Shown: positions 1 to 64,000 of the stretch, piece by piece
How positions within the stretch are numbered: the first letter of the stretch is position 1
Layout: each line of letters opens with the position of its first letter
NCBI GenBank assembly: GCA_032622095.1
Contig: CP136061.1
Coordinates: 20,710,991 to 20,774,990, forward strand
Length of the DNA stretch: 64,000 bases
Reading direction: 5' to 3'
From: Siphonodentalium dalli
Lineage: Eukaryota; Mollusca; Scaphopoda; Gadilida; Siphonodentaliidae
Translations under genes and position numbers: made by a program
The notes under the pieces: generated by a model
The model's database searches: none
Seen by the model: the letters and a program-made list of their open reading frames with translations, nothing else
Told to the model about the DNA's origin: nothing

Positions 1-152
1 AAAAATAATAACAACTGATGAAAAATTGTTAGGCCAATGCATTCTCTTATATATGCGAGGCGACCTATGGTTGACTCGCATATATAAGAGAATGCATTGG
101 CACAGGGTATATGGGTTGATACAAAAATCGGACCTGGCACTGAAAGGGTTAA
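1..152. mobile_element. Type A palindrome MITE, 5'-truncated by window edge
   Basis: Holds the ~67-bp palindrome (35-101) and the right end GGACCTGGCACTGAAAGGG followed by TTAA. The left end is outside the window. Confidence 0.8.
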
Positions 153-299
153 ACAATATTCATTTTCAGTCATTAAATTAATTGTTCATAATCAACAGAC
201 AATGTTATAGGGACCCACGGCACTCACAATGGGTAAATGTGCAAAAACATAAGTCTGTAAAAACATCACAAAGAAGTACATGGAGAAATAAATAAACTT

Positions 300-665
300 T
301 TATCTTTTATTCATTAATGATAGTTCTCCAATAACGAAATTTTGCGTGTTAAAACCATTGTTATGTAAACTAAACTGTTACAGTGATTTGTCAACAAACA
401 TCGCTAATCGTGTAGTAAGTTCAAATCTTTTTGTCTGAATATGATTTTCAGGTTGTTTTTCAATGATTTGACCTTTTCCAATGTTTACCGTCAAGTTTTT
501 ATTAAACTTTGTTATCTTATTGGACTAATTGGACTTTTATTGGTAATTTCACTGTAACAGTAATGATTACATAACAATAGTTTTGATAAGATAATTTTTT
601 TTATGCAAATTGTCGTCTTGTTAATGGAGAGTTATTAATGATGAAAATAAGAACAAAATCAATCT
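300..665. repeat. Interspersed repeat with diverged inverted ends
   Basis: The left part (attcattaatgatagttctcc) and right part (ggagagttattaatgatgaa) are inverted versions of each other. A related stretch lies at 31917-32100 (tcttattttcattattatta then actctccaatagc, aaattttgc). No coding potential. Confidence 0.4.
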
Positions 666-1284
666 ATTTTTGCATGTATTTGTAGTTTTACAGACTTTTA
701 TCAAATTTATGTTATATTGGATTAACACTTTGCCGGAACCCTATAGTGTAACATTCCAGGGTGCCAACTTTATATTATGTATTAAATATGTAGATAGCAC
801 CATATAACCACCCACAAACTCCAAAACCAGGCATGTATCAGCTTGGATCACATAAAAGCATGGCATAAACGCTCTACGAGATAAATTTTGACAAATACAA
901 TCTTACATGTGTGATCGTGCTAATTAAAAATTGATGTCTAATATTTAAATACATGAATTAACTCGTTATTCTTGAGTGCAGAATGTTAAGGGCTTTTGTG
1001 GATCTTATCATAAAATGCCAATTCAGATGGCACAACGGAGTTATGGGCCAATGCGTTAGTATAACCATACTTTCTGCCCAAATTAGTTTGCTTTATTACA
1101 GAGATGCAGTGGCACCACCCACCCCACATACATGTATATCTTTTGAGCTTCCTAAGATGGTTGAAATCATGATTACATCAAAGTACGAGATAACTCGTAG
1201 TGGCACCCTGGAATATAGTGTAGTACAAGATAACCTGTAGCCGGCACTCAACGCGTTAACCCACTTCGACGGCATCGAGTCCCT

Positions 1285-1635
1285 TTAACCCTTTCAGTGC
1301 CAGGGGCCGAACTCATCGGCCCTAATTTACGGTCTGTTACGTTTTTTTTTTTTATTTTTTTTTTTTTTAGATATTTTGGGTTGAATTTTTTTTGGGTATG
1401 CTATAGCGAATTTAAAACAAACTGGATAAAACCTTAGTGTTAAAGAATATAAGAAAAAGTTATTAAAATTGTAAAATATTGTAAAAAATAATAACAAATG
1501 ATGAAAAATTGTTAGGCCAATGCATTCTCTTATATATGCGAGGCGACCTATGGTCGACTCGCATATATAAGAGAATGCATTGGCACAGGGTATATGGGTT
1601 GATACCAAAATCGGACCTGGCACTGAAAGGCTTAA
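1285..1635. mobile_element. Type A palindrome MITE
   Basis: TTAA at both ends. Termini CCCTTTCAGTGCCAGG and CCTGGCACTGAAAGG. Contains short palindromes (gccgaactcatcggc) and one copy of the common palindrome at 1517-1583. AT-rich spacer of 'ttaaaattgtaaaatattg' type. Confidence 0.85.
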
Positions 1636-1660
1636 ATCTTTTTATCATTTCATTTCTTAC

Positions 1661-1692
1661 CTCTTCCTCTCCGACTTTGGAAGTAACACTAC
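1661..1692 (-). CDS. Possible AK9 exon near left edge
   Basis: 32 bp flanked by a very good acceptor (ttattattctcttacag) and donor (GAG|GTAAGA). Entered in phase 1, as the 7.2 kb exon requires, it reads G-S-V-T-S-K-V-G-E-E-E and leaves in phase 0. It is too short to prove by homology. It lies just outside a TTAA-flanked MITE that ends at 1635. Confidence 0.45.
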
Positions 1693-2501
1693 CTGTAAGA
1701 GAATAATAAATCTGTCAAACTCCAACCTAAATTGATAGACACCTATTTCCGCCTTCTATTAAACGACAAAATGTTTTTTTTTTAATAAATCTATGGACCT
1801 TATATATCAATAATTAAATATTATAACAAAATTCAACTCCACAGACAGAAATCATATGGCCATCCATATAATGTTTTACAAAAATTGAGACTATAATGTT
1901 CATCAAGCTATAGTGAGGGATAAACTTTTAGCATAAACTGAGTTTTATTCTTTTGGGTCTTAAATAAAAACTTTGTTTGAAAGCTTTAGAAAATTAGTGA
2001 ATGATTAATTAACATCTGAAAACTTTGGAAAATTAGTGACTTCTTTAATAAAATTATTATAGAGTTCCAGCTTGTGGGAAAATAAAATTAATTTATTGAA
2101 ATGGTGATCGATGAACATTTCCTAAGCTTCACCAGCAGATACATGGTTTATCCATCCACCTGTACAATGGTTTATCAAGTGCTGTATGAAGATACAAATT
2201 TTCTTCTGCAATTGAAAGATTTTTATAATAGAGATCAATTTGTACAGATGAAAATATGTTATGTATGTATATGTGTATATTGGAAATAAATTATCCTATC
2301 CTAATGATTATTATATAATTCTGCATGTTAGGATGAAAGGAAGATTAGCACTATGTTAATAAGCTAAAAATGAAATCATTGAATTGTAATTAACGCTTTA
2401 CAATTTGGATGTAGCTTCTCTAGCTTTATATTCTCTGAAAAAAATCCCAGTTTAATGAAATATAGGTTATGAATCCTAAAAACGATTCAAATAATTTAAT
2501 C

Positions 2502-2759
2502 TTAACCCTTTCATGATGGGAGCTGCGCTTGTACAGCATTAAAGATTTATGTGCCAGTGAATTCTCTTATATATGCAAGTCTCCCATAAGGAGCCTCACA
2601 TACATAAGAGAATGCACTAGCTTACAAGGTCAAGGTAAATATTGTTAGGCCATTGCATTCTCTTATGCAATGCTCCCTATGGGAGACTCACATATATAAG
2701 AATGCATTGGCACAGAGTTTTCACAAAATTTCAGGAAGCTCCAGTCATGGAAGGGTTAA
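2502..2759. mobile_element. Type C palindrome MITE
   Basis: TTAA-flanked. Termini CCCTTTCATGATGGGAGCTG and ...CATGGAAGGG. Holds two diverged palindromes (gagtctcccatagg / gaggctccctatggg variant), at about 2550-2615 and 2650-2712. Confidence 0.75.
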
Positions 2760-2789
2760 ATATGAACAATAGATATAAATGATTAAGAA

Positions 2790-2892
2790 CAGTGTTCACG
2801 CTGGACCGAAAAAAACTTTAGCCAAAAGTTTAGCCAAATGAAAATTTTATTAGCCAAATGAAAAAAACTTTAGCCAAATGTTTTTTGGCCAA

Positions 2893-2924
<32 letters not shown>

Positions 2925-3972
2925 AACCCGGGATTGTCCTTCTTAATGTCATTATTTTTTTGTTTTATATCAATATCTTTTTTTAAATCATTAAATATTT
3001 ATCCTTGCGAAAATATCAAAGTGACATCTGGAAACTAATAATTTAATATTGTTATGCCATTATCAAATTACAATCTGTCATAAAAGCATGCATATTATTT
3101 TGTCCGTATCGGTATTGACGACAAATAGCAACAAAATATCTGTCGTGATTCACATTTGGCTGATTAAGCTATTGTCTTACACTTGGTGCTCATAAACCTC
3201 GACCGACATAAATACAATGTCATCATAAACATGCATTGTGTGGGAGTCCCGTGAGTGACCAGACAGACAATGGGGGATTAGGGGATTAAATGTAAAATAA
3301 TAACCTTTTGCTGTTTCGTGCAGAATGACGTAATTTTTCTCCAGATTAAAACAGCCTGTTACGAACAAATTGCTTATATACCAGCGTCAATGTACACTTT
3401 ACAAAATATTGCTTTCTTCACATTGTCATGATTCAAGTTCAACCACGGTCGGTTTAATGTCCATGCGTCTTTGAATGTCCGTCTTGTGAAAACTAAAGAT
3501 GATTGCATATCACTGTGTGATCGCTTGGTTGATAGAGTTGTCGATCGGGTTTCCCTTTGTACTGTCCGCGATCGGGTTTCCCTTTGTACAGTCGGCAATA
3601 TATTCCCACTTTCGATATTTTCGGACTAGATCGTTCACATCACAGAATTGAAAACACACTTGCCAAAATTTATGTTAGATTTAGAAATAAAAATATGTTT
3701 ACTGTACACTAAATGTGAGAGCTTAATTACCTTTTGCTGTTACGGAACGATATTTCATAAGTACGAAACTAATGAAATACTTTCGTCTAACTTTGTCTTG
3801 AATGTCGATCTATTGAGCGCTTTTATGAATTAGCTTTCTGACTCCATGCTTTCAGTCTCCATTTGGGGTAAAAAAAAGCTTAGCCAAAAGTTTAGCCAAA
3901 TGAAATTTTTATTAGCCAAATTCGAAAAAGATTAGCCATTGGCTAATTTGGCTACCGACAGCGTGAACACTG
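2790..3972. mobile_element. hAT transposon relic with 8-bp target duplication
   Basis: ATTAAGAA at 2782-2789 and again at 3973-3980 flank inverted ends CAGTGTTCACGCTG and CAGCGTGAACACTG. An 8-bp duplication and a CAGTG end are hAT hallmarks. Inside each end, 'tagccaaa' is repeated several times (tagccaaaagtttagccaaa). A G31 tract lies at 2893-2923. A minus-strand remnant of the transposase N-terminus is at 3177-3598. Deleted internally. Confidence 0.85.
3177..3598 (-). pseudogene. Remnant of hAT transposase N-terminal zinc-finger region (TTF-like)
   Basis: The first frame (3374-3598) contains RTFKDAWTLNRPWLNLNHDN and KAIFCKVYIDAG, resembling the F-x-x-x-W-x-x-x-x-P-W-L...F-C-x-x-C pattern of TTF-type fingers in hAT proteins. 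The second Cys is already lost. A second frame (3177-3368) has FVTGCFNLEKNYVILHETAK, resembling the G-x-x-x-F-x-x-x-x-x-x-x-H-x-x-S/T-K part of the same finger. The frame is broken between them and the catalytic part is absent. Confidence 0.5.
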
Positions 3973-4576
3973 ATTAAGAATGATGTGGCAAGAAGAGATA
4001 AGCCCACCTCCTGGTACTAATGATGTGGCAAGCAGAGATAAGCTCACCTCCTGGTACTGGAACTGGAACTGGAACTGTCCGCGATCGGGTTTCCCTTTGT
4101 ACAGTCGGCAATATATTCCCACTTTCGATATTTTCGGACTAGATCGTTCACATCACAGAATTGAAAACACACTTGCCAAAATTTATGTTAGATTTAGAAA
4201 TAAAAATATGTTTACTGTACACTAAATGTGAGAGCTTAATTACCTTTTGCTGTTACGGAACGATATTTCATAAGTACGAAACTAATGAAATACTTTCGTC
4301 TAACTTTGTCTTGAATGTCGATCTATTGAGCGCTTTTATGAATTAGCTTTCTGACTCCATGCTTTCAGTCTCCATTTGGGGTAAAAAAAAGCTTAGCCAA
4401 AAGTTTAGCCAAATGAAATTTTTATTAGCCAAATTCGAAAAAGATTAGCCATTGGCTAATTTGGCTACCGACAGCGTGAACACTGATTAAGAATGATGTG
4501 GCAAGAAGAGATAAGCCCACCTCCTGGTACTAATGATGTGGCAAGCAGAGATAAGCTCACCTCCTGGTACTGGAAC
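3561..4576. repeat. Recent tandem duplication (503 bp, offset 513)
   Basis: 3561-4063 recurs at 4074-4576 without differences that I could see. The unit contains the last ~410 bp of the hAT element plus ~90 bp of right flank. At the junction 'ggaact' is present three times (4059-4076), against once in the outer copy. Confidence 0.92.
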
Positions 4577-4711
4577 ATGTTAAAAGGATCCTATGAAAGA
4601 CACCATTCAGATATGGGTAGCTAGACTGTTAGTATATACTAGCAACATTGGAACATGCGATTCTTTTATGGCAACAGTTTTTAAGTGAAAGACGTAGATA
4701 TTGCAGCGAGG

Positions 4712-4952
4712 TTAACCCTTTGAGTGCCAGGGGCCGATATTATCGGCCCTAAACCTACACAATAAGTCTGTTAAAGAATATAATAAAATATATTAAAATT
4801 GTAAAAAATTGTAAAAAAACAAAAATTGTTAAGCCAATGCATTCTCTTATATATGCGAGGCGACCTATGGTCGACTCGCATATATAAGAGAATGCATTGG
4901 CACAGGGTATATGGGTTGATACAAAAATCGGACCTGGCACTCAAAGGGTTAA
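4712..4952. mobile_element. Type A palindrome MITE
   Basis: TTAA-flanked. Termini CCCTTTGAGTGCCAGG and CCTGGCACTCAAAGGG. One copy of the common palindrome at about 4836-4902. Includes gccgatattatcggc. Confidence 0.85.
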
Positions 4953-6307
4953 TTAAGAAGCATATGCTGCAGGATTTAAGATGCTTAAAAAATTTAAGCA
5001 AAAAATTGAGTTTTGAACCTTAAAAAACCCCTTCAACTATCACAATCCAATAATTATTTCTCGTAACATTTTATACCCTTAATATTTCATAGGCATCACT
5101 CAATTTAAACTTAAAAATCCCATAACTTTTCCATGCTAAGTCCTACTCATACTGTTATTGGTTATTATTACCACTTTACAAGGTGTTCACTAGAGTATTA
5201 ACAGAGTTTTACTGGTACCATGAAATCTTATAATGCCTTGCAGTGGCTACCCGAGGCATTGAGCTGATAATAAAAGTGGCAGGTCGATTATGAAATTTTT
5301 GCTCAACAACAGCCCACAGCCTGCCACATTAATGATGACATCACAGACGTAATAACTGAAATTATCTCTCCAAAAGGTATGTCTGGAATCTCACACTTCA
5401 ATTTTTCATTTGTAAACCACAATTAATTGTCATGATTCAGATGGACAATTTGACAAATGTTTCAATAACAAATGGATTGCATTATAGACATGATATATTT
5501 TGGGTCATGGTACAGCAATGGTAATAATAAACATGAGTTTCTCAGGCATTACGGTACTGTTAGCGGCCCTTCTGCCTCGGGTCTTTGTTTCGGGCTGCTA
5601 ATAGGATGTCGGGCTGCTTATAAACCATAATACCCTCCAAAGTCATGTTATTGTTTTATCTGTCTCATGGTAAAGACAAAACACTTATATTAAGGGTGAT
5701 TTTTTTCCAAAACTTTTCCATAGTCATAGTGAGGTTAATAAATGATGCCATTTCCGGGACTTTTACAAGCAAGATGATAGTTTTTTTAATGTTTACAAAA
5801 GCATCGCTAGGGCATGGCAAAATAAGCCTGTGGTAATTCCAAAAAGGGTCATATCTCTGATAAAAATTGGCAGGCAAAACCCGAATTTGAACTTGACCTG
5901 TATTTTGTGCTATTAAACCCACATACCAAATTTCAGTCCATTCAGTTGAGACAATAGAAAGTTATTATCCCGAAATAAAAAAAGAACAGATGATACCAAT
6001 TAGCGGACAGGCAGACCAATAAAATTGGCGTATAAGAACTACCCAGGATTCAATTCTACCATACATGTACATGTATATGGTAGTGTCCCTCAGAAAAAAA
6101 CGTAGGCATGCCACATATCAACAACAGAAATCATGAATAATTCATTTCTAACATACTTCTAAGAAACATTCCTAGGTTTCTTTTTTCTGGCTACACATTA
6201 TAGGATATCTATGTCTATACAAATCTATAGTCTCAAGAGGCCATCATATATCCATCCCGTAATAGCACGTGTAAACTATATAAAGGCTACTCTAGCCATT
6301 GTATTAA
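4953..6307. other. AK9 intron or 3' intron DNA, no gene seen
   Basis: AT-rich. The part at 5820-6030 (cttgacctgtattttgtgct, accaaatttcagtccattca) is a dispersed repeat with a counterpart at 55590-55790. I see no exon with good splice sites. Confidence 0.5.
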
Positions 6308-6656
6308 TTAACCCTTTACCCAACAGAAGGGCCCTGTGCCAATGCAATCTCTTATATATGCGAGTCGACCATAGGTCGCCTCGCATATATAAGAGAATGC
6401 ATTGGCTTAACACATTAAAAATTATATTTTTTAGGCCAATGCATTCTCTTATATATGCGAGGCGACCTATGGTCGACTCGCATATATAAGAGAATGCATT
6501 GGCACAGGGCATAACTGTAACTATCACAATGTGGTCAAGGAGCCGGTTCCAATGATATCCATATTTGTATGGTTCTATTGAGACAGACCGAAGATATTTT
6601 AGGCTGTTGAAGCTTTATTTGGCCAGTTTTGGCCGTTTTGTTGGGTAAAGGGTTAA
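6308..6656. mobile_element. Type B palindrome MITE (two palindromes)
   Basis: TTAA-flanked. Termini CCCTTTACCCAACAGAAGG and GTTGGGTAAAGGG. Two copies of the common palindrome in mirror orientation (6340-6406 and 6440-6506), around an AT-rich spacer. Right half holds the conserved block cataactgtaactatcacaa and tgtggtcaaggagccgg. Confidence 0.88.
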
Positions 6657-7164
6657 GACATTTGAAATAGTAACTGTTGCTGAGAGCACAGATAAACACT
6701 TAGATTATTGTCAGATATTTTTTTTTAAATTGGGGGAAAAAAGAAGGATTTTATTCTCTTATTTTTTATCTTCAAAATTTGCACGGAAAAGTTTCTACGA
6801 ACTTGTGAATACAATTAACACCTACAAGATTACTAAATTGATAGCCTTGGAGTTATCATGCTCATGTCAGAAAATTGGAACCCTGAACACAATTTAGGAG
6901 GCACAACCTATGAAATACAATTCAGGCAGCACTGGTTTTCAAACTCATCCAAGATATTAATGAGTAGAAGGCAGTTCAAAGGCAAAAGTGGATAATGTTT
7001 GTTGAAGTTTATCAAACCAGATGTTGAGTTTGTTACACAATTCAAGAAATGTCGTAACAATCTAAAAAAAATTATCATGGCCTACAGGCTAACAGATATA
7101 GCAAAGGTGAATGCGGAGCTATAAGCTGGAATCTACATGCTACAGATGGTCATTAAAATTCAAC

Positions 7165-7245
7165 CTTCGGTATCATTTGAAGGGTCAACTGGGTCGGCTG
7201 TGACCTCCGATTTGACATCGGTTTTATCATCGTCATCATCATCAT
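7165..7245 (-). CDS. AK9: AK9 exon: Asp-run linker, phase 1-1
   Basis: 81 bp, 27 codons: DDDDDDDKTDVKSEVTADPV then DPSNDTE. Acceptor gtgtgattttcag|ATGA, donor gttgaa (weak). Same phase and start context as the 10.9 and 12.6 kb exons. Confidence 0.65.
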
Positions 7246-7914
7246 CTGAAAATCACACATACACAGTCAGGTGAAATCTCATCAATAGCATAAATAATCA
7301 AAAGATATTACTCATTATGCTATATGGCATAACGAGAATTCGGGAGGTCACACAAGATCACGTTTGTGGTGGCTTTGGTGATCGGAAATGATTTTCAGAA
7401 TAAATTACAATGAAAATTATCGTCAAAAATTGACAGTATCTTGTAATAGTTGGCATGCAGATACATAGGTTGGCCTGTACTTGTTCAAGAATTAGTATAA
7501 TGTTTTATTCATGAAAATTGAAAAGTTATAATATCATGCCAATCAAATGTGAAAGAAGATGTTTATTTACATTTGTGATGACGCGTGCTGGGGAATTTCA
7601 GTTCAAACCAGGCATCACCATATATGAAATTGGAGCCGGAGAAAATCGAAATCTAATAGATCTGAGCTTTGAAGGGTGGGTTCCTTGGCTCAAATCAAAT
7701 ATATTTTACCCAAGAAGCTGAAGAACTAGTAATTTAGGGGAAATTAGATAGGGCATCTTTTTTTTAAAAGCCAAAAGTCACAAAATCACAACATAGTAAC
7801 ACATAATAAATGTAAAACTCTATAGAAGCTGAATTAAAGGTGAAAGGTCAAACACAAGACATATTAACACATAATTAATGTAAAACGCTATGGGAGCTGA
7901 ATAAAAGGTCCAGG

Positions 7915-8320
7915 ACTCAAAATATGGTGCTTGACATTTGCAGAATGAGGTCCACAGAGAGCGAATTTAGTGACGCTACCCGACACAGTGGGCTAGCATC
8001 ACTAAATTCACCCTCTGGGGACCTCATTCTTTATTATCAAATTATCTATTAAGTTTATTTAGAAAGTTTCTTTTTTAGTTTAGTTTTTCTATATCTCCAA
8101 ACTGGCAGACACAATGCATAATCAAGGTGCCCAATGGGTGCACATCACCATCTGGGAACTTAACTCTGTGTCTAGGTCTCCCATAGCAGATGAGGCCATG
8201 CATTTTACAGCCCCTAGAAAATTTATTTGGTGATCGATGCTAGCCCACTGTGCTGGGTATCGTCACTAAATTCCCCCTTTGGGGACCTCATTCTTCAAAC
8301 TTCCAGCACCATATTTTGAG
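7915..8320. mobile_element. 'GAATGAGGTCC' palindrome element
   Basis: Ends CTCAAAATATGGTGC and GCACCATATTTTGAG. Inside are two palindromes of the type GCAGAATGAGGTCC..ACAGAGAGCGAATTTAGTGA against TCACTAAATTCACCCTCTGG. Same family as the elements at 13.5, 20.8, 22.8, 32.4, 49.3 and 57.9 kb. Confidence 0.7.
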
Positions 8321-8330
8321 GTCCGTAAAG

Positions 8331-8613
8331 GTCAAAATCACAACATAGTAACATAATATAATTATAAAACTCTATAGAGCGTGAATAATTAAATCACAAC
8401 ATAGTAACATAATATAATTATAAAACTCTATAGAGCGTGAATAATTAAATCACAACAAAGTAACATAATATAATTATAAAACTCTAGAGCGTGAATAATT
8501 AAAATCACAACATAGTAACATAATATAATTATAAAACTCTATAGAGCGTGAATAATTAAATCACAACAAAGTAACATAATATAATTATAAAACTATAGAG
8601 CGTGAATAATTAA
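8331..8613. repeat. Tandem repeat, ~60-bp unit, about 5 copies
   Basis: The unit contains aatcacaacatagtaacata, atataattataaaactctat, agagcgtgaataatt. Two shorter related units precede it near 7780-7900 (cacaacatagtaacacataa). Confidence 0.9.
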
Positions 8614-8773
8614 AAGTTAGATAGCTGAAAAACAAATGGTATGATTGATTCAGCTAAAACTCAACATTAAAAGTTATATGAAAACTAAAATGCTAACTCA
8701 GTCATGTATACCTGTGCTAACTTAACAGCTAATAGTATGGTACAAAATAGGGTGTGATTGTGTTGAAAAAAAA

Positions 8774-8920
8774 TTAACTCTTTTGATGCCACACGGCACC
8801 ACAACAGGAAGTCCCTGTGCCATATGATATTAGAATTAGCTGGAAATTTTTCACAATTATGCCTGTTTAGTGTCAACCGGATATTTTGCAATAATGCATG
8901 TTTGGCATCAAAAGAGTTAT
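8774..8920. mobile_element. Short MITE with TTAACTCTTTTGATGCC ends
   Basis: Inverted ends TTAACTCTTTTGATGCCA and TGGCATCAAAAGAGTTA, 147 bp. A related design (TCAACTCTTTTAGTGCCA) is at 18003-18339. Confidence 0.65.
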
Positions 8921-9011
8921 TTAGGCTTAGAATAATATTATGTATGTTTGACTAAGAGTGACCCTAGAGTGATTTGTTCTAATTGATATTTCTCAGAGAA
9001 ATTTCACCAAA

Positions 9012-9364
9012 TTAACCCTTTGGCGAGTAGAATGACGTATAATTATGTCGTCTATCGGTTGAGGAGTAGAACGACATATATGTCGTTTCAGGAAGTGTTA
9101 TTTTATGTAGACATAACTTCAATAAATCATATGATTTATAAATGATTTGTATAGGACTTATTTTGATTAACATAATGTCCCGAATGTATAAGTGCAAATG
9201 ATTACTAGTATGATAACATAAGTTTAAAAAAAATGCACATAAATTAAAACAAATTATTGGACACTTTTGACCCAGACTTGTTAATAATTATTGCTATGAC
9301 GTTGACGTTAAATTTACTCATGACGTCATGTATATGATAGTAAAGATACTCTCCAAAGGGTTAA
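9012..9364. mobile_element. TTAA-flanked MITE with CCCTTTGGCGAGTAG end
   Basis: TTAACCCTTTGG on the left and CCAAAGGGTTAA on the right. Rich in acgacatatatgtcgt and tgacgtcatg palindromes. Lacks the common 67-bp palindrome. Confidence 0.65.
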
Positions 9365-9798
9365 ATACATAGATGTTTGTTTATTTAGTCAGGGGTTTGT
9401 TTCTTTAGTCTGGGATTAACGTCATTTCAGCTGCCAGGCACCATATCCCAATGAGTAGATGTTAAGAAGAGTTGAAATAATTTAGTACTAATTTAAGAAA
9501 ATAATTTATCAGGTAGGTAAAGCCACATGGCATCGGAATAGGTTGATAAATATCTGAAATACTTGTCCCAGAAAAGTAAAATTTTGAACATGATAATCGG
9601 TCTACGAGCCATTGCAGCCCCATTTGTATTCAATGAAATTCTGAAAACGGAATAATGTGTGACTGTCTGAAAGAAACAAAACACATTTTTTCAGCACTAT
9701 ATCGACAAGTTTGTTTGGGAAAACTTCCGCTTATGTTTTGAGATATCAATTACCAAATTGTGTATACATAATTTTGGGGTTTGAACGAGTCATGTCTG

Positions 9799-10243
9799 TT
9801 TATCCCTTTCAGTGCCAGGTCCGATTTTTGTATCAACCCATATACCCTGTGCCAATGCATTCTCTTATATATGCGAGTCGACCATAGGTCGCCTCGCATA
9901 TATAAGAGAATGCATTGGCCTAACAATTTTTCATCATTTGTTATTATTTATTACAATTTTTTACAATTTTAATAATTTTTTCTTATATTCTTTAACAGAC
10001 TTATTTTGTAGGTTTAGTGCCAGGGAATCTTACGTTTTTCATGGGCATCAAAATTATTACTATGAATACTTGGTGATTGTTTTGAGTTATAACATACCCC
10101 TAAGGTTTTATCCAGTTTGTTTTTAAATTCGCTATAGCACGCTTAAGCATACCCAAAAACAATTCAACCCAAAAAAAAATAATCAATTTTACAGACCGTA
10201 AATTAGGGCCGATGAGATCAGCCCCTGGCACTGAAAGGGTTAA
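9799..10243. mobile_element. Type A palindrome MITE, inverted copy of the 1.3-kb one
   Basis: Termini CCCTTTCAGTGCCAGG and CCTGGCACTGAAAGGG. The left outer TTAA is changed to TTAT; the right one is intact. One palindrome at 9853-9919. The right half repeats, inverted, the internal sequence of the element at 1285-1635. Confidence 0.82.
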
Positions 10244-10849
10244 CAAGCCTCCCACAGTTCAAAAATTCAAGGCCATTCGGGGCTAATTCACAACAATTTT
10301 CAAGGGAATAATGTAGCAATATTCAAAGTTAATCTTAGCTTTCAATGCCCATGGAAACTCTGGTTACACACCAACAGTTATAATAATCACATTTAATTTA
10401 ATATTCAGTAGTTGACTAGATGAATAATGATATTTTGCATTTAAATTGCATCTCAAAACACTTTCTATTTTTCTATTTAAGATACAATAATTTTTTTCGT
10501 CCCGACAAACTAACCCAGCTAAAATTTTCAAATGTCATTACTTATGGTATTTTAATTCATGATTTGCTAGTTTTCACATTTCCTTTTTGCGTATAGTTGC
10601 GAAATTTCATGGAACAAGACAAAACAACTTCATGTCTCAAAACTAAATCTTATTTGAACCTCATGAAGCATTATAAATCATTGTGGTTGATGGCAACATA
10701 GTGTGACACTGACGGCTCGGATTATATATTCAACCGAGTCGCAGAGTATTTCATGATTTTGTTGTTAATTTAAGCGTTATGCAATGTTAGCAGGGTAGGA
10801 AAAATATTGGTATTATGGCAAAGATTACTACTGTCAAGATTAGTTAAAC

Positions 10850-10987
10850 CTTTCACGGATGATTCAATATCTTGGTCAAGTTGCTCCGTTTGTTCGGGTT
10901 CAACTTTGTCCAGTTCAGCTGAATCTGGGCCAATATTTTCCAACTCCTCAGGTTTGGGGAGTTCAGAGTCATTTTTGTTCTCTTCAT
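10850..10987 (-). CDS. AK9: AK9 exon: acidic linker, phase 1-1
   Basis: 138 bp, 46 codons: DEENKNDSELPKPEELENIG, PDSAELDKVEPEQTEQLDQD, IESSVK. Acceptor ggtattcatag|ATGA, donor gtttaa (weak). The plus strand is also open over this stretch (a Ser-rich frame), but that is the shadow of the acidic frame. Confidence 0.68.
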
Positions 10988-11343
10988 CTATGAATACCAG
11001 ATGTAAATGAGATAAATTTGTCTGCTGATATTGTTTAGCAGAGAAACACTAAATCCTCTAGTATACCAAACTAAGTAATATACATGAAAAACAAATTTTG
11101 TGACTATCTTTTTTATAGTGAAAATGTTGAAAAGTGCAATAACAAATAACTGAAAAGCTATTCGGTACGGTAAATAAATCATATCTCAGAATGAGTGAAT
11201 GCATATCGATAATGCTGACAGATAGGAGAAGGGGGGATGGGGGGGATTTGGCAGCAATTAAATACTCATGCAAATATTTAGAGCAAAGAATACTGACAAG
11301 TAGACAGGAGGGATGGGAATCATATCAGAATTACTAATTGTCC

Positions 11344-12135
11344 CTAACCCTTTCAATACTAAATGGATTCTCCCACTCAGTTATAAAAGTTACACATTGG
11401 GATGGTCCACTATTAATTTGGAGGGATCATAATGATATATGAGCAGACGACAGCCAGACAAAATGATAACACAAGTGTAGAACAATTTATAATCATTGGT
11501 GGGAAATGTTTAGATAATAAGTTCAACAAACAACCTCGTTTGTTGAACTTATTATGTGAACATTCCTAATAAGGGAACTACAGTAGTGCTCTAATAATCG
11601 ACTCCTTAACCACAGCAGAATTATGGGTAATTTTTCAGGATTTAGTCGGAAATATGGCTTGTTGCCATTCATCGGAAAGCTCTCGGGGAGCAATTTTACC
11701 TTGAATTGACCATTTTCAAGGTCAAGGTCAGGTCGGGGTCACGATTTGACCCGTCCAATACACTCCCCGGACAAAAGTATCCCTAGGTATCAAATTTCGT
11801 CAAAATCCTGTCGAAAGGCGCGATTTTGACCTTGAATTGACCATTTTGAAGGTCAAGGTCAGGTTGGGGTCACGATTTGACCCGTCCAAAACACGCCCCG
11901 GACAAAAGTACATCAAGGTATCAAATTTCGTCAAAATCCATCTGGCAGTTTTCCCGGCCATTGCTAACAGACATGCAGACAAACAGACAGTCCCAAAATA
12001 TATATTAGAATTTCGTCGAAATCCATCTGGCAGTTTTCCCGGCCATTGCTAACAGACAGACAAACAGGCATGCAGGTCCCAAAATATATATTAGATAACT
12101 GAATGGAAAAACCTATTTTGTATAGAAAGGGTTAA
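11344..12135. mobile_element. 'Type T' MITE carrying a nested dispersed repeat
   Basis: Ends CTAACCCTTTCAATACTAAA and ATAGAAAGGGTTAA; the next inner parts ggattctcccactcagttat and ataactgaatggaaaaacc are inverted copies. It is interrupted from about 11575 by a repeat with two ~128-bp units of the 'gaccttgaattgaccatttt' type and 'ccatctggcagttttcccgg' units. A relative of the inserted piece is at 30975-31103. Confidence 0.65.
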
Positions 12136-12530
12136 CAATGATACAACCAAAACTGTAGAAAAAAGATACGGTGTGATGTAAGTCAACAAAAATAAACTTC
12201 ATGCTTTTATTGCCAACAATGCAAAAATCGCAGTTGAAATGCTGCTCAGACCACCGTCTTCAAGATCTTTAAATGTTGGGAGAATTGAATAATAACAAGC
12301 AGGTAAAAGGGATATGGGTCAAGGACAAATAATTAGGCAGCACATAACTACTAACAAATAATAATCTACATTAAACATCACAATATCACACTATCAAGAG
12401 CTTAAAATCTGAAGTTCAAGTCAGAAGAAATATTTTACCACATGAAAATTAGATATTTAATGAATTGATATCTTTCTATATAAAAGCTATATGGAAAATA
12501 CATCTACAGGATATCTAGTAAAAAAAAGAC

Positions 12531-12617
12531 CTTCAGTTGTATCTTTGGGCTCGGTAGCCTCGGGGACTTCCTCTGTTGTAACGTCAGGTTTAGTCTCACC
12601 ATCAGCTTTTGATTCAT
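12531..12617 (-). CDS. AK9: AK9 exon: acidic linker, phase 1-1
   Basis: 87 bp, 29 codons: DESKADGETKPDVTTEEVPE then ATEPKDTTE. Acceptor cacactttatag|ATGA, donor gtcttt (weak). It shares the TAG|ATGA start and the D-E lead with the exons at 10987 and 7245, which suggests that these exons arose from each other. Disordered linker; no domain. Confidence 0.68.
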
Positions 12618-13552
12618 CTATAAAGTGTGCAAGAATGAAATCTTAAAATTATATACTTACAAATAACAATGGGATATGTTTTCAAATGCCTGTATTGTAG
12701 AGTGAACTTTCATTCCTTAATTTAATGAGAACAACTTTTAAAATTGTGCCTAGAAACTGTAAATTAATGTAACATTTAGCCTCCGTTTTTGGCAATTACA
12801 AACATAAATTTTATCTGAAATAGAGTTGAATAACTTATGTCTGTGAATTTGGTATCATACAATCAAAATGTTGGTGGATTTATGGTGCTATCAAAAGTTT
12901 TTGAAGTAAAAATGTATAGATGTGTATTTTCTAAATTCGAGTGTGTTGGCATTTTAGAAAACCTATCCTTTGTTTGGATAGCAATTCATTGCTGTCTGAG
13001 GTGATATCTTTGGAGAAACAGAGAAAATTGGTTTTATGATTCAGCCCTCATAATTAGCTATGGCAATCAGCAATGCCGGAGCCATTTGCTGAAGCAAACT
13101 GGGCCAAGACGAAGGGTTGTGAAGCAGATTGCCGATGCCAAACAATGTGAATTAAGACAGCTGGTGATTATCCAATGGTTCAAATATTATATATAAAAAA
13201 CCCACAAACATTTTTACCTCAAAATATTTGTAAAACAGCCTCAGCTTTCAGACTGGATTGTATAGATTATATTAATCAACAATCATTGGCTCTGAGCAGT
13301 CCTCAACTTATAGGTCAAGCTATATGTTTGCTCTGTTAGGTCTTGAGCAGGTTTCAATGCTTAATTTATTACTGTCAATTAAACTTCTTCCGAAAACTGT
13401 GAAATCAAAAGAGAAAAAACCAACATGGGCGAAGGCATGAATTAGGTAATCTCTTATAAATTGGTATTCTGTGGATATAAAGCATTAAATTATACAATGA
13501 TTATGATGCATGCACAAGAACATCCAAACAACTGAAACATGAAATCATCATA
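12618..13552. other. AK9 intron, nothing recognised
   Basis: AT-rich. The piece ccctcataattagctatggc (13045) with aatcagcaatgccgg is a dispersed repeat seen again at about 62018-62060. No exon with a fitting phase found; one candidate near 13200 has a stop in frame. Confidence 0.4.
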
Positions 13553-13956
13553 CAAGCCTTGAAATAGTCTGACATTTGCAAAATGAGGTCCCCAGAGGGT
13601 GAATTTAATGATTCTATCCCACATGGTGGGCTAGCATAACCAAATTCATTCTGCTGAGGTCTCAACTGCTATGGAAGACCCAGGGTCAGATTGAAATTCC
13701 CAAGTTGAAGTTAGTGATTATATATTCACCCTTTAGTCACCTCGGTCATACATTTTATCTTCTGCAAATTATGGGATATAGAAACTGAACAAAAGAAAAA
13801 AGTAACTAAAAACAATGTTAAATTGAGACTATAGATACTTTCCAGAAGATGAGACATAATCAGAATTAATTTAGTGATGCTAGCGGGATAGCGTCACTAA
13901 ATTCACCCTCTGGGGACCTCATTCTGCAAATGACAGACACAATATTTCAAGGCTTG
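13553..13956. mobile_element. 'GAATGAGGTCC' palindrome element
   Basis: Ends CAAGCCTTGAAATAGTCTG and ATATTTCAAGGCTTG, with GAATGAGGTCCCCAGAGG palindrome halves near both ends. Confidence 0.75.
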
Positions 13957-14010
13957 ACTGAAACATTAAATCATCATATAATCAACAATAAGAGAAAAAC
14001 ATAAACAGCA

Positions 14011-14163
14011 CTGGAATATATGTAAACTAGCACTGGAATATATGTAAACAGCACTGGAATATATGTAAACTAGCACTGGAATATATGTAAACTAGCACTG
14101 GAATATATGTAAACTAGCACTGGAATATATGTAAACTAGCACTGGAATATATGTAAACTAGCA
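14011..14163. repeat. 22-bp tandem repeat, about 7 units
   Basis: Unit agcactggaatatatgtaaa ct; one unit lacks the 'ct' pair. Not next to any recognised exon. Confidence 0.95.
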
Positions 14164-15006
14164 AAAAACTACATCAAATCAAACAAGGATAGCTTGACTT
14201 TATAAAATCTTATACCCAACAGCATAAATTTTCATAAACAATAATAGTACGAGTTTGTTTCGTGCTTTGGTTTTGGTCTGTTTTTGAATGTTTTTTTCCA
14301 TTGACATGCATGAATCATATGATTACATGGGTATGCCAAATTAAAATCTGAAAAACTGATGGTCAACTTACTATCTTGAACAAGGTATACCATTGTGCAC
14401 ATTGAGGTAATACAATTTCCTGAATTCACACTGGGAAAACATACGACATCCAAACCAAAAGCTTTGGATCATGTCTATAAGAAACCCGGAAACATTGTCC
14501 AAAAGAAAACTGATTTAATCCACAGTTCTTTGGTTCTTCCAGGTTTCTTGTAGAGACGGTCCAGGTTTATATAGGTACCGTTCACCCAGTTTGGAATTGA
14601 TTAAAAAATATGTGTTGTGGTTCTAGTATGTCTTATATAGTTTTGTGCCAAAATTTAGCAAGATGCAATTAACATGCACATATTTTCCATCACCAATGTT
14701 AAACAGAAACATAAACAATAAAGACATTAAAGCAAGAAAGAAAGAGAAAAAGAGACAAGGTCAGGCAAATTTTCAATTTCAATGTAAATAGATTTGAAAA
14801 ATATATCCCTATGGAATAACACTTCATATGGAATAATTTATGGTTGTTGTGACTAAGTTATTTAGGGCCTAATGTATAAGGCGAACATATTACAAAATAA
14901 ATTACTGGTCAATCACTTGAATTAAAAGAAGCTAAAGCTTCCAGTGAAAATAATTTCATAACTGGGGAACAGCTATTCTAGTATTTGAATTGGTTTCTGT
15001 GACAAT
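14164..15006. other. AK9 intron, nothing recognised
   Basis: No supported exon, RNA or repeat array. AT-rich unique-looking sequence. Confidence 0.4.
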
Positions 15007-15027
15007 ATCTATATCTATATTTGCGAA

Positions 15028-15062
<35 letters not shown>

Positions 15063-15172
15063 GTTCTATAGAAATTCACAGGGGACCATCTAGATGATGC
15101 CAAATGGGTCTACTAGGAGTAACTTTTTACGAGAAAGATAATGGTCGGGGTTAGAATATCTATATTTGCGAA

Positions 15173-15203
<31 letters not shown>

Positions 15204-15300
15204 GTTCTATAGAAATTCACAGGGGACCATCTAGATGATGCCAAATGGGTCTACTAGGAGTAACTTTTTACGAGAAAGATAATGGTCGGGGTTAGAATTT
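15007..15300. repeat. Two ~142-bp direct repeats with (GTCT)n tracts
   Basis: tatatttgcgaatgtctgtc begins both copies (about 15018 and 15160). Each has a GTCT microsatellite, then gttctatagaaattcacagg and taatggtcggggttagaa. A third, diverged start is at about 16515-16640. Confidence 0.9.
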
Positions 15301-16830
15301 TCTAAAGTGACGCCGTTGTTGCCAGGGGCAGAAAAGGGGGAGGGGCAGAAAAAAAAATTGTCGCCGATTGCCACCAAACTTATATATAATCATCCCCATA
15401 ATATGATGAATCTAATGGCGTGGTTTAAATATGGCAAAAGTCGCGCCGTTCGCATCAGGGGTGCCCGGAAGGGGGGAGGGCAGATTTTGTTTTCTGTCGC
15501 GATTGCCACGAAACTTACATATTATCATCCCCATGATATGAAGAATCCAACGGTGAGGTTTAAATATGTCAAAAGTGGCGTCGTTTGAGTCAGGGATGAA
15601 CGGAATGGGAGAGGGGCACCAAAATTGATAAAAACTAATTTTAGCGCCGATTTCCACCAAATTTATATATATTCGTCTTCATGATACAAGGAATCTAATT
15701 GTGCGATTTAACAACGCCAAATTGTTGTTTTTGGATGAGAGATTGGCAGGGGGTGGGCACTAAATTTGTTAATAAGTCGCCGATTGCCACCACACTTATA
15801 CAAAATCATCCCCATGGTATGAGGAGTCTAATGGTGTGGCTTTTATCTGTCAAATGTGGCCTCATTCGAGTCAGGGTTGTATTGAAAGGGACAGGGGCAC
15901 CAAAATTGATGCACAATTTTTTTAGCGCCAATTTCCACCAAATTGATATACGTTCTTATCCATGATACGAGGAATCTAATGGTGATTTAAAGACGCCATA
16001 TTGGTGCTCTTTTGGTGAGAGATGGAGAGGAGAGGGATTGGCACCAAATTTGATAAAAAAAATTGTTTAGTCGCCGATTATCACCAAACTTATAAACAAT
16101 CATCTCCATGATATCAGGAGTGTAATCGTGTGGTTTAAGGATGTCACAAATGGGGCCATTCGAGTCAGTGGTATAAAGAGATGAGAGGGACACACAAAAT
16201 TATATCTATATGTATAGTGCCGATTTCCAGCAGATTGATACATATTCTTCTCCGTGATACGAGGAATATTATCGTGTGGTTTAGACACGGGTGAGAGATG
16301 TGGGGACCTTAAATTTGATACGAATTTGTATACTCGCCTATTTTCACCAATTTCATATATATGCATCTCTAATCTCTAATGAGTCTTAGTGTGTGCAGCT
16401 TGAGTCCGAAATAGGGACGGGAGGGTCACCAAAACTGATACAAAATATTTTTAGTGCCAATTACCATCAAATTTAGACACGTTCTTCTCAAATGATACAA
16501 GAAATAAAATCGTGCTGTCTGTCTTTTTGTATGTCTGTGTGCGTTCTATATATAAATTCACACGGTATAATCGAGATGGCACCAAGGCTTTCTAAGAGGG
16601 GTACATTTTTACATGGAAGATAATGGTGCGGGTTAAAATTTTCTAAAATGACACTGTTGGTGGGAGGGGAAATTTAAAAAATATGGTGAAATAGTTTTGT
16701 CGCTAATTTCCACCAAACGAATACATAATCACCTTCGCAATATGGCGTTGTTCGAGTCAGCGTTGCATCAACAATTGATTTAATAAACCAAATTCCACCA
16801 AATTCATACACGTTTTTCTCTAATGATATA
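15301..16830. repeat. Diverged ~145-bp tandem repeat (about 10 units)
   Basis: The motif 'cgccgattnccaccaaa' plus cttatatataatcatc recurs at about 15362, 15498, 15644, 15776, 15923, 16070, 16217, 16333, 16453, 16697 and 16786. Spacing is near 132-147 bp in the first half and irregular later. Two alternating unit types (cgccgattgcc / gcgccgatttcc) suggest an older ~290-bp dimer. Open frames here are by-products of the repeat. Confidence 0.8.
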
Positions 16831-18002
16831 CCATGAATTAAATCACACTTGGTGTCGTTTGCGTCACGGATGGCGAGCGGATATGCACTATCATTGATAA
16901 GATTGCTATTTGCCTATATCCACATATAAGTTATATACAGTCACCAGGGCATCTCCATATCATTTTAAGTAGTTGGGCGTTCACATTTCACAATCCCGAC
17001 ATATGGTGACCCACATAAGTCACTTGAACAGTTATATCTTCTTAACAGTCATATTTATATGTGAATGGCAATTAAGGCATTCACACAATGAGCTAGCAAA
17101 AAGAGATAACTAGAAGAAGCATTAAACGTATATTTATCATTCTATTGAAGAGATAGATATATTCGTGCAAACTGAGAGACCTCGAACCGTAAGAGGATTG
17201 CATATATATAATAACAAAATTTAGTCTGTTCCATTCAATACAGTTTCCACAAAAAGTTACAATTTGTCAAGAGATATGGAAGGCCTGTTCAAAAATAGTG
17301 GTCACAGTGTGCAGTCAAATATAGTTTCTTCTGATATACAAGAAAATGCAGTTAGTAGCACAAGACTTTTCAGGATCCTACCAATACTGACATCTGACAA
17401 GGGTTTTAGAACAGACTCATCGACTGACATAAACAACTCAAAATCTCGCTCTGTGCCTGGCACATGTAGCTGAGAATATTTAGCCAATATATAGCACCAT
17501 GAACAGAGGAGCACCTGGAAATTTCTTTGAAACATCTGTATCTTCGTGGAGATATAATAGCCAGGTGTCCTCGAGATCTTAGTCCAACCCACTAGATTGA
17601 TTGATACATCTCAATATGTAAAACCCAATTATCATCTTTTATCGAACTAATGTGTTTATGATGTTCATGTATCATATTATAACGTCTAATGTATACGCAG
17701 TTGTAAATAAATAAATACTTCATTATTGGTGGAATGGATTAATCGCGATAAACAGAATGACAATTGACAAGGTGAGCCACTACTTATATTCCATGACTGT
17801 AATAATCATGTTTTGTGATGCTATTTGAATATACAATTTATGAGAAAACCTATAACACTTTAAGCAAGAGCATTCTCTATTCCCAACAAATATCCACAGC
17901 ATACATTAACCTGGGCAACGCCGGGTAACCCTGCTAGTCTTCAATATATTTGCAGAACAAGCAATAAATGAATCAACTATATCTAGCTCATCAATGTTTC
18001 CA
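16831..18002. other. AK9 intron, nothing recognised
   Basis: Short open frames near 17264-17592 on both strands have no recognisable domain and no splice context that fits AK9 phases. Confidence 0.4.
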
Positions 18003-18339
18003 TCAACTCTTTTAGTGCCAGGCTCTCCAGGTTTTAACCATAAGACAGTAAAGGCGGAATAAAGGCAGAATAAATAGAAATATTGTGTGGCTAGCAAATT
18101 TTCAATTGATACCAAAATTGCATTGAACAAAATGTTGATGTAAAACATGTTTTGGAAAATTTTATATTAGAATTGACAGTGTTTAGAATTATTTTTTGGT
18201 AATTAAACAATTCTGATAACTAAAGCATCTTTTGAAGAAATGTTGTTGTTGAAATCGGATGATACGAGGACCTATGAATTGGATTGTGTACCTTTAACTA
18301 TAAGGTCAATATAGTTGGCACCAGTACTAAAAGAGTTAA
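18003..18339. mobile_element. MITE with CAACTCTTTTAGTGCCA ends
   Basis: TCAACTCTTTTAGTGCCAGG on the left; TTGGCACCAGTACTAAAAGAGTTAA on the right is the imperfect inverse. The right end is 146 bp from the Asp-rich AK9 exon. Confidence 0.55.
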
Positions 18340-18484
18340 TGAAATTAAAAAGAAATGATGCAGGTCAACAATTTTTCATCTGATTATATAAGGCAACAAA
18401 AATCAGAAACAGAACGGTGAAACAGTAAATAACTACAACAGTGGTGCAATATTGATGAAACGTAACCGCCACCAGCATTATTAC

Positions 18485-18547
18485 CTCTCTGTAGGTCACT
18501 AGTACTCCCATTATCATCATCATCATGAGACAACCGGTCCTCATCTT
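18485..18547 (-). CDS. AK9: AK9 exon: Asp-rich linker, seed of the 52-bp minisatellite
   Basis: 63 bp, 21 codons, phase 1 at both ends. Entered in phase 1 it reads EDEDRLSHDDDDNGSTSDLQ R. Acceptor GGCACATTACAG, donor AGAG|GTAATA. It sits between the exons at 21.8 and 12.6 kb. Its acceptor and first five bases (CATTACAG|AAGAT) are repeated ~18 times in the array directly upstream in the intron. The phase and acidic content match its neighbours; no conserved domain. Confidence 0.65.
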
Positions 18548-19483
18548 CTGTAATGTGCCATAGTGTTTGTCATAGATTACATTATGTTCAATATATCTTC
18601 TGTAATGTGCCATAGTGTTTGTCATAAATTACATTATGTTCTAAATATCTTCTGTAATGTGCCATAGTGTTCATCATAGATTACATTATGTTCAATATAT
18701 CTTCTGCAATGTGCCATAGTGTTTGTCATAGATTACATTATGTTCAATATATCTTCTGTAATGTGCCATAGTGTTCATCATAGATTACATTATGTTCTAC
18801 ATATCTTCTGTAAAGTGTCATAGCGTTTCTCATAGATTACATTATGTTCTACATATCTTCTGTAATGTGTCATAGCGTTTCTCATAGATTACATTATGTT
18901 CTAAATATCTTCTGTAATGTGCCATAGTGTTTGTCATAGATTACATTATGTTCAATATATCTTCTGTAATGTGCCATAGTGTTTGTCATAGATTACATTA
19001 TGTTCTAAATATCTTCTGTAATGTGCCATAGTGTTCATCATAGATTACATTATGTTCAATATATCTTCTGCAATGTGCCATAGTGTTTGTCATAGATTAC
19101 ATTATGTTCAATATATCTTCTGTAATGTGCCATAGTGTTCATCATAGATTACATTATGTTCTACATATCTTCTGTAAAGTGTCATAGCGTTTCTCATAGA
19201 TTACATTATGTTCTACATATCTTCTGTAATGTGTCATAGCGTTTCTCATAGATTACATTATGTTCTAAATATCTTCTGTAATGTGCCATAGTGTTCATCA
19301 TAGATTACATTATGTTCAATATATCTTCTGTAATGTGCCATAGTGTTTGTCATAGATTACATTATGTTCAATATATCTTCTGTAATGTGCCATAGTGTTC
19401 ATCATAGATTACATTATGTTCTACATATCTTCTGTAAAGTGTCATAGCGTTTCTCATAGATTACATTATGTTCTACATATTTA
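18548..19483 (-). repeat. 52-bp minisatellite built from a 3' splice site (~18 units)
   Basis: On the minus strand each unit reads CACATTACAG|AAGATATA then ttgaacataatgtaatctat, gacaaacactatgg. The acceptor AG is kept in every unit. Variant units ('taaagtgtcatagcgtttctc') recur at about 18811, 19175 and 19435, spaced 364 and 260 bp (7 and 5 units), so a higher-order repeat is present. It is directly joined to the exon at 18485-18547. Confidence 0.95.
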
Positions 19484-19748
19484 ATGACCATAAAATGATG
19501 GCACAAGTGTAATGGCATGAGTAGCAAAAGAGGCAATAGATTTAGGTCATGGCTCAGTTAACGGTGCCGTAAATATAGCTGTTGATCCTAAATTTACGCT
19601 GTGACATCATTCTGGTTATTTCAAAGTAATTTGATGAAGTATCCACAACCTTGAAGTCAAATAACTGTACACTGAGTGAGTTTTCTGTTTGTCTATATAA
19701 TTAGAATTTGAAACAGTATGTGCATGAATTTGGTAGCCTACATAATAT

Positions 19749-20165
19749 GTGACCCGCCATATCAAATCCAGTCGTAAGTCGGGATTTTTTTTACCCTGTG
19801 CCAATGCATTCTCTTATATATGCGAGTCGACCATAGGTCGCCTCGCATATATAAGAGAATACATTGGCCTAACAATTTTTTACAATTTTAATAATTTTTT
19901 CTTGTATTCTTTAACAATTTTATAATTTCACCCATACAGAGCCCCAGACAAACATGAGCAGACAACACTCTTCTATATGCTTCTATATATGTGTGGGGCT
20001 CCCTGCAGGGTAATGGATGTTTTTTATTTTATGTCCTAAAAATTTTAAGAAACATTTATTTTTAAAAAATGATAAAAAATTGTTAGGCCAATGCATTCTC
20101 TTATATATGCGAGGCGACCTATGGTCGACTCGCATATATAAGAGAATGCATTGGCACAGGGTAAA
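19749..20165. mobile_element. Type D palindrome element, right end lost
   Basis: Starts GTGACCCGCCATATCAAATC like the complete copy at 35410-35867. Two copies of the common palindrome (about 19799-19866 and 20088-20155). The central cacccatacagagccccaga block is in inverse orientation relative to the other copy. On the right, homology stops after ttacgactg. Confidence 0.8.
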
Positions 20166-20846
20166 AACTTACGACTGTTGCTCATGCTATTCTCTGACTT
20201 TCAGCTGAACTAAATTTGATATGTGTGGCTGTTTGTATCACTTAGTCTACTTATAACATTTGGGGAAACATGAATTATAAACCCGTGAATATGTACCCCA
20301 CACATGTAGAGTATTCGTTTCTATAGGCAATAATTATAGGAAGTCCCCATCGTCAAAATTGCATACATCATGAGTATTGAGTATGGTGATGTCATGACAT
20401 AAATTTATTATCTGTGGCTATATTTACGGTAATGCAAATCCTTCCACAATCGTAACAGTGTCATAAATTGTCAGTCAATAACACATACATGTGTAGTTCT
20501 GTGCTTATTACACACCACGACCGGCATCTCATATAGGATATTGTTCAACTCCATATTATATTCCAATCTTATCATGTTTTGAGATTCTATTAATTTAAAG
20601 TTAATATTAAACTGGAAAATGACACATCTAAGTAGACAATTTATCATACTAAACAGAAATTAGTGGAAAAGAAACTTCTAGGATAAAGTACCTAAGTGAT
20701 TCGGATTTAAGCTATGTAGACTCACAAAACTTGGATAAATTATCATATTTGAAGCAGTTGACACATATAACACAGCATTTATTGCAGAATTATAAAGGGA
20801 AAAGAACCCTATCTAAACGATATTGACTGTAAGCTGATAGTCTGTT

Positions 20847-21100
20847 CAAGCCTTGAAATAGGGTGTCTGTCATTTGCAGAATGAGGTTCCCAGAGGGTGA
20901 ATTTAGTGATGCTACCCCGCATAGCGGGCTAGCATCACAAAATTCACCCTCTGGGGACCTCATTCTGCTTACAACTCAGCAGAATAAGGTCCCCAGAGGG
21001 TGAATTTGGTGATGCTAGCCTGCTATGCGGGGTAGCATCACTAAATTCTCCCTCTGGGGACCTCATTCTGCAAATGACAGGCACACTATTTCAAGGCTTG
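20847..21100. mobile_element. 'GAATGAGGTCC' palindrome element
   Basis: CAAGCCTTGAAATAG at the left and CTATTTCAAGGCTTG at the right. Two palindromes (20877-20968 and 20981-21071) built of GCAGAATGAGGTCCCCAGAG and GGTGAATTTAGTGATGCTA with their inverses. The complete element is nearly one nested palindrome. Confidence 0.85.
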
Positions 21101-21379
21101 AGTCTGTTCCACGATAGCAAACACAAAGCTGGGATACTAGTGGATTATCACACATACATTTACATGAGACAGAATTTATCTATCCTGCGCTATAGAAATT
21201 AAGGGCGGAACAGTGACAACAAACATTGAACATCTAAAAGACAGTATTTTTTAAAGAACTTAATAGAATTGAACAACATTTCGGGGCTTTAAATAATTTA
21301 AGGAAATAAATTGTAGACTAGCCTTGTTGTGACTCATAGGATTAGAATGAGACTGAGAGAGCTGTATGGTGAAAATCAT

Positions 21380-21779
21380 TTAACCCTTTACCCAACAGAA
21401 GGGCCCTGTGCCAATGCATTCTCTTATATATGCGAGTCGACCATAGGTCGTCTCACATATATAAGAGAATGCATTGGCTTAACACATTAAAAATTATAAA
21501 ATTGTTAAAGAATGTAAGAAAAAATGGTAAAAAGTGTTAAAAAACGATTTTTTTTAGGCCAATGCATTCTCTTATATATGCGAGGCGACCTATGGTCGAC
21601 TCGCATATATAAGAGAATGCATTGGCACAGGGCATAACTGTAACTATCACAATGTGGTCAAGGAGCCGGTTCCAATGATATCCATATTTGTATGGTTCTA
21701 TTGAGACAGACCGAAGATATTTTAGGCTGTTGAAGCTTTATTTGGCCGGTTTTGGCCGGTTTGTTGGGTAAAGGGTTAA
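21380..21779. mobile_element. Type B palindrome MITE (two palindromes)
   Basis: TTAA-flanked. Termini CCCTTTACCCAACAGAAGG and TTGTTGGGTAAAGGG. Two mirror-image palindromes separated by an AT-rich spacer (aaattgttaaagaatgtaag). Its right end lies 33 bp from the donor of the AK9 exon at 21812. Confidence 0.9.
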
Positions 21780-21811
21780 ACCACATAAAATAAGTGAATG
21801 GGACTCATTAC

Positions 21812-21912
21812 CTTCGAGTATTTCTCCTGCTTCTATTCTCCGCTTTCGCTCATCTTCTTCTATCTTTTTCACAGCCTCAGCTGCCAACCTCTTGTCTTCT
21901 TCTTCAAGCCTC
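21812..21912 (-). CDS. AK9: AK9 exon: charged coiled-coil after second kinase unit
   Basis: 101 bp, phase 2 to phase 1: RLEEEDKRLAAEAVKKIEED then ERKRRIEAGEILE. Long helix of alternating Glu/Lys/Arg, as in AK9 after the second unit (an E-E-E-x-x-x-R-x-L-E pattern). Acceptor gaaatgccttcag, donor gtaatg. Confidence 0.85.
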
Positions 21913-22309
21913 CTGAAGGCATTTCATAAGTTTGACACTGTAATCTGGGCCAACATATGTCTATAATCACACACCCTCCACATTCACACAATCAGAGCCC
22001 GTAAAAATCAGTACAAATCACCATACGGTTTACATGAATGTTTCCGAGGTTTATCAAGCATTAACTGTAGCGTCCACTGCATAAAAAGGGATTAACCACC
22101 AACGTCATATCAAGCCGATCATGTGCATGTGCTTGCTGCGTATTGTTATTAGGAGACTATTGGAATATATGAACAACATGTTACTTATAATTGTTTTTGT
22201 AGTTTTGAAAAGGTTGTTCATGTTATTAATGTTCTAATACAATGTACTGGTTTATGATTATAAGGAATGACATACAAATCGATTGGGCTCATTTGTTTTG
22301 CCTGGCAGT

Positions 22310-22708
22310 TTAACCCTTTACCCAACAGAAGGGCCCTGTGCCAATGCATTCTCTTATATATGCGAGTCGACCATAGGTCGCCTCGCATATATAAGAGAAT
22401 GCATTGGCTTAACACATTACAAATTATAAAATTGTTAAAGAATGTAAGAAAAAATGGTAAAAAGTGTTAAAAAAAGATTTTTTTAGGCCAATGCATTCTC
22501 TTATATATGCGAGGCGACCTATGGTCGACTCGCATATATAAGAGAATGCATTGGCACAGGGCATAACTGTAACTATCACAATGTGGTCAAGGAGTCGGTT
22601 CCAATGATATCCATATGTGTATGATTCTATTGAGACAGACCCAAGATATTTTAGGCTGCTGAAGCTTTATTTGGCCGGTTTTGGCCGTTTTGTTGGGTAA
22701 AGGGTTAA
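22310..22708. mobile_element. Type B palindrome MITE (two palindromes)
   Basis: Nearly identical to the copy at 21380-21779 (same termini, spacer and right-hand block), in the same orientation, 530 bp away in the next intron. Confidence 0.9.
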
Positions 22709-22822
22709 ATAAACAAAGTTTTCTATTCAGGATTCACACACTTTGTTTAATTACTCAGCCAGTCAAAATCAAATGACCCCAATCGATCTTCCAGTCATTC
22801 CTTATATATTTACACTCATGCA

Positions 22823-23076
22823 CAAGCCTTGAAATAGTGTGTCTGTCATTTGCAGAATGAGGTCCCCAGAGGGTGAATTTAGTGATGCTACCCCCACATA
22901 GCGGGCTAGCATCACCAAATTCACCCTCTGGGAACCTCATTCTGCTGAGGTGTAAGCAGAATGAGGTCCCCAGAGGGTGAATTTGGTGATGCTAGCCTGC
23001 TATGCGGGGTAGCATCACTAAATTCACCCTCTGGGGACCTCATTCTGCAAATGACAGACACACTATTTCAAGGCTT
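22823..23076. mobile_element. 'GAATGAGGTCC' palindrome element
   Basis: Ends CAAGCCTTGAAATAGTGTG and CACACTATTTCAAGGCTTG. Two palindromes as in the copy at 20847-21100. It lies 87 bp from the donor of the AK9 exon at 23163. Confidence 0.88.
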
Positions 23077-23162
23077 GCTCATACATACATTCATGCTGTG
23101 GATCGAACATAAATTAATTGCTGATCGATATAAATTGTAATGATTTCATTTAATTTTCTTAC

Positions 23163-23393
23163 AGCTTCTCGGCTTCCATTGACTTCCTGTCGGATTCTTC
23201 CATCTCGAGCCTTGTTTTCATTTTCTCATCGACTTCCTCCTTGTTAGCATTGTACCAGCGCTTGAGTAGATAGGTGCTGTTCTCATCCGTTTCCTTGAGA
23301 AATATAACCTCGTCTGGCAGCAGGTTCTTCTCAATACAGGCATTCCACTGATCCCTGGTACACGGGAAGTTATCCAAGATCCAACCACCATTT
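23163..23393 (-). CDS. AK9: AK9 exon: 'GGWILDNFP' core strand of second kinase unit
   Basis: 231 bp, phase 2 to phase 2. It reads NGGWILDNFPCTRDQWNACI, EKNLLPDEVIFLKETDENST, YLLKRWYNANKEEVDEKMKT and a charged tail RLEMEESDRKSMEAEKL. G-G-W-I-[LV]-D-N-x-P is the AK9-specific version of the adenylate-kinase DGFPR strand. Then follows the L-P-D-x-V-I-x-L strand. Acceptor ttaaatcaacag, donor gtaaga. The basic LID arginines of classic enzymes are not evident, so catalytic ability of this unit is uncertain. Confidence 0.92.
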
Positions 23394-24419
23394 CTGTTGA
23401 TTTAAATATATTTCATTATCCCTCAAGAAAACAATAAACAAATACATATAGAATGATTCTAGGGTAGCAATACACAAGTTAATGGGTTTGTAGGAGGGCT
23501 GAAAAATAGGTTTTTAAGCATATAAGCGCTATAACTGTCAGTTTGGCCTTTGTTATTCATGGGTGTATTGTTTTGATTATTTAATTATTTTATAAAGGTA
23601 CCATAGTATACAAAATGGGATGATGTTTGAATATAAAGTATGTGTTTGGTACCCGGTGTGGGCCAGCTCTGAATGGTACTCCACCGGAAAAAGAGCCTGA
23701 TTTCTCTCCCTTGAAAACAGTCTTCTGCACTTCCAAGACAAAAATTCAAACACGATATGATAACTTTTCTTTAATATATCTTACATATATCTTAAGCTTC
23801 TATCAGCTCATAAGGTGATTATAGACTGACAATCACTCTGTCATGGTTACCTATGGTGCCGAAAACAGACAGTTTTAGCCAAAAAATGGTTAAAATGGGG
23901 ATTTTGCATTGTCAGTCCAAGGGAGACTTGTGATGTGACAATTACGTCAAAATACAGACATATAAGTGCTCCAACCATTTCTGTATCTTGTAACCAAGCA
24001 TTCATGTGCTGTTTGTCAATGACCATGGCGTAGCAGAAGGTTGTAGTAGAGTACCCCATCAAAATGGTGAAAATGGCCAGAAATCATGTATTGCTACCTC
24101 AGGGCCCTGCGATTCATCAAATCGAATCGAATTTTGATTCTCAATTCAGTCTTCCGAATCCATTCATTTTTTTATTTTGAGTCGTCACTGTTTCAGTTCG
24201 ATTCACAGCATATGAACTCCACTATATTCTCATCGATTTATCCTCTACAAAAGCGTCAAAGCATAAAAATAAAGGACCATAATTATGATAAAAGAATTTC
24301 ATCATAGATTAATAGAATCATCTGCGACATTGCCACATCAAAGTACATGTACAACCTTTTAAATTGACATCAAACACAGTCATAGACTCGAAATCCATTG
24401 CGATGACCTATCAACTTAC
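23394..24419. other. AK9 intron, nothing recognised
   Basis: No repeat array or exon seen. Contains short open frames without domains. Confidence 0.4.
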
Positions 24420-24672
24420 ACAGGGCCAACTGTCTTATTCGCTCTTAGTTCTTTCTCAGACTGCTGGATCGCTTCCTCCAAAATATCGATGTACACGTCA
24501 GGAGATAAATTAATTGTCTGCTTCTCAGCTTCCTTCACGGCAGCCTCCACAAGAGCAATGACTTCCGGATGTGTCTCATCAACAATGACCTCTGCAGGCT
24601 TTGAGTCATCAGCCACTGAGGGTGCAGCCGCATTAGAATTGTCATCGATGGCATTTTCTGCTGTTTCACCAT
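24420..24672 (-). CDS. AK9: AK9 exon: NMP-binding helices of second kinase unit
   Basis: 253 bp, phase 1 to phase 2. It begins with an acidic stretch (DGETAENAIDDNSNAAAPSV), then the conserved part DETHPEVIALVEAAVKEAEK, and DVYIDILEEAIQQSEKELRA. The H-P-E-V-[IV] and I-L-[EQ]-E-[AV] motifs align with the substrate-binding part of AK9 unit 2. Acceptor cttcctttatag, donor gtaagt. Confidence 0.88.
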
Positions 24673-24710
24673 CTATAAAGGAAGAATATATATGTCAGCA
24701 TTAGGCAGAT

Positions 24711-25450
24711 GTTAAAGACAACCGCGCCACCCAAATCAGGCTTATGTTAAACACAACCGTGACACCCAAATCAGGCTTATGTTAAATGCAACCGCGCCAC
24801 CCAAATCAGGCTGATGTTAAACACAACCGCGCCACCCAAATCAGGCTGATGTTAAACACAACCCCACCACCCAAATCAGGCTGATGTTAAACATAACCCC
24901 ACCACCCAAATCAGGCTTATGTTAAATGCAACCGCGCCACCCTAATCAGGCTGATGTTAAACGCAACCGCGCCACCCAAATCAGGCTTATGTTAAATGCA
25001 ACTGCGCCACCCAAATCAGGCTGATGTTAAACACAACCGCGCCACCCAAATCAGGCTGATGTTAAATGCAACCGCGCCACCCAAATCAGGCTGATATTAA
25101 ACACAACCATGCCACCCAAATCAGGCTGATGTTAAATGCAACCATGCCACCCAAATCAGGCTGATCTTAAATGCAACTGTGCCACCCAAATCAGGCTGAT
25201 CTTAAACACAACCGTGCCACCCAAATCAGGCTGGTAATAAACACAACTGCGCCACCCTAATCAGACTGTTAAATGCAACCATGCCACCCAAATCAGGCTG
25301 ATATTAAACACAACCATGCCACCCAAATCAGGCTGATGTTAAATGCAACCATGCCACCCAAATCAGGCTGATGTTAAATGCAACCATGCCTCCCAAATCC
25401 GGCTGATGTTAAATGCAACCATGCCACCCAAATCAGGCTGATGTTAAATG
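24711..25450. repeat. 35-bp minisatellite (about 21 units)
   Basis: Unit ccacccaaatcaggctgatg ttaaacacaaccgcg. Units vary at cgcg/catg/cgtg and acaca/atgca. It starts about 40 bp upstream (in transcription) of the AK9 exon at 24420-24672, but I find no copy of the splice site in the unit. Confidence 0.95.
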
Positions 25451-25718
25451 CACACACCAACGAAACATTCCACCTCTGGATCGGCTAGCTCTGAGTTTAG
25501 TTCAGTTCCTAAAAATCACACTATAAAGTATCATTCACATATATTTTACTGAGTTTGTAGACACATTTCATCATGACGCTCATGTATGAATCAGAAATTT
25601 GAATCAGAAAATGGGTATGTTCGATTGCAGCTCAGTGCAAGTTTGTATAAAAATATACCGCAATTATTTAGTACTGATTATAAGTTTTTCCGACATATAA
25701 AACGTGAATAACAAGGTT

Positions 25719-25890
25719 GCATGCATGGGTACACAGAACAATGGTCGCACGCACGGGTACACAGAACAATGGTCGCACGCACAGGTACACAGAACAATGG
25801 TCGCACGCTCGGGTACACAGAACAATGGTCGCACGCACGGGTACACAGAACAATGGCTGCACGCACAGGTACACAGAACAATGGTCGCAG
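25719..25890. repeat. 28-bp minisatellite (6 units)
   Basis: Unit cgcacgcacgggtacacaga acaatggt. Since 28 is not a multiple of 3, it gives open frames in several frames; these are artefacts. Confidence 0.95.
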
Positions 25891-25967
25891 GCCTGAGAAA
25901 CAGGAAATTATTTTGCGTGGCCTAACCAGACTTTAACCTGTTGAACTACTAATTCTAATCAACTTAC

Positions 25968-26105
25968 CAGATTTTTCAGCATTTTCATCGGCATTCTCTT
26001 CAACCTCTGTTGGCTTTTCTTCACTATCTCCTTTATCTGCTGTTGTTTCATCACCATCTGTAGTTGTCTCCTCCTTACTTTTATCAGCCTCTGCCTTAGC
26101 TTTAG
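25968..26105 (-). CDS. AK9: AK9 exon: Lys/Glu-rich linker, phase 1-1
   Basis: 138 bp, 46 codons, phase 1 at both ends. It reads AKAKAEADKSKEETTTDGDE, TTADKGDSEEKPTEVEENAD, ENAEKS. Acceptor gcattttag, donor gtaagt. Disordered and highly charged; part of the spacer between the P-loop and the core-strand exon of kinase unit 2. Confidence 0.78.
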
Positions 26106-26227
26106 CTAAAATGCGAAGACAACTTGCTGATATACAGAACTGTGGAGAAACTGTTAAGTCAAGATCAACTGAAGCAAAGCAATCTGTTTTACACGCACAG
26201 TTGATCATTTTTGATGGCATCTACTCT

Positions 26228-26433
26228 TTAACCCTTTCATGGCAGGAGCTGCACTGGTGCAGCTTTAAAGACCCTGTGCCACTGTATTAATCTCTTTATT
26301 CCCAAATGTTAGGCCAATGTATTCTCTTATATATGCAAGGCTCCCTATGGGAGACTCGCATATATAAGAGAATGCATTGTCACAGGGTTTTCGAAAAATT
26401 TCAGGAAGCTCCATGCAGTCAAAGAAGGGTTAA
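26228..26433. mobile_element. Type C palindrome MITE
   Basis: TTAA-flanked, CCCTTTCATGGCAGGAGCTG at left. One palindrome of the gctccctatgggagac type. Lies 122 bp from the acceptor of the AK9 exon at 26105. Confidence 0.82.
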
Positions 26434-26689
26434 AACTTTTAAAGTTGAGTCAAGACACGATCTGTGAAGTAAGATTGTAAATATTGTAATCTCAATTATC
26501 AAAGAAGATTGTCTTGACTGAATGCTTTAATTTTCATTGACCTAAAGTGTAGATACAACTCATAGAACTAATTGTCATCAATTAACGGTCACTTTTTAAG
26601 ATATTCTAGCATTATTTGAGATATCCTGGGCTTGTCAGCTTAGCCTCAGTGACACTGTCGGATACCTGTTTAGGTTCGGACATTCCAAG

Positions 26690-26718
26690 ATGGCGGCGCC
26701 AACTAAATCAGATAAACG
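26690..26718 (+). other. Exon-like start (ATG plus splice donor) in left arm
   Basis: ccaagATGGCGGCGCCAACT then AAATCAGATAAACG|GTAAGTG: a start codon in good context, nine codons (M-A-A-P-T-K-S-D-K) and two bases, followed by a consensus donor. Reads inward. AAGATGGCGGC also matches the known YY1 motif. It could be the first coding exon of the element's lost transposase or a captured host first exon. Confidence 0.45.
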
Positions 26719-27060
26719 GTAAGTGTATATATTGTCTCCCAGCAGCAATCAACGACATCTTTCGGTGATACACCTTGAAACAGTTATGTAGGAATTTGTA
26801 TGCCCAACACATACGTAATATGCCTTTTGCATAACATGCATGTGAATTGTTGTATTTGGCGTGTCAAGTCGTCATAATTTTTCGAAATTTTATCGAGGCG
26901 GCGAAATGTTCGCTTTTTCGTATTTTTATGGCCCTGGGCTCATGCATCCGCAAATTTATGTATTGTTGTGGATAGATTAGGTCACCACACATCTTCGGAA
27001 TGCAAAACCGGCGATATTTTTATTGTCTAACTCCGAAAAACGACCTTTGAAAATTTCAAA

Positions 27061-27180
27061 ATGTTCAGGTTCGGATTCGCAACATTCGCGATGATTTTGT
27101 TCAGGTTCAGACACAATTTTCGTTCAGGTTTGGACAAATATGGTTCAGGTTCGGACAATTTTAGTTCAGGTTCGGACGCA
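27061..27180. repeat. Iterated GTTCAGGTTCGGA motif at inner end of left arm
   Basis: Five spaced copies (with GTTCAGGTTTGGA/GTTCAGGTTCAGA variants) at 21-35-bp intervals. A further copy, GTTTAGGTTCGGA, lies 15 bp from the outer end. The right arm has four inner copies at about 29150-29250. Subterminal repeats like this are often transposase binding sites. Confidence 0.7.
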
Positions 27181-27434
27181 TCAAAACCTGACCTATAAAT
27201 GACATGCCGAGGTGCAGTCTCGATCTTATTGTGCGTGTTATTAACGAACATGCACTGTTAATTTGTTATTTCTAAATATGGCAGCTGAAATTTCCAAATA
27301 TAGGTGGTAAATTCTCCGAATTAATGGGATAAAAGCCACAGTTGAATATTCTCGAGCAATGTCTAACCAGCTAGTGGGAATTATTACATTTTACATATGA
27401 GCAACAGTGGTATTATACTTATCTTCTGAAATAT

Positions 27435-27545
27435 CGGGGATACATGGATATTTAATACCTGGTTCTCGATTTTGAACCCCGAGGCGGAGCCAAGAGGTTT
27501 CAAAAAGAGACATCCAGGTATTAAATCTCCTAGTATCCCACGATG
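27435..27545. repeat. Hairpin inside the long-arm element
   Basis: tatttaatacctggttctcg and ccaggtattaaatc frame an imperfect palindrome around ttgaaccccgaggcggagcc. It looks similar in design to the hairpin at 47783-47925 (…gagccgaggtttaccgaggc). Confidence 0.4.
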
Positions 27546-29587
27546 TTGGCCGAGCTAACGATTTTGTCCCACATCAATAGCTACCATGTGGTGTGCTTTT
27601 TATAGGTTTTTATAGATAAATTCACACCAATCAGCACCAATAAGAATAATTCAGTAGCAGACCTATCGATCCTGTTTTAGGTGACGTCAATTAAGCTCAG
27701 CGCGCTAGAACAATGTCACGATTGGTGAAACTGCTAGTTCAAGGGTAATTCATAACCACGATGTTTCACGTACTTTTATACGCCCACTGTCAAGAGTTAT
27801 ACGGGACATGGTGCATGACTTAAACGTGACGTTGTTGTCAGTCAGATTGTTAGTTACAACCGGGTGTGGGGATAAGCGCTGTTTGTAAAATGTTTCCCTA
27901 TGAAATAGCTGTAATTTTAAATGACATACGATGCGCTCTCTTTCGTCAGCACCTTGGCATGGATAATAATTTTCAAACGCTATCTCACTGTAGATACTTC
28001 TGTTTAAAAAAGGGTACACAATTATTGACGCGTGTATTATCAATGAAACTACGCGAAATTCCGCGGAAGACTGAAAATAGTTTATTACTGCGATAAGTTC
28101 TAAAGAAAAACAAATGATCCCGTTTTATTACGTATTCATATTTGTTAATTGGGTTTATGTGTGTAATATTTAACCATTGGGTAGGCACTATTCTCTTAAG
28201 CACATGAAGGAAATTTTCCACCAACATTTTGAGATGCTTAATTTGCCAACGGAACAGCTGATGTTGCTTGCATAAGTTTCGCTACTTCGGCGTCTAAATT
28301 CTTGTTTCGATAAATAAATACTTGTAGTTTTGCAGAATTGCTTACCATAAGCATAACATAAAGAGAACACATATGGTTTCTCGAATAATATATTCCTGAA
28401 ATATCGCCGCTCGTGAAGATTCGCATATTGCAGGTATTATTTGGCAAACCATATATAGGTATTCTCTATGTTCGCATAGTGCTGAATAGAACGCAACATG
28501 TTCGGGCTCTAATTAATAGTCCGGCATAATAGTCGTGTGACAAATGGTTAACTTGTAACTGGATTCAACATTTAGAAATGAGGCAAAACACATAAGGCTT
28601 ATATTGAAAAGAATATGTTTCGTGTGAATACCCAAATATATCATCCAATTATTGATACAAAATATATATTGTCTATCTATCAGCAAGTATTTATGGGCAA
28701 ATTGTGGGAACAGCTATATAATCACATTCATCGTATAAGCAGTCTAACAAAATATAATTACTGTTCGTGGCTCGTTTCTGCGCTTTATGTCTGGGAATAT
28801 ATTGTCAATAGAGACTGGGGGATCGCCTCGGGGGATACGAGTCTCTACCGGGGCATACCACACAGTATCCTCCTCAAAAAGCCGTGTAACTTATGTTATG
28901 GACAGCTATCTGCTCATCGGCGACCTTCGTGGCATCGTATGTGGATGTGGAGGGGAATCACGTTATCGCATAGATCTCACGCGCATAAAATAAGAAAGTC
29001 CGCCCAAATTATTCACGAGTGGGCTAAAACCATGCCTCGTGTTCCCCATTTATCGTTTATTTTACGAATGGAAGAAAATCAAATGCACAAAAACGCAATA
29101 AGAACGCGACTGTACCTCGGTGTGTCATTTTTATGCGAAGTTTTTGATGCGTCCGAACCTGAACCAAATTTGTCCGAACCTGAACGAAAATTGTGTCTGA
29201 ACCTGAACAAAATCATCGCGAATGTCGCAAATCCGAACCTGAACATTTTGAAATTTTCAAAGGTCGTTTTTCGGAGTTAGACAATAAAAATATCGCCGGT
29301 TTTGCATTTCGAGGATGTGTGGTGACCTAATCTACCCACAACAATACATAAATTTGCGGATGCATGAGCCCAAGGCCAGAAAAATACGAAAAAGCGACAT
29401 TTCGCCGCCTCGATAAAATTTCGAAAAATTATGACGAATTGACACGCCAAATACAACAATTCACATGCCTGTTATGCAAAAGGCGTGTTACGTATGTGTT
29501 GGGCATACAAATTCCTACATAACTGTTTCAAGGTGTATCACCGAAAGATGTCGTTGATTGCTGCTTGGAGACAATATATACACTTAC

Positions 29588-29616
29588 CGTTTATCTGATT
29601 TAGTTGGCGCCGCCAT
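29588..29616 (-). other. Exon-like start (ATG plus splice donor) in right arm
   Basis: Mirror copy of the left-arm segment, identical over the coding part and donor, reading inward on the minus strand. Confidence 0.45.
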
Positions 29617-29658
29617 CTTGGAATGTCCGAACCTAAACGGGTATCCGACAGTGAGTGA

Positions 29659-32362
29659 GTCAGGCGCCAATTTTCAAGTGTGTAGATCTGGGCAATATAC
29701 ATATATTATGTATCTTATATTATAGTGTATTTATCAAAATATGAACAATAATAATGAAATAATTGCTCCATGGGGCCAATTTATACAGTGATAAGGATGT
29801 GGCCCTACTCAATTTCGCAAACATTATCGACCGGTGGAGTTATCCATTTCAAGTTGCCAAAATCTTTTTCATTCTTAACAATTAATAAGGTGTTACATGT
29901 AGTTTAATTAATTTGATCATATTTTCCTAGATCAATTATTAATAGTGGCCTTAAATTCAGTTTGATAAACATTTTGATGTTGTTGTCATCCTGAAACGTG
30001 ACATCACTTAGTCTTTGTATGGTGAATTCTAAGAATTATATATCTTAATCTTCGATTACTAAGTGAATTTAAAGCAATTACCAATTAAGTTTTTGTTTGT
30101 CTTACTAAGGGTTGAGCCAGCTAGAGCATGTAAATCAATAAGAGGTGCTCACTGGAGTGTGTAGCAGACTGGGGGTATATTAAACTATAAATAAATAATA
30201 AGAGGTGCTCACTGGGGTGTGTAGCAGACTGGGGGTATATTAAACTATAAATAAATAATAACGAGCCAGAAATGAAACATCAATCATAACAAATCAATTG
30301 ATTAATTCTGTGTGATCAATCCTGACTTCTGAACCAAGTCTCATGAATAAAATACAGCAGTTACTGTAAAACATATGCTGGTATTCCTCTAGAAATGTTA
30401 AATATGAATAATTTAATTGTATAACCAGGAGACTAGACAAGATTCAATTAGCAGAATAACAGATGGTTTACAGCATAGTGGAACATTAGCGTGTTTTAAT
30501 CAAGGACTATCATTTGTTTTTGTGTTGGAATAATATAGTCCAGTGATCACAGCAGTAGTTTATATAGCTTCATCATAATCAGAGACATGGAGTACGGTCA
30601 TATAGCTTGATCATAATCGGAGAATTGGGAGTAGTCACTTCAATTTTATAATTTTAACAGAGATATAGTGACATATTCTGATTGGGGATTTTCATACTGA
30701 CATAGGATATTATTATTAAAATTTCTGGGAGTATCCAAAGGTAGGTATAAATTGATTTACAGCATGCCATTCAGTTCGTCTGGAGGTTACCTAAAATGAA
30801 AATTCCATTAACGAAAAACAGGTTGTGCTGACAAAAAAAAGTTGCCTAGAAGTTTCGTGAAGCACTCGCGGTCACTGATTAATTAGCTGAATCATTTCTC
30901 AGTCAAGTGCACCAAAACACGATATTCAAAGAAAAAACATTGCTCATTATTAGTGGATAATAGCAGTGGAAGACTACAGTAATGCCCTAATTAATCGACT
31001 CCTTAACCACAGTAGAATTATGGGTAACTTTTCAGGATTTAGTCGGAAATATTGCTTGTTGCCATTCATCGGAAAGCTCTCGGAGCATTACTGTAGAATG
31101 ATTTAACCCATTCATGATGGCGCACCCTTACATGCTATAATGCTACAACATGCTGAAGTAATTTAAGAACATTGGGAGCTTGAATAATGCTGAACTTGAA
31201 TATGGAAAAAAGTTGTATTTTAAATCAAACTCATACCATATCATAACGAAGTACAGCTAGGTTACCTAATCATCAAACAGGGGAACGAAATAGGTTACGT
31301 AAAATTTTGAATGTGCAGGTTTGTACAGTACAGTATGAGCATTTACCTGATATATATTTATGGCACATTTCTGATTTTTTATCCTCAAATTTAAAGAGAC
31401 TGAAGGACCTCAAAGTGGGTTCATGTGTATAACTTAAACTTTATAAAAATATGTAAAACAACTACCATCAACAATTACATGTAAAATAAATTGTAACACG
31501 ACTTTGCCCAAACTGCATACAAGGCCCATCCTGATTGGTCAGTAGTCTGTATTCCCATGGATACATGAACATCGTTTTGTGATACAATTCTAGATATTCT
31601 AAATTATACCAAAAAAAATGTGATACAATCAGTGCAATGCTGCCAACGCCTCAAACCTTCAGAACGCTCATAATTCAAACCACACGTGAATTGGTTAATA
31701 TCATGCTATAGACTCATGAAAGGGACATATAATGGCTACGTACTAATACTGAATTTTATTTAAGATAGAAAAAATCTGCAAAATATTGTCAGAGAGGCAA
31801 TGAAAAGGGTTCGCCGTTCAACAGTGATGTCATGTTTGCAGCATCCTACAATCAGTTTCTTTGTGGTCAAATTCTACTATTTATGCTGATGTGCATGCAG
31901 TGTATTTATTTCTTAATTGATTTCGTTCTTATTTTCATTATTATTAACTCTCCAATAGCAAAATTTTGCATATGGAAAACATTGTTATGTAAATAATATA
32001 ATTGTCCATTTGCTTAAAATATAATTACATGTATCAATTGTATAACACATATCAACAGGTTGACAAACATATTTCGAATTGGATATCTGCTTTCAAATAT
32101 CAATCTCAGTACTACTTTTAGGGGTCGAAATTTTTCAGTTGATAGGGTGGACAACTCAAAAAAATATGTCAGTCCACAGCTCTTTGACTTAATGAAGTTT
32201 ATCTCACAGTAATCTACAAATTCAAATTCGTGAAATCACTTAACAAAATGTGTATAAAGCTTGTGTTTATCATCATGATCTAATTTGTGAAATCATTAAC
32301 AGCAAAATGTGCATAAATCACGGTGTTTTCTCATAATGATCTAAGCGTGATACACCCCTTAA
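29659..32362. other. AK9 intron, mostly unrecognised sequence
   Basis: Holds a 60-bp direct repeat (two copies of aataagaggtgctcactgg... at about 30139 and 30199), a block at about 30975-31103 shared with 11580-11700, and a repeat at 31917-32100 related to 300-665. No exon found. Confidence 0.45.
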
Positions 32363-32797
32363 CATGCCTCAAATAATGGTGTCTGACATTTTCAGAAAAT
32401 CCCCGGAGGGTGAACTTATAGTGATGCTACCCTGCACCTCATTCTGCTTATGGCTCATCTTCTTTGGAAAGTATCTTTATTATCAAACTAACTAATTTTT
32501 TAGCTTAATCTTTAGAAAGTTTCTTTTTCTTCTATAGTTTAGTTTCTCTATATCCCCAAATTGGCAGACGACACAATGCATAATCATGGTGCCCAATGGG
32601 TGTACATCACCATCTTCACAATAGATCTGGGAACTTAAATCTGAATTCTAGATCTCCCATAGCAGATAAAGCCATGCAGAATGAGGTTCCCATAGGGGGA
32701 ATTTGGTGACTCTAGCACACTGTGCGGGGTAGCATAACTAAATTCACCCACTGGGGACCTAATTCTGCAAATGTCCAGCAACATATTTCCAGGCCTA
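32363..32797. mobile_element. 'GAATGAGGTCC' palindrome element (diverged)
   Basis: Ends TGCCTCAAATAATGGTG and ACATATTTCCAGGCC. Palindrome halves are partly decayed (agaaaatccccggagggtga). Confidence 0.6.
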
Positions 32798-32832
32798 ACC
32801 CTTAATGAACATAGGCACCAGGTTGCAAAAAT

Positions 32833-33067
32833 TTAACCCTTTCTATACTAAATGTACTCATTGACGAGTAGTTCCTTAAGAAATGATAAGATAAATAGTA
32901 ACTTATTATCTAAACATTTCCCACAAAAGAATATGAATCCTGGAGTTGTATTAGCTTTTTGTCTGTCTGTTGTCTGCTCTGAACATCCCTCTAGATGAAT
33001 AATAGACCAATCCAATGTATACTTATATAACTGAATAGGAGAATCCATTTAGTAAAGAAAGGGTTAA
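32833..33067. mobile_element. 'Type T' MITE
   Basis: TTAACCCTTTCTATACTAAA and TTTAGTAAAGAAAGGGTTAA ends, TTAA-flanked. Middle part atctaaacatttcccacaaa is shared with the copies at 11.4 and 60.1 kb. Confidence 0.75.
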
Positions 33068-33354
33068 AGTGCACAGCTTTGAAACTGAGAAAAAATAATA
33101 TAAAGCGAAATAATACACGAGTGAGGCCCAACGAAAATAAACATTCTGTTTCTCAGACACCTGCCTCCCCTGCCAATATTTCCACTGCACAATTATGAAC
33201 TGCTTGTGAATTACGGCATTACCCTATCCAAGCAGAGACAGTCAGGCATAGATCTGTGCACTGAAAATTATTGGTTGCTTTTTGTTTTTTCACATATTTA
33301 TAAATCGCCAATGGTTTGTAATTTTATGAAAATTTAGTCAGCTCACTATTTTTC

Positions 33355-33609
33355 TTAACCATTCCATGGCTGGAGTTTAATGAAATTTTATGAAAACCCT
33401 GTGCCAATGCATTCTATTATATATGCGAGTCTCCCATAGGGGGTCTCGCATATATCATTTTGACCTAACAATATTTACCTTGGCCTTGTAAGCCAGTGCA
33501 TAGTCTTATATATGTGAGGCTCCCTATGGGAGACTTACATATCTAAGAGAATGCCTGGCACAGGATCTTTAATGCTGCACCAGCGCAGCTCCCATCATGA
33601 AAGGGTTAA
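33355..33609. mobile_element. Type C palindrome MITE
   Basis: TTAA-flanked. Two decayed palindromes of the gagtctcccatagg / gaggctccctatgg type. Right end CATGAAAGGGTTAA. Confidence 0.75.
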
Positions 33610-33823
33610 CCCAGGGAATAATCAAGCAATAATTTCTATCAGTATTTCTAGTTATACCAATGGAATTGTCCTCCATTGTAAGTTAAATAAAACATAATTA
33701 TTACTTGGAAGATTAGAGATATCAAGAATTTTTTTTATTTTATATTTTTAATTCAATAACTGTATTAAAAAATTTCAAACCATGACAACAGGAACCATGA
33801 CACAGTTTAAGGTTTAAAATTGG

Positions 33824-34127
33824 AAGGTCACTTCTCCCTATTTTGTTATTAGGGAGAAGTGGACTGTTTTTAGGGAGAAGTAACTATGAGTGAATTTCAA
33901 TTTACACCCCAACATCACTCTTCTATGATCCAATAAATATTATGCAACACAAGAGACCATTTATAAAACCATTGAGTAAGAACACCATTTTAATCAGTAA
34001 ATATACTTTAAATATGCTGTTGGGACATACTCGTACTGGTATATGAGAGAGGTCACTTCTCCCTGGGAAAAAATGGCACTTTTTAGGGAAAATATGTCTC
34101 CCAAGTCGCCCTCTAGGCTGGTCCCTG
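33824..34127. mobile_element. Truncated hAT-type MITE, relative of the one at 58.4 kb
   Basis: Shares ggtcacttctccctatt, caagtcgccctctaggctgg and the end GGTCCCTG with 58378-58717. The CAGGGACC left end is missing. Confidence 0.6.
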
Positions 34128-34266
34128 ACGACAATACAGAAATCGCATAACTTATAAAAACATAAACCTGCCTGTTTGTTGCTTTGAATATAAAATTGTC
34201 TGAGAAACATAACACTTATTTTTTATGGTAAAGCATCTCTCTCGGCACACATCTACTCTATCTCAC

Positions 34267-34299
34267 CCCCATTCTCTGCCTTCCATTTGATTTCCTCCT
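34267..34299 (-). CDS. Possible AK9 microexon, phase 1-1
   Basis: Candidate only. 33 bp between ...tgttatacttag and GGGG|GTGAGA, reading E-E-E-I-K-W-K-A-E-N-G when entered in phase 1, and leaving in phase 1. The length, the acidic/charged content and the phase fit the neighbouring exons. A sequence this short can occur by chance and I know no homologue. Confidence 0.3.
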
Positions 34300-35409
34300 C
34301 TAAGTATAACATACAAGTTATCAGTACAGGTTTATATAAAGTTAGCTCACAGTGAAGTAGGCTTACAGTGCTCTAGTATGAGAGAAAGAGTGCCATGTGA
34401 TAGAAAGATAAGATAAGATATTAATATAAATTCTCATGTGATCCTATTGACTAAGTCTTCTCGGTCCACAAAAGCTAGGGATATCGGTTGGATTGATGCT
34501 GTTTTGGAATGAGGCCTGTCCCGTTATTATTCTATAACAGACTTTCATTGAAAAGATTGACATACTACATTTATATGTGGAGCCCGGGCATTCGCGTGAC
34601 CACCTGAATGTGATTAACCATCTGACATGTCCGTGATTAATCTGTCTTCAAAATGAAATATCATTTACCATGACAGAAAAAGGTTGTTCAATATATTGTT
34701 TACATACATTTTCTGATAGCGCAGCATATCAAAATTCTCTGGAAAACAAGGATGTATTTACTGATAAATCTCGTTGCTTTGACATTCAACAGACCTCTGA
34801 TATACGCATGTTTGATATCATCATGCTTGTGAAGGCTGCGCTCTATGTTCTTATACACAAAGGGTCCATTTGACCTCATCCGAAGACATATAAGCAAGAT
34901 AACTCCGGCCCATGGTTCTGGGAGTAAAGTCTGTTATAGAAGATTAATGAGACAGGACTCAGTTCAAAACAGCATCAACCCAATTGATATCCCGAGCCTT
35001 GTGACATTGCTACTCCCTACACTGTGTACACAGTGGGGGTGGCATCTGGGGGTCAGTACAAGTTGTTGTGATAGTCAGCAAGGAATCATTTGTGTGATCA
35101 AGACAGTACGTGAACAGTATATTAAACCATGCTCCAAAATTTGTAAAAGGATTCTTCATTCTCAGAGAAAAACTACTTTTATAATTTATCGCACATTCCA
35201 CACGTCCCTGTTTATGCTGGGCTTGGAAATTCCCCATCTGCTTGAAAACCTGGGAATTCCCCATAGACGTGACCACAAACTTTATAAATGATCCCATAAG
35301 ACATGTTTGACCAATCTGAGGTTGAATTGAAAACACGAAGTCAGCTTGCGAACTCAACACATTTCATTTCATTTGCTTGCTATAGATTTCATCACGACGA
35401 CACACATAT

Positions 35410-35867
35410 GTGACCCGCCATATCAAATCCAGTCATAAGTCGGGATTTTTTTACCCTGTGCCAATGCATTCTCTTATATATGCGAGTCGACCATAGGTCG
35501 CCTCGCATATATAAGAGACTGCATTATGGCCTAACAATTTTTTATCATTTTTTTTAAATAAATGTTTCTTACAATTTTTAGGACATAAAATAAAAAACAT
35601 CCATTACCCTGCAGGGAGCCCCACACATATATAGAAGCATATAGACGAGTGTCGTCTGCTCATGTTTGTCTGGGGCTCTGTATGGGTGAAATTATAAAAT
35701 TGTTAAAGAATACAAGAAAAAATTATTAAAATTGTAAAAAATTGTTAGGCCAATGCATTCTCTTATATATGCGAGGCGACCTATGGTCGACTCGCATATA
35801 TAAGAGAATGCATTGGCACAGGGTAAAAAAATCCCGACTTACGACTGGATTTGATATGGCGGGTCAC
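35410..35867. mobile_element. Type D palindrome element, complete
   Basis: Ends GTGACCCGCCATATCAAATC and GATTTGATATGGCGGGTCAC. Next inward come cagtcataagtcgggattt / aaatcccgacttacgactg, then two mirror-image copies of the common palindrome preceded by CCCTGTGCC. The central block (agccccacacatatatagaa ... tctggggctc) is itself palindromic. No clear target duplication. Confidence 0.85.
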
Positions 35868-36252
35868 TAATTGCGGAATATCTTATTATATGGATGTATA
35901 TTTGGCAAAACTTAAATAGTGTTCCTGGAACTACAAAATGGTTGACTCATAGAAGATTGAAAGTCCAAAGGAGAGAAAGCATGTATACCGCAATTTGAAT
36001 TAAACTTTGGACATTAAATCCTTGAACAGAATTCTTGACTTATAGAAGATTGAATGTCCTAGTAAGCCGACCTAATTTGACTGAAGCTTTGGTCCTTTGA
36101 AAGTCAAATGTTAGTAAGAAAAAAACCTGTGTGATTGCCATCTTGTAAATAGTGAATATCTCTGGTTAATATAAAGATTAGCTTGAGATGGAAAAAGTCT
36201 ATTTTTTCAAATATGAATAAAAATTCCAGAGTTGATTTCCAGAAGACTGTAC

Positions 36253-36342
36253 CTTCCTCACTATCAGGGTCAACATCCCCATCTGGGGATTCCCCTTCAG
36301 CATCAAATTCGTTTTCTGCCTCAGCCGAAGCTAAAGCCAATG
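36253..36342 (-). CDS. AK9: AK9 exon: acidic linker, phase 1-1
   Basis: 90 bp. It completes a Gly/Ala codon (G + CA), then reads LALASAEAENEFDAEGESPD, GDVDPDSEE plus the first base of the next codon. Acceptor ttgtttag, donor gtacag. It starts and ends in phase 1 and so can be skipped or repeated without changing frame. It lies within the insertion that splits the second kinase unit, where vertebrate AK9 also has a long acidic low-conservation stretch. Confidence 0.75.
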
Positions 36343-37694
36343 CTAAACAAACAGGAACGACATTGATCACATTTAGACTAATATATGTAGTAATAATTCA
36401 CAATTACGCTAATAAATCACATTTATGCTAAATAAATAAAATACTGTGTTCTCCAGCAACTTCCCCATCACCCCACAGCCTGGCACAGGGCATGAAATGT
36501 TCGGAAATTATTACCAATTACCACAGCTAGGGAACAGGTAGAACTATTTCTTACCTGTCACCTTAAAATTTTGCCTGTACATACCGTTATATGTAGGATC
36601 ATACATGTCTATGAGTAGTGGACAAATTTAATGATTTCATATGAATATCAATAATTTTATCACATTTATCATTGCTAGTACAACCAGTATAATTATTGTA
36701 AATTTTGAAATTTTTAGATTATCCACTAAAACTGAGAAATTAATTATCTCACCCAATTAACTCTTTCTCATTTAGAATTTAGGGATATTGGTGGGCAACA
36801 GACTAGATATGGTAAATTCCAGCAAATCAATCAGGAAATGTCAAACTCAGACTAAGAAATGTCTCAAATGTCAAGTGTACATTTCTATTTTCCGAGTTCA
36901 AAACTCTCTAATTTATCCAGAGTTAAAACTTTAGATAAGTTTATGTAGAGGATGTAATGTATAAACAGCAAAGGAGGATATATTGCATGGAAGATGGTAG
37001 GATTTTATTCCATATTAATAATTATCCATACACCCAGTCGCATCCGCTAATTTCTAGAATTCTTAGAAAAAATAAAAATACAAAGCTCCTTCCCCCATTT
37101 ATCCATATATAACAGCCTGAGAACACAGGCATTTGTTTTAATTGTCTGAGATACACAACATCAATAGATATATTTATACAAACAGCATTTATAGACAAAT
37201 AACAAGTATGCACACCAATTAAATGGCTAGTTAAACACTACTTGGTATAAAATAATATGTATTCAATGGCCGGGATTCCATTGAATACATGTGTCTCACG
37301 TCAATGGGTGTGGAATAATTTTTTTTATAATATACCACTTGCAGTATAAAAACATTTACAAGACATAAAAGAATTCTAACTTAACATCATTTTCTACTTT
37401 TTTTCTGTTGAAAAATATATGAAAACGAAAAAATGGTATATAAGTTATACCAATATAAAATACCAAAGAATATTAATAAAATATTAATAAATAAATTTTT
37501 GGTGTCCCTGTAAAACATCGAAACTATATGAAATAAATGCATAGGAAATTCAATATCAAACAAAATAGCATCTTTCTAGTGGCACGTCTTGTTCCAAATA
37601 TGTTACTTCATACACTAGTAAAATATAAATTAAAAGTAAACTAAGTTTTGTAAAAATTAGCCTGGAATGCTGAATGCATCTCTAATTATTAAAA
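36343..37694. other. AK9 intron between exon 36.3 kb and the minisatellite
   Basis: AT-rich, no exon recognised. A possible tiny exon near 36550 was not supported. Confidence 0.4.
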
Positions 37695-40600
37695 TATAGT
37701 TTAATGATAATTTACCACCTCCCTAGCCACACAGCTGAGCCACATGTTAATTATTATATAGATAGTTTGATGATAATTTACCTCCTTCCATAACCACATG
37801 TTAATTATTATATAGATAGTTTAATGATAATTTACCTCCTTCCATAACCACATGTTAATTATTATATAGATAGTTTAATGATAATTTACCTCCTTCCATA
37901 ACCACATGTTAATTATTATATAGATAGTTTGATGATAATTTACCTCCTTCCATAACCACATGTTAATTATTATATAGATAGTTTAATGATAATTTACCTC
38001 CTTCCATAACCACATGTTAATTATTATATAGATAGTTTAATGATAATTTACCTCCTTCCATAACCACATGTTAATTATTATATAGATAGTTTAATGATAA
38101 TTTACCTCCTTCCATAACCACATGTTAATTATTATATAGATAGTTTGATGATAATTAACTCCTTCCATAACCACATGTTAATTATTATATAGATAGTATG
38201 ATGATAATTAACTCCTTCCCTAGCCACATGTTAATTATTATATAGATAGTTTAATGATAATTAACTCCTTCCCTAGCCACATGTTAATTATTATAAAGAC
38301 AGTATGATGATAATTAACTCCTTCCCTAGCCACATGTTAATTATTATAAAGACAGTATGATGATAATTAACTCCTTCCCTAGCCACATGTTAATTATTAT
38401 ATAGATAGTTTAATGATAATTAACTCCTTCCCTAGCCACATGTTAATTATTATAAAGACAGTATGATGATAATTAACTCCTTCCCTAGCCACATGTTAAT
38501 TATTATAAAGACAGTATGATGATAATTAACTCCTTCCCTAGCCACATGTTAATTATTATAAAGACAGTATGATGATAATTAACTCCTTCCCTAGCCACAT
38601 GTTAATTATTATATAGATAGTTTAATGATAATTTACCTCCTTCCCTAGCCACATGTTAATTATTATATAGATAGTTTAATGATAATTAACTCCTTCCCTA
38701 GCCACATGTTAATTATTATAAAGAGAGTATGATGATAATTAACTCCTTCCCTAGCCACATGTTAATTATTATATAGATAGTTTAATGATAATTAACTCCT
38801 TCCCTAGCCACATGTTAATTATTATATAGATAGTTTGATGATAATTAACTCCTTCCCTAGCCACATGTTAATTATTATATAGATAGTTTAATGATAATTA
38901 ACTCCTTCCCTAGCCACATGTTAATTATTATATAGATAGTTTGATGATAATTTACCTCCTTCCCTAGCCACATGTTAATTATTATAAAGATAGTATGATG
39001 ATAATTTACCTCCTTCCCTAGCCACATGTTAATTATAAAGATAGTTTAATGATTATTTACCTCCTTCCCTAGCCACATGTTAATTATTATATAGATAGTT
39101 TGATGATAATTGACCTCCTTCCCTAGCCACATGTTAATTATTATATAGATAGTTTGATGATAATTGACCTCCTTCCATAACCTTAGGTTAATTATTACAA
39201 AGAGAGTATGATGATAATTAACTCCTTCCCTAGCCACATGTTAATTATTATATAGATAGTTTAATGATAATTACCTCCTTCCCTAGCCACATGTTAATTA
39301 TTATAAAGACAGTATGATGATAATTAACTCCTTCCATAGCCACATGTTAATTATTACAAAGAGAGTATGATGATAATTAACTCCTTCCCTAGCCACATGT
39401 TAATTATTATATAGATAGTATGATGATAATTAACTCCTTCCCTAGCCACATGTTAATTATTATATAGATAGTTTGATGATAATTAACTCCTTCCCTAGCC
39501 ACATGTTAATTATTATAAAGAGAGTATGATGATAATTAACTCCTTCCCTAGCCACATGTTAATTATTATATAGATAGTTTAATGATAATTTACCTCCTTC
39601 CCTAGCCACATGTTAATTATTATATAGATAGTTTGATGATAATTAACTCCTTCCCTAGCCACATGTTAATTATTATAAAGAGAGTATGATGATAATTAAC
39701 TCCTTCCCTAGCCACATGTTAATTATTATATAGATAGTTTGATGATAATTTACCTCCTTCCCTAGCCACATGTTAATTATTATATAGATAGTTTGATGAT
39801 AATTAACTCCTTCCCTAGCCACATGTTAATTATTATAAAGAGAGTATGATGATAATTAACTCCTTCCCTAGCCACATGTTAATTATTATATAGATAGTTT
39901 AATGATAATTTACCTCCTTCCCTAGCCACATGTTAATTATTATATAGATAGTTTAATGATAATTTACCTCCTTCCCTAGCCACATGTTAATTATTACAAA
40001 GAGAGTATGATGATAATTAACTCCTTCCCTAGCCACATGTTAATTATTATAAAGACAGTATGATGATAATTAACTCCTTCCCTAGCCACATGTTAATTAT
40101 TATAAAGATAGTATGATGATAATTTACCTCCTTCCCTAGCCACATGTTAATTATAAAGATAGTTTAATGATTATTTACCTCCTTCCCTAGCCACATGTTA
40201 ATTATTATATAGATAGTTTGATGATAATTGACCTCCTTCCCTAGCCACATGTTAATTATTATATAGATAGTTTGATGATAATTGACCTCCTTCCATAACC
40301 ACATGTTAATTATTACAAAGAGAGTATGATGATAATTAACTCCTTCCCTAGCCACATGTTAATTATTATATAGATAGTTTAATGATAATTGACCTCCTTC
40401 CCTAGCCACATGTTAATTATTATATAGATAGTTTGATGATAATTGACCTCCTTCCATAACCTTAGGTTAATTATTACAAAGAGAGTATGATGATAATTAA
40501 CTCCTTCCCTAGCCACATGTTAATTATTATATAGATAGTTTAATGATAATTAACTCCTTCCCTAGCCACATGTTAATTATAAAGAGAGTATGATGATAAT

Positions 40601-43402
40601 TAACTCCTTCCCTAGCCACATGTTAATTATTATATAGATAGTTTAATGATAATTAACTCCTTCCCTAGCCACATGTTAATTATAAAGAGAGTATGATGAT
40701 AATTAACTCCTTCCCTAGCCACATGTTAATTATTATATAGATAGTTTAATGATAATTTACCTCCTTCCCTAGCCACATGTTAATTATTATATAGATAGTT
40801 TAATGATAATTTACCTCCTTCCCTAGCCACATGTTAATTATTATATAGATAGTATGATGATAATTAACTCCTTCCCTAGCCACATGTTAATTATTACAAA
40901 GAGAGTATGATGATAATTAACTCCTTCCCTAGCCACATGTTAATTATTATATAGATAGTTTAATGATAATTAACTCCTTCCCTAGCCACATGTTAATTAT
41001 TACAAAGAGAGTATGATGATAATTAACTCCTTCCCTAGCCACATGTTAATTATTATATAGATAGTTTAATGATAATTAACTCCTTCCCTAGCCACATGTT
41101 AATTATTATATAGATAGTTTAATGATAATTAACTCCTTCCCTAGCCACATGTTAATTATTACAAAGAGAGTATGATGATAATTAACTCCTTCCCTAGCCA
41201 CATGTTAATTATTATATAGATAGTTTAATGATAATTAACTCCTTCCCTAGCCACATGTTAATTATTATAAAGATAGTTTAATGATAATTTACCTCCTTCC
41301 CTAGCCACATGTTAATTATTATATAGATAGTTTAATGATAATTTACCTCCTTCCCTAGCCACATGTTAATTATTACAAAGAGAGTATGATGATAATTAAC
41401 TCCTTCCCTAGCCACATGTTAATTATTATATAGATAGTTTAATGATAATTAACTCCTTCCCTAGCCACATGTTAATTATTATAAAGAGAGTATGATGATA
41501 ATTAACTCCTTCCCTAGCCACATGTTAATTATTACAAAGAGAGTATGATGATAATTAACTCCTTCCCTAGCCACATGTTAATTATTATATAGATAGTTTA
41601 ATGATAATTAACTCCTTCCCTAGCCACATGTTAATTATTATAAAGAGAGTATGATGATAATTAACTCCTTCCCTAGCCACATGTTAATTATTATATAGAT
41701 AGTTTAATGATAATTACCTCCTTCCCTAGCCACATGTTAATTATTATAAAGACAGTATGATGATAATTTACCTCCTTCCCTAGCCACATGTTAATTATTA
41801 TATAGATAGTTTGATGATAATTAACTCCTTCCCTAGCCACATGTTAATTATTACAAAGAGAGTATGATGATAATTAACTCCTTCCCTAGCCACATGTTAA
41901 TTATTATATAGATAGTTTAATGATAATTAACTCCTTCCCTAGCCACATGTTAATTATTATAAAGAGAGTATGATGATAATTAACTCCTTCCCTAGCCACA
42001 TGTTAATTATTATATAGATAGTTTAATGATAATTAACTCCTTCCCTAGCCACATGTTAATTATTATATAGATAGTTTAATGATAATTAACTCCTTCCCTA
42101 GCCACATGTTAATTATTACAAAGAGAGTATGATGATAATTAACTCCTTCCCTAGCCACATGTTAATTATTATATAGATAGTTTAATGATAATTAACTCCT
42201 TCCCTAGCCACATGTTAATTATTATATAGATAGTTTAATGATAATTAACTCCTTCCCTAGCCACATGTTAATTATTATATAGATAGTTTAATGATAATTA
42301 ACTCCTTCCCTAGCCCTTGTTAATTATTATATAGATAGTTTAATGATAATTACTCCTTCCCTAGCCACATGTTAATTATTATATAGATAGTTTATTGATA
42401 ATTAACTCCTTCCCTAGCCACATGTTAATTATTATATAGATAAGTTTAATGATAATTAACTCCTTCCCTAGCCACATGTTAATTATTATATAGATAGTTT
42501 AATGATAATTAACTCCTTCCCTAGCCACATGTTAATTATTATATAGATAGTTTAATGATAATTTAACTCCTTCCCTAGCCACATGTTAATTATTATATAG
42601 ATAGTTTAATGATAATTAACTCCTTCCCTAGCCACATGTTAATTATTATATAGATAGTTAATGATAATTAACTCCTTCCTAGCCACATGTTAATTATTAT
42701 ATAGATAGTTTAATGATAATTAACTCCTTCCCTAGCCACATGTTAATTATTATATAGATAGTTTAATGATAATTAACTCCTTCCCTAGCCACATGTTAAT
42801 TATTATATAGATAGTTTAATGATAATTAACTCCTTCCCTAGCCACATGTTAATTATTATATAGATAGTTTAATGATAATTAACTCCTTCCCTAGCCACAT
42901 GTTAATTATTATATAGATAGTTTAATGATAATTAACTCCTTCCCTAGCCACATGTTAATTATTATATAGATAGTTTAATGATAATTAACTCCTTCCCTAG
43001 CCACATGTTAATTATTATATAGATAGTTTAATGATAATTAACTCCTTCCCTAGCCACATGTTAATTATTATATAGATAGTTTAATGATAATTAACTCCTT
43101 CCCTAGCCACATGTTAATTATTATATAGATAGTTTAATGATAATTAACTCCTTCCCTAGCCACATGTTAATTATTATATAGATAGTTTAATGATAATTAA
43201 CTCCTTCCCTAGCCACATGTTAATTATTATATAGATAGTTTAATGATAATTAACTCCTTCCCTAGCCACATGTTAATTATTATAAAGAGAGTATGATGAT
43301 AATTAACTCCTTCCCTAGCCACATGTTAATTATTACAAAGAGAGTATGATGATAATTAACTCCTTCCCTAGCCACATGTTAATTATTATATAGATAGTTT
43401 AA
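37695..43402 (-). repeat. 53-bp minisatellite, main block (~107 units)
   Basis: Unbroken tandem array in the intron between the AK9 exons at 48.6 and 36.3 kb. The leftmost ~8 units read 'ccataaccacatg' and keep ttacctcc (minus strand GGAG|GTAAAT, a good donor). Most units further right read 'cctagccacatg' with ttaactcc. Variant units (tatatag/tataaag/tacaaag, tttaatg/tttgatg/tatgatg) alternate in patches, which shows that blocks of several units were copied together. At about 42.2-43.3 kb the units are almost identical, which looks like the most recently homogenised part. Short open frames in it are artefacts of the repeat. Confidence 0.97.
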
Positions 43403-46246
43403 AGACCAGCTGAATAATACAATTAATTTAGCTCCAAACATATCTAAATATGTCTTAACTCATGCTAAATAAGGTTTATAACATGTATCCTTTCCATTTT
43501 GTTCACATTTTTACAAAAAAGTACTATTTCCAGACATTTGAATAAAACGGCTTCTTTGTTTACAATAGTCATTTTTGAATCGGGTGTTTCCGTCGCGACT
43601 CGGAAATGACGTCACCGAGGGTACACAGACGGGAGAAATTTTATGCGCCGTTTTTAAAATCACGTATTTTAAAATCGTCTTTTTTTTATTGTTTTTTATT
43701 TTTTTGAAGAATAAAACGTATTCGTCGCTGCATGGCTGCAAACTGTAGCCATAAATGTTCAAGTGGCACAAGAATGAATGCAGCCATTCAACAACAGTGG
43801 ACGGCGTTTGTCCACAACCAGAGTTTGGAATGTACTGTCACAATACAGCTGCTTGTGTTCCAAGCACTTTGAAGAAGGATCTTTCACAAATATTGTGAAA
43901 TGCAAGCTGGGACATACAAAAGTGTGATTCACATTGTCAAACAAAATGTTATCTACGTGAATACCGGTACCAATAAACACCCATGCACTCACGGTCCTTG
44001 TGGTGGGGGTGGGGGGGGGGGGGGTATCAGTATAGTCTAGTAGACCTACGGCTACGTCGTAGTACATGGATCATAGTTCATACATGAGGATTTACTTTCG
44101 GCGATGTGTAAATCGTGACTTGTTCTACTCAAGCGTGAATACATAAATCGGCACCTTGACAATACAAAATGTCAGCTATGCATGACAATATGCAAAATTA
44201 AGCATGATTTACAAGGCTACCAATCAACAATCAGTGTAATATAAGTGACTGTTCTACGTTAATTCTAGTCTAACATGACGTAAACATCGATTAGAACCTG
44301 AACTTGAAATGTAATGATTCAATGAAAATCATTAGTAAGTCTACTCACCAGATTGAATGTTTCGAATAATTAAAATCCAATACGAATCACCAATGTATTA
44401 ATCCATTTGTGAAAGCATATAAATGAAATCAGACGAAAAGGTACCGCACTGCATCCACCGTGATTCCACGTGTTACGAGCTGTGGCGATCATGTCAGTTT
44501 GTCACGAATTTTCGCCAATATTTCCACCAACAAAACATTAATTCCTTGTATTCCAATCGAATTGTTCAGAGAAATTCTTGACGGTACTTCGAATTATATA
44601 CATGGCTACGAATTTATATGACTACATCAGTCATTAAGCAGTAACCGAGCATTAACAAACTGGTATTTGAACTATAAACACAAACAAATATTATGCAGGT
44701 GATGTGACCTATACATCTGACCTTACCTCGACGTCATACACGTGCGTGTGCATATCCATACTCGACAATAATTTGTCTAAAGTTGACTATGAAACACCTA
44801 CTATCGTAGAAGATAGATCAATTATGGAATTATGTTACCTTTTAACATGCCTTCAGTCCACTGCATGTATGGGTATTATTTTTAAAATAAGAACAGCAAT
44901 CGCGAGGGACTATTTTGTTTTTGCGAACGTAGCTTGCGTAAAATATCGTTCGATTTGTGATCAAAGCGCAGTACCGTAGGCCTCGTAAGTACTACGTTCG
45001 TCATATGCACAGGAACGCCCACATTTCCACCGAGTGTGGTAGATATATAGGCCCTAGATAGTTGGTCCGTGTGGAGATTGTGCGTTACTGGTCTTGATTC
45101 ATATGAAACAATAAATTGAATAAACATAATACATACTGAAAATCATATAAATACGTACGCCTTTTGCGGTTTTTGTTTTGTTGACAGATTGTCAAAAAAT
45201 GTGTTTTATATGATAATCTAAAGGCCATGCATGATACTGCATTTAGACTTCAGGTCAGTATCGGTACGTAGACAGCAGTTTGGAAATTCTTGATAGTATA
45301 AAATGTTTGATGTTTCACACTTACATGTATACCTATACCATTAGTGACAAGACATTCTCAATGAGAACTTGGGTGTCTATATAAAGCCAGTTGAAAAATT
45401 TAAACATAAAGAGCATTTAATTGGAGGATTATAGGGTCTACTAGTAATGGAATATATATGTCAAGCTTTTGCGGATTTCTGCTCACTATGTTCATGACTG
45501 ACTAGATGAAATAATTACATACCAACAAATCTAATACCCAGTATCGTGAATATCAAGTTAAAACATAATTGTTTATTTAATCATGGAGCGATCTACTTGT
45601 GATATGCAGTTTCTGCATAAATGGTGAAAGGATGTGCCCCCCCCCCCCCCCACCCGCAGTTAACTGCTTGACGTACACAACATAAGTTGAAAATTATACA
45701 CCACATACAGCCATGATACAGGCTGAACTGTCTAACTGTTTGAATTTCAATTCAGTTATTGTTGAGGATTGGGAAATGTGTTGACGTTTAGACCAACGTA
45801 CAGCAGCCTATCTTTCTACTTTTGGTCCGAAAGAGGGGGAACCGGTGCAAATGCATGCGATGATTTATTGTCGGATCGTCGGTCACCGGTCTCTCGCCGA
45901 TATGTGGAGGATCATTGTCATCAGGCTCGAATGCAGCAAGATCAAAATCATCTTTACAACGTTAGCGCTGACCTGCCATCGCCATTATAGCCGCACGTTG
46001 CCAATGACGCAAAGCAGAACTGTGCATTTGTGTTCCCTCCGTGACGTCATGTCACGTGCTCCTCCAGTAGCCATGTGCGCGCAGTGCAAAATGAAAACAA
46101 ATCTTCGGCGACTGTTTCGTTCCCAAGATATAAAAAATAATTGCAGGATATTTTGACGGGATTTTTTGCGGATTTGTGTTAAGGGGACTTAGATACACAC
46201 GGGATGATATATCAATACTCAAATTAGGTTACAGTTCAGCTGGACT
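43403..46246. mobile_element. 2.84-kb TTAA-flanked DNA transposon relic (Kolobok/piggyBac-like)
   Basis: Flanked by TTAA at 43399-43402 and 46247-46250. Removing it plus one TTAA restores the array unit gatagtttaatgataatta. The ends are short inverted repeats: AGACCAGCTGAA on the left, and AGTCCAGCTGAA for the right end read inward (11 of 12 match). TTAA duplication is known for piggyBac and Kolobok. A degraded THAP zinc-finger segment inside favours Kolobok, whose proteins I recall carrying THAP domains. Also holds a G14-class tract near 44010-44025 and a C14-class tract near 45637-45651. No intact transposase. Confidence 0.7.
43755..43927 (+). pseudogene. Degenerate THAP zinc-finger segment (transposase remnant)
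   Basis: Three frames must be combined to follow the domain: MFKWHKNE at 43755 (compare the F-x-F-P-K-x-x-x part of THAP), then AAIQQQWTAFVHNQ (the conserved Trp), then CLCSKHFEEGSFTN with the C-x2-C-x2-H-F core at 43850-43870. The C-S-x-H-F-x-x-x-x-F string is the most specific THAP hallmark. At least two frame breaks, and a stop about 60 bp further on, show that it is dead. It lies 350 bp inside the left end of the TTAA-flanked element. Confidence 0.55.
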
Positions 46247-46250
46247 TTAA

Positions 46251-47780
46251 TGATAATTAACTCCTTCCCTAGCCACATGTTAATTATTATAAAGAGAGTA
46301 TGATGATAATTAACTCCTTCCCTAGCCACATGTTAATTATTATATAGATAGTTTAATGATAATTAACTCCTTCCCTAGCCACATGTTAATTATTATATAG
46401 ATAGTTTAATGATAATTAACTCCTTCCCTAGCCACATGTTAATTATTACAAAGATAGTATGATGATAATTAACTCCTTCCCTAGCCACATGTTAATTATT
46501 ATATAGATAGTTTAATGATAATTAACTCCTTCCCTAGCCACATGTTAATTATTACAAAGATAGTATGATGATAATTAACTCCTTCCCTAGCCACATGTTA
46601 ATTATTATATAGATAGTTTAATGATAATTAACTCCTTCCCTAGCCACATGTTAATTATTATAAAGAGAGTATGATGATAATTAACTCCTTCCCTAGCCAC
46701 ATGTTAATTATTATATAGATAGTTTAATGATAATTAACTCCTTCCCTAGCCACATGTTAATTATTATATAGATAGTTTAATGATAATTAACTCCTTCCCT
46801 AGCCACATGTTAATTATTATATAGATAGTTTAATGATAATTAACTCCTTCCCTAGCCACATGTTAATTATTACAAAGATAGTATGATGATAATTAACTCC
46901 TTCCCTAGCCACATGTTAATTATTATATAGATAGTTTAATGATAATTAACTCCTTCCCTAGCCACATGTTAATTATTATAAAGAGAGTATGATGATAATT
47001 AACTCCTTCCCTAGCCACATGTTAATTATTATATAGATAGTTTAATGATAATTTACCTCCTTCCCTAGCCACATGTTAATTATTATAAAGACAGTATGAT
47101 GATAATTAACTCCTTCCCTAGCCACATGTTAATTATTACAAAGAGAGTATGATGATAATTAACTCCTTCCCTAGCCACATGTTAATTATTATATAGATAG
47201 TTTAATGATAATTAACTCCTTCCCTAGCCACATGTTAATTATTATATAGATAGTATGATGATAATTAACTCCTTCCCTAGCCACATGTTAATTATTATAT
47301 AGATAGTTTAATGATAATTACCTCCTTCCCTAGCCACATGTTAATTATTATAAAGACAGTATGATGATAATTTACCTCCTTCCCTAGCCACATGTTAATT
47401 ATTATAAAGACAGTATGATGATAATTAACTCCTTCCATAGCCACATGTTAATTATTACAAAGAGAGTATGATGATAATTAACTCCTTCCCTAGCCACATG
47501 TTAATTATTATATAGATAGTTTAATGATAATTAACTCCTTCCCTAGCCACATGTTAATTATTATATAGATAGTATGATGATAATTAACTCCTTCCCTAGC
47601 CACATGTTAATTATTATATAGATAGTTTAATGATAATTAACTCCTTCCCTAGCCACATGTTAATTATTATATAGATAGTATGATGATAATTAACTCCTTC
47701 CCTAGCCACATGTTAATTATTACAAAGAGAGTATGATGATAATTAACTCCTTCCCTAGCCACATGTTAATTATTATATAG
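46251..47780 (-). repeat. 53-bp minisatellite, middle block (~29 units)
   Basis: Same unit as the flanking blocks (consensus on the plus strand tccctagccacatgttaatt, attattatatagatagttta, atgataattaac). It mixes two alternating unit types, '...tatatagatagtttaatg' and '...tataaagagagtatgatg' or '...tacaaagagagtatgatg'. Most units here read ttaactcc instead of ttacctcc, which removes the GTAAAT donor on the minus strand. Confidence 0.95.
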
Positions 47781-48106
47781 AGGATCTCACATGAGTTTCT
47801 ATTTTATACGGAATTTATCAACCGAGTTCACTAAATTCGATTTGAGCCGAGGTTTACCGAGGCTCAAATCGAATTTAGAGGACGAGGTTGATAAATTACG
47901 TATAAAATAGGACGAGTGTGAGATACCTTTTATCACATGATCAAATAAACCCGAAGCAACGCCAAATATTCATCGAAAACAACAATCATAAACTACAGCG
48001 ATCGCAAGTTATTTGAAGAACGCCTGACGTCATCGCACGCGCTGATATTAAACGTGTCTATTACCGATAATTATGAAACTGATTTTATGGCCAAATTATG
48101 TGATAA
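47781..48106. mobile_element. 326-bp hairpin element inside the minisatellite (ATAG target duplication)
   Basis: It interrupts a 53-bp array unit. Left flank ...attattatATAG, right flank ATAGatagtttgatg. Deleting the insert plus one ATAG restores a perfect unit. The ends are AGGATCTCACATGAG and CAAATTATGTGATAA, sharing only a short inverted TCACAT. The first ~143 bp form a strong near-palindrome (gaatttatcaaccgag... against ...ggttgataaatta) around gagccgaggtttaccgaggctc. No coding capacity. Probably a non-autonomous DNA element; family unknown. Confidence 0.75.
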
Positions 48107-48556
48107 ATAGATAGTTTGATGATAATTTACCTCCTTCCCTAGCCACATGTTAATTATTATATAGAGAGTATGATGATAATTAACTCCTTCCCTAGCCACA
48201 TGTTAATTATTATATAGATAGTTTAATGATAATTTACCTCCTTCCCTAGCCACATGTTAATTATTATAAAGACAGTATGATGATAATTTACCTCCTTCCC
48301 TAGCCACATGTTAATTATTATAAAGACAGTATGATGATAATTTACCTCCTTCCCTAGCCACATGTTAATTATTATATAGATAGTTTAATGATAATTTACC
48401 TCCTTCCCTAGCCACATGTTAATTATTATATAGATAGTTTGATGATAATTTACCTCCTTCCCTAGCCACATGTTAATTATAAAGATAGTTTAATGATTAT
48501 TTACCTTCTTCCCTAGCCACATGTTAATTATAAAGATAGTTTAATGATTATTTACC
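48107..48556 (-). repeat. 53-bp minisatellite, exon-proximal block (~8 units)
   Basis: Starts at the donor of the exon at 48557. On the minus strand each unit reads AGGGAAGNAG|GTAAAT followed by the first ~40 intron bases, then a new copy. The two units touching the exon keep the exon form exactly (AGGGAAGAAG then GTAAATAATC) and lack a few bases of the 'attatt' part. This block is cut off from the next one by the 326-bp insert at 47781-48106. Confidence 0.95.
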
Positions 48557-48712
48557 TTCTTCCCTTGCTTGTGCCTCAGCTTCCATTTGTTCCTTTATTT
48601 TGGCCTTGACTGTAGTAATGGCTTGCTCCGTTGCCTCATCTTTGGCTTGTTGTAGCACCTTATTTTTCTCCTCTTCTATTCTCGGTTTGATTAGTTCATC
48701 CATATTCAGCAC
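48557..48712 (-). CDS. AK9: AK9 exon: helix after second P-loop, seed of the 53-bp minisatellite
   Basis: Reads VLNMDELIKPRIEEEKNKVL, QQAKDEATEQAITTVKAK. The strict frame hits TAA at about 48600. With one more A in the AAA run (plus-strand TTT, about 48598-48602) it continues IKEQMEAEAQAREE and ends in phase 1, as the next exon requires. The helix is charged and coiled-coil like, as in other AK9 proteins. Its donor AGGGAAGAAG|GTAAAT is copied in every unit of the array that follows directly downstream in the intron. The acceptor is tctttaactcag. Confidence 0.82.
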
Positions 48713-49075
48713 CTGAGTTAAAGATCGAAAAATAAATCCAAATTCAGCACATATAAAATCGGCAATAAATACTGTTCAAGTAACATTCAATACACATATA
48801 TCAAGTGAGTTTCTTTGCACACATTTCATTATCCTTTTTTAGCTAGATACAGCAGACTAGAGTGAAGTTGCTGTTTTAGTCAAAATTAATCGCATGAAAT
48901 ATCATTGTATTGTGTAAATTTATTGATAATGTATATATGTTAATCTTTACGCCATGATGGCTGGTGAAGTTAACTTGAGTTAAATTGAAAAATCTCAACT
49001 GAATTTTGTTTCTTTCAAATACATAAGTTAAAGCATATCCAAACCAGATAATTAAACATCATGCTCTATACTAAC

Positions 49076-49257
49076 CTTTGATCCATATTTCTCTGAGAGC
49101 TGTTGACAGAGTGTGCTTTTACCAGACATAGGCGGTCCCAAAACAGACATTTTACAGGGTGGTCTCGGCTGTGGGGGGTAACAAATAAGGTCGCGGATTC
49201 TTCATGAACTTCTCTAAAGCTTCTGCACTTGACATGCAATAGATTTTATCCAAGAAG
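49076..49257 (-). CDS. AK9: AK9 exon: second P-loop, carries a 1-bp frameshift
   Basis: Completes the Ser of the previous exon, then reads FLDKIYCMSSAEALEKFMKN and PRPYLLPP. After a one-base shift it continues PQPRPPCKMSVLGPPMSGKS, TLCQQLSEKYGSK. GPPMSGKST is the Walker A loop of the second kinase unit. In the given sequence the run of six G on the plus strand (49173-49178) is one base too long. The strict frame then runs into TAA a few codons later, before the P-loop. With five, the exon is 181 bp and its phase (2 to 0) fits both neighbours. The acceptor is atttttatttcag and the donor gttagt. Confidence 0.88.
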
Positions 49258-49293
49258 CTGAAATAAAAATGAGTCATAATTACAACAAGAAGC

Positions 49294-50013
49294 CAAGCCT
49301 GCAAATAGTGTGTCTGTCATTCGCAGAATGAGGTCCCCAGAGGGTGAATTTAGTGATGCTATCCAGCACAGCGGGCTAGCATCATCAAATTCACCCTCTA
49401 TGAACCTCATTCTGCTTAGGCCTCAACTGCTAATTGAGACTAAGGATCAGAGTGATGTTGCCCAGTTGAAGTTGATGTTCACCCATTAGTCATTTTGTTA
49501 ACCCTTTACCCAACAAAACGGCCAAAAACGCCAAAATAAAGCTTCAACGGCCTAAAATATCTTCGGTCTGTCTCAATAACACCATACAAATATGGATATC
49601 ATTGGAACCGGTTCATTGACCACATTGTGTTGGTTACAGTTATGCCCTGTGCCAATGCATTCTCTTATATATGCGAGTCGACCATAGGTCGACTCGCATA
49701 TATAAGAGAATGCATTGGCCTATGGTCGACTCGCATATATAAGAGAATGCATTTGCACAGGGCCGTTCTGTTGGGTAAAGGGTTAATGCATTTTATCTTC
49801 AGCAAATTAGGAGACATAAAAACTGATTAGAAGGGAAAATTTAATTTAATTTAATTTGAAACTATAGATACCTCCCAGTGATGAGGCCCAAGCAGAATGA
49901 GGTCCACATACGGTGAATTTGGTGATGCTAGCCCACTGTGTGAGATAGCATCACTAAATTCACCCTCTGGGGACCTCATTCTGCAAATGACAGACAAACT
50001 ATTTCCAGGCTTG
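49294..50013. mobile_element. 'GAATGAGGTCC' palindrome element with a nested MITE
   Basis: Ends CAAGCCTGCAAATAGTG and ACTATTTCCAGGCTTG. Palindromes at about 49325-49413 and 49893-49983. The type B MITE at 49498-49786 is inserted between them, so this element is the older one. Confidence 0.78.
49498..49786. mobile_element. Type B palindrome MITE, short inverted copy
   Basis: TTAA-flanked, CCCTTTACCCAACAAAACGG at left. It has one complete palindrome plus an extra arm (cctatggtcgactcgcatat at 49720), so the second palindrome has been half deleted. Conserved block reads atgccctgtgccaatgc. Confidence 0.85.
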
Positions 50014-50426
50014 CAAGAGGCACTTCAGAAGTGATGTTGCCACCTCCTAGTATGTGTCCACAAAGGAGGTGGTGTCTGTGATATATGGAAAAAGGCTAAA
50101 TAGGTAACAATGAATTATTTTCGTAATCAAAAGCTAAATGCACTAGGGTTACAATCAACCAAACGATGTTCAGAAAGCAAAATGTGAAAAGAGCTCTTTA
50201 TCCTAGCAGAGTACGACATATAATCTATCACAATTTCCATGTAGAAATATGCTTGATCCATCATATGGCGAGCATCAGTTCAGGACATAGACTCAGTCAG
50301 GTGAAGAAAAGTTGAAAAAAGAACGATACTCAGTCGCTATCTTCAACCAACTACACAATAGTTCTATTTCTGCACTGATTTTCAGACAAATCAGCAAAGC
50401 GAGGGCAAACTGTCAAAAAGGATATA

Positions 50427-50679
50427 TTAACCATTTCATTATAAGGGAGCTGAGCTGGTGAGCATTAAAGATCCTGTGCCAGTGCAATAACCTTGTACCA
50501 ATGCATTCTCTTATATATGCGAGTCTCCCATAGGTAGCCTTGCATATATAAGATAATGCACTGGCTTGCAAGGCGAAAGTATATATTGTTTGGCCTAGGG
50601 GAGACTCGCATACATAAGAGAATGCATTAGTACATGATTTTTGCAAAATTTCAGGAAACTCCAAGCATGGAAGGGCTAA
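50427..50679. mobile_element. Type C palindrome MITE
   Basis: TTAACCATTTCATTATAAGG at left, GGAAGGGCTAA at right. Two decayed palindromes. Ends 19 bp from the donor of the AK9 exon at 50698. Confidence 0.75.
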
Positions 50680-50697
50680 AATGAAAAATCTAATTAC

Positions 50698-50939
50698 CTA
50701 ACAGCAAATTCTGTTTTTCCAGGAGTAATGTTGCCCTCATACAGAGACACGGGACAGTTCTTGAGCCATCGACTTCTCCTCCAGCGGAACCGTGGACCAA
50801 CCATCTGTTTTGGAGCAAGAAACCTCATCAACTCATCGGTATCCACATCCTCAGGTAATTCTTCCTCCTCCGGGTCGTACAGCCGCTTTGGTACGGCAGC
50901 TGGTCTCAGAACAAAACATCCCAAACGCTGCATCACTTG
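50698..50939 (-). CDS. AK9: AK9 exon: inter-domain region between kinase units 1 and 2
   Basis: 242 bp, phase 0 to phase 2. The product begins QVMQRLGCFVLRPAAVPKRL, continues with an acidic stretch (YDPEEEELPEDVDTDEL) and ends PKQMVGPRFRWRRSRWLKNC, PVSLYEGNITPGKTEFAV plus a split Ser. The F-R-W-R-R-S-R-W...C-P-V-x-L-x-x-G block is the hallmark AK9 linker that recurs before each internal kinase unit. The acceptor is ttaacttacag and the donor gtaatt. Confidence 0.92.
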
Positions 50940-50976
50940 CTGTAAGTTAAAATAGCAATACCCATTACCCAAAATA

Positions 50977-51137
50977 TTAACCCTTTTATGACAGCAGCTG
51001 TGCTGGTGCAGCAAAAAAGATCATGTGCCAGTGCATTCTCTTATAGATGCGTATCTCCCATAGGGAGCCAATGTATTCTCTTATAAATATGCAAGACTAG
51101 AGAATGCATTGGCACAGGGTTTTCATGGAAGGGCTAA
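50977..51137. mobile_element. Type C palindrome MITE, internally deleted
   Basis: TTAACCCTTTTATGACAGCA at left, CATGGAAGGGCTAA at right. Starts 38 bp from the acceptor of the AK9 exon at 50939. Confidence 0.72.
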
Positions 51138-51300
51138 AGATGTGTATCTCTTTCTTGAACTTTCTGTCGAAAAAGGGTGATAACTCCACAAAAAGCTTGG
51201 ACAAAATTGTGTCCATGTCTGCCCCAACAGACGGACAGACAGACAGATAGATGGGCAAGCTAATTCCAGTATACCCCCCCCCCCCATAACTCGTTGTGGG
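51138..51300. repeat. Dispersed mollusc-like repeat tail
   Basis: tgtctgccccaacagacgg, acagacagacagatagatgg, ctaattccagtatacccc and an 11-C tract followed by ataactcgttgtgggagg. I recall similar tails as common in bivalve genomes. Confidence 0.45.
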
Positions 51301-51431
51301 AGGTATAATAAATTATATATTTTTTAAGTCTCATTGGCACTAAATTCAGAACCTTCATAAAAGATTCAAGTCAAAAAGTATTGGATATAATTTCATTCTA
51401 AAGGTAATTAATTTTTTAAATCATGCGTTTG

Positions 51432-51828
51432 TTAACCCTTTACCCAACAGAACGGCCCTGTGCCAATGCATTCTCTTATATATGCGAGTCGACCATAGGT
51501 CGCCTCGCATATATAAGAGAATGCATTGGCTTAACATATTAAAAATGATAAAATTGTCAAAGAATGTAGAAAAATATTATAAAAATTGTTAAAAAAAAAA
51601 ATTTAGGCCAATGCATTCTCTTATATATGCGAGGCGACCTATGGTTGACTCGCATATATAAGAGAATGCATTGGCACAGGGCATAACTGTAACCATCACA
51701 ATGTGGTCAATGAACCGGTTCCAATGATATCCATATTTGTATGGTGTTATTGAGACATACCGAAGATATTTTAGGCTGTTGAAGCTTTATTTGGGCGTTT
51801 TTGGCCGTTTTGTTGGGTAAAGGGTAAA
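51432..51828. mobile_element. Type B palindrome MITE (two palindromes)
   Basis: TTAACCCTTTACCCAACAG left, TTGTTGGGTAAAGGG right (outer TTAA lost by one base). Two mirror-image palindromes. Ends 27 bp from the AK9 exon at 51855. Confidence 0.88.
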
Positions 51829-51854
51829 TGAAATGGATATCTTAATAAACTTAC

Positions 51855-51929
51855 TTTAAATAAAACAGCGACTGGTTGGTTGCTATCCAACTCCATGAGG
51901 TACTGCTGATCATGGTCTGCCATGTAATC
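51855..51929 (-). CDS. AK9: AK9 exon: end of first kinase fold
   Basis: 75 bp, 25 codons, phase 0 at both ends: DYMADHDQQYLMELDSNQPV then AVLFK. It matches the AK9 stretch 'A-x-H-x-x-Q-Y-L-x-E-L-D-x-N-x-P', the last strand of the fold that holds the adenine. The acceptor is tttatttacag and the donor gtaagt. Confidence 0.88.
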
Positions 51930-52206
51930 CTGTAAATAAAGAGAGATAGGGTTAAATCAAAATTAATTAAAAAGTCAACTGCCATTCAAGGCTAAAATAC
52001 TAATTCTTCCATCAATTACATGCAAATATACCTAATATCAGAGAAATCAGTAAGTTTAAGTCAGTAAATTTTAATTTGAAGTTAAATTTGTAGGAACAAA
52101 AAAAATAGTTTCATGTTATGAAGATTTAACATAAAATATCAGGGCTCAACTAATATTGCACAATAATGAGATATTGGAGTATTTTATTGTTGTTGCTGGG
52201 GAAGGA

Positions 52207-52477
52207 TTAACCCTACATCACTGGAGTTTGCTAAAATTTCGCCAAAAAAAAACCCTGTGCCAATGCATTTTCTTATATATGTGAGTCTCCCATAGGAAGC
52301 CTCGCATATATAAAGAGAATGCATGGGCCTAACAATATTTAACTTGAGCTTGTAAACCAGTGCATTTTCTTATATATGTGAGTCTCCCTGTGGAAGACTT
52401 TCATATATAAGAGAATGAACTGGCATGGGATCTTTATTAATGCTGCAAAAGTGCAGCTCCCACCATCAAAGGGTTAG
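52207..52477. mobile_element. Type C palindrome MITE plus short tandem duplication of its right end
   Basis: TTAACCCTACATCACTGGAG left, CATCAAAGGGTTAG right. Its last ~24 bp and following flank (gtgcagctcccaccatcaaa, gggttagtagagactgtaaa) are repeated once more up to about 52565. Confidence 0.75.
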
Positions 52478-52685
52478 TAGAGACTGTAAACTTATCCACC
52501 CAAACAAAGTGCAGCTCCCACCATCAAAGGGTTAGTAGAGACTGTAAACTTATCCACCCAAACAACTCAAAAGCATTAGGTGGCTTCGCACACTTCAGGT
52601 TTCACAATTCCTTCTATACCATAAGCTGTGAGTGTACTTGTAGACATTGTAGTATTTTGCCATTGATAAGTCAGTGGGTACTCAC

Positions 52686-52814
52686 TTCTAATAACCTCAG
52701 CATGTTGCTCTTGTATCTCTGTATGCTCTCTTCCACCTGAGTCTCCATATCTTCTGGTCGACGGATGAGTCGCTCCAAAACCTCTGTCGGTAATTCCATT
52801 GTCATATCATCTTC
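52686..52814 (-). CDS. AK9: AK9 exon: C-terminal helix of first kinase unit
   Basis: 129 bp, 43 codons, phase 0 at both ends: EDDMTMELPTEVLERLIRRP, then EDMETQVEESIQRYKSNMLR, then LLE. The L-x-R-P-E-D motif followed by a Tyr-containing amphipathic helix matches the AK9 segment after the acidic linker. The acceptor is caatctttcag and the donor gtgagt. Confidence 0.88.
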
Positions 52815-52964
52815 CTGAAAGATTGAAATAAATTAAGCCAATGGAGAAAACAAATTGTCATTTAAATTTTAAATAAAGCATATGAGAAATGTAGAATATT
52901 AAAAATCTTCATCCAAACTTATCTCCTTAATTCAACTTACTAGTGCTCAAATTTCAGGTTAACT

Positions 52965-53850
52965 CAATAATACATATCATGATACACTTAATCAGTGCTC
53001 TCCAATGATACAATACACATCATGATACACTTAATCAGTGCTCTCCAACGATATGATACATATCATGATACACTTAATCTGCGCTTTCCAATGATATGAT
53101 ACATATAATGATACACTTAAATGGTGCTTCCCAGTGATGATACATTACATGATACCCTTAAAAGGGTACTTTCCAATGATATGATACATATCATGATACA
53201 ATTAATCGGTGCTTTCCAACGGTATGATACATTTGATACACTTAATCAGCACTTTCCAATGATATGATACATTACATGATACACTTAATCAGTGCTCTCC
53301 AACGATATGATACATATAATGATACACTTAATCTGCGTTTCCAATGATATGATACATATAATGATACACTTAAATGGTGCTTTCCAATGATATGATACAT
53401 TACATGATACCCTTAAGAGGGCACTTTCCAATGATATGATACATATCATGATACAATTAATCGGTGCGTTCCAACGATATGATACATATAATGATACACT
53501 TAATCAGCACTTTCCAATTATATGATACATTACATGATACACTTAATCAGTGCTTTCCAATGATATGATACATTACATGATACACTTAATCTGTGCAATT
53601 CAATGATATGATACATATCATGATACACTTAATCAGTGCTTTCCAATGACATGATACATACCATGATACACTTAATCTGTGCAATTCAATGATATGATAC
53701 ATACCATGATACACTTAATCAGTGCTTTCCAATGATATGATACATACCATGATACACTTAATCTGTGCAAATCAATGATATGATACATATCATGATACAC
53801 TTAATCAGTGTTTTTCAATGATATGATACATCTCACTTAATCAATGACGT
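52965..53850. repeat. 43-bp minisatellite (about 20 units)
   Basis: Unit aatgatatgatacatatcat gatacacttaatcagtgctt tcc, itself containing the palindrome atgatacatatcat. It lies between the AK9 exons at 52.7 and 54.0 kb. Several shorter or changed units. Confidence 0.93.
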
Positions 53851-54019
53851 ATACATTTTTCACAAAAAGCTGTTGAATAAGTACCAAGATATGTTTAAAG
53901 GACAGCATTGACAAGAGAGAACAGCACACAACATATCGTGTAAAATTGTATCGCAGTAATGCATTGAATTGTTACAGCCATAACAGAAATTATAAATTCT
54001 ATTTATAGTTTGTCCTCAC

Positions 54020-54091
54020 ATCCATAACAGCCTCCTCATCTTCGTCCTCCTCCTCCTCTTCTTCGCCCTCCTCCTCTCCCTCCTTGGGAAC
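54020..54091 (-). CDS. AK9: AK9 exon: Glu-rich linker inside first kinase unit
   Basis: 72 bp, 24 codons, phase 0 at both ends. It reads VPKEGEEEGEEEEEEDEDEE then AVMD, with acceptor ctctcatag and donor gtgagg. AK9 proteins carry a long Glu run at this place, between the LID and the last helices of the first kinase unit. The composition is low-complexity, but the splice sites and phase are sound. Confidence 0.8.
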
Positions 54092-54630
54092 CTATGAGAG
54101 ATATTAGCATATATATAATATAAAAACTAATTTTTATTATAGGTAGATTTGCAGTAGTAAATGAGCTTCAGACAAACTTACATGTGATGTGACAGCAGGT
54201 TGCTGAGCATAGTGAAATTGTCATCAATTACAGTTCACTATATAAATTGTGATGTTATCCTATAACAGAATTTTACAAGTCTGTGAAACACATTTGATTG
54301 ACATATTTCCTTGTAAATAGATGAGCAGCATACACCACCATTCTTATGTGTAGACTGTTTGCAGTAATTAATTTTGGAGGTAAAATTTCAAACTTATTAA
54401 GGATTAATTCAGTTTGAATTAAGGGCTAAATATTTACCAATCCATGTTCAGGTGTCTTGATTTCTGATATGATACAACTGATATGATTGGTGTGTTCAGC
54501 AGTTTGATTGTCGTGAAATATATCCTTAAAATGGGCATACTGTGTGAGCACTGAACAATCAGTTAAAAACATTTAAATATGTGCACAATTGATATGCCTT
54601 TAAACTAACTAGCTGTAAGCCTGTAATTAC

Positions 54631-54692
54631 CTCTTTGGGTTTTGGGGGAGGGTCATAAACATCCTTGGTGTAGAGATCGCCAGTGATTGATA
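54631..54692 (-). pseudogene. Partial copy 3 of the AK9 LID exon
   Basis: Outermost copy. ITGDLYTKDVYDPPPKPKE is in frame and ends GAG|GTAATT, a usable donor. Like the others it has no acceptor of its own. The four units share the motif tagagatcgccagtgattg at 54671, 54763, 54852 and 54941 (spacings 92, 89 and 89 bp). Confidence 0.72.
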
Positions 54693-54718
54693 TGCCTTTA
54701 ACTAATTAGCTGTAATTA

Positions 54719-54784
54719 ACCTCCTCCGTTTTTGGGGGAGGGTGTCGTAAACATCCTTGGTGTAGAGATCGCCAGTGATTGATA
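54719..54784 (-). pseudogene. Partial copy 2 of the AK9 LID exon (frameshifted)
   Basis: Third unit of the ~90-bp tandem repeat. It keeps ITGDLYTKDVYD, but then carries an inserted base before the proline run and a changed end (…AAACGGAGGAG|GTTAATTA), so both the frame and the donor have decayed. No acceptor is present. Confidence 0.7.
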
Positions 54785-54810
54785 TGCTTTTAATTAACTA
54801 GCTGTAATTA

Positions 54811-54873
54811 CCTCTTTGGGTTTTGGGGGCGGGTCATAAACATCCCTGGTGTAGAGATCGCCAGTGATTGATA
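54811..54873 (-). pseudogene. Partial copy 1 of the AK9 LID exon
   Basis: Repeats the end of the LID exon in frame (ITGDLYTRDVYDPPPKPKE) together with a donor GAG|GTAATT. The exon's first ~15 codons and its acceptor are missing, so it should not be spliced as a normal exon. It is spaced 89 bp from the true exon as part of a four-unit tandem repeat. Confidence 0.75.
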
Positions 54874-54900
54874 TGCCTTCAACTAACTAGCTGTATTTAC

Positions 54901-55008
54901 CTCTTTGGGTTTTGGGGGCGGGTCATAAACATCCTTAGCGTAGAGATCGCCAGTGATTGGATCAATCTTCAACCCTTTCCTCCGTTTCTCCAGATCTTTG
55001 TCAGGAAT
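54901..55008 (-). CDS. AK9: AK9 exon: LID-like segment
   Basis: 108 bp, exactly 36 codons, phase 0 at both ends: IPDKDLEKRRKGLKIDPITG, then DLYAKDVYDPPPKPKE. The D-P-x-T-G-x-x-Y...P-P string is the LID motif of adenylate kinases (HPxSGRxY...PPK in classic enzymes), which closes over the active site. The acceptor follows cttttgaaac|ag and the donor is GAG|GTAAAT. The 3' two thirds of this exon plus its donor exist as three further partial copies in the next intron (54631-54873). Confidence 0.88.
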
Positions 55009-56072
55009 CTGTTTCAAAAGATAAAATAAATTTATTATGCTTTTCTGTGAAACAGCGGATAATGGCTAAAAATTTATATCAAGTGGATAGCCATCAATCT
55101 AACGTACTGAGCAAACATGATTTTATTGTTTAAGTTTAACAATCAAAGGGTAAATTTTCTAGCGCAACTCTCAGTGACGTGTTTTGACGTGGACGCCTTT
55201 TCCTCAAAAACGTGATTTGCTGTGTTGATTTAAACAGTTAATATTTGCCCTTCATTTTGCTTATCATAACGTATTACTTCACAACATATTGGTATTTCGT
55301 GCTGATAGTCTCACTGTACCTAAACCTAAATCTTCTCCAAAAGGAATGTGTGCAAATAGCTTTTATTTGTCGGTATTCATAGTTGCTATTGCATTTAACA
55401 AAGAGAAAAAGACAAATCTGGAGCATAGTCTAAGCATCTACTAGTAGGTGCATCAGGGAGGAAATTGAAAACATGAAATAGGACAAAAATCCAATTTTTA
55501 TAAAGCATCAATAATAAAAGGCCACCTGGCCACAGTGTTCCCCAAAAATCTATCACCAGGATACCAAAATAATCGTCAAATTATAAGTCAACAAGGACCA
55601 TAACTCTGGTAAAAAAAAAAGGCGGATGGAACCCCCATTCTAACTTGACCTGTATTTCCATGTGGGCAATCCACATATCAATTTTGAAAATAATCAGATA
55701 ATTAAACTAAAGTTATCATCTGGAAAACCATCTGGGACGGATGTCGGATGGAAGGATGCACGGAACTGCTGATTTCTATACTTTTTGGGGGACAAATATA
55801 AATACTATAGATTCTCTCCTTGGAATTGTAATAAATGAGTTACATAACATGTTTGTCCAAAATAATAGCATCTTTCTAATAAAATAAATAATTCAAGATA
55901 CATTAATGGCTCCATAACTCCAGTTATAGCATCTGTCTGACATCAAACTGTTCAGCTGAAAAGATGTTAAAAAAATCAAATATGACATAAAAACTACACT
56001 CTAAATTCCAAACAATGTCAATTATATATATATTGCTGTCTCTCTAAATTGACAATAAAATACACCACAAAC
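55009..56072. other. AK9 intron with one dispersed repeat
   Basis: 55590-55790 (gaccataactctggtaaaaa, cttgacctgtatttccatgt) is related to 5820-6030. Nothing else recognised. Confidence 0.5.
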
Positions 56073-56185
56073 CCTCGCATGAATGATGAAATCTGGTTTT
56101 AGCTGGAAATTGTTGACCAGAGCCAGTTGATCTTTGATTGGCATGGTATCTTCTGATAAACAAGGGAAGTCATCCAAAATGTAAC
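56073..56185 (-). CDS. AK9: AK9 exon: 'GYILDDFP' core strand
   Basis: 113 bp. It completes the Gly codon of the previous exon and ends in phase 0. It reads YILDDFPCLSEDTMPIKDQL and then ALVNNFQLKPDFIIHAR. The G-[YF]-I-L-D-[DG]-[FY]-P motif is the signature strand of adenylate kinases (usually DGFPR). The Arg that normally follows the proline is absent here, as in AK9 units generally. The donor gtttgt is weaker than average, but the phase and the homology across the junction (HAR then IPDKDL) are exact. Confidence 0.9.
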
Positions 56186-56646
56186 CTGTTGAAAAAAGAA
56201 AAGCGAGCAATTAATAATTGGAGGTGGAAAATTTATATCCAATATACCATGTTTTATGCATCAGAAGCTTTCTTAACAACATTTAATATAATTTTCTCCA
56301 CAATTACATAGATAAAAGTGAAAAATTATTTTCCATATGTATATCACACACACACATCTCATTTCTTCTTTCATATATTATTGCTGGATTTTCATGCCCA
56401 TATTTGTTGCTGGAGTTTCCTGTAGTAATTATTCCATAGAGCTTTTATATAGAAATGGACCAATCACTAGGCCCTGTTCACAAATTCAACTATAACAAGC
56501 TAAAAAATCCACAGAAAAGATCATGACATATTCAGAATGCACATGGGGGAAGGGGGGGGGGGGATATTGAACCAACTTGAGATCTGGTAGACTTGGTTAA
56601 AACAAATAGTTGGAAGGAATGAGGTGCCATATATAAATATACTAAC

Positions 56647-56796
56647 CATGATGTGCAACCTCTGGTGAAGCGATTTTGTCCTCGATCATCTTTATGATCA
56701 TGTTCTCAGCAACAGCTTCACCTTTGGACAAAATCTCAATACAATTTCTGCCAAGTTCTGTCTGTTGCTCCATATTCTGCATAAGCAGGTCCGATG
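56647..56796 (-). CDS. AK9: AK9 exon: NMP-binding segment of first kinase unit
   Basis: 150 bp, entering in phase 1 and leaving in phase 1. The product runs SDLLMQNMEQQTELGRNCIE and on to GEAVAENMIIKMIEDKIASP, ending EVAHHG. This corresponds to the substrate-binding helices of adenylate kinases: 'G-x-x-V/I-P-x-x-x-V/I-x-x-M/L' is replaced here by GEAVAENMIIKMI. The final G is completed by the next exon. The acceptor is attatatttcag and the donor gttagt. Confidence 0.9.
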
Positions 56797-57239
56797 CTGA
56801 AATATAATATACATGTATGTAAGTACATGTACAAAAATATCAGAAATGCTTCACCAGAATTAAAAGATTGAAAATTATTTAATTTTGATATGATACAATT
56901 GAAATTGGCGAATAAAACTGCAAAACAATGATGTAAACATCTGATGCGTAGTTCAATTTAAATATCATGGTTTACAGGCATATATGATTTCACTACAATT
57001 TCGCTGAACATCACCAGCATTGCATAACCTTTAATTCCTTAATTCTCCTACCATTCAGTTTAAAAACTATATGGTACGCTGGAATATTCTATGTGCCACG
57101 TGTAAAGATGTTCTGATAATATATGCAGACAACAATCAGAGAAACACCCTACAGACTCCCATTCATCAATTTCTAGGAATATTCTGATAATAAGATCAAC
57201 AATGAGTTGAATAAAAATAACAAGGTTATATTAACATAC

Positions 57240-57360
57240 TGTTGATGAGCTCGCATTTCCATTCCTGCGCTATTCTCCGGGCTAATGTTGTCTTCCCAGA
57301 GCAAGTCTTTCCGAGCATCAAGAAACAAGTTGGCTTTGAATGCAGAAACCTCAACTCAGT
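57240..57360 (-). CDS. AK9: AK9 exon: first P-loop (Walker A)
   Basis: Encodes the beta1-P-loop-alpha1 segment of the first NMP-kinase unit: FLHSKPTCFLMLGKTCSGKT, followed by TLARRIAQEWKCELIN. The G-K-T-C-S-G-K-T-T string is a clear Walker A loop that binds the triphosphate of the donor nucleotide. The SKP-CF lead-in is typical of AK9. It is 121 bp, starting in phase 0 and ending in phase 1. The acceptor is ttattttcag and the donor gtatgt. Adenylate kinase 9 transfers phosphate to AMP, dAMP, CMP and related monophosphates. In animals it is linked to cilia and sperm flagella (family knowledge). Confidence 0.92.
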
Positions 57361-57386
57361 CTGAAAATAAAATTAATTCACCAAAT

Positions 57387-57636
57387 TTAACCCTTTAATG
57401 ACTGGAGCTTCCTGAAATTTGGCGAAAACCCTGTGACAATGCATTCTCTTATATATGCGAGTCTCCCATAGGCAGCCCCGCATATATAAGAGAATACATT
57501 GGCCTAGAAATATTTACCTTGTCCTTGTAACCCAGTGCATTCTCTTAAATATGAGGTTTGCATATATATTAACAGAATGCACTGGCACAGGATATCTAAT
57601 GTTGCACGAGTGCAGCTCCTGTCATGAAAGATTTAA
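57387..57636. mobile_element. Type C palindrome MITE
   Basis: TTAACCCTTTAATGACTGGA left, TCATGAAAGATTTAA right. Two palindromes, the second decayed. Starts 27 bp from the acceptor of the P-loop exon. Confidence 0.75.
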
Positions 57637-57914
57637 ATAAGGTTTTCGTTAGCCCCAAATATTTAATTTGACTACTCAAAGTTAAAACCACCTATATTTT
57701 GCAGATGGGACAAAATTGAGACAGAAATGTGAAAACCTTTCACCAGGATATTGAACTCATGATGACAGTGACATCCAGCAATTAGTAAAGTGAAAGCCTT
57801 ACCACCAGCTACGCCTGTAGATCGTGATATTATTCAGGCAGAATGGTAATTCAACTATATATATATACAAATATGCACGCCAGATGAGCACGGCATAGAC
57901 ATTGAGGACGTGAA

Positions 57915-58360
57915 GCAAGTCTGATTATAGTGGGTCTGTAATTTGCAGAATGAGGTCCCCAGAGGGTGAATTAAGTGACGCTATCCCGCATAGCAGGCTA
58001 GCATCACTAAAGTCACCCTCTGGGGACCTCATTCTGCTTAGGCCTCATCTTCTCTGGAAAGTTTCTTTATTATTCAATTTCTATAGAAACTTAGATTCTA
58101 TTTCTTTTTTAGTTTAGTTTCTCTAAATCCCCAAATTGGTAGATGACACATTGCATAATCGAGGTTCCCAATGGGTGTACATCACAATATTCACCATTTA
58201 GTAACTTCAATCTGAGTCTATGTCTCTCATGTAGCAGATGAGACCATGCAGAATGAGGTCCCCAGAGGTGAATGCTAGCCCACTGTGTGGGATAGTGTCA
58301 TTAAATTCACCCTCTGGGGACCTCATTCTGCAAATGGCAGGCACACTAAACTCAGGCTTG
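57915..58360. mobile_element. 'GAATGAGGTCC' palindrome element
   Basis: Ends CAAGTCTGATTATAGTGGG and CACACTAAACTCAGGCTTG. First palindrome 57946-58036 complete; second (58250-58332) partly deleted. Confidence 0.75.
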
Positions 58361-58377
58361 ATGTCAAGTAATGATGT

Positions 58378-58717
58378 CAGGGACCAGCTTAGATAATTCA
58401 AATAGGAAGAGGTCACTTCTCCCTATTAGAAGATTATTACGGAGAAATGAACTTTTATCAGGGAGAAGATTGAAGTTCAATTTACTCTGTAACGTTAACG
58501 TACATCACCTTTCTGTGGTCAAAAAAGTATTATGCAATACAATAGCCCATTTATATTACATGATAGTGAGTAAGGACACTGTTATAGTCAGTAAATACAA
58601 TTCAAATATGCTGTTTTGAAATATCCAAACTTGTAAGGATCGAGAGAGAAAAACAGGGAGAAGTGGCACATTTTCAGGAGAAGATGTCTCCCAAGTTGCC
58701 CTCTAGGCCGGTCCCTG
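58378..58717. mobile_element. hAT-type MITE with 8-bp target duplication
   Basis: AATGATGT (58370-58377) and AATGATGC (58718-58725) flank ends CAGGGACCAGC and GCCGGTCCCTG. Internal cttctccctat / agggagaag inverted segments. No coding. Confidence 0.75.
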
Positions 58718-58820
58718 AATGATGCGAAGACAACTTTGAATCCCTGAAATCAAACATGCCACAAAAAAGGTCACTATTATATTAAAGAATAATAAGCGCA
58801 TGTAGGTAACCATGACTTAC

Positions 58821-58952
58821 GTCATCTTCATTGTATGGATCCATAGCCAATGTTCTTTTGAGAAAGTCAACTGAGGTAGAAATGTCAGGGTTAGGAGCCT
58901 GTTCTGGTATGTCTGGTGCACTCATGTTGACTGCTTCCTCATCGGCAGAGGC
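58821..58952 (-). CDS. AK9: AK9 exon: acidic N-terminus, probable start codon
   Basis: First exon I can place. The acceptor (tttttcag before 58952) and donor (gtaagtca after 58821) are both good. It is 132 bp, 44 codons, read in phase 0. Residues 10 onward read MSAPDIPEQAPNPDISTSVD and end LAMDPYNEDD. The ATG at 58925-58923 is a likely start, because AK9 proteins have a short acidic stretch (a D-x-x-x-E-D-E type string) just before the first P-loop. An upstream exon is still possible, since the frame stays open through the acceptor. It joins in phase 0 to the P-loop exon at 57.3 kb. Confidence 0.75.
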
Positions 58953-59039
58953 CTGAAAAACATTGATGATTATGAAGTCTGAAAACAATTTCAAGTTGAA
59001 TTTGGAAATTCCATATAATTTTATAAGCCACAGAAGACA

Positions 59040-62000
59040 CAAGAATATTCACTGAACAGGAAAAATTTCATAACAAACTGCACCCACTTTATTATATGAC
59101 GTTGTTTGGTATATACATGTATATATATATAGATATCACAGATATAGTGATATAAATGAACATTTTTGGAATGAAATTTTGAGTCCATTTTGGGAAAAGC
59201 ATAGTCCTCCAAAGTAGACTTACCAGGAAAGAACTTTGATGGGAACGAACACGTCGAACAGTAGTAAATGTCAAAATATAAATCATAAAAATAAGTTGGG
59301 CCAAAATTAATAAATTGTTTGTTTGTCCACACCCATACCCAAGAATTTTCAGGTGGGTAGGTAGGTAGGGATTTGTTTTGGATTTTTTTTTGCAAGGTGG
59401 AATGTCATACTAATGGTCCCCTCCATGGTGCAGGCCGAGGATATCAATATTAATAAATAGTCAGGGATTAATTTGATAACAAATTAAAAATTTAATAGTT
59501 GGAAAAACGCAAGAACAATAAATAATTATGCTGTTCAGTCACAGTTGCTGGAGTTTCTGACCGAAAGTGAGCTTCTCAGACAACATACCACTACTAAAAA
59601 AATATATATATATATTAAAAAAAAAAATTAAAAAAATTTTAGCGATCTGAATAAAAGAATTTCCAGTCGGGCATTAAAATCGAGTCGGTCGGGGCGAGGA
59701 CAAACAAATACCTTTTTAATTATGGCCTTGGCTTTGGTAAATATACCCCAAAAGTCGCTGTGACACTGTGAGATGCATGGTGAAAATGGGAGACTCATGA
59801 CGAATCTGGGAGAAGTAACAGGTCTGAACCTCATCTACACTGATTATTTTGTGAATCAATTTCTTCCACCCATCTTATGTTGACTTATGTAATAAAATCC
59901 CGTTGTTAGCTTTCTTGACAGTTAGCAACCAAAATCATGTGATGTGTTAATTATATACGCCTGTAGTCCTGTAGTCCAGATGCCCAATATCCAACAGACC
60001 ACCAAGGAAGCTGCAATTTTGTAAGTCAGACTTCAACCCTTCTATACGAGTAGGAAATATTCAGATAATAAGTTCAACATACAGTCCTCAAAATTAGCCA
60101 CAGCAATAAGTAATGCCATAACAACATTTGGAATCTAAGTATTAAATTGCCATGGGAAATTTTCCCTAATTTTGAGGGCTGCACATTGGTTGTTTGTTGA
60201 ACTTATTATCTAAACATTTCCCAGAAAAGAATATGAATCCTTCATCACTTGTAATAACGTTTTGTCATACTGTCTGCTCATTTATAATAGACCATTCCAA
60301 TGTATATTTTTATAACTGAGTGGGAGAATCCATTTAGTAAAGAAAAGGTACAAAACAAATATTATTGGGAGCATGGAGTGTGGGATGGCCACAAATTTAA
60401 AAACTAACAAGAAAGTCATAACTTGCTTAAATGAAAATAGATGCCAATGAAATTAAAACCATATGCAATATTCTAATAAACTATGATTTTGTTTATATAA
60501 ACAAACATCAAAGAGTTATTTATCGATGCAGATTAAACAAAATATCACTATCTACATTCCCAGTAATATGAGTATATACCATTCATCCCAAATCAATTTA
60601 TTTTATACCATGATATCTCTAAGAAAAAAATCTTAGTAGAAACAATTTTTGCTCCCTAACTTGGCCATTGCAGAGCTAGAAATTAGCATTAATTAATTAG
60701 TAAATGAACTTCAATTATGAATTTATGAACAGCTACATGATTAAAATTTAAATGGCAATTGTTGTTGTTCGTAAAATTAAACAAACCAATATCGATGTGA
60801 GTGGTCCAACAATTTGCTATGGGTCCCTATTTGCTGAGGCCTCTTAAGTTAATCTCAGCTGTAGCTCATTTGAATACAAATGAATTAAGCCTCGTAAAAC
60901 ACTGCTATTAAAATGTTTTATTATATTTCACTTAGACAGTCCTTGAAATTGGAACTTAAATTCTTCTATGGCATTGCTTCACACTTTAAATTCTAAATTA
61001 TCTTTCTACGTTTTTTTTTACAGCATTGGCTTTTGCCATTGCAACTTTTGTGGGCGGCTTGGAGATCAATATATAAGAGACCAATAAAATGTAATTCGCT
61101 CCGAAACATGCGTATTAATAATTTGTGCTAATTTTATTGATTCAGTGTGAGGCCATAAGTATGTGTGCATGCTTCATTTGGTTAGTGGTATGATGATGCT
61201 ATTATGGAAATTGTGGCTTAAGTCCTGAAGAAGGTACTATAAATCATTGTTAATATGGAATCTTAGAGAAAATTTATTTGGTAACTTTCTTCTTTTTTAT
61301 TTCAGAAATAAATTTTGACAGATGAAATTATAAGGGACGAAGGCATCCACACCTAAGACCTCTGCGATTAATTATTGTGGCTTGGGATAATGAGATATCC
61401 ACAAAGTGACCTCGATCTTCAAATAGATTTTTTAAATAAATAATACTAAATGAATATAATGTTAATTAATTCTTTATATTTAAATTAATTAAACTTCTGA
61501 TATCTGATTCTGAACTCCCTTACACTGGTCAGGTACGTTATACTACGAACCGGCGGCTGGTTCAGCTGGGGCAAGGACCATGCAGTCCAATGGGTCGAAA
61601 TTCATCAGCGACAACTGACTTTAAATTTCTACTTCATCGAAGTAAAATTCTACAGCATTCATGATTGTTCATTGCTTCACATGTACGGTGCTTCTTCAGT
61701 GCGCGAAAACAAATATTAATTAAAAATTTAGAACAAGACGTCATGGTGCGCAAAATTGCAGTTGGCACCCAAGAAGAAAGAAAGAAGAAGACATAGATCT
61801 TCAAACTCACAAGAATGCAAAGAGGGTGTAAACTTCAAAAATATCGTTTCGAAGCTTCACATGATGTGTGACCTTCACAAATTATAATACATTTAGATAT
61901 TTGAGTTTATTGACAAATCAAGGCCAAGAGCTTGAAGAGGAAGTCCACAAACATGCCTAAAATTATGGGGACCTCTAAACTTTCGTGAGGTCTAACCCAC

Positions 62001-64000
62001 CTCCAGACTCGGCCGGCCCTCATAATTGGTTAGAGCAATCAGCAATGCCGAAGCCAAACAATCTGAATTAAGAATAAGAATAACTTTGTCTTCAATAAAA
62101 CTAAGACGTAAGAGGGCTAGGCTCCATAACACGAAAGTGATGAATGGAATGGATCTGTGATAGTGTCCTGCAATGGCTGCATGAATACTGTTGGACCAGT
62201 AAATTATGAGTATATAATGACAGTAAGTATGTCATGACTATGAGTCTATGTGAACATTCAGACGACCATGATTCAATCGTAATTTTAGTGGAAGGATTTC
62301 CATCGTTGGAAGTAACCGGTATTTATAGACTGCGCATGCTCAAGTCAAAATCGCAAGTAAAAAAATAATATCAAGCACTGTTTGATTTTAGATTCGAAAT
62401 CGTGGCATATCCTTGCCCTTGGATACATATGTACCTCCACTTACGACGTAATCGCAGTCGTGTGTATGTAAAAATTGTGGCTGGAAGTGGAAAGATCGCA
62501 GGGCAGTCAATCACATGCTTTACGAACAACCTACAATATCATCATGTACGACAACATCGCAATCGTGTGAACAAAGTATCCACGATCTCGTCAGGCCCAA
62601 TTCCTCCATTTACTGATTTAGCCTATTTTAGGTTTAATAATAATACCATTTTTATATTTGTAACGTCACGTAAACGTGGTCATCTATGAGTCACTATGAG
62701 TCTGACTATGAGTATGACTGTGCATCTTTGTATATGACTGTATCATCCATCCAGGGCCTTGAGGGCAAATAATCTCACTCACTCAGAGATTGAGAGTCAG
62801 TTGACAAACCGATGTCAATTATAATTTAGATCAAGTTCAATTCCAATTTCTAACTATTTTTTTTTTAATTTAAAAACACAGTCTAACTTCAGATCATGAA
62901 AACACTTTATTTCAATTCAATGAAAACAGAAACGTTGTGTCAGCGAAATATCCTGATAATGTTGGATCACATCAGTTGTAACAGTATCAATATAAATAGG
63001 TTAGTCCGTGAAAAATAATGGAAAAATGGGCAAATAATAAACCTTTTCTTCAACGCGATCCTCCATTTTTGTTTGGTTACCAAGGAAGTCACGGAAACGA
63101 CCGAGAGCTATGCAAGTCCACTCTTCGGACAAAATATTGCTGCCGTATATATAACCGGTCATATAGTCCGGCAACCAAACCGCGATTTTTGGCCAATGTG
63201 GGTTTTCGCGTATAAAGTATTTTTCTTTGCGGATTCCAGTGACCTAGGGGTACATTCTGAAGAATCCACCGGCTTACTAGCTGGCAGCGTTGAGGGATTT
63301 GAGAAATTGGAGTAAATACCAAGATGGCCGTCAAAATGGTATCCTTGCCAAAGGGATGTTTCTACTGGTAAATAACAAGAAATGTATAGCACCAGCACAC
63401 TGTTTATGATTCTGGATCTCAATATGTTTTTTCAGCTGAATTTGTGATGATGGTTTCAAAGATGGCTGTCAAGATGGCAGCTTGAATTCGGGAAAATATT
63501 AGTTCCCAACAAAAAAACTAGTACCGGTATGTGGACTAGCTCCTATTGGCCAAAGGGCTAAAGTCAGTCTGACATAAATAGATATACAACCGGAACCTTG
63601 GTTGGTGTTTTCTTATGTAGATGAACACGAACCAAAATAAATCATGTCACTTAACTTATACTGAAATGATATGAACAAAATGTTGATATATAACACGCGT
63701 TCTGACAAAAATTATACTAGACTTGACAGTGGGTATCATTCATTTTTGTTTAACCATGTGTTCACCCTTTGTGGTACAACTTATATGCACTAATTATTTA
63801 GTAAATCAGATGGAAAGTTGATCTTATTCAATGAGTTGTTTTTTTATGGCAGAAGCCTGTAGTACCTTACAAAATATCCCTTATAAAAACCCACTCTGGT
63901 AAAAGCCTGGTTCTACTCTAATGTGGTAAAGTAAGGTTAACAATGTTTTTACTCAGTTAAAACCCATGTAAAAAGGACACACCCTTGTAAATTCCATGTA
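59040..64000. other. Upstream region of AK9, no confident gene
   Basis: Holds a 'type T' MITE (about 60033-60350, with a nested gctgcacattgg-type palindrome), an AT microsatellite near 59590, and dispersed repeats near 62018. Small open frames near 62402-62689 and 63018-63422 have no recognisable domain. A donor-like site (TTTCCTG|GTAAGT at 59224) could belong to a 5' exon. AAGATGGC motifs near 63322, 63462 and 63472 may hint at a promoter, without proof. Confidence 0.4.
60033..60350. mobile_element. 'Type T' MITE (diverged)
   Basis: TCAACCCTTCTATACGAG left and CATTTAGTAAAGAAAAGG right, with the atctaaacatttcccagaaa block. A ~95-bp palindromic insert (cctcaaaattagccacagc ... ctaattttgagggctgc) splits the ttgaacttattat part. 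Confidence 0.6.

Follow-up and report, generated by a model that had tools for sequence, protein, structure and literature searches.

The window, a stretch of 64,000 nucleotides from the scaphopod Siphonodentalium dalli, contains a gene whose joined exons match PDB 9d2f_A, 'Adenylate kinase 9' (E 2.5e-13, aligned residues 1-82), which bears out the AK9 identity put forward in the preliminary description. The exons were predicted with a home-made score whose splice-site weights come from general knowledge, and some of their bounds are approximate (Table 1). The exon at the center of this study ends at residue 83, one beyond the end of the AK9 alignment, and its last base is 48556 rather than the 48557 proposed earlier. 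The intron that follows this exon houses a minisatellite, array A6, of ~145 units and ~7.7 kb.

Table 1. Features of the AK9 locus and its arrays (window positions)
Feature	Position	Strand	Remarks
Predicted AK9 exon at end of A3	18485..18547	(-)	phase fits preceding exon 21912-21812
A3, third junction array	18543..19480	(-)	52 bp x 18
Next AK9 exon after A6	36253..36342	(-)	acceptor TTTAG ~1.35 kb past A6, outside the array
Degenerate terminal unit of A6	~37695..37735	(-)	sequence AGGGAGGTGGTAAATTATC...
Distal part of A6	37738..43402	(-)	106.6 TRF copies; intact donors in the last seven units
Insert splitting A6	43403..46249, 2.85 kb		TTAA on either side, short inverted ends AG(T/A)CCAGCTGAA
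Exon-proximal part of A6	46250..48565	(-)	first seven units intact: genuine donor and six decoys
~0.32-kb insert within a single unit (384-bp unit)	~47783..48105		internal inverted repeat by eye
Genuine donor GTAAATAATC of AK9 exon 48556..48712	starts 48555	(-)	sequence
AK9 exon, 157 nt, phase 0 to 1	48556..48712	(-)	last 10 bases AGGGAAGAAG start the array
Preceding AK9 exon, P-loop GPPMSGKST	49076..49168	(-)	exon scoring and AK9 match
A8, second junction array	54621..54959	(-)	89 bp x ~4
AK9 exon feeding A8	54901..55008	(-)	exon scoring

Alignment of all units, a step that had been suggested for this array, yielded an ordered type map of 144 units (37739-48566, (-) strand) plus one degenerate terminal unit, so the array of ~145 units with a 53-bp period described at this donor is real. 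The units begin within the last 10 exon bases, the only exonic bases that they share (AGGGAAGAAG), and cross the 5' splice site. Most are 53 bp (n = 99) or 54 bp (n = 35) long, with six of 51 bp, two of 50 bp and two broken by inserts; the map contains 36 distinct unit strings, two of them insert-broken. TRF scores the distal part at 9366 and the proximal part at 2723. When a 160-base query was run against the genome with a search that skips very common words, all 66 of its matches fell within A6 and none was found elsewhere. The preliminary description had singled out the two units nearest the exon as closest to it. The second unit differs from the exon unit by a single change, but interior units at 40189 and 39071 are also only two changes away, so that exon-likeness is not peculiar to the exon-proximal end.

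The donor within the unit exists in three main classes: a full donor, GTAAAT, in 32 units (one of which is the genuine donor), one shared disabled form, TTAATT, in 101, and other states in the remaining 11 (GTCAAT, 6; GTAATT, 3; TTAAAT, 1; TAATTA, 1). GT is therefore kept at the donor place in 41 of the 144 units, six of them weakened, and is gone from 103, with a single form accounting for 101 of these. This form carries two linked changes, GGTAAATT to GTTAATT. The earlier claim that such units have lost their donor stands insofar as they lack GT at the donor place; they still have a GT one base upstream, and their U1 pairing is predicted at -1.7 to -3.3 kcal/mol. Calculated U1 pairing is -6.8 kcal/mol for the genuine donor, -6.9 for the common intact unit and -1.7 for the common disabled form, compared with a median of -6.7 kcal/mol for the 15 predicted donors of the AK9 gene. 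By this measure, 34 decoys equal the genuine donor. Use of a decoy anywhere in the array would add GK, followed by a stop.

The intact donors are unevenly distributed. Seven intact units lie at either edge of the array, the first at the exon edge being the genuine donor itself, and both seven-unit edges were retained in 0 of 20,000 shuffles when the 11 other units were scored as not intact. The pattern of intact edges and a dead middle that had been described thus applies to both ends, but it is too simple for the interior, where another 18 units are intact and the distal half holds 14 of these.

The same gene holds three more junction arrays, A8, A3 and A9, and probably a fourth, A11. Each unit of A8 consists of the last 59 nt of exon 55008-54901 and the donor with ~30 nt of intron, whereas each unit of A3 contains an acceptor (TTACAG or TTGCAG) and the exon bases AAGAT. 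Counting the genuine site in, donors are kept in 25 of 25 copies of A9 and acceptors in 18 of 18 copies of A3; in A11, AG is lost in 35 of 36 matched copies. The A9 unit, which carries ~129 coding bases, is 150 bp (50 codons) long with an open reading frame. We considered whether A9 might be a selected coding repeat and rejected this reading because the frame breaks after nine units. Arrays at 25710-25889, 52970-53835 and 14002-14163 contain no exon boundary by eye or in the AK9 edge test, and neither does the array at 8335-8614 by eye.

A6 is a mirage, the name given to junction-spanning minisatellites known from amphioxus. Mirages have been described there in Adh3 (Canestro et al., 2002, as reported in papers that cite it), in the globin genes BflGb6 and BflGb9 (PMC3087553) and in PGBD5 and TnC (PMC3902484); the only hosts named in the passages on mirages are cephalochordates. 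The unit length of A6 (50-54 bp) lies within the 10-160 bp given for mirages in PMC3087553. According to the same source, amphioxus mirages undergo concerted evolution from which cluster boundaries are excluded, and RT-PCR suggests that splicing is undisturbed; length polymorphism and somatic instability are further features mentioned for the class. As in the amphioxus cases so described, AG/GT signals survive in many but not all units (GT in 41 of 144 here), and the unit map, distances and edge runs of A6 depict a homogenized interior that leaves out the edges. Unlike BflGb6, for which 3-6 units are given, A6 has ~145. The scaphopod also differs in having four, probably five, such arrays in one gene and a genome of 2.23 Gb in 9 contigs, larger than that of amphioxus. 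One of its myosin exons places the scallop myosins 2ec6/2os8 ahead of vertebrate myosins by a small margin; a molluscan haemocyanin domain was sought and not found, a result that is uninformative. Two other systems are related. Internal tandem repeats at exon-intron boundaries in human segmental duplications (PMC2812944) are likewise boundary minisatellites able to alter gene structure, but they yield novel introns, many of them transcript-supported, whereas A6 sits inside an existing one. Tandem genomic duplication with AGGT can give rise to introns (review: PMC3443670), and it likewise involves tandem copies of a segment bearing a splice site. An intron gained in that way owes its two splice sites to the duplicated segment; A6 makes no new intron, and its acceptor at 36342 lies ~1.35 kb beyond the array.

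Based on these observations, we propose, as the probable course of events, that A6 is a mirage that arose by tandem duplication across a donor, was tolerated, and was enlarged by unequal exchange, through which a single disabled variant spread, in a presumably neutral process. A ~51-bp tandem duplication across the donor junction of the AK9 exon would have founded the minisatellite. The outermost donor, still joined to the complete exon, would keep working in vivo while the additional copies turned into intron, and these would not be removed because the outermost donor still works. Unequal exchange and segmental duplication could then have enlarged the array to its present ~145 units and ~7.7 kb, as a GT-less variant (GGTAAATT to GTTAATT) expanded within the interior and the edges, less open to exchange, retained the older form. 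Origin from the AK9 exon-intron junction, as the preliminary description had proposed, is supported by the confinement of all genome matches to A6 and by the coding bases in A8 and A9, where the 59 and ~129 bases carried indicate that copying ran from exon to array. Growth by unequal exchange, also suggested earlier, fits the recurrence of a block of similar units 1118 bp apart within A6. In a crude neutral simulation, at least seven intact units were present at both edges in only 3% of 400 runs, and the simulated arrays averaged 47 runs of like units where A6 has 27, so that they switch form more often. This speaks against the neutral reading. Equal exchange everywhere is a poor fit to these results, and reduced exchange at the edges therefore has to be assumed.

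It has also been suggested that selection purged spliceable units, leaving disabled donors to fill the middle of the array. The absence of GT at the donor place in 103 of 144 units (with six more weakened), the immediate stop that decoy use would produce, the loss of AG from 35 of 36 matched copies of A11 and the rarity of the edge pattern in the neutral simulation all speak for such a process. We nevertheless find it unlikely. All six decoys closest to the exon have intact donors; one form makes up 101 of the 103 GT-less units, which favors the spread of one dead variant, the other option raised in the preliminary description; and independent donor variants in A6 show no significant excess (7 of 28 distinct variants in 9 donor columns vs 4.7 expected, P = 0.17). 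A9 and A3, moreover, retain all of their 25 donors and 18 acceptors. Variant counts by column, sister arrays and position thus lead us to reject selection on decoys as the main cause. That A6 could instead be a functional regulator, its decoy U1 sites slowing splicing or creating a poison extension, draws on the 34 decoys that match the genuine donor and on the same immediate stop. We regard this as very improbable, since the presence of junction arrays in several unrelated genes points to a mutational process of a general kind.

The history could also be inverted, with the minisatellite being older than the splice site and the exon later adopting the donor of the first unit (exon sliding). 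Only 10 exon bases are shared with the A6 unit, as such sliding would allow; against it, the AK9 protein alignment reaches to one residue short of the exon end, the unit is without a match elsewhere in the genome by the 160-base query, and the coding bases of A8 and A9 are best explained as copied from exons. Sliding is thus improbable. Long tandem arrays are error-prone, and a short repeat could have been collapsed or expanded in assembly. The 36 distinct unit strings, the ordered map, the two inserts at defined places and the like architecture of two-copy cases at other genes make an artefact extremely unlikely, although the length of A6 may be inexact even with its architecture right.

Whether arrays prefer splice junctions was addressed at AK9 and in other genes. 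In AK9, 7 of 28 array edges lie within 60 bp of a junction vs 1.76 expected under random placement (P = 0.0017), in a post hoc test designed on predicted exons after the pattern had been seen; moving one exon end by 52 bases to its correct place hardly alters the outcome (1.74 expected, P = 0.0022). A survey of 78 myosin and chaperonin exon loci, which are exon places rather than independent genes and of which several share a gene or paralogues (for example, L104 and L109 in one region), found junction-spanning arrays at six, against 5.2 expected. The myosin sample comprised the best 30 of 85 matches, from which 12 were removed from the test as paralogues or overlaps, and 20 further places selected, with their sequence still unseen, from the rest of the list; the chaperonin (CCT) sample comprised 40 of 53 places, those excluded being mainly near-duplicates and two long single-exon matches. 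Exon bounds were refined by eye at L067, L070, L077, L100, L104 and L109. Spanning arrays were found in the myosin genes of L029/L031 (L031, one of the 12 removed loci, shares the array of L029), L100 and L109 and in the chaperonin genes of L067, L070 and L077, two-copy cases among them. L070 echoes A6 in part: four consecutive copies mid-array are disabled and three at its distal end are intact, although its second copy is disabled as well. A genome-wide triple donor pattern, AGGTAAGT, gave 2268 matches vs 2417 for the reversed control; since the matches listed come mostly from a few large arrays, these counts mean no enrichment per match and say little about arrays. The AK9 edges suggest a preference for junctions and the survey does not; there may be a seeding bias, given that AK9 edges lie near junctions beyond random expectation.

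Junction copies at the exons of this genome probably do no harm and result from tandem duplication being frequent. More tentatively, junction-spanning duplications, possibly seeded at junctions, may account for a large share of intron length and of decoy splice sites here, and the spliceosome may reliably take the exon-proximal site among tens of identical, equally strong ones. If so, this genome would allow choice of splice sites by position to be tested against choice by strength in a natural setting. If splicing at AK9 is normal, the right exon end is selected even though 34 copies of the same donor, with equal calculated U1 pairing, lie in the intron behind it, and position together with exon definition would be decisive over site strength. 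One genome supplies a ready-made test series for this, with arrays in which most, some or no sites are disabled. Frequent junction-spanning duplications would, in addition, supply raw material for both intron growth and intron gain.

Joined translations of the exons at 49168-49076, 48712-48556 and 36342-36253 match PDB 9d2f_A 'Adenylate kinase 9' (E 2.5e-13) in an alignment that covers residues 1-82, with the exon end at residue 83, and the gene of exon 48712-48556 has adenylate-kinase P-loops. Its first kinase domain scores 52.3 bits against Pfam ADK, well above the cut-off of 26.8; the short second piece alone reaches 21.7 bits, under the cut-off, and passes AAA_17 and Hydin_ADK instead. The predicted exons are consistent in splice phase along two stretches, one running from 49168 by way of 48712 and 36342 as far as 26105, the other from 21912 to 18547.

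The main AK9 array (within 37695..48712, minus strand) starts inside exon 48712-48556, taking in the last ten exon bases. When the array was cut at its conserved AGGGAAG motif, 143 anchors were obtained and, after one merged pair was split, 144 units in 36 distinct strings, two broken by inserts, with an additional degenerate terminal unit near 37730. These values bear out the array numbers of the preliminary description except for the exon end, which was one base off (48556). The two exon-nearest units are not uniquely close to the exon, as that description has it: the units at 40189 and 39071 differ from the exon unit by two changes, almost as few as the second unit with one. The ends of the larger insert (Table) are what we take to be a piggyBac-like footprint. 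The GC content of the window is 35%.

Features of the AK9 arrays (negative positions lie beyond the window start)
Feature	Position	Strand	Size or copies	Content
Exon at start of main array	48712-48556	minus		ends ...GCAAGGGAAGAAG, then intron GTAAATAATC
Insert 1 in main array	43403-46249		2.85 kb	TTAA both sides, short inverted ends
Insert 2 in main array	about 47783-48105			
A8, sister array	54621-54959	minus	about four copies	last 59 bases of exon 55008-54901 + donor
A3, sister array	18543-19480	minus	18 copies	acceptor + five exon bases; AG kept 18/18
A9, sister array	L021 4761-8502 = window -5239 to -1498		25 copies x 150 bp	about 129 exon bases + donor GTAAGT
A11, probable sister array	-16000 to -14806		35-bp array	reaches up to acceptor
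19-bp array	L020, window -11990 to -10009		104 repeats	starts 12 bases past AK9 donor
35-bp array	24703-25452		21.5 copies	in intron from putative 51-nt exon 25508-25458 to exon 24672

A 160-base array query against the 2,226,750,531-base genome returned 66 matches, and because all 66 lie within the main array, the array looks local rather than a dispersed satellite, within the reach of a search that scores the best candidates only and ignores very common words. Other repeats were seen: 103-bp repeats (GCAGAATGAGGTCCCCAGAGGGTGAATTT...) at 20876-21071 and 22852-23048, present in flanking loci too, look like a dispersed element, and a large satellite at C1:231.99-232.06 Mb has a unit that holds AGGTAAGT or a close variant.

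Outward from the exon, the main array has seven intact units, the first containing the genuine donor, then mostly disabled units with 18 scattered intact ones, and finally seven intact units at the far end. Over the 144 units, the donor place reads GTAAAT in 32 (genuine donor included), GTAATT in 3 and GTCAAT in 6; the remaining 103 have no GT there, 101 of them in one identical form, and calling these 'dead' is a prediction only, as a GT survives in them one base upstream. By calculation, the genuine donor pairs with the U1 5' end at -6.8 kcal/mol and the common intact unit at -6.9; the gene's 15 predicted donors have a median of -6.7, and the common disabled form reaches -1.7. Splicing at any decoy is predicted to extend the reading frame by Gly-Lys before a stop (ORF end at 48551).

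The preliminary description had offered either selection against decoys or the spread of one dead variant for the disabled middle, and we favor spread of a single disabled variant by exchange. Independent variants are not significantly concentrated in the donor, whose 9 of the 54 columns hold 7 of the 28 (P=0.17), and the decoys that should be riskiest under exon definition, the six closest to the exon, are all intact. Every site is kept in A9 (GTAAGT intact in 25/25 copies, 98% alike) and A3, and nearly all are lost in A11, whose copies look like the acceptor by eye and lack AG in 35 of 36 matched copies. A chaperonin array, L070, likewise has a run of four disabled copies mid-array and three intact at its distal end; its second copy is also disabled. 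According to PMC3087553, amphioxus globin mirages, as junction-spanning minisatellites are named there, also leave cluster boundaries out of homogenization. Counting against spread by exchange, a crude neutral simulation left each end of the array with seven intact units in just 3% of 400 runs, so that exchange would have to be assumed to be reduced at array edges.

Are junctions preferred sites? Within AK9, a predicted junction is found no more than 60 bp away from 7 of the 28 array edges (expected 1.76, P=0.0017; with one exon end corrected, 1.74, P=0.0022). A junction falls inside 4 of 14 arrays against 0.87 expected (P=0.009; corrected, 0.90, P=0.01) when placements covering a whole exon are rejected, and the excess vanishes when they are allowed (4 versus 3.8, P=0.57; corrected, 3.82, P=0.57). 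Both tests are post hoc, done once the pattern was known. If the predicted small exon 25508-25458 is real, the 24703-25452 array nearly fills its intron. Beyond AK9, 30 myosin loci gave one case, in two paralogues, where about two copies of a 67-bp unit comprise the exon end ..DLIEK and donor of an exon that matches known myosins over its whole length. Forty chaperonin exons gave three donor-side arrays (L067, L070, L077), and 20 additional myosin exons gave one donor-side (L109) and one acceptor-side array (L100); a further array, at L104, ends five bases short of an acceptor. Chaperonin matches in the whole-genome search fall in close pairs of equal or near-equal score (C7:133.43/133.49, C1:54.10/54.27, C1:68.37/68.54 and C8:26.61/26.65 Mb), either recent local duplications or retained haplotypes. 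After 12 redundant myosin loci were taken out, spanning arrays occur in 6 of 78 loci; these are 6 of 14 arrays against 5.2 expected (P=0.40), a comparison of low power because the loci are short and centered on exons. The simplest account is a high tandem-duplication rate everywhere combined with tolerance at junctions, where the exon-proximal site is kept; duplications seeded at junctions are a possible rival to plain tolerance.

The founding mirage paper is said, in papers citing it, to be Canestro 2002. Mirages are reported from amphioxus Adh3, globin, TnC and PGBD5 genes (PMC3087553, PMC3902484), boundary repeats from human genes (PMC2812944) and intron gain through tandem duplication (PMC3443670). 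In the accessible parts of the open-access literature searched, no mirages under that name were found outside cephalochordates. With AK9 and its probable array included, the junction arrays counted here come to eight at donors and three at acceptors. In A9, each unit of which joins the 3' portion of an AK9 exon to its donor, the first nine units keep the exon frame, and other donor choice there could extend the protein in 50-residue steps.
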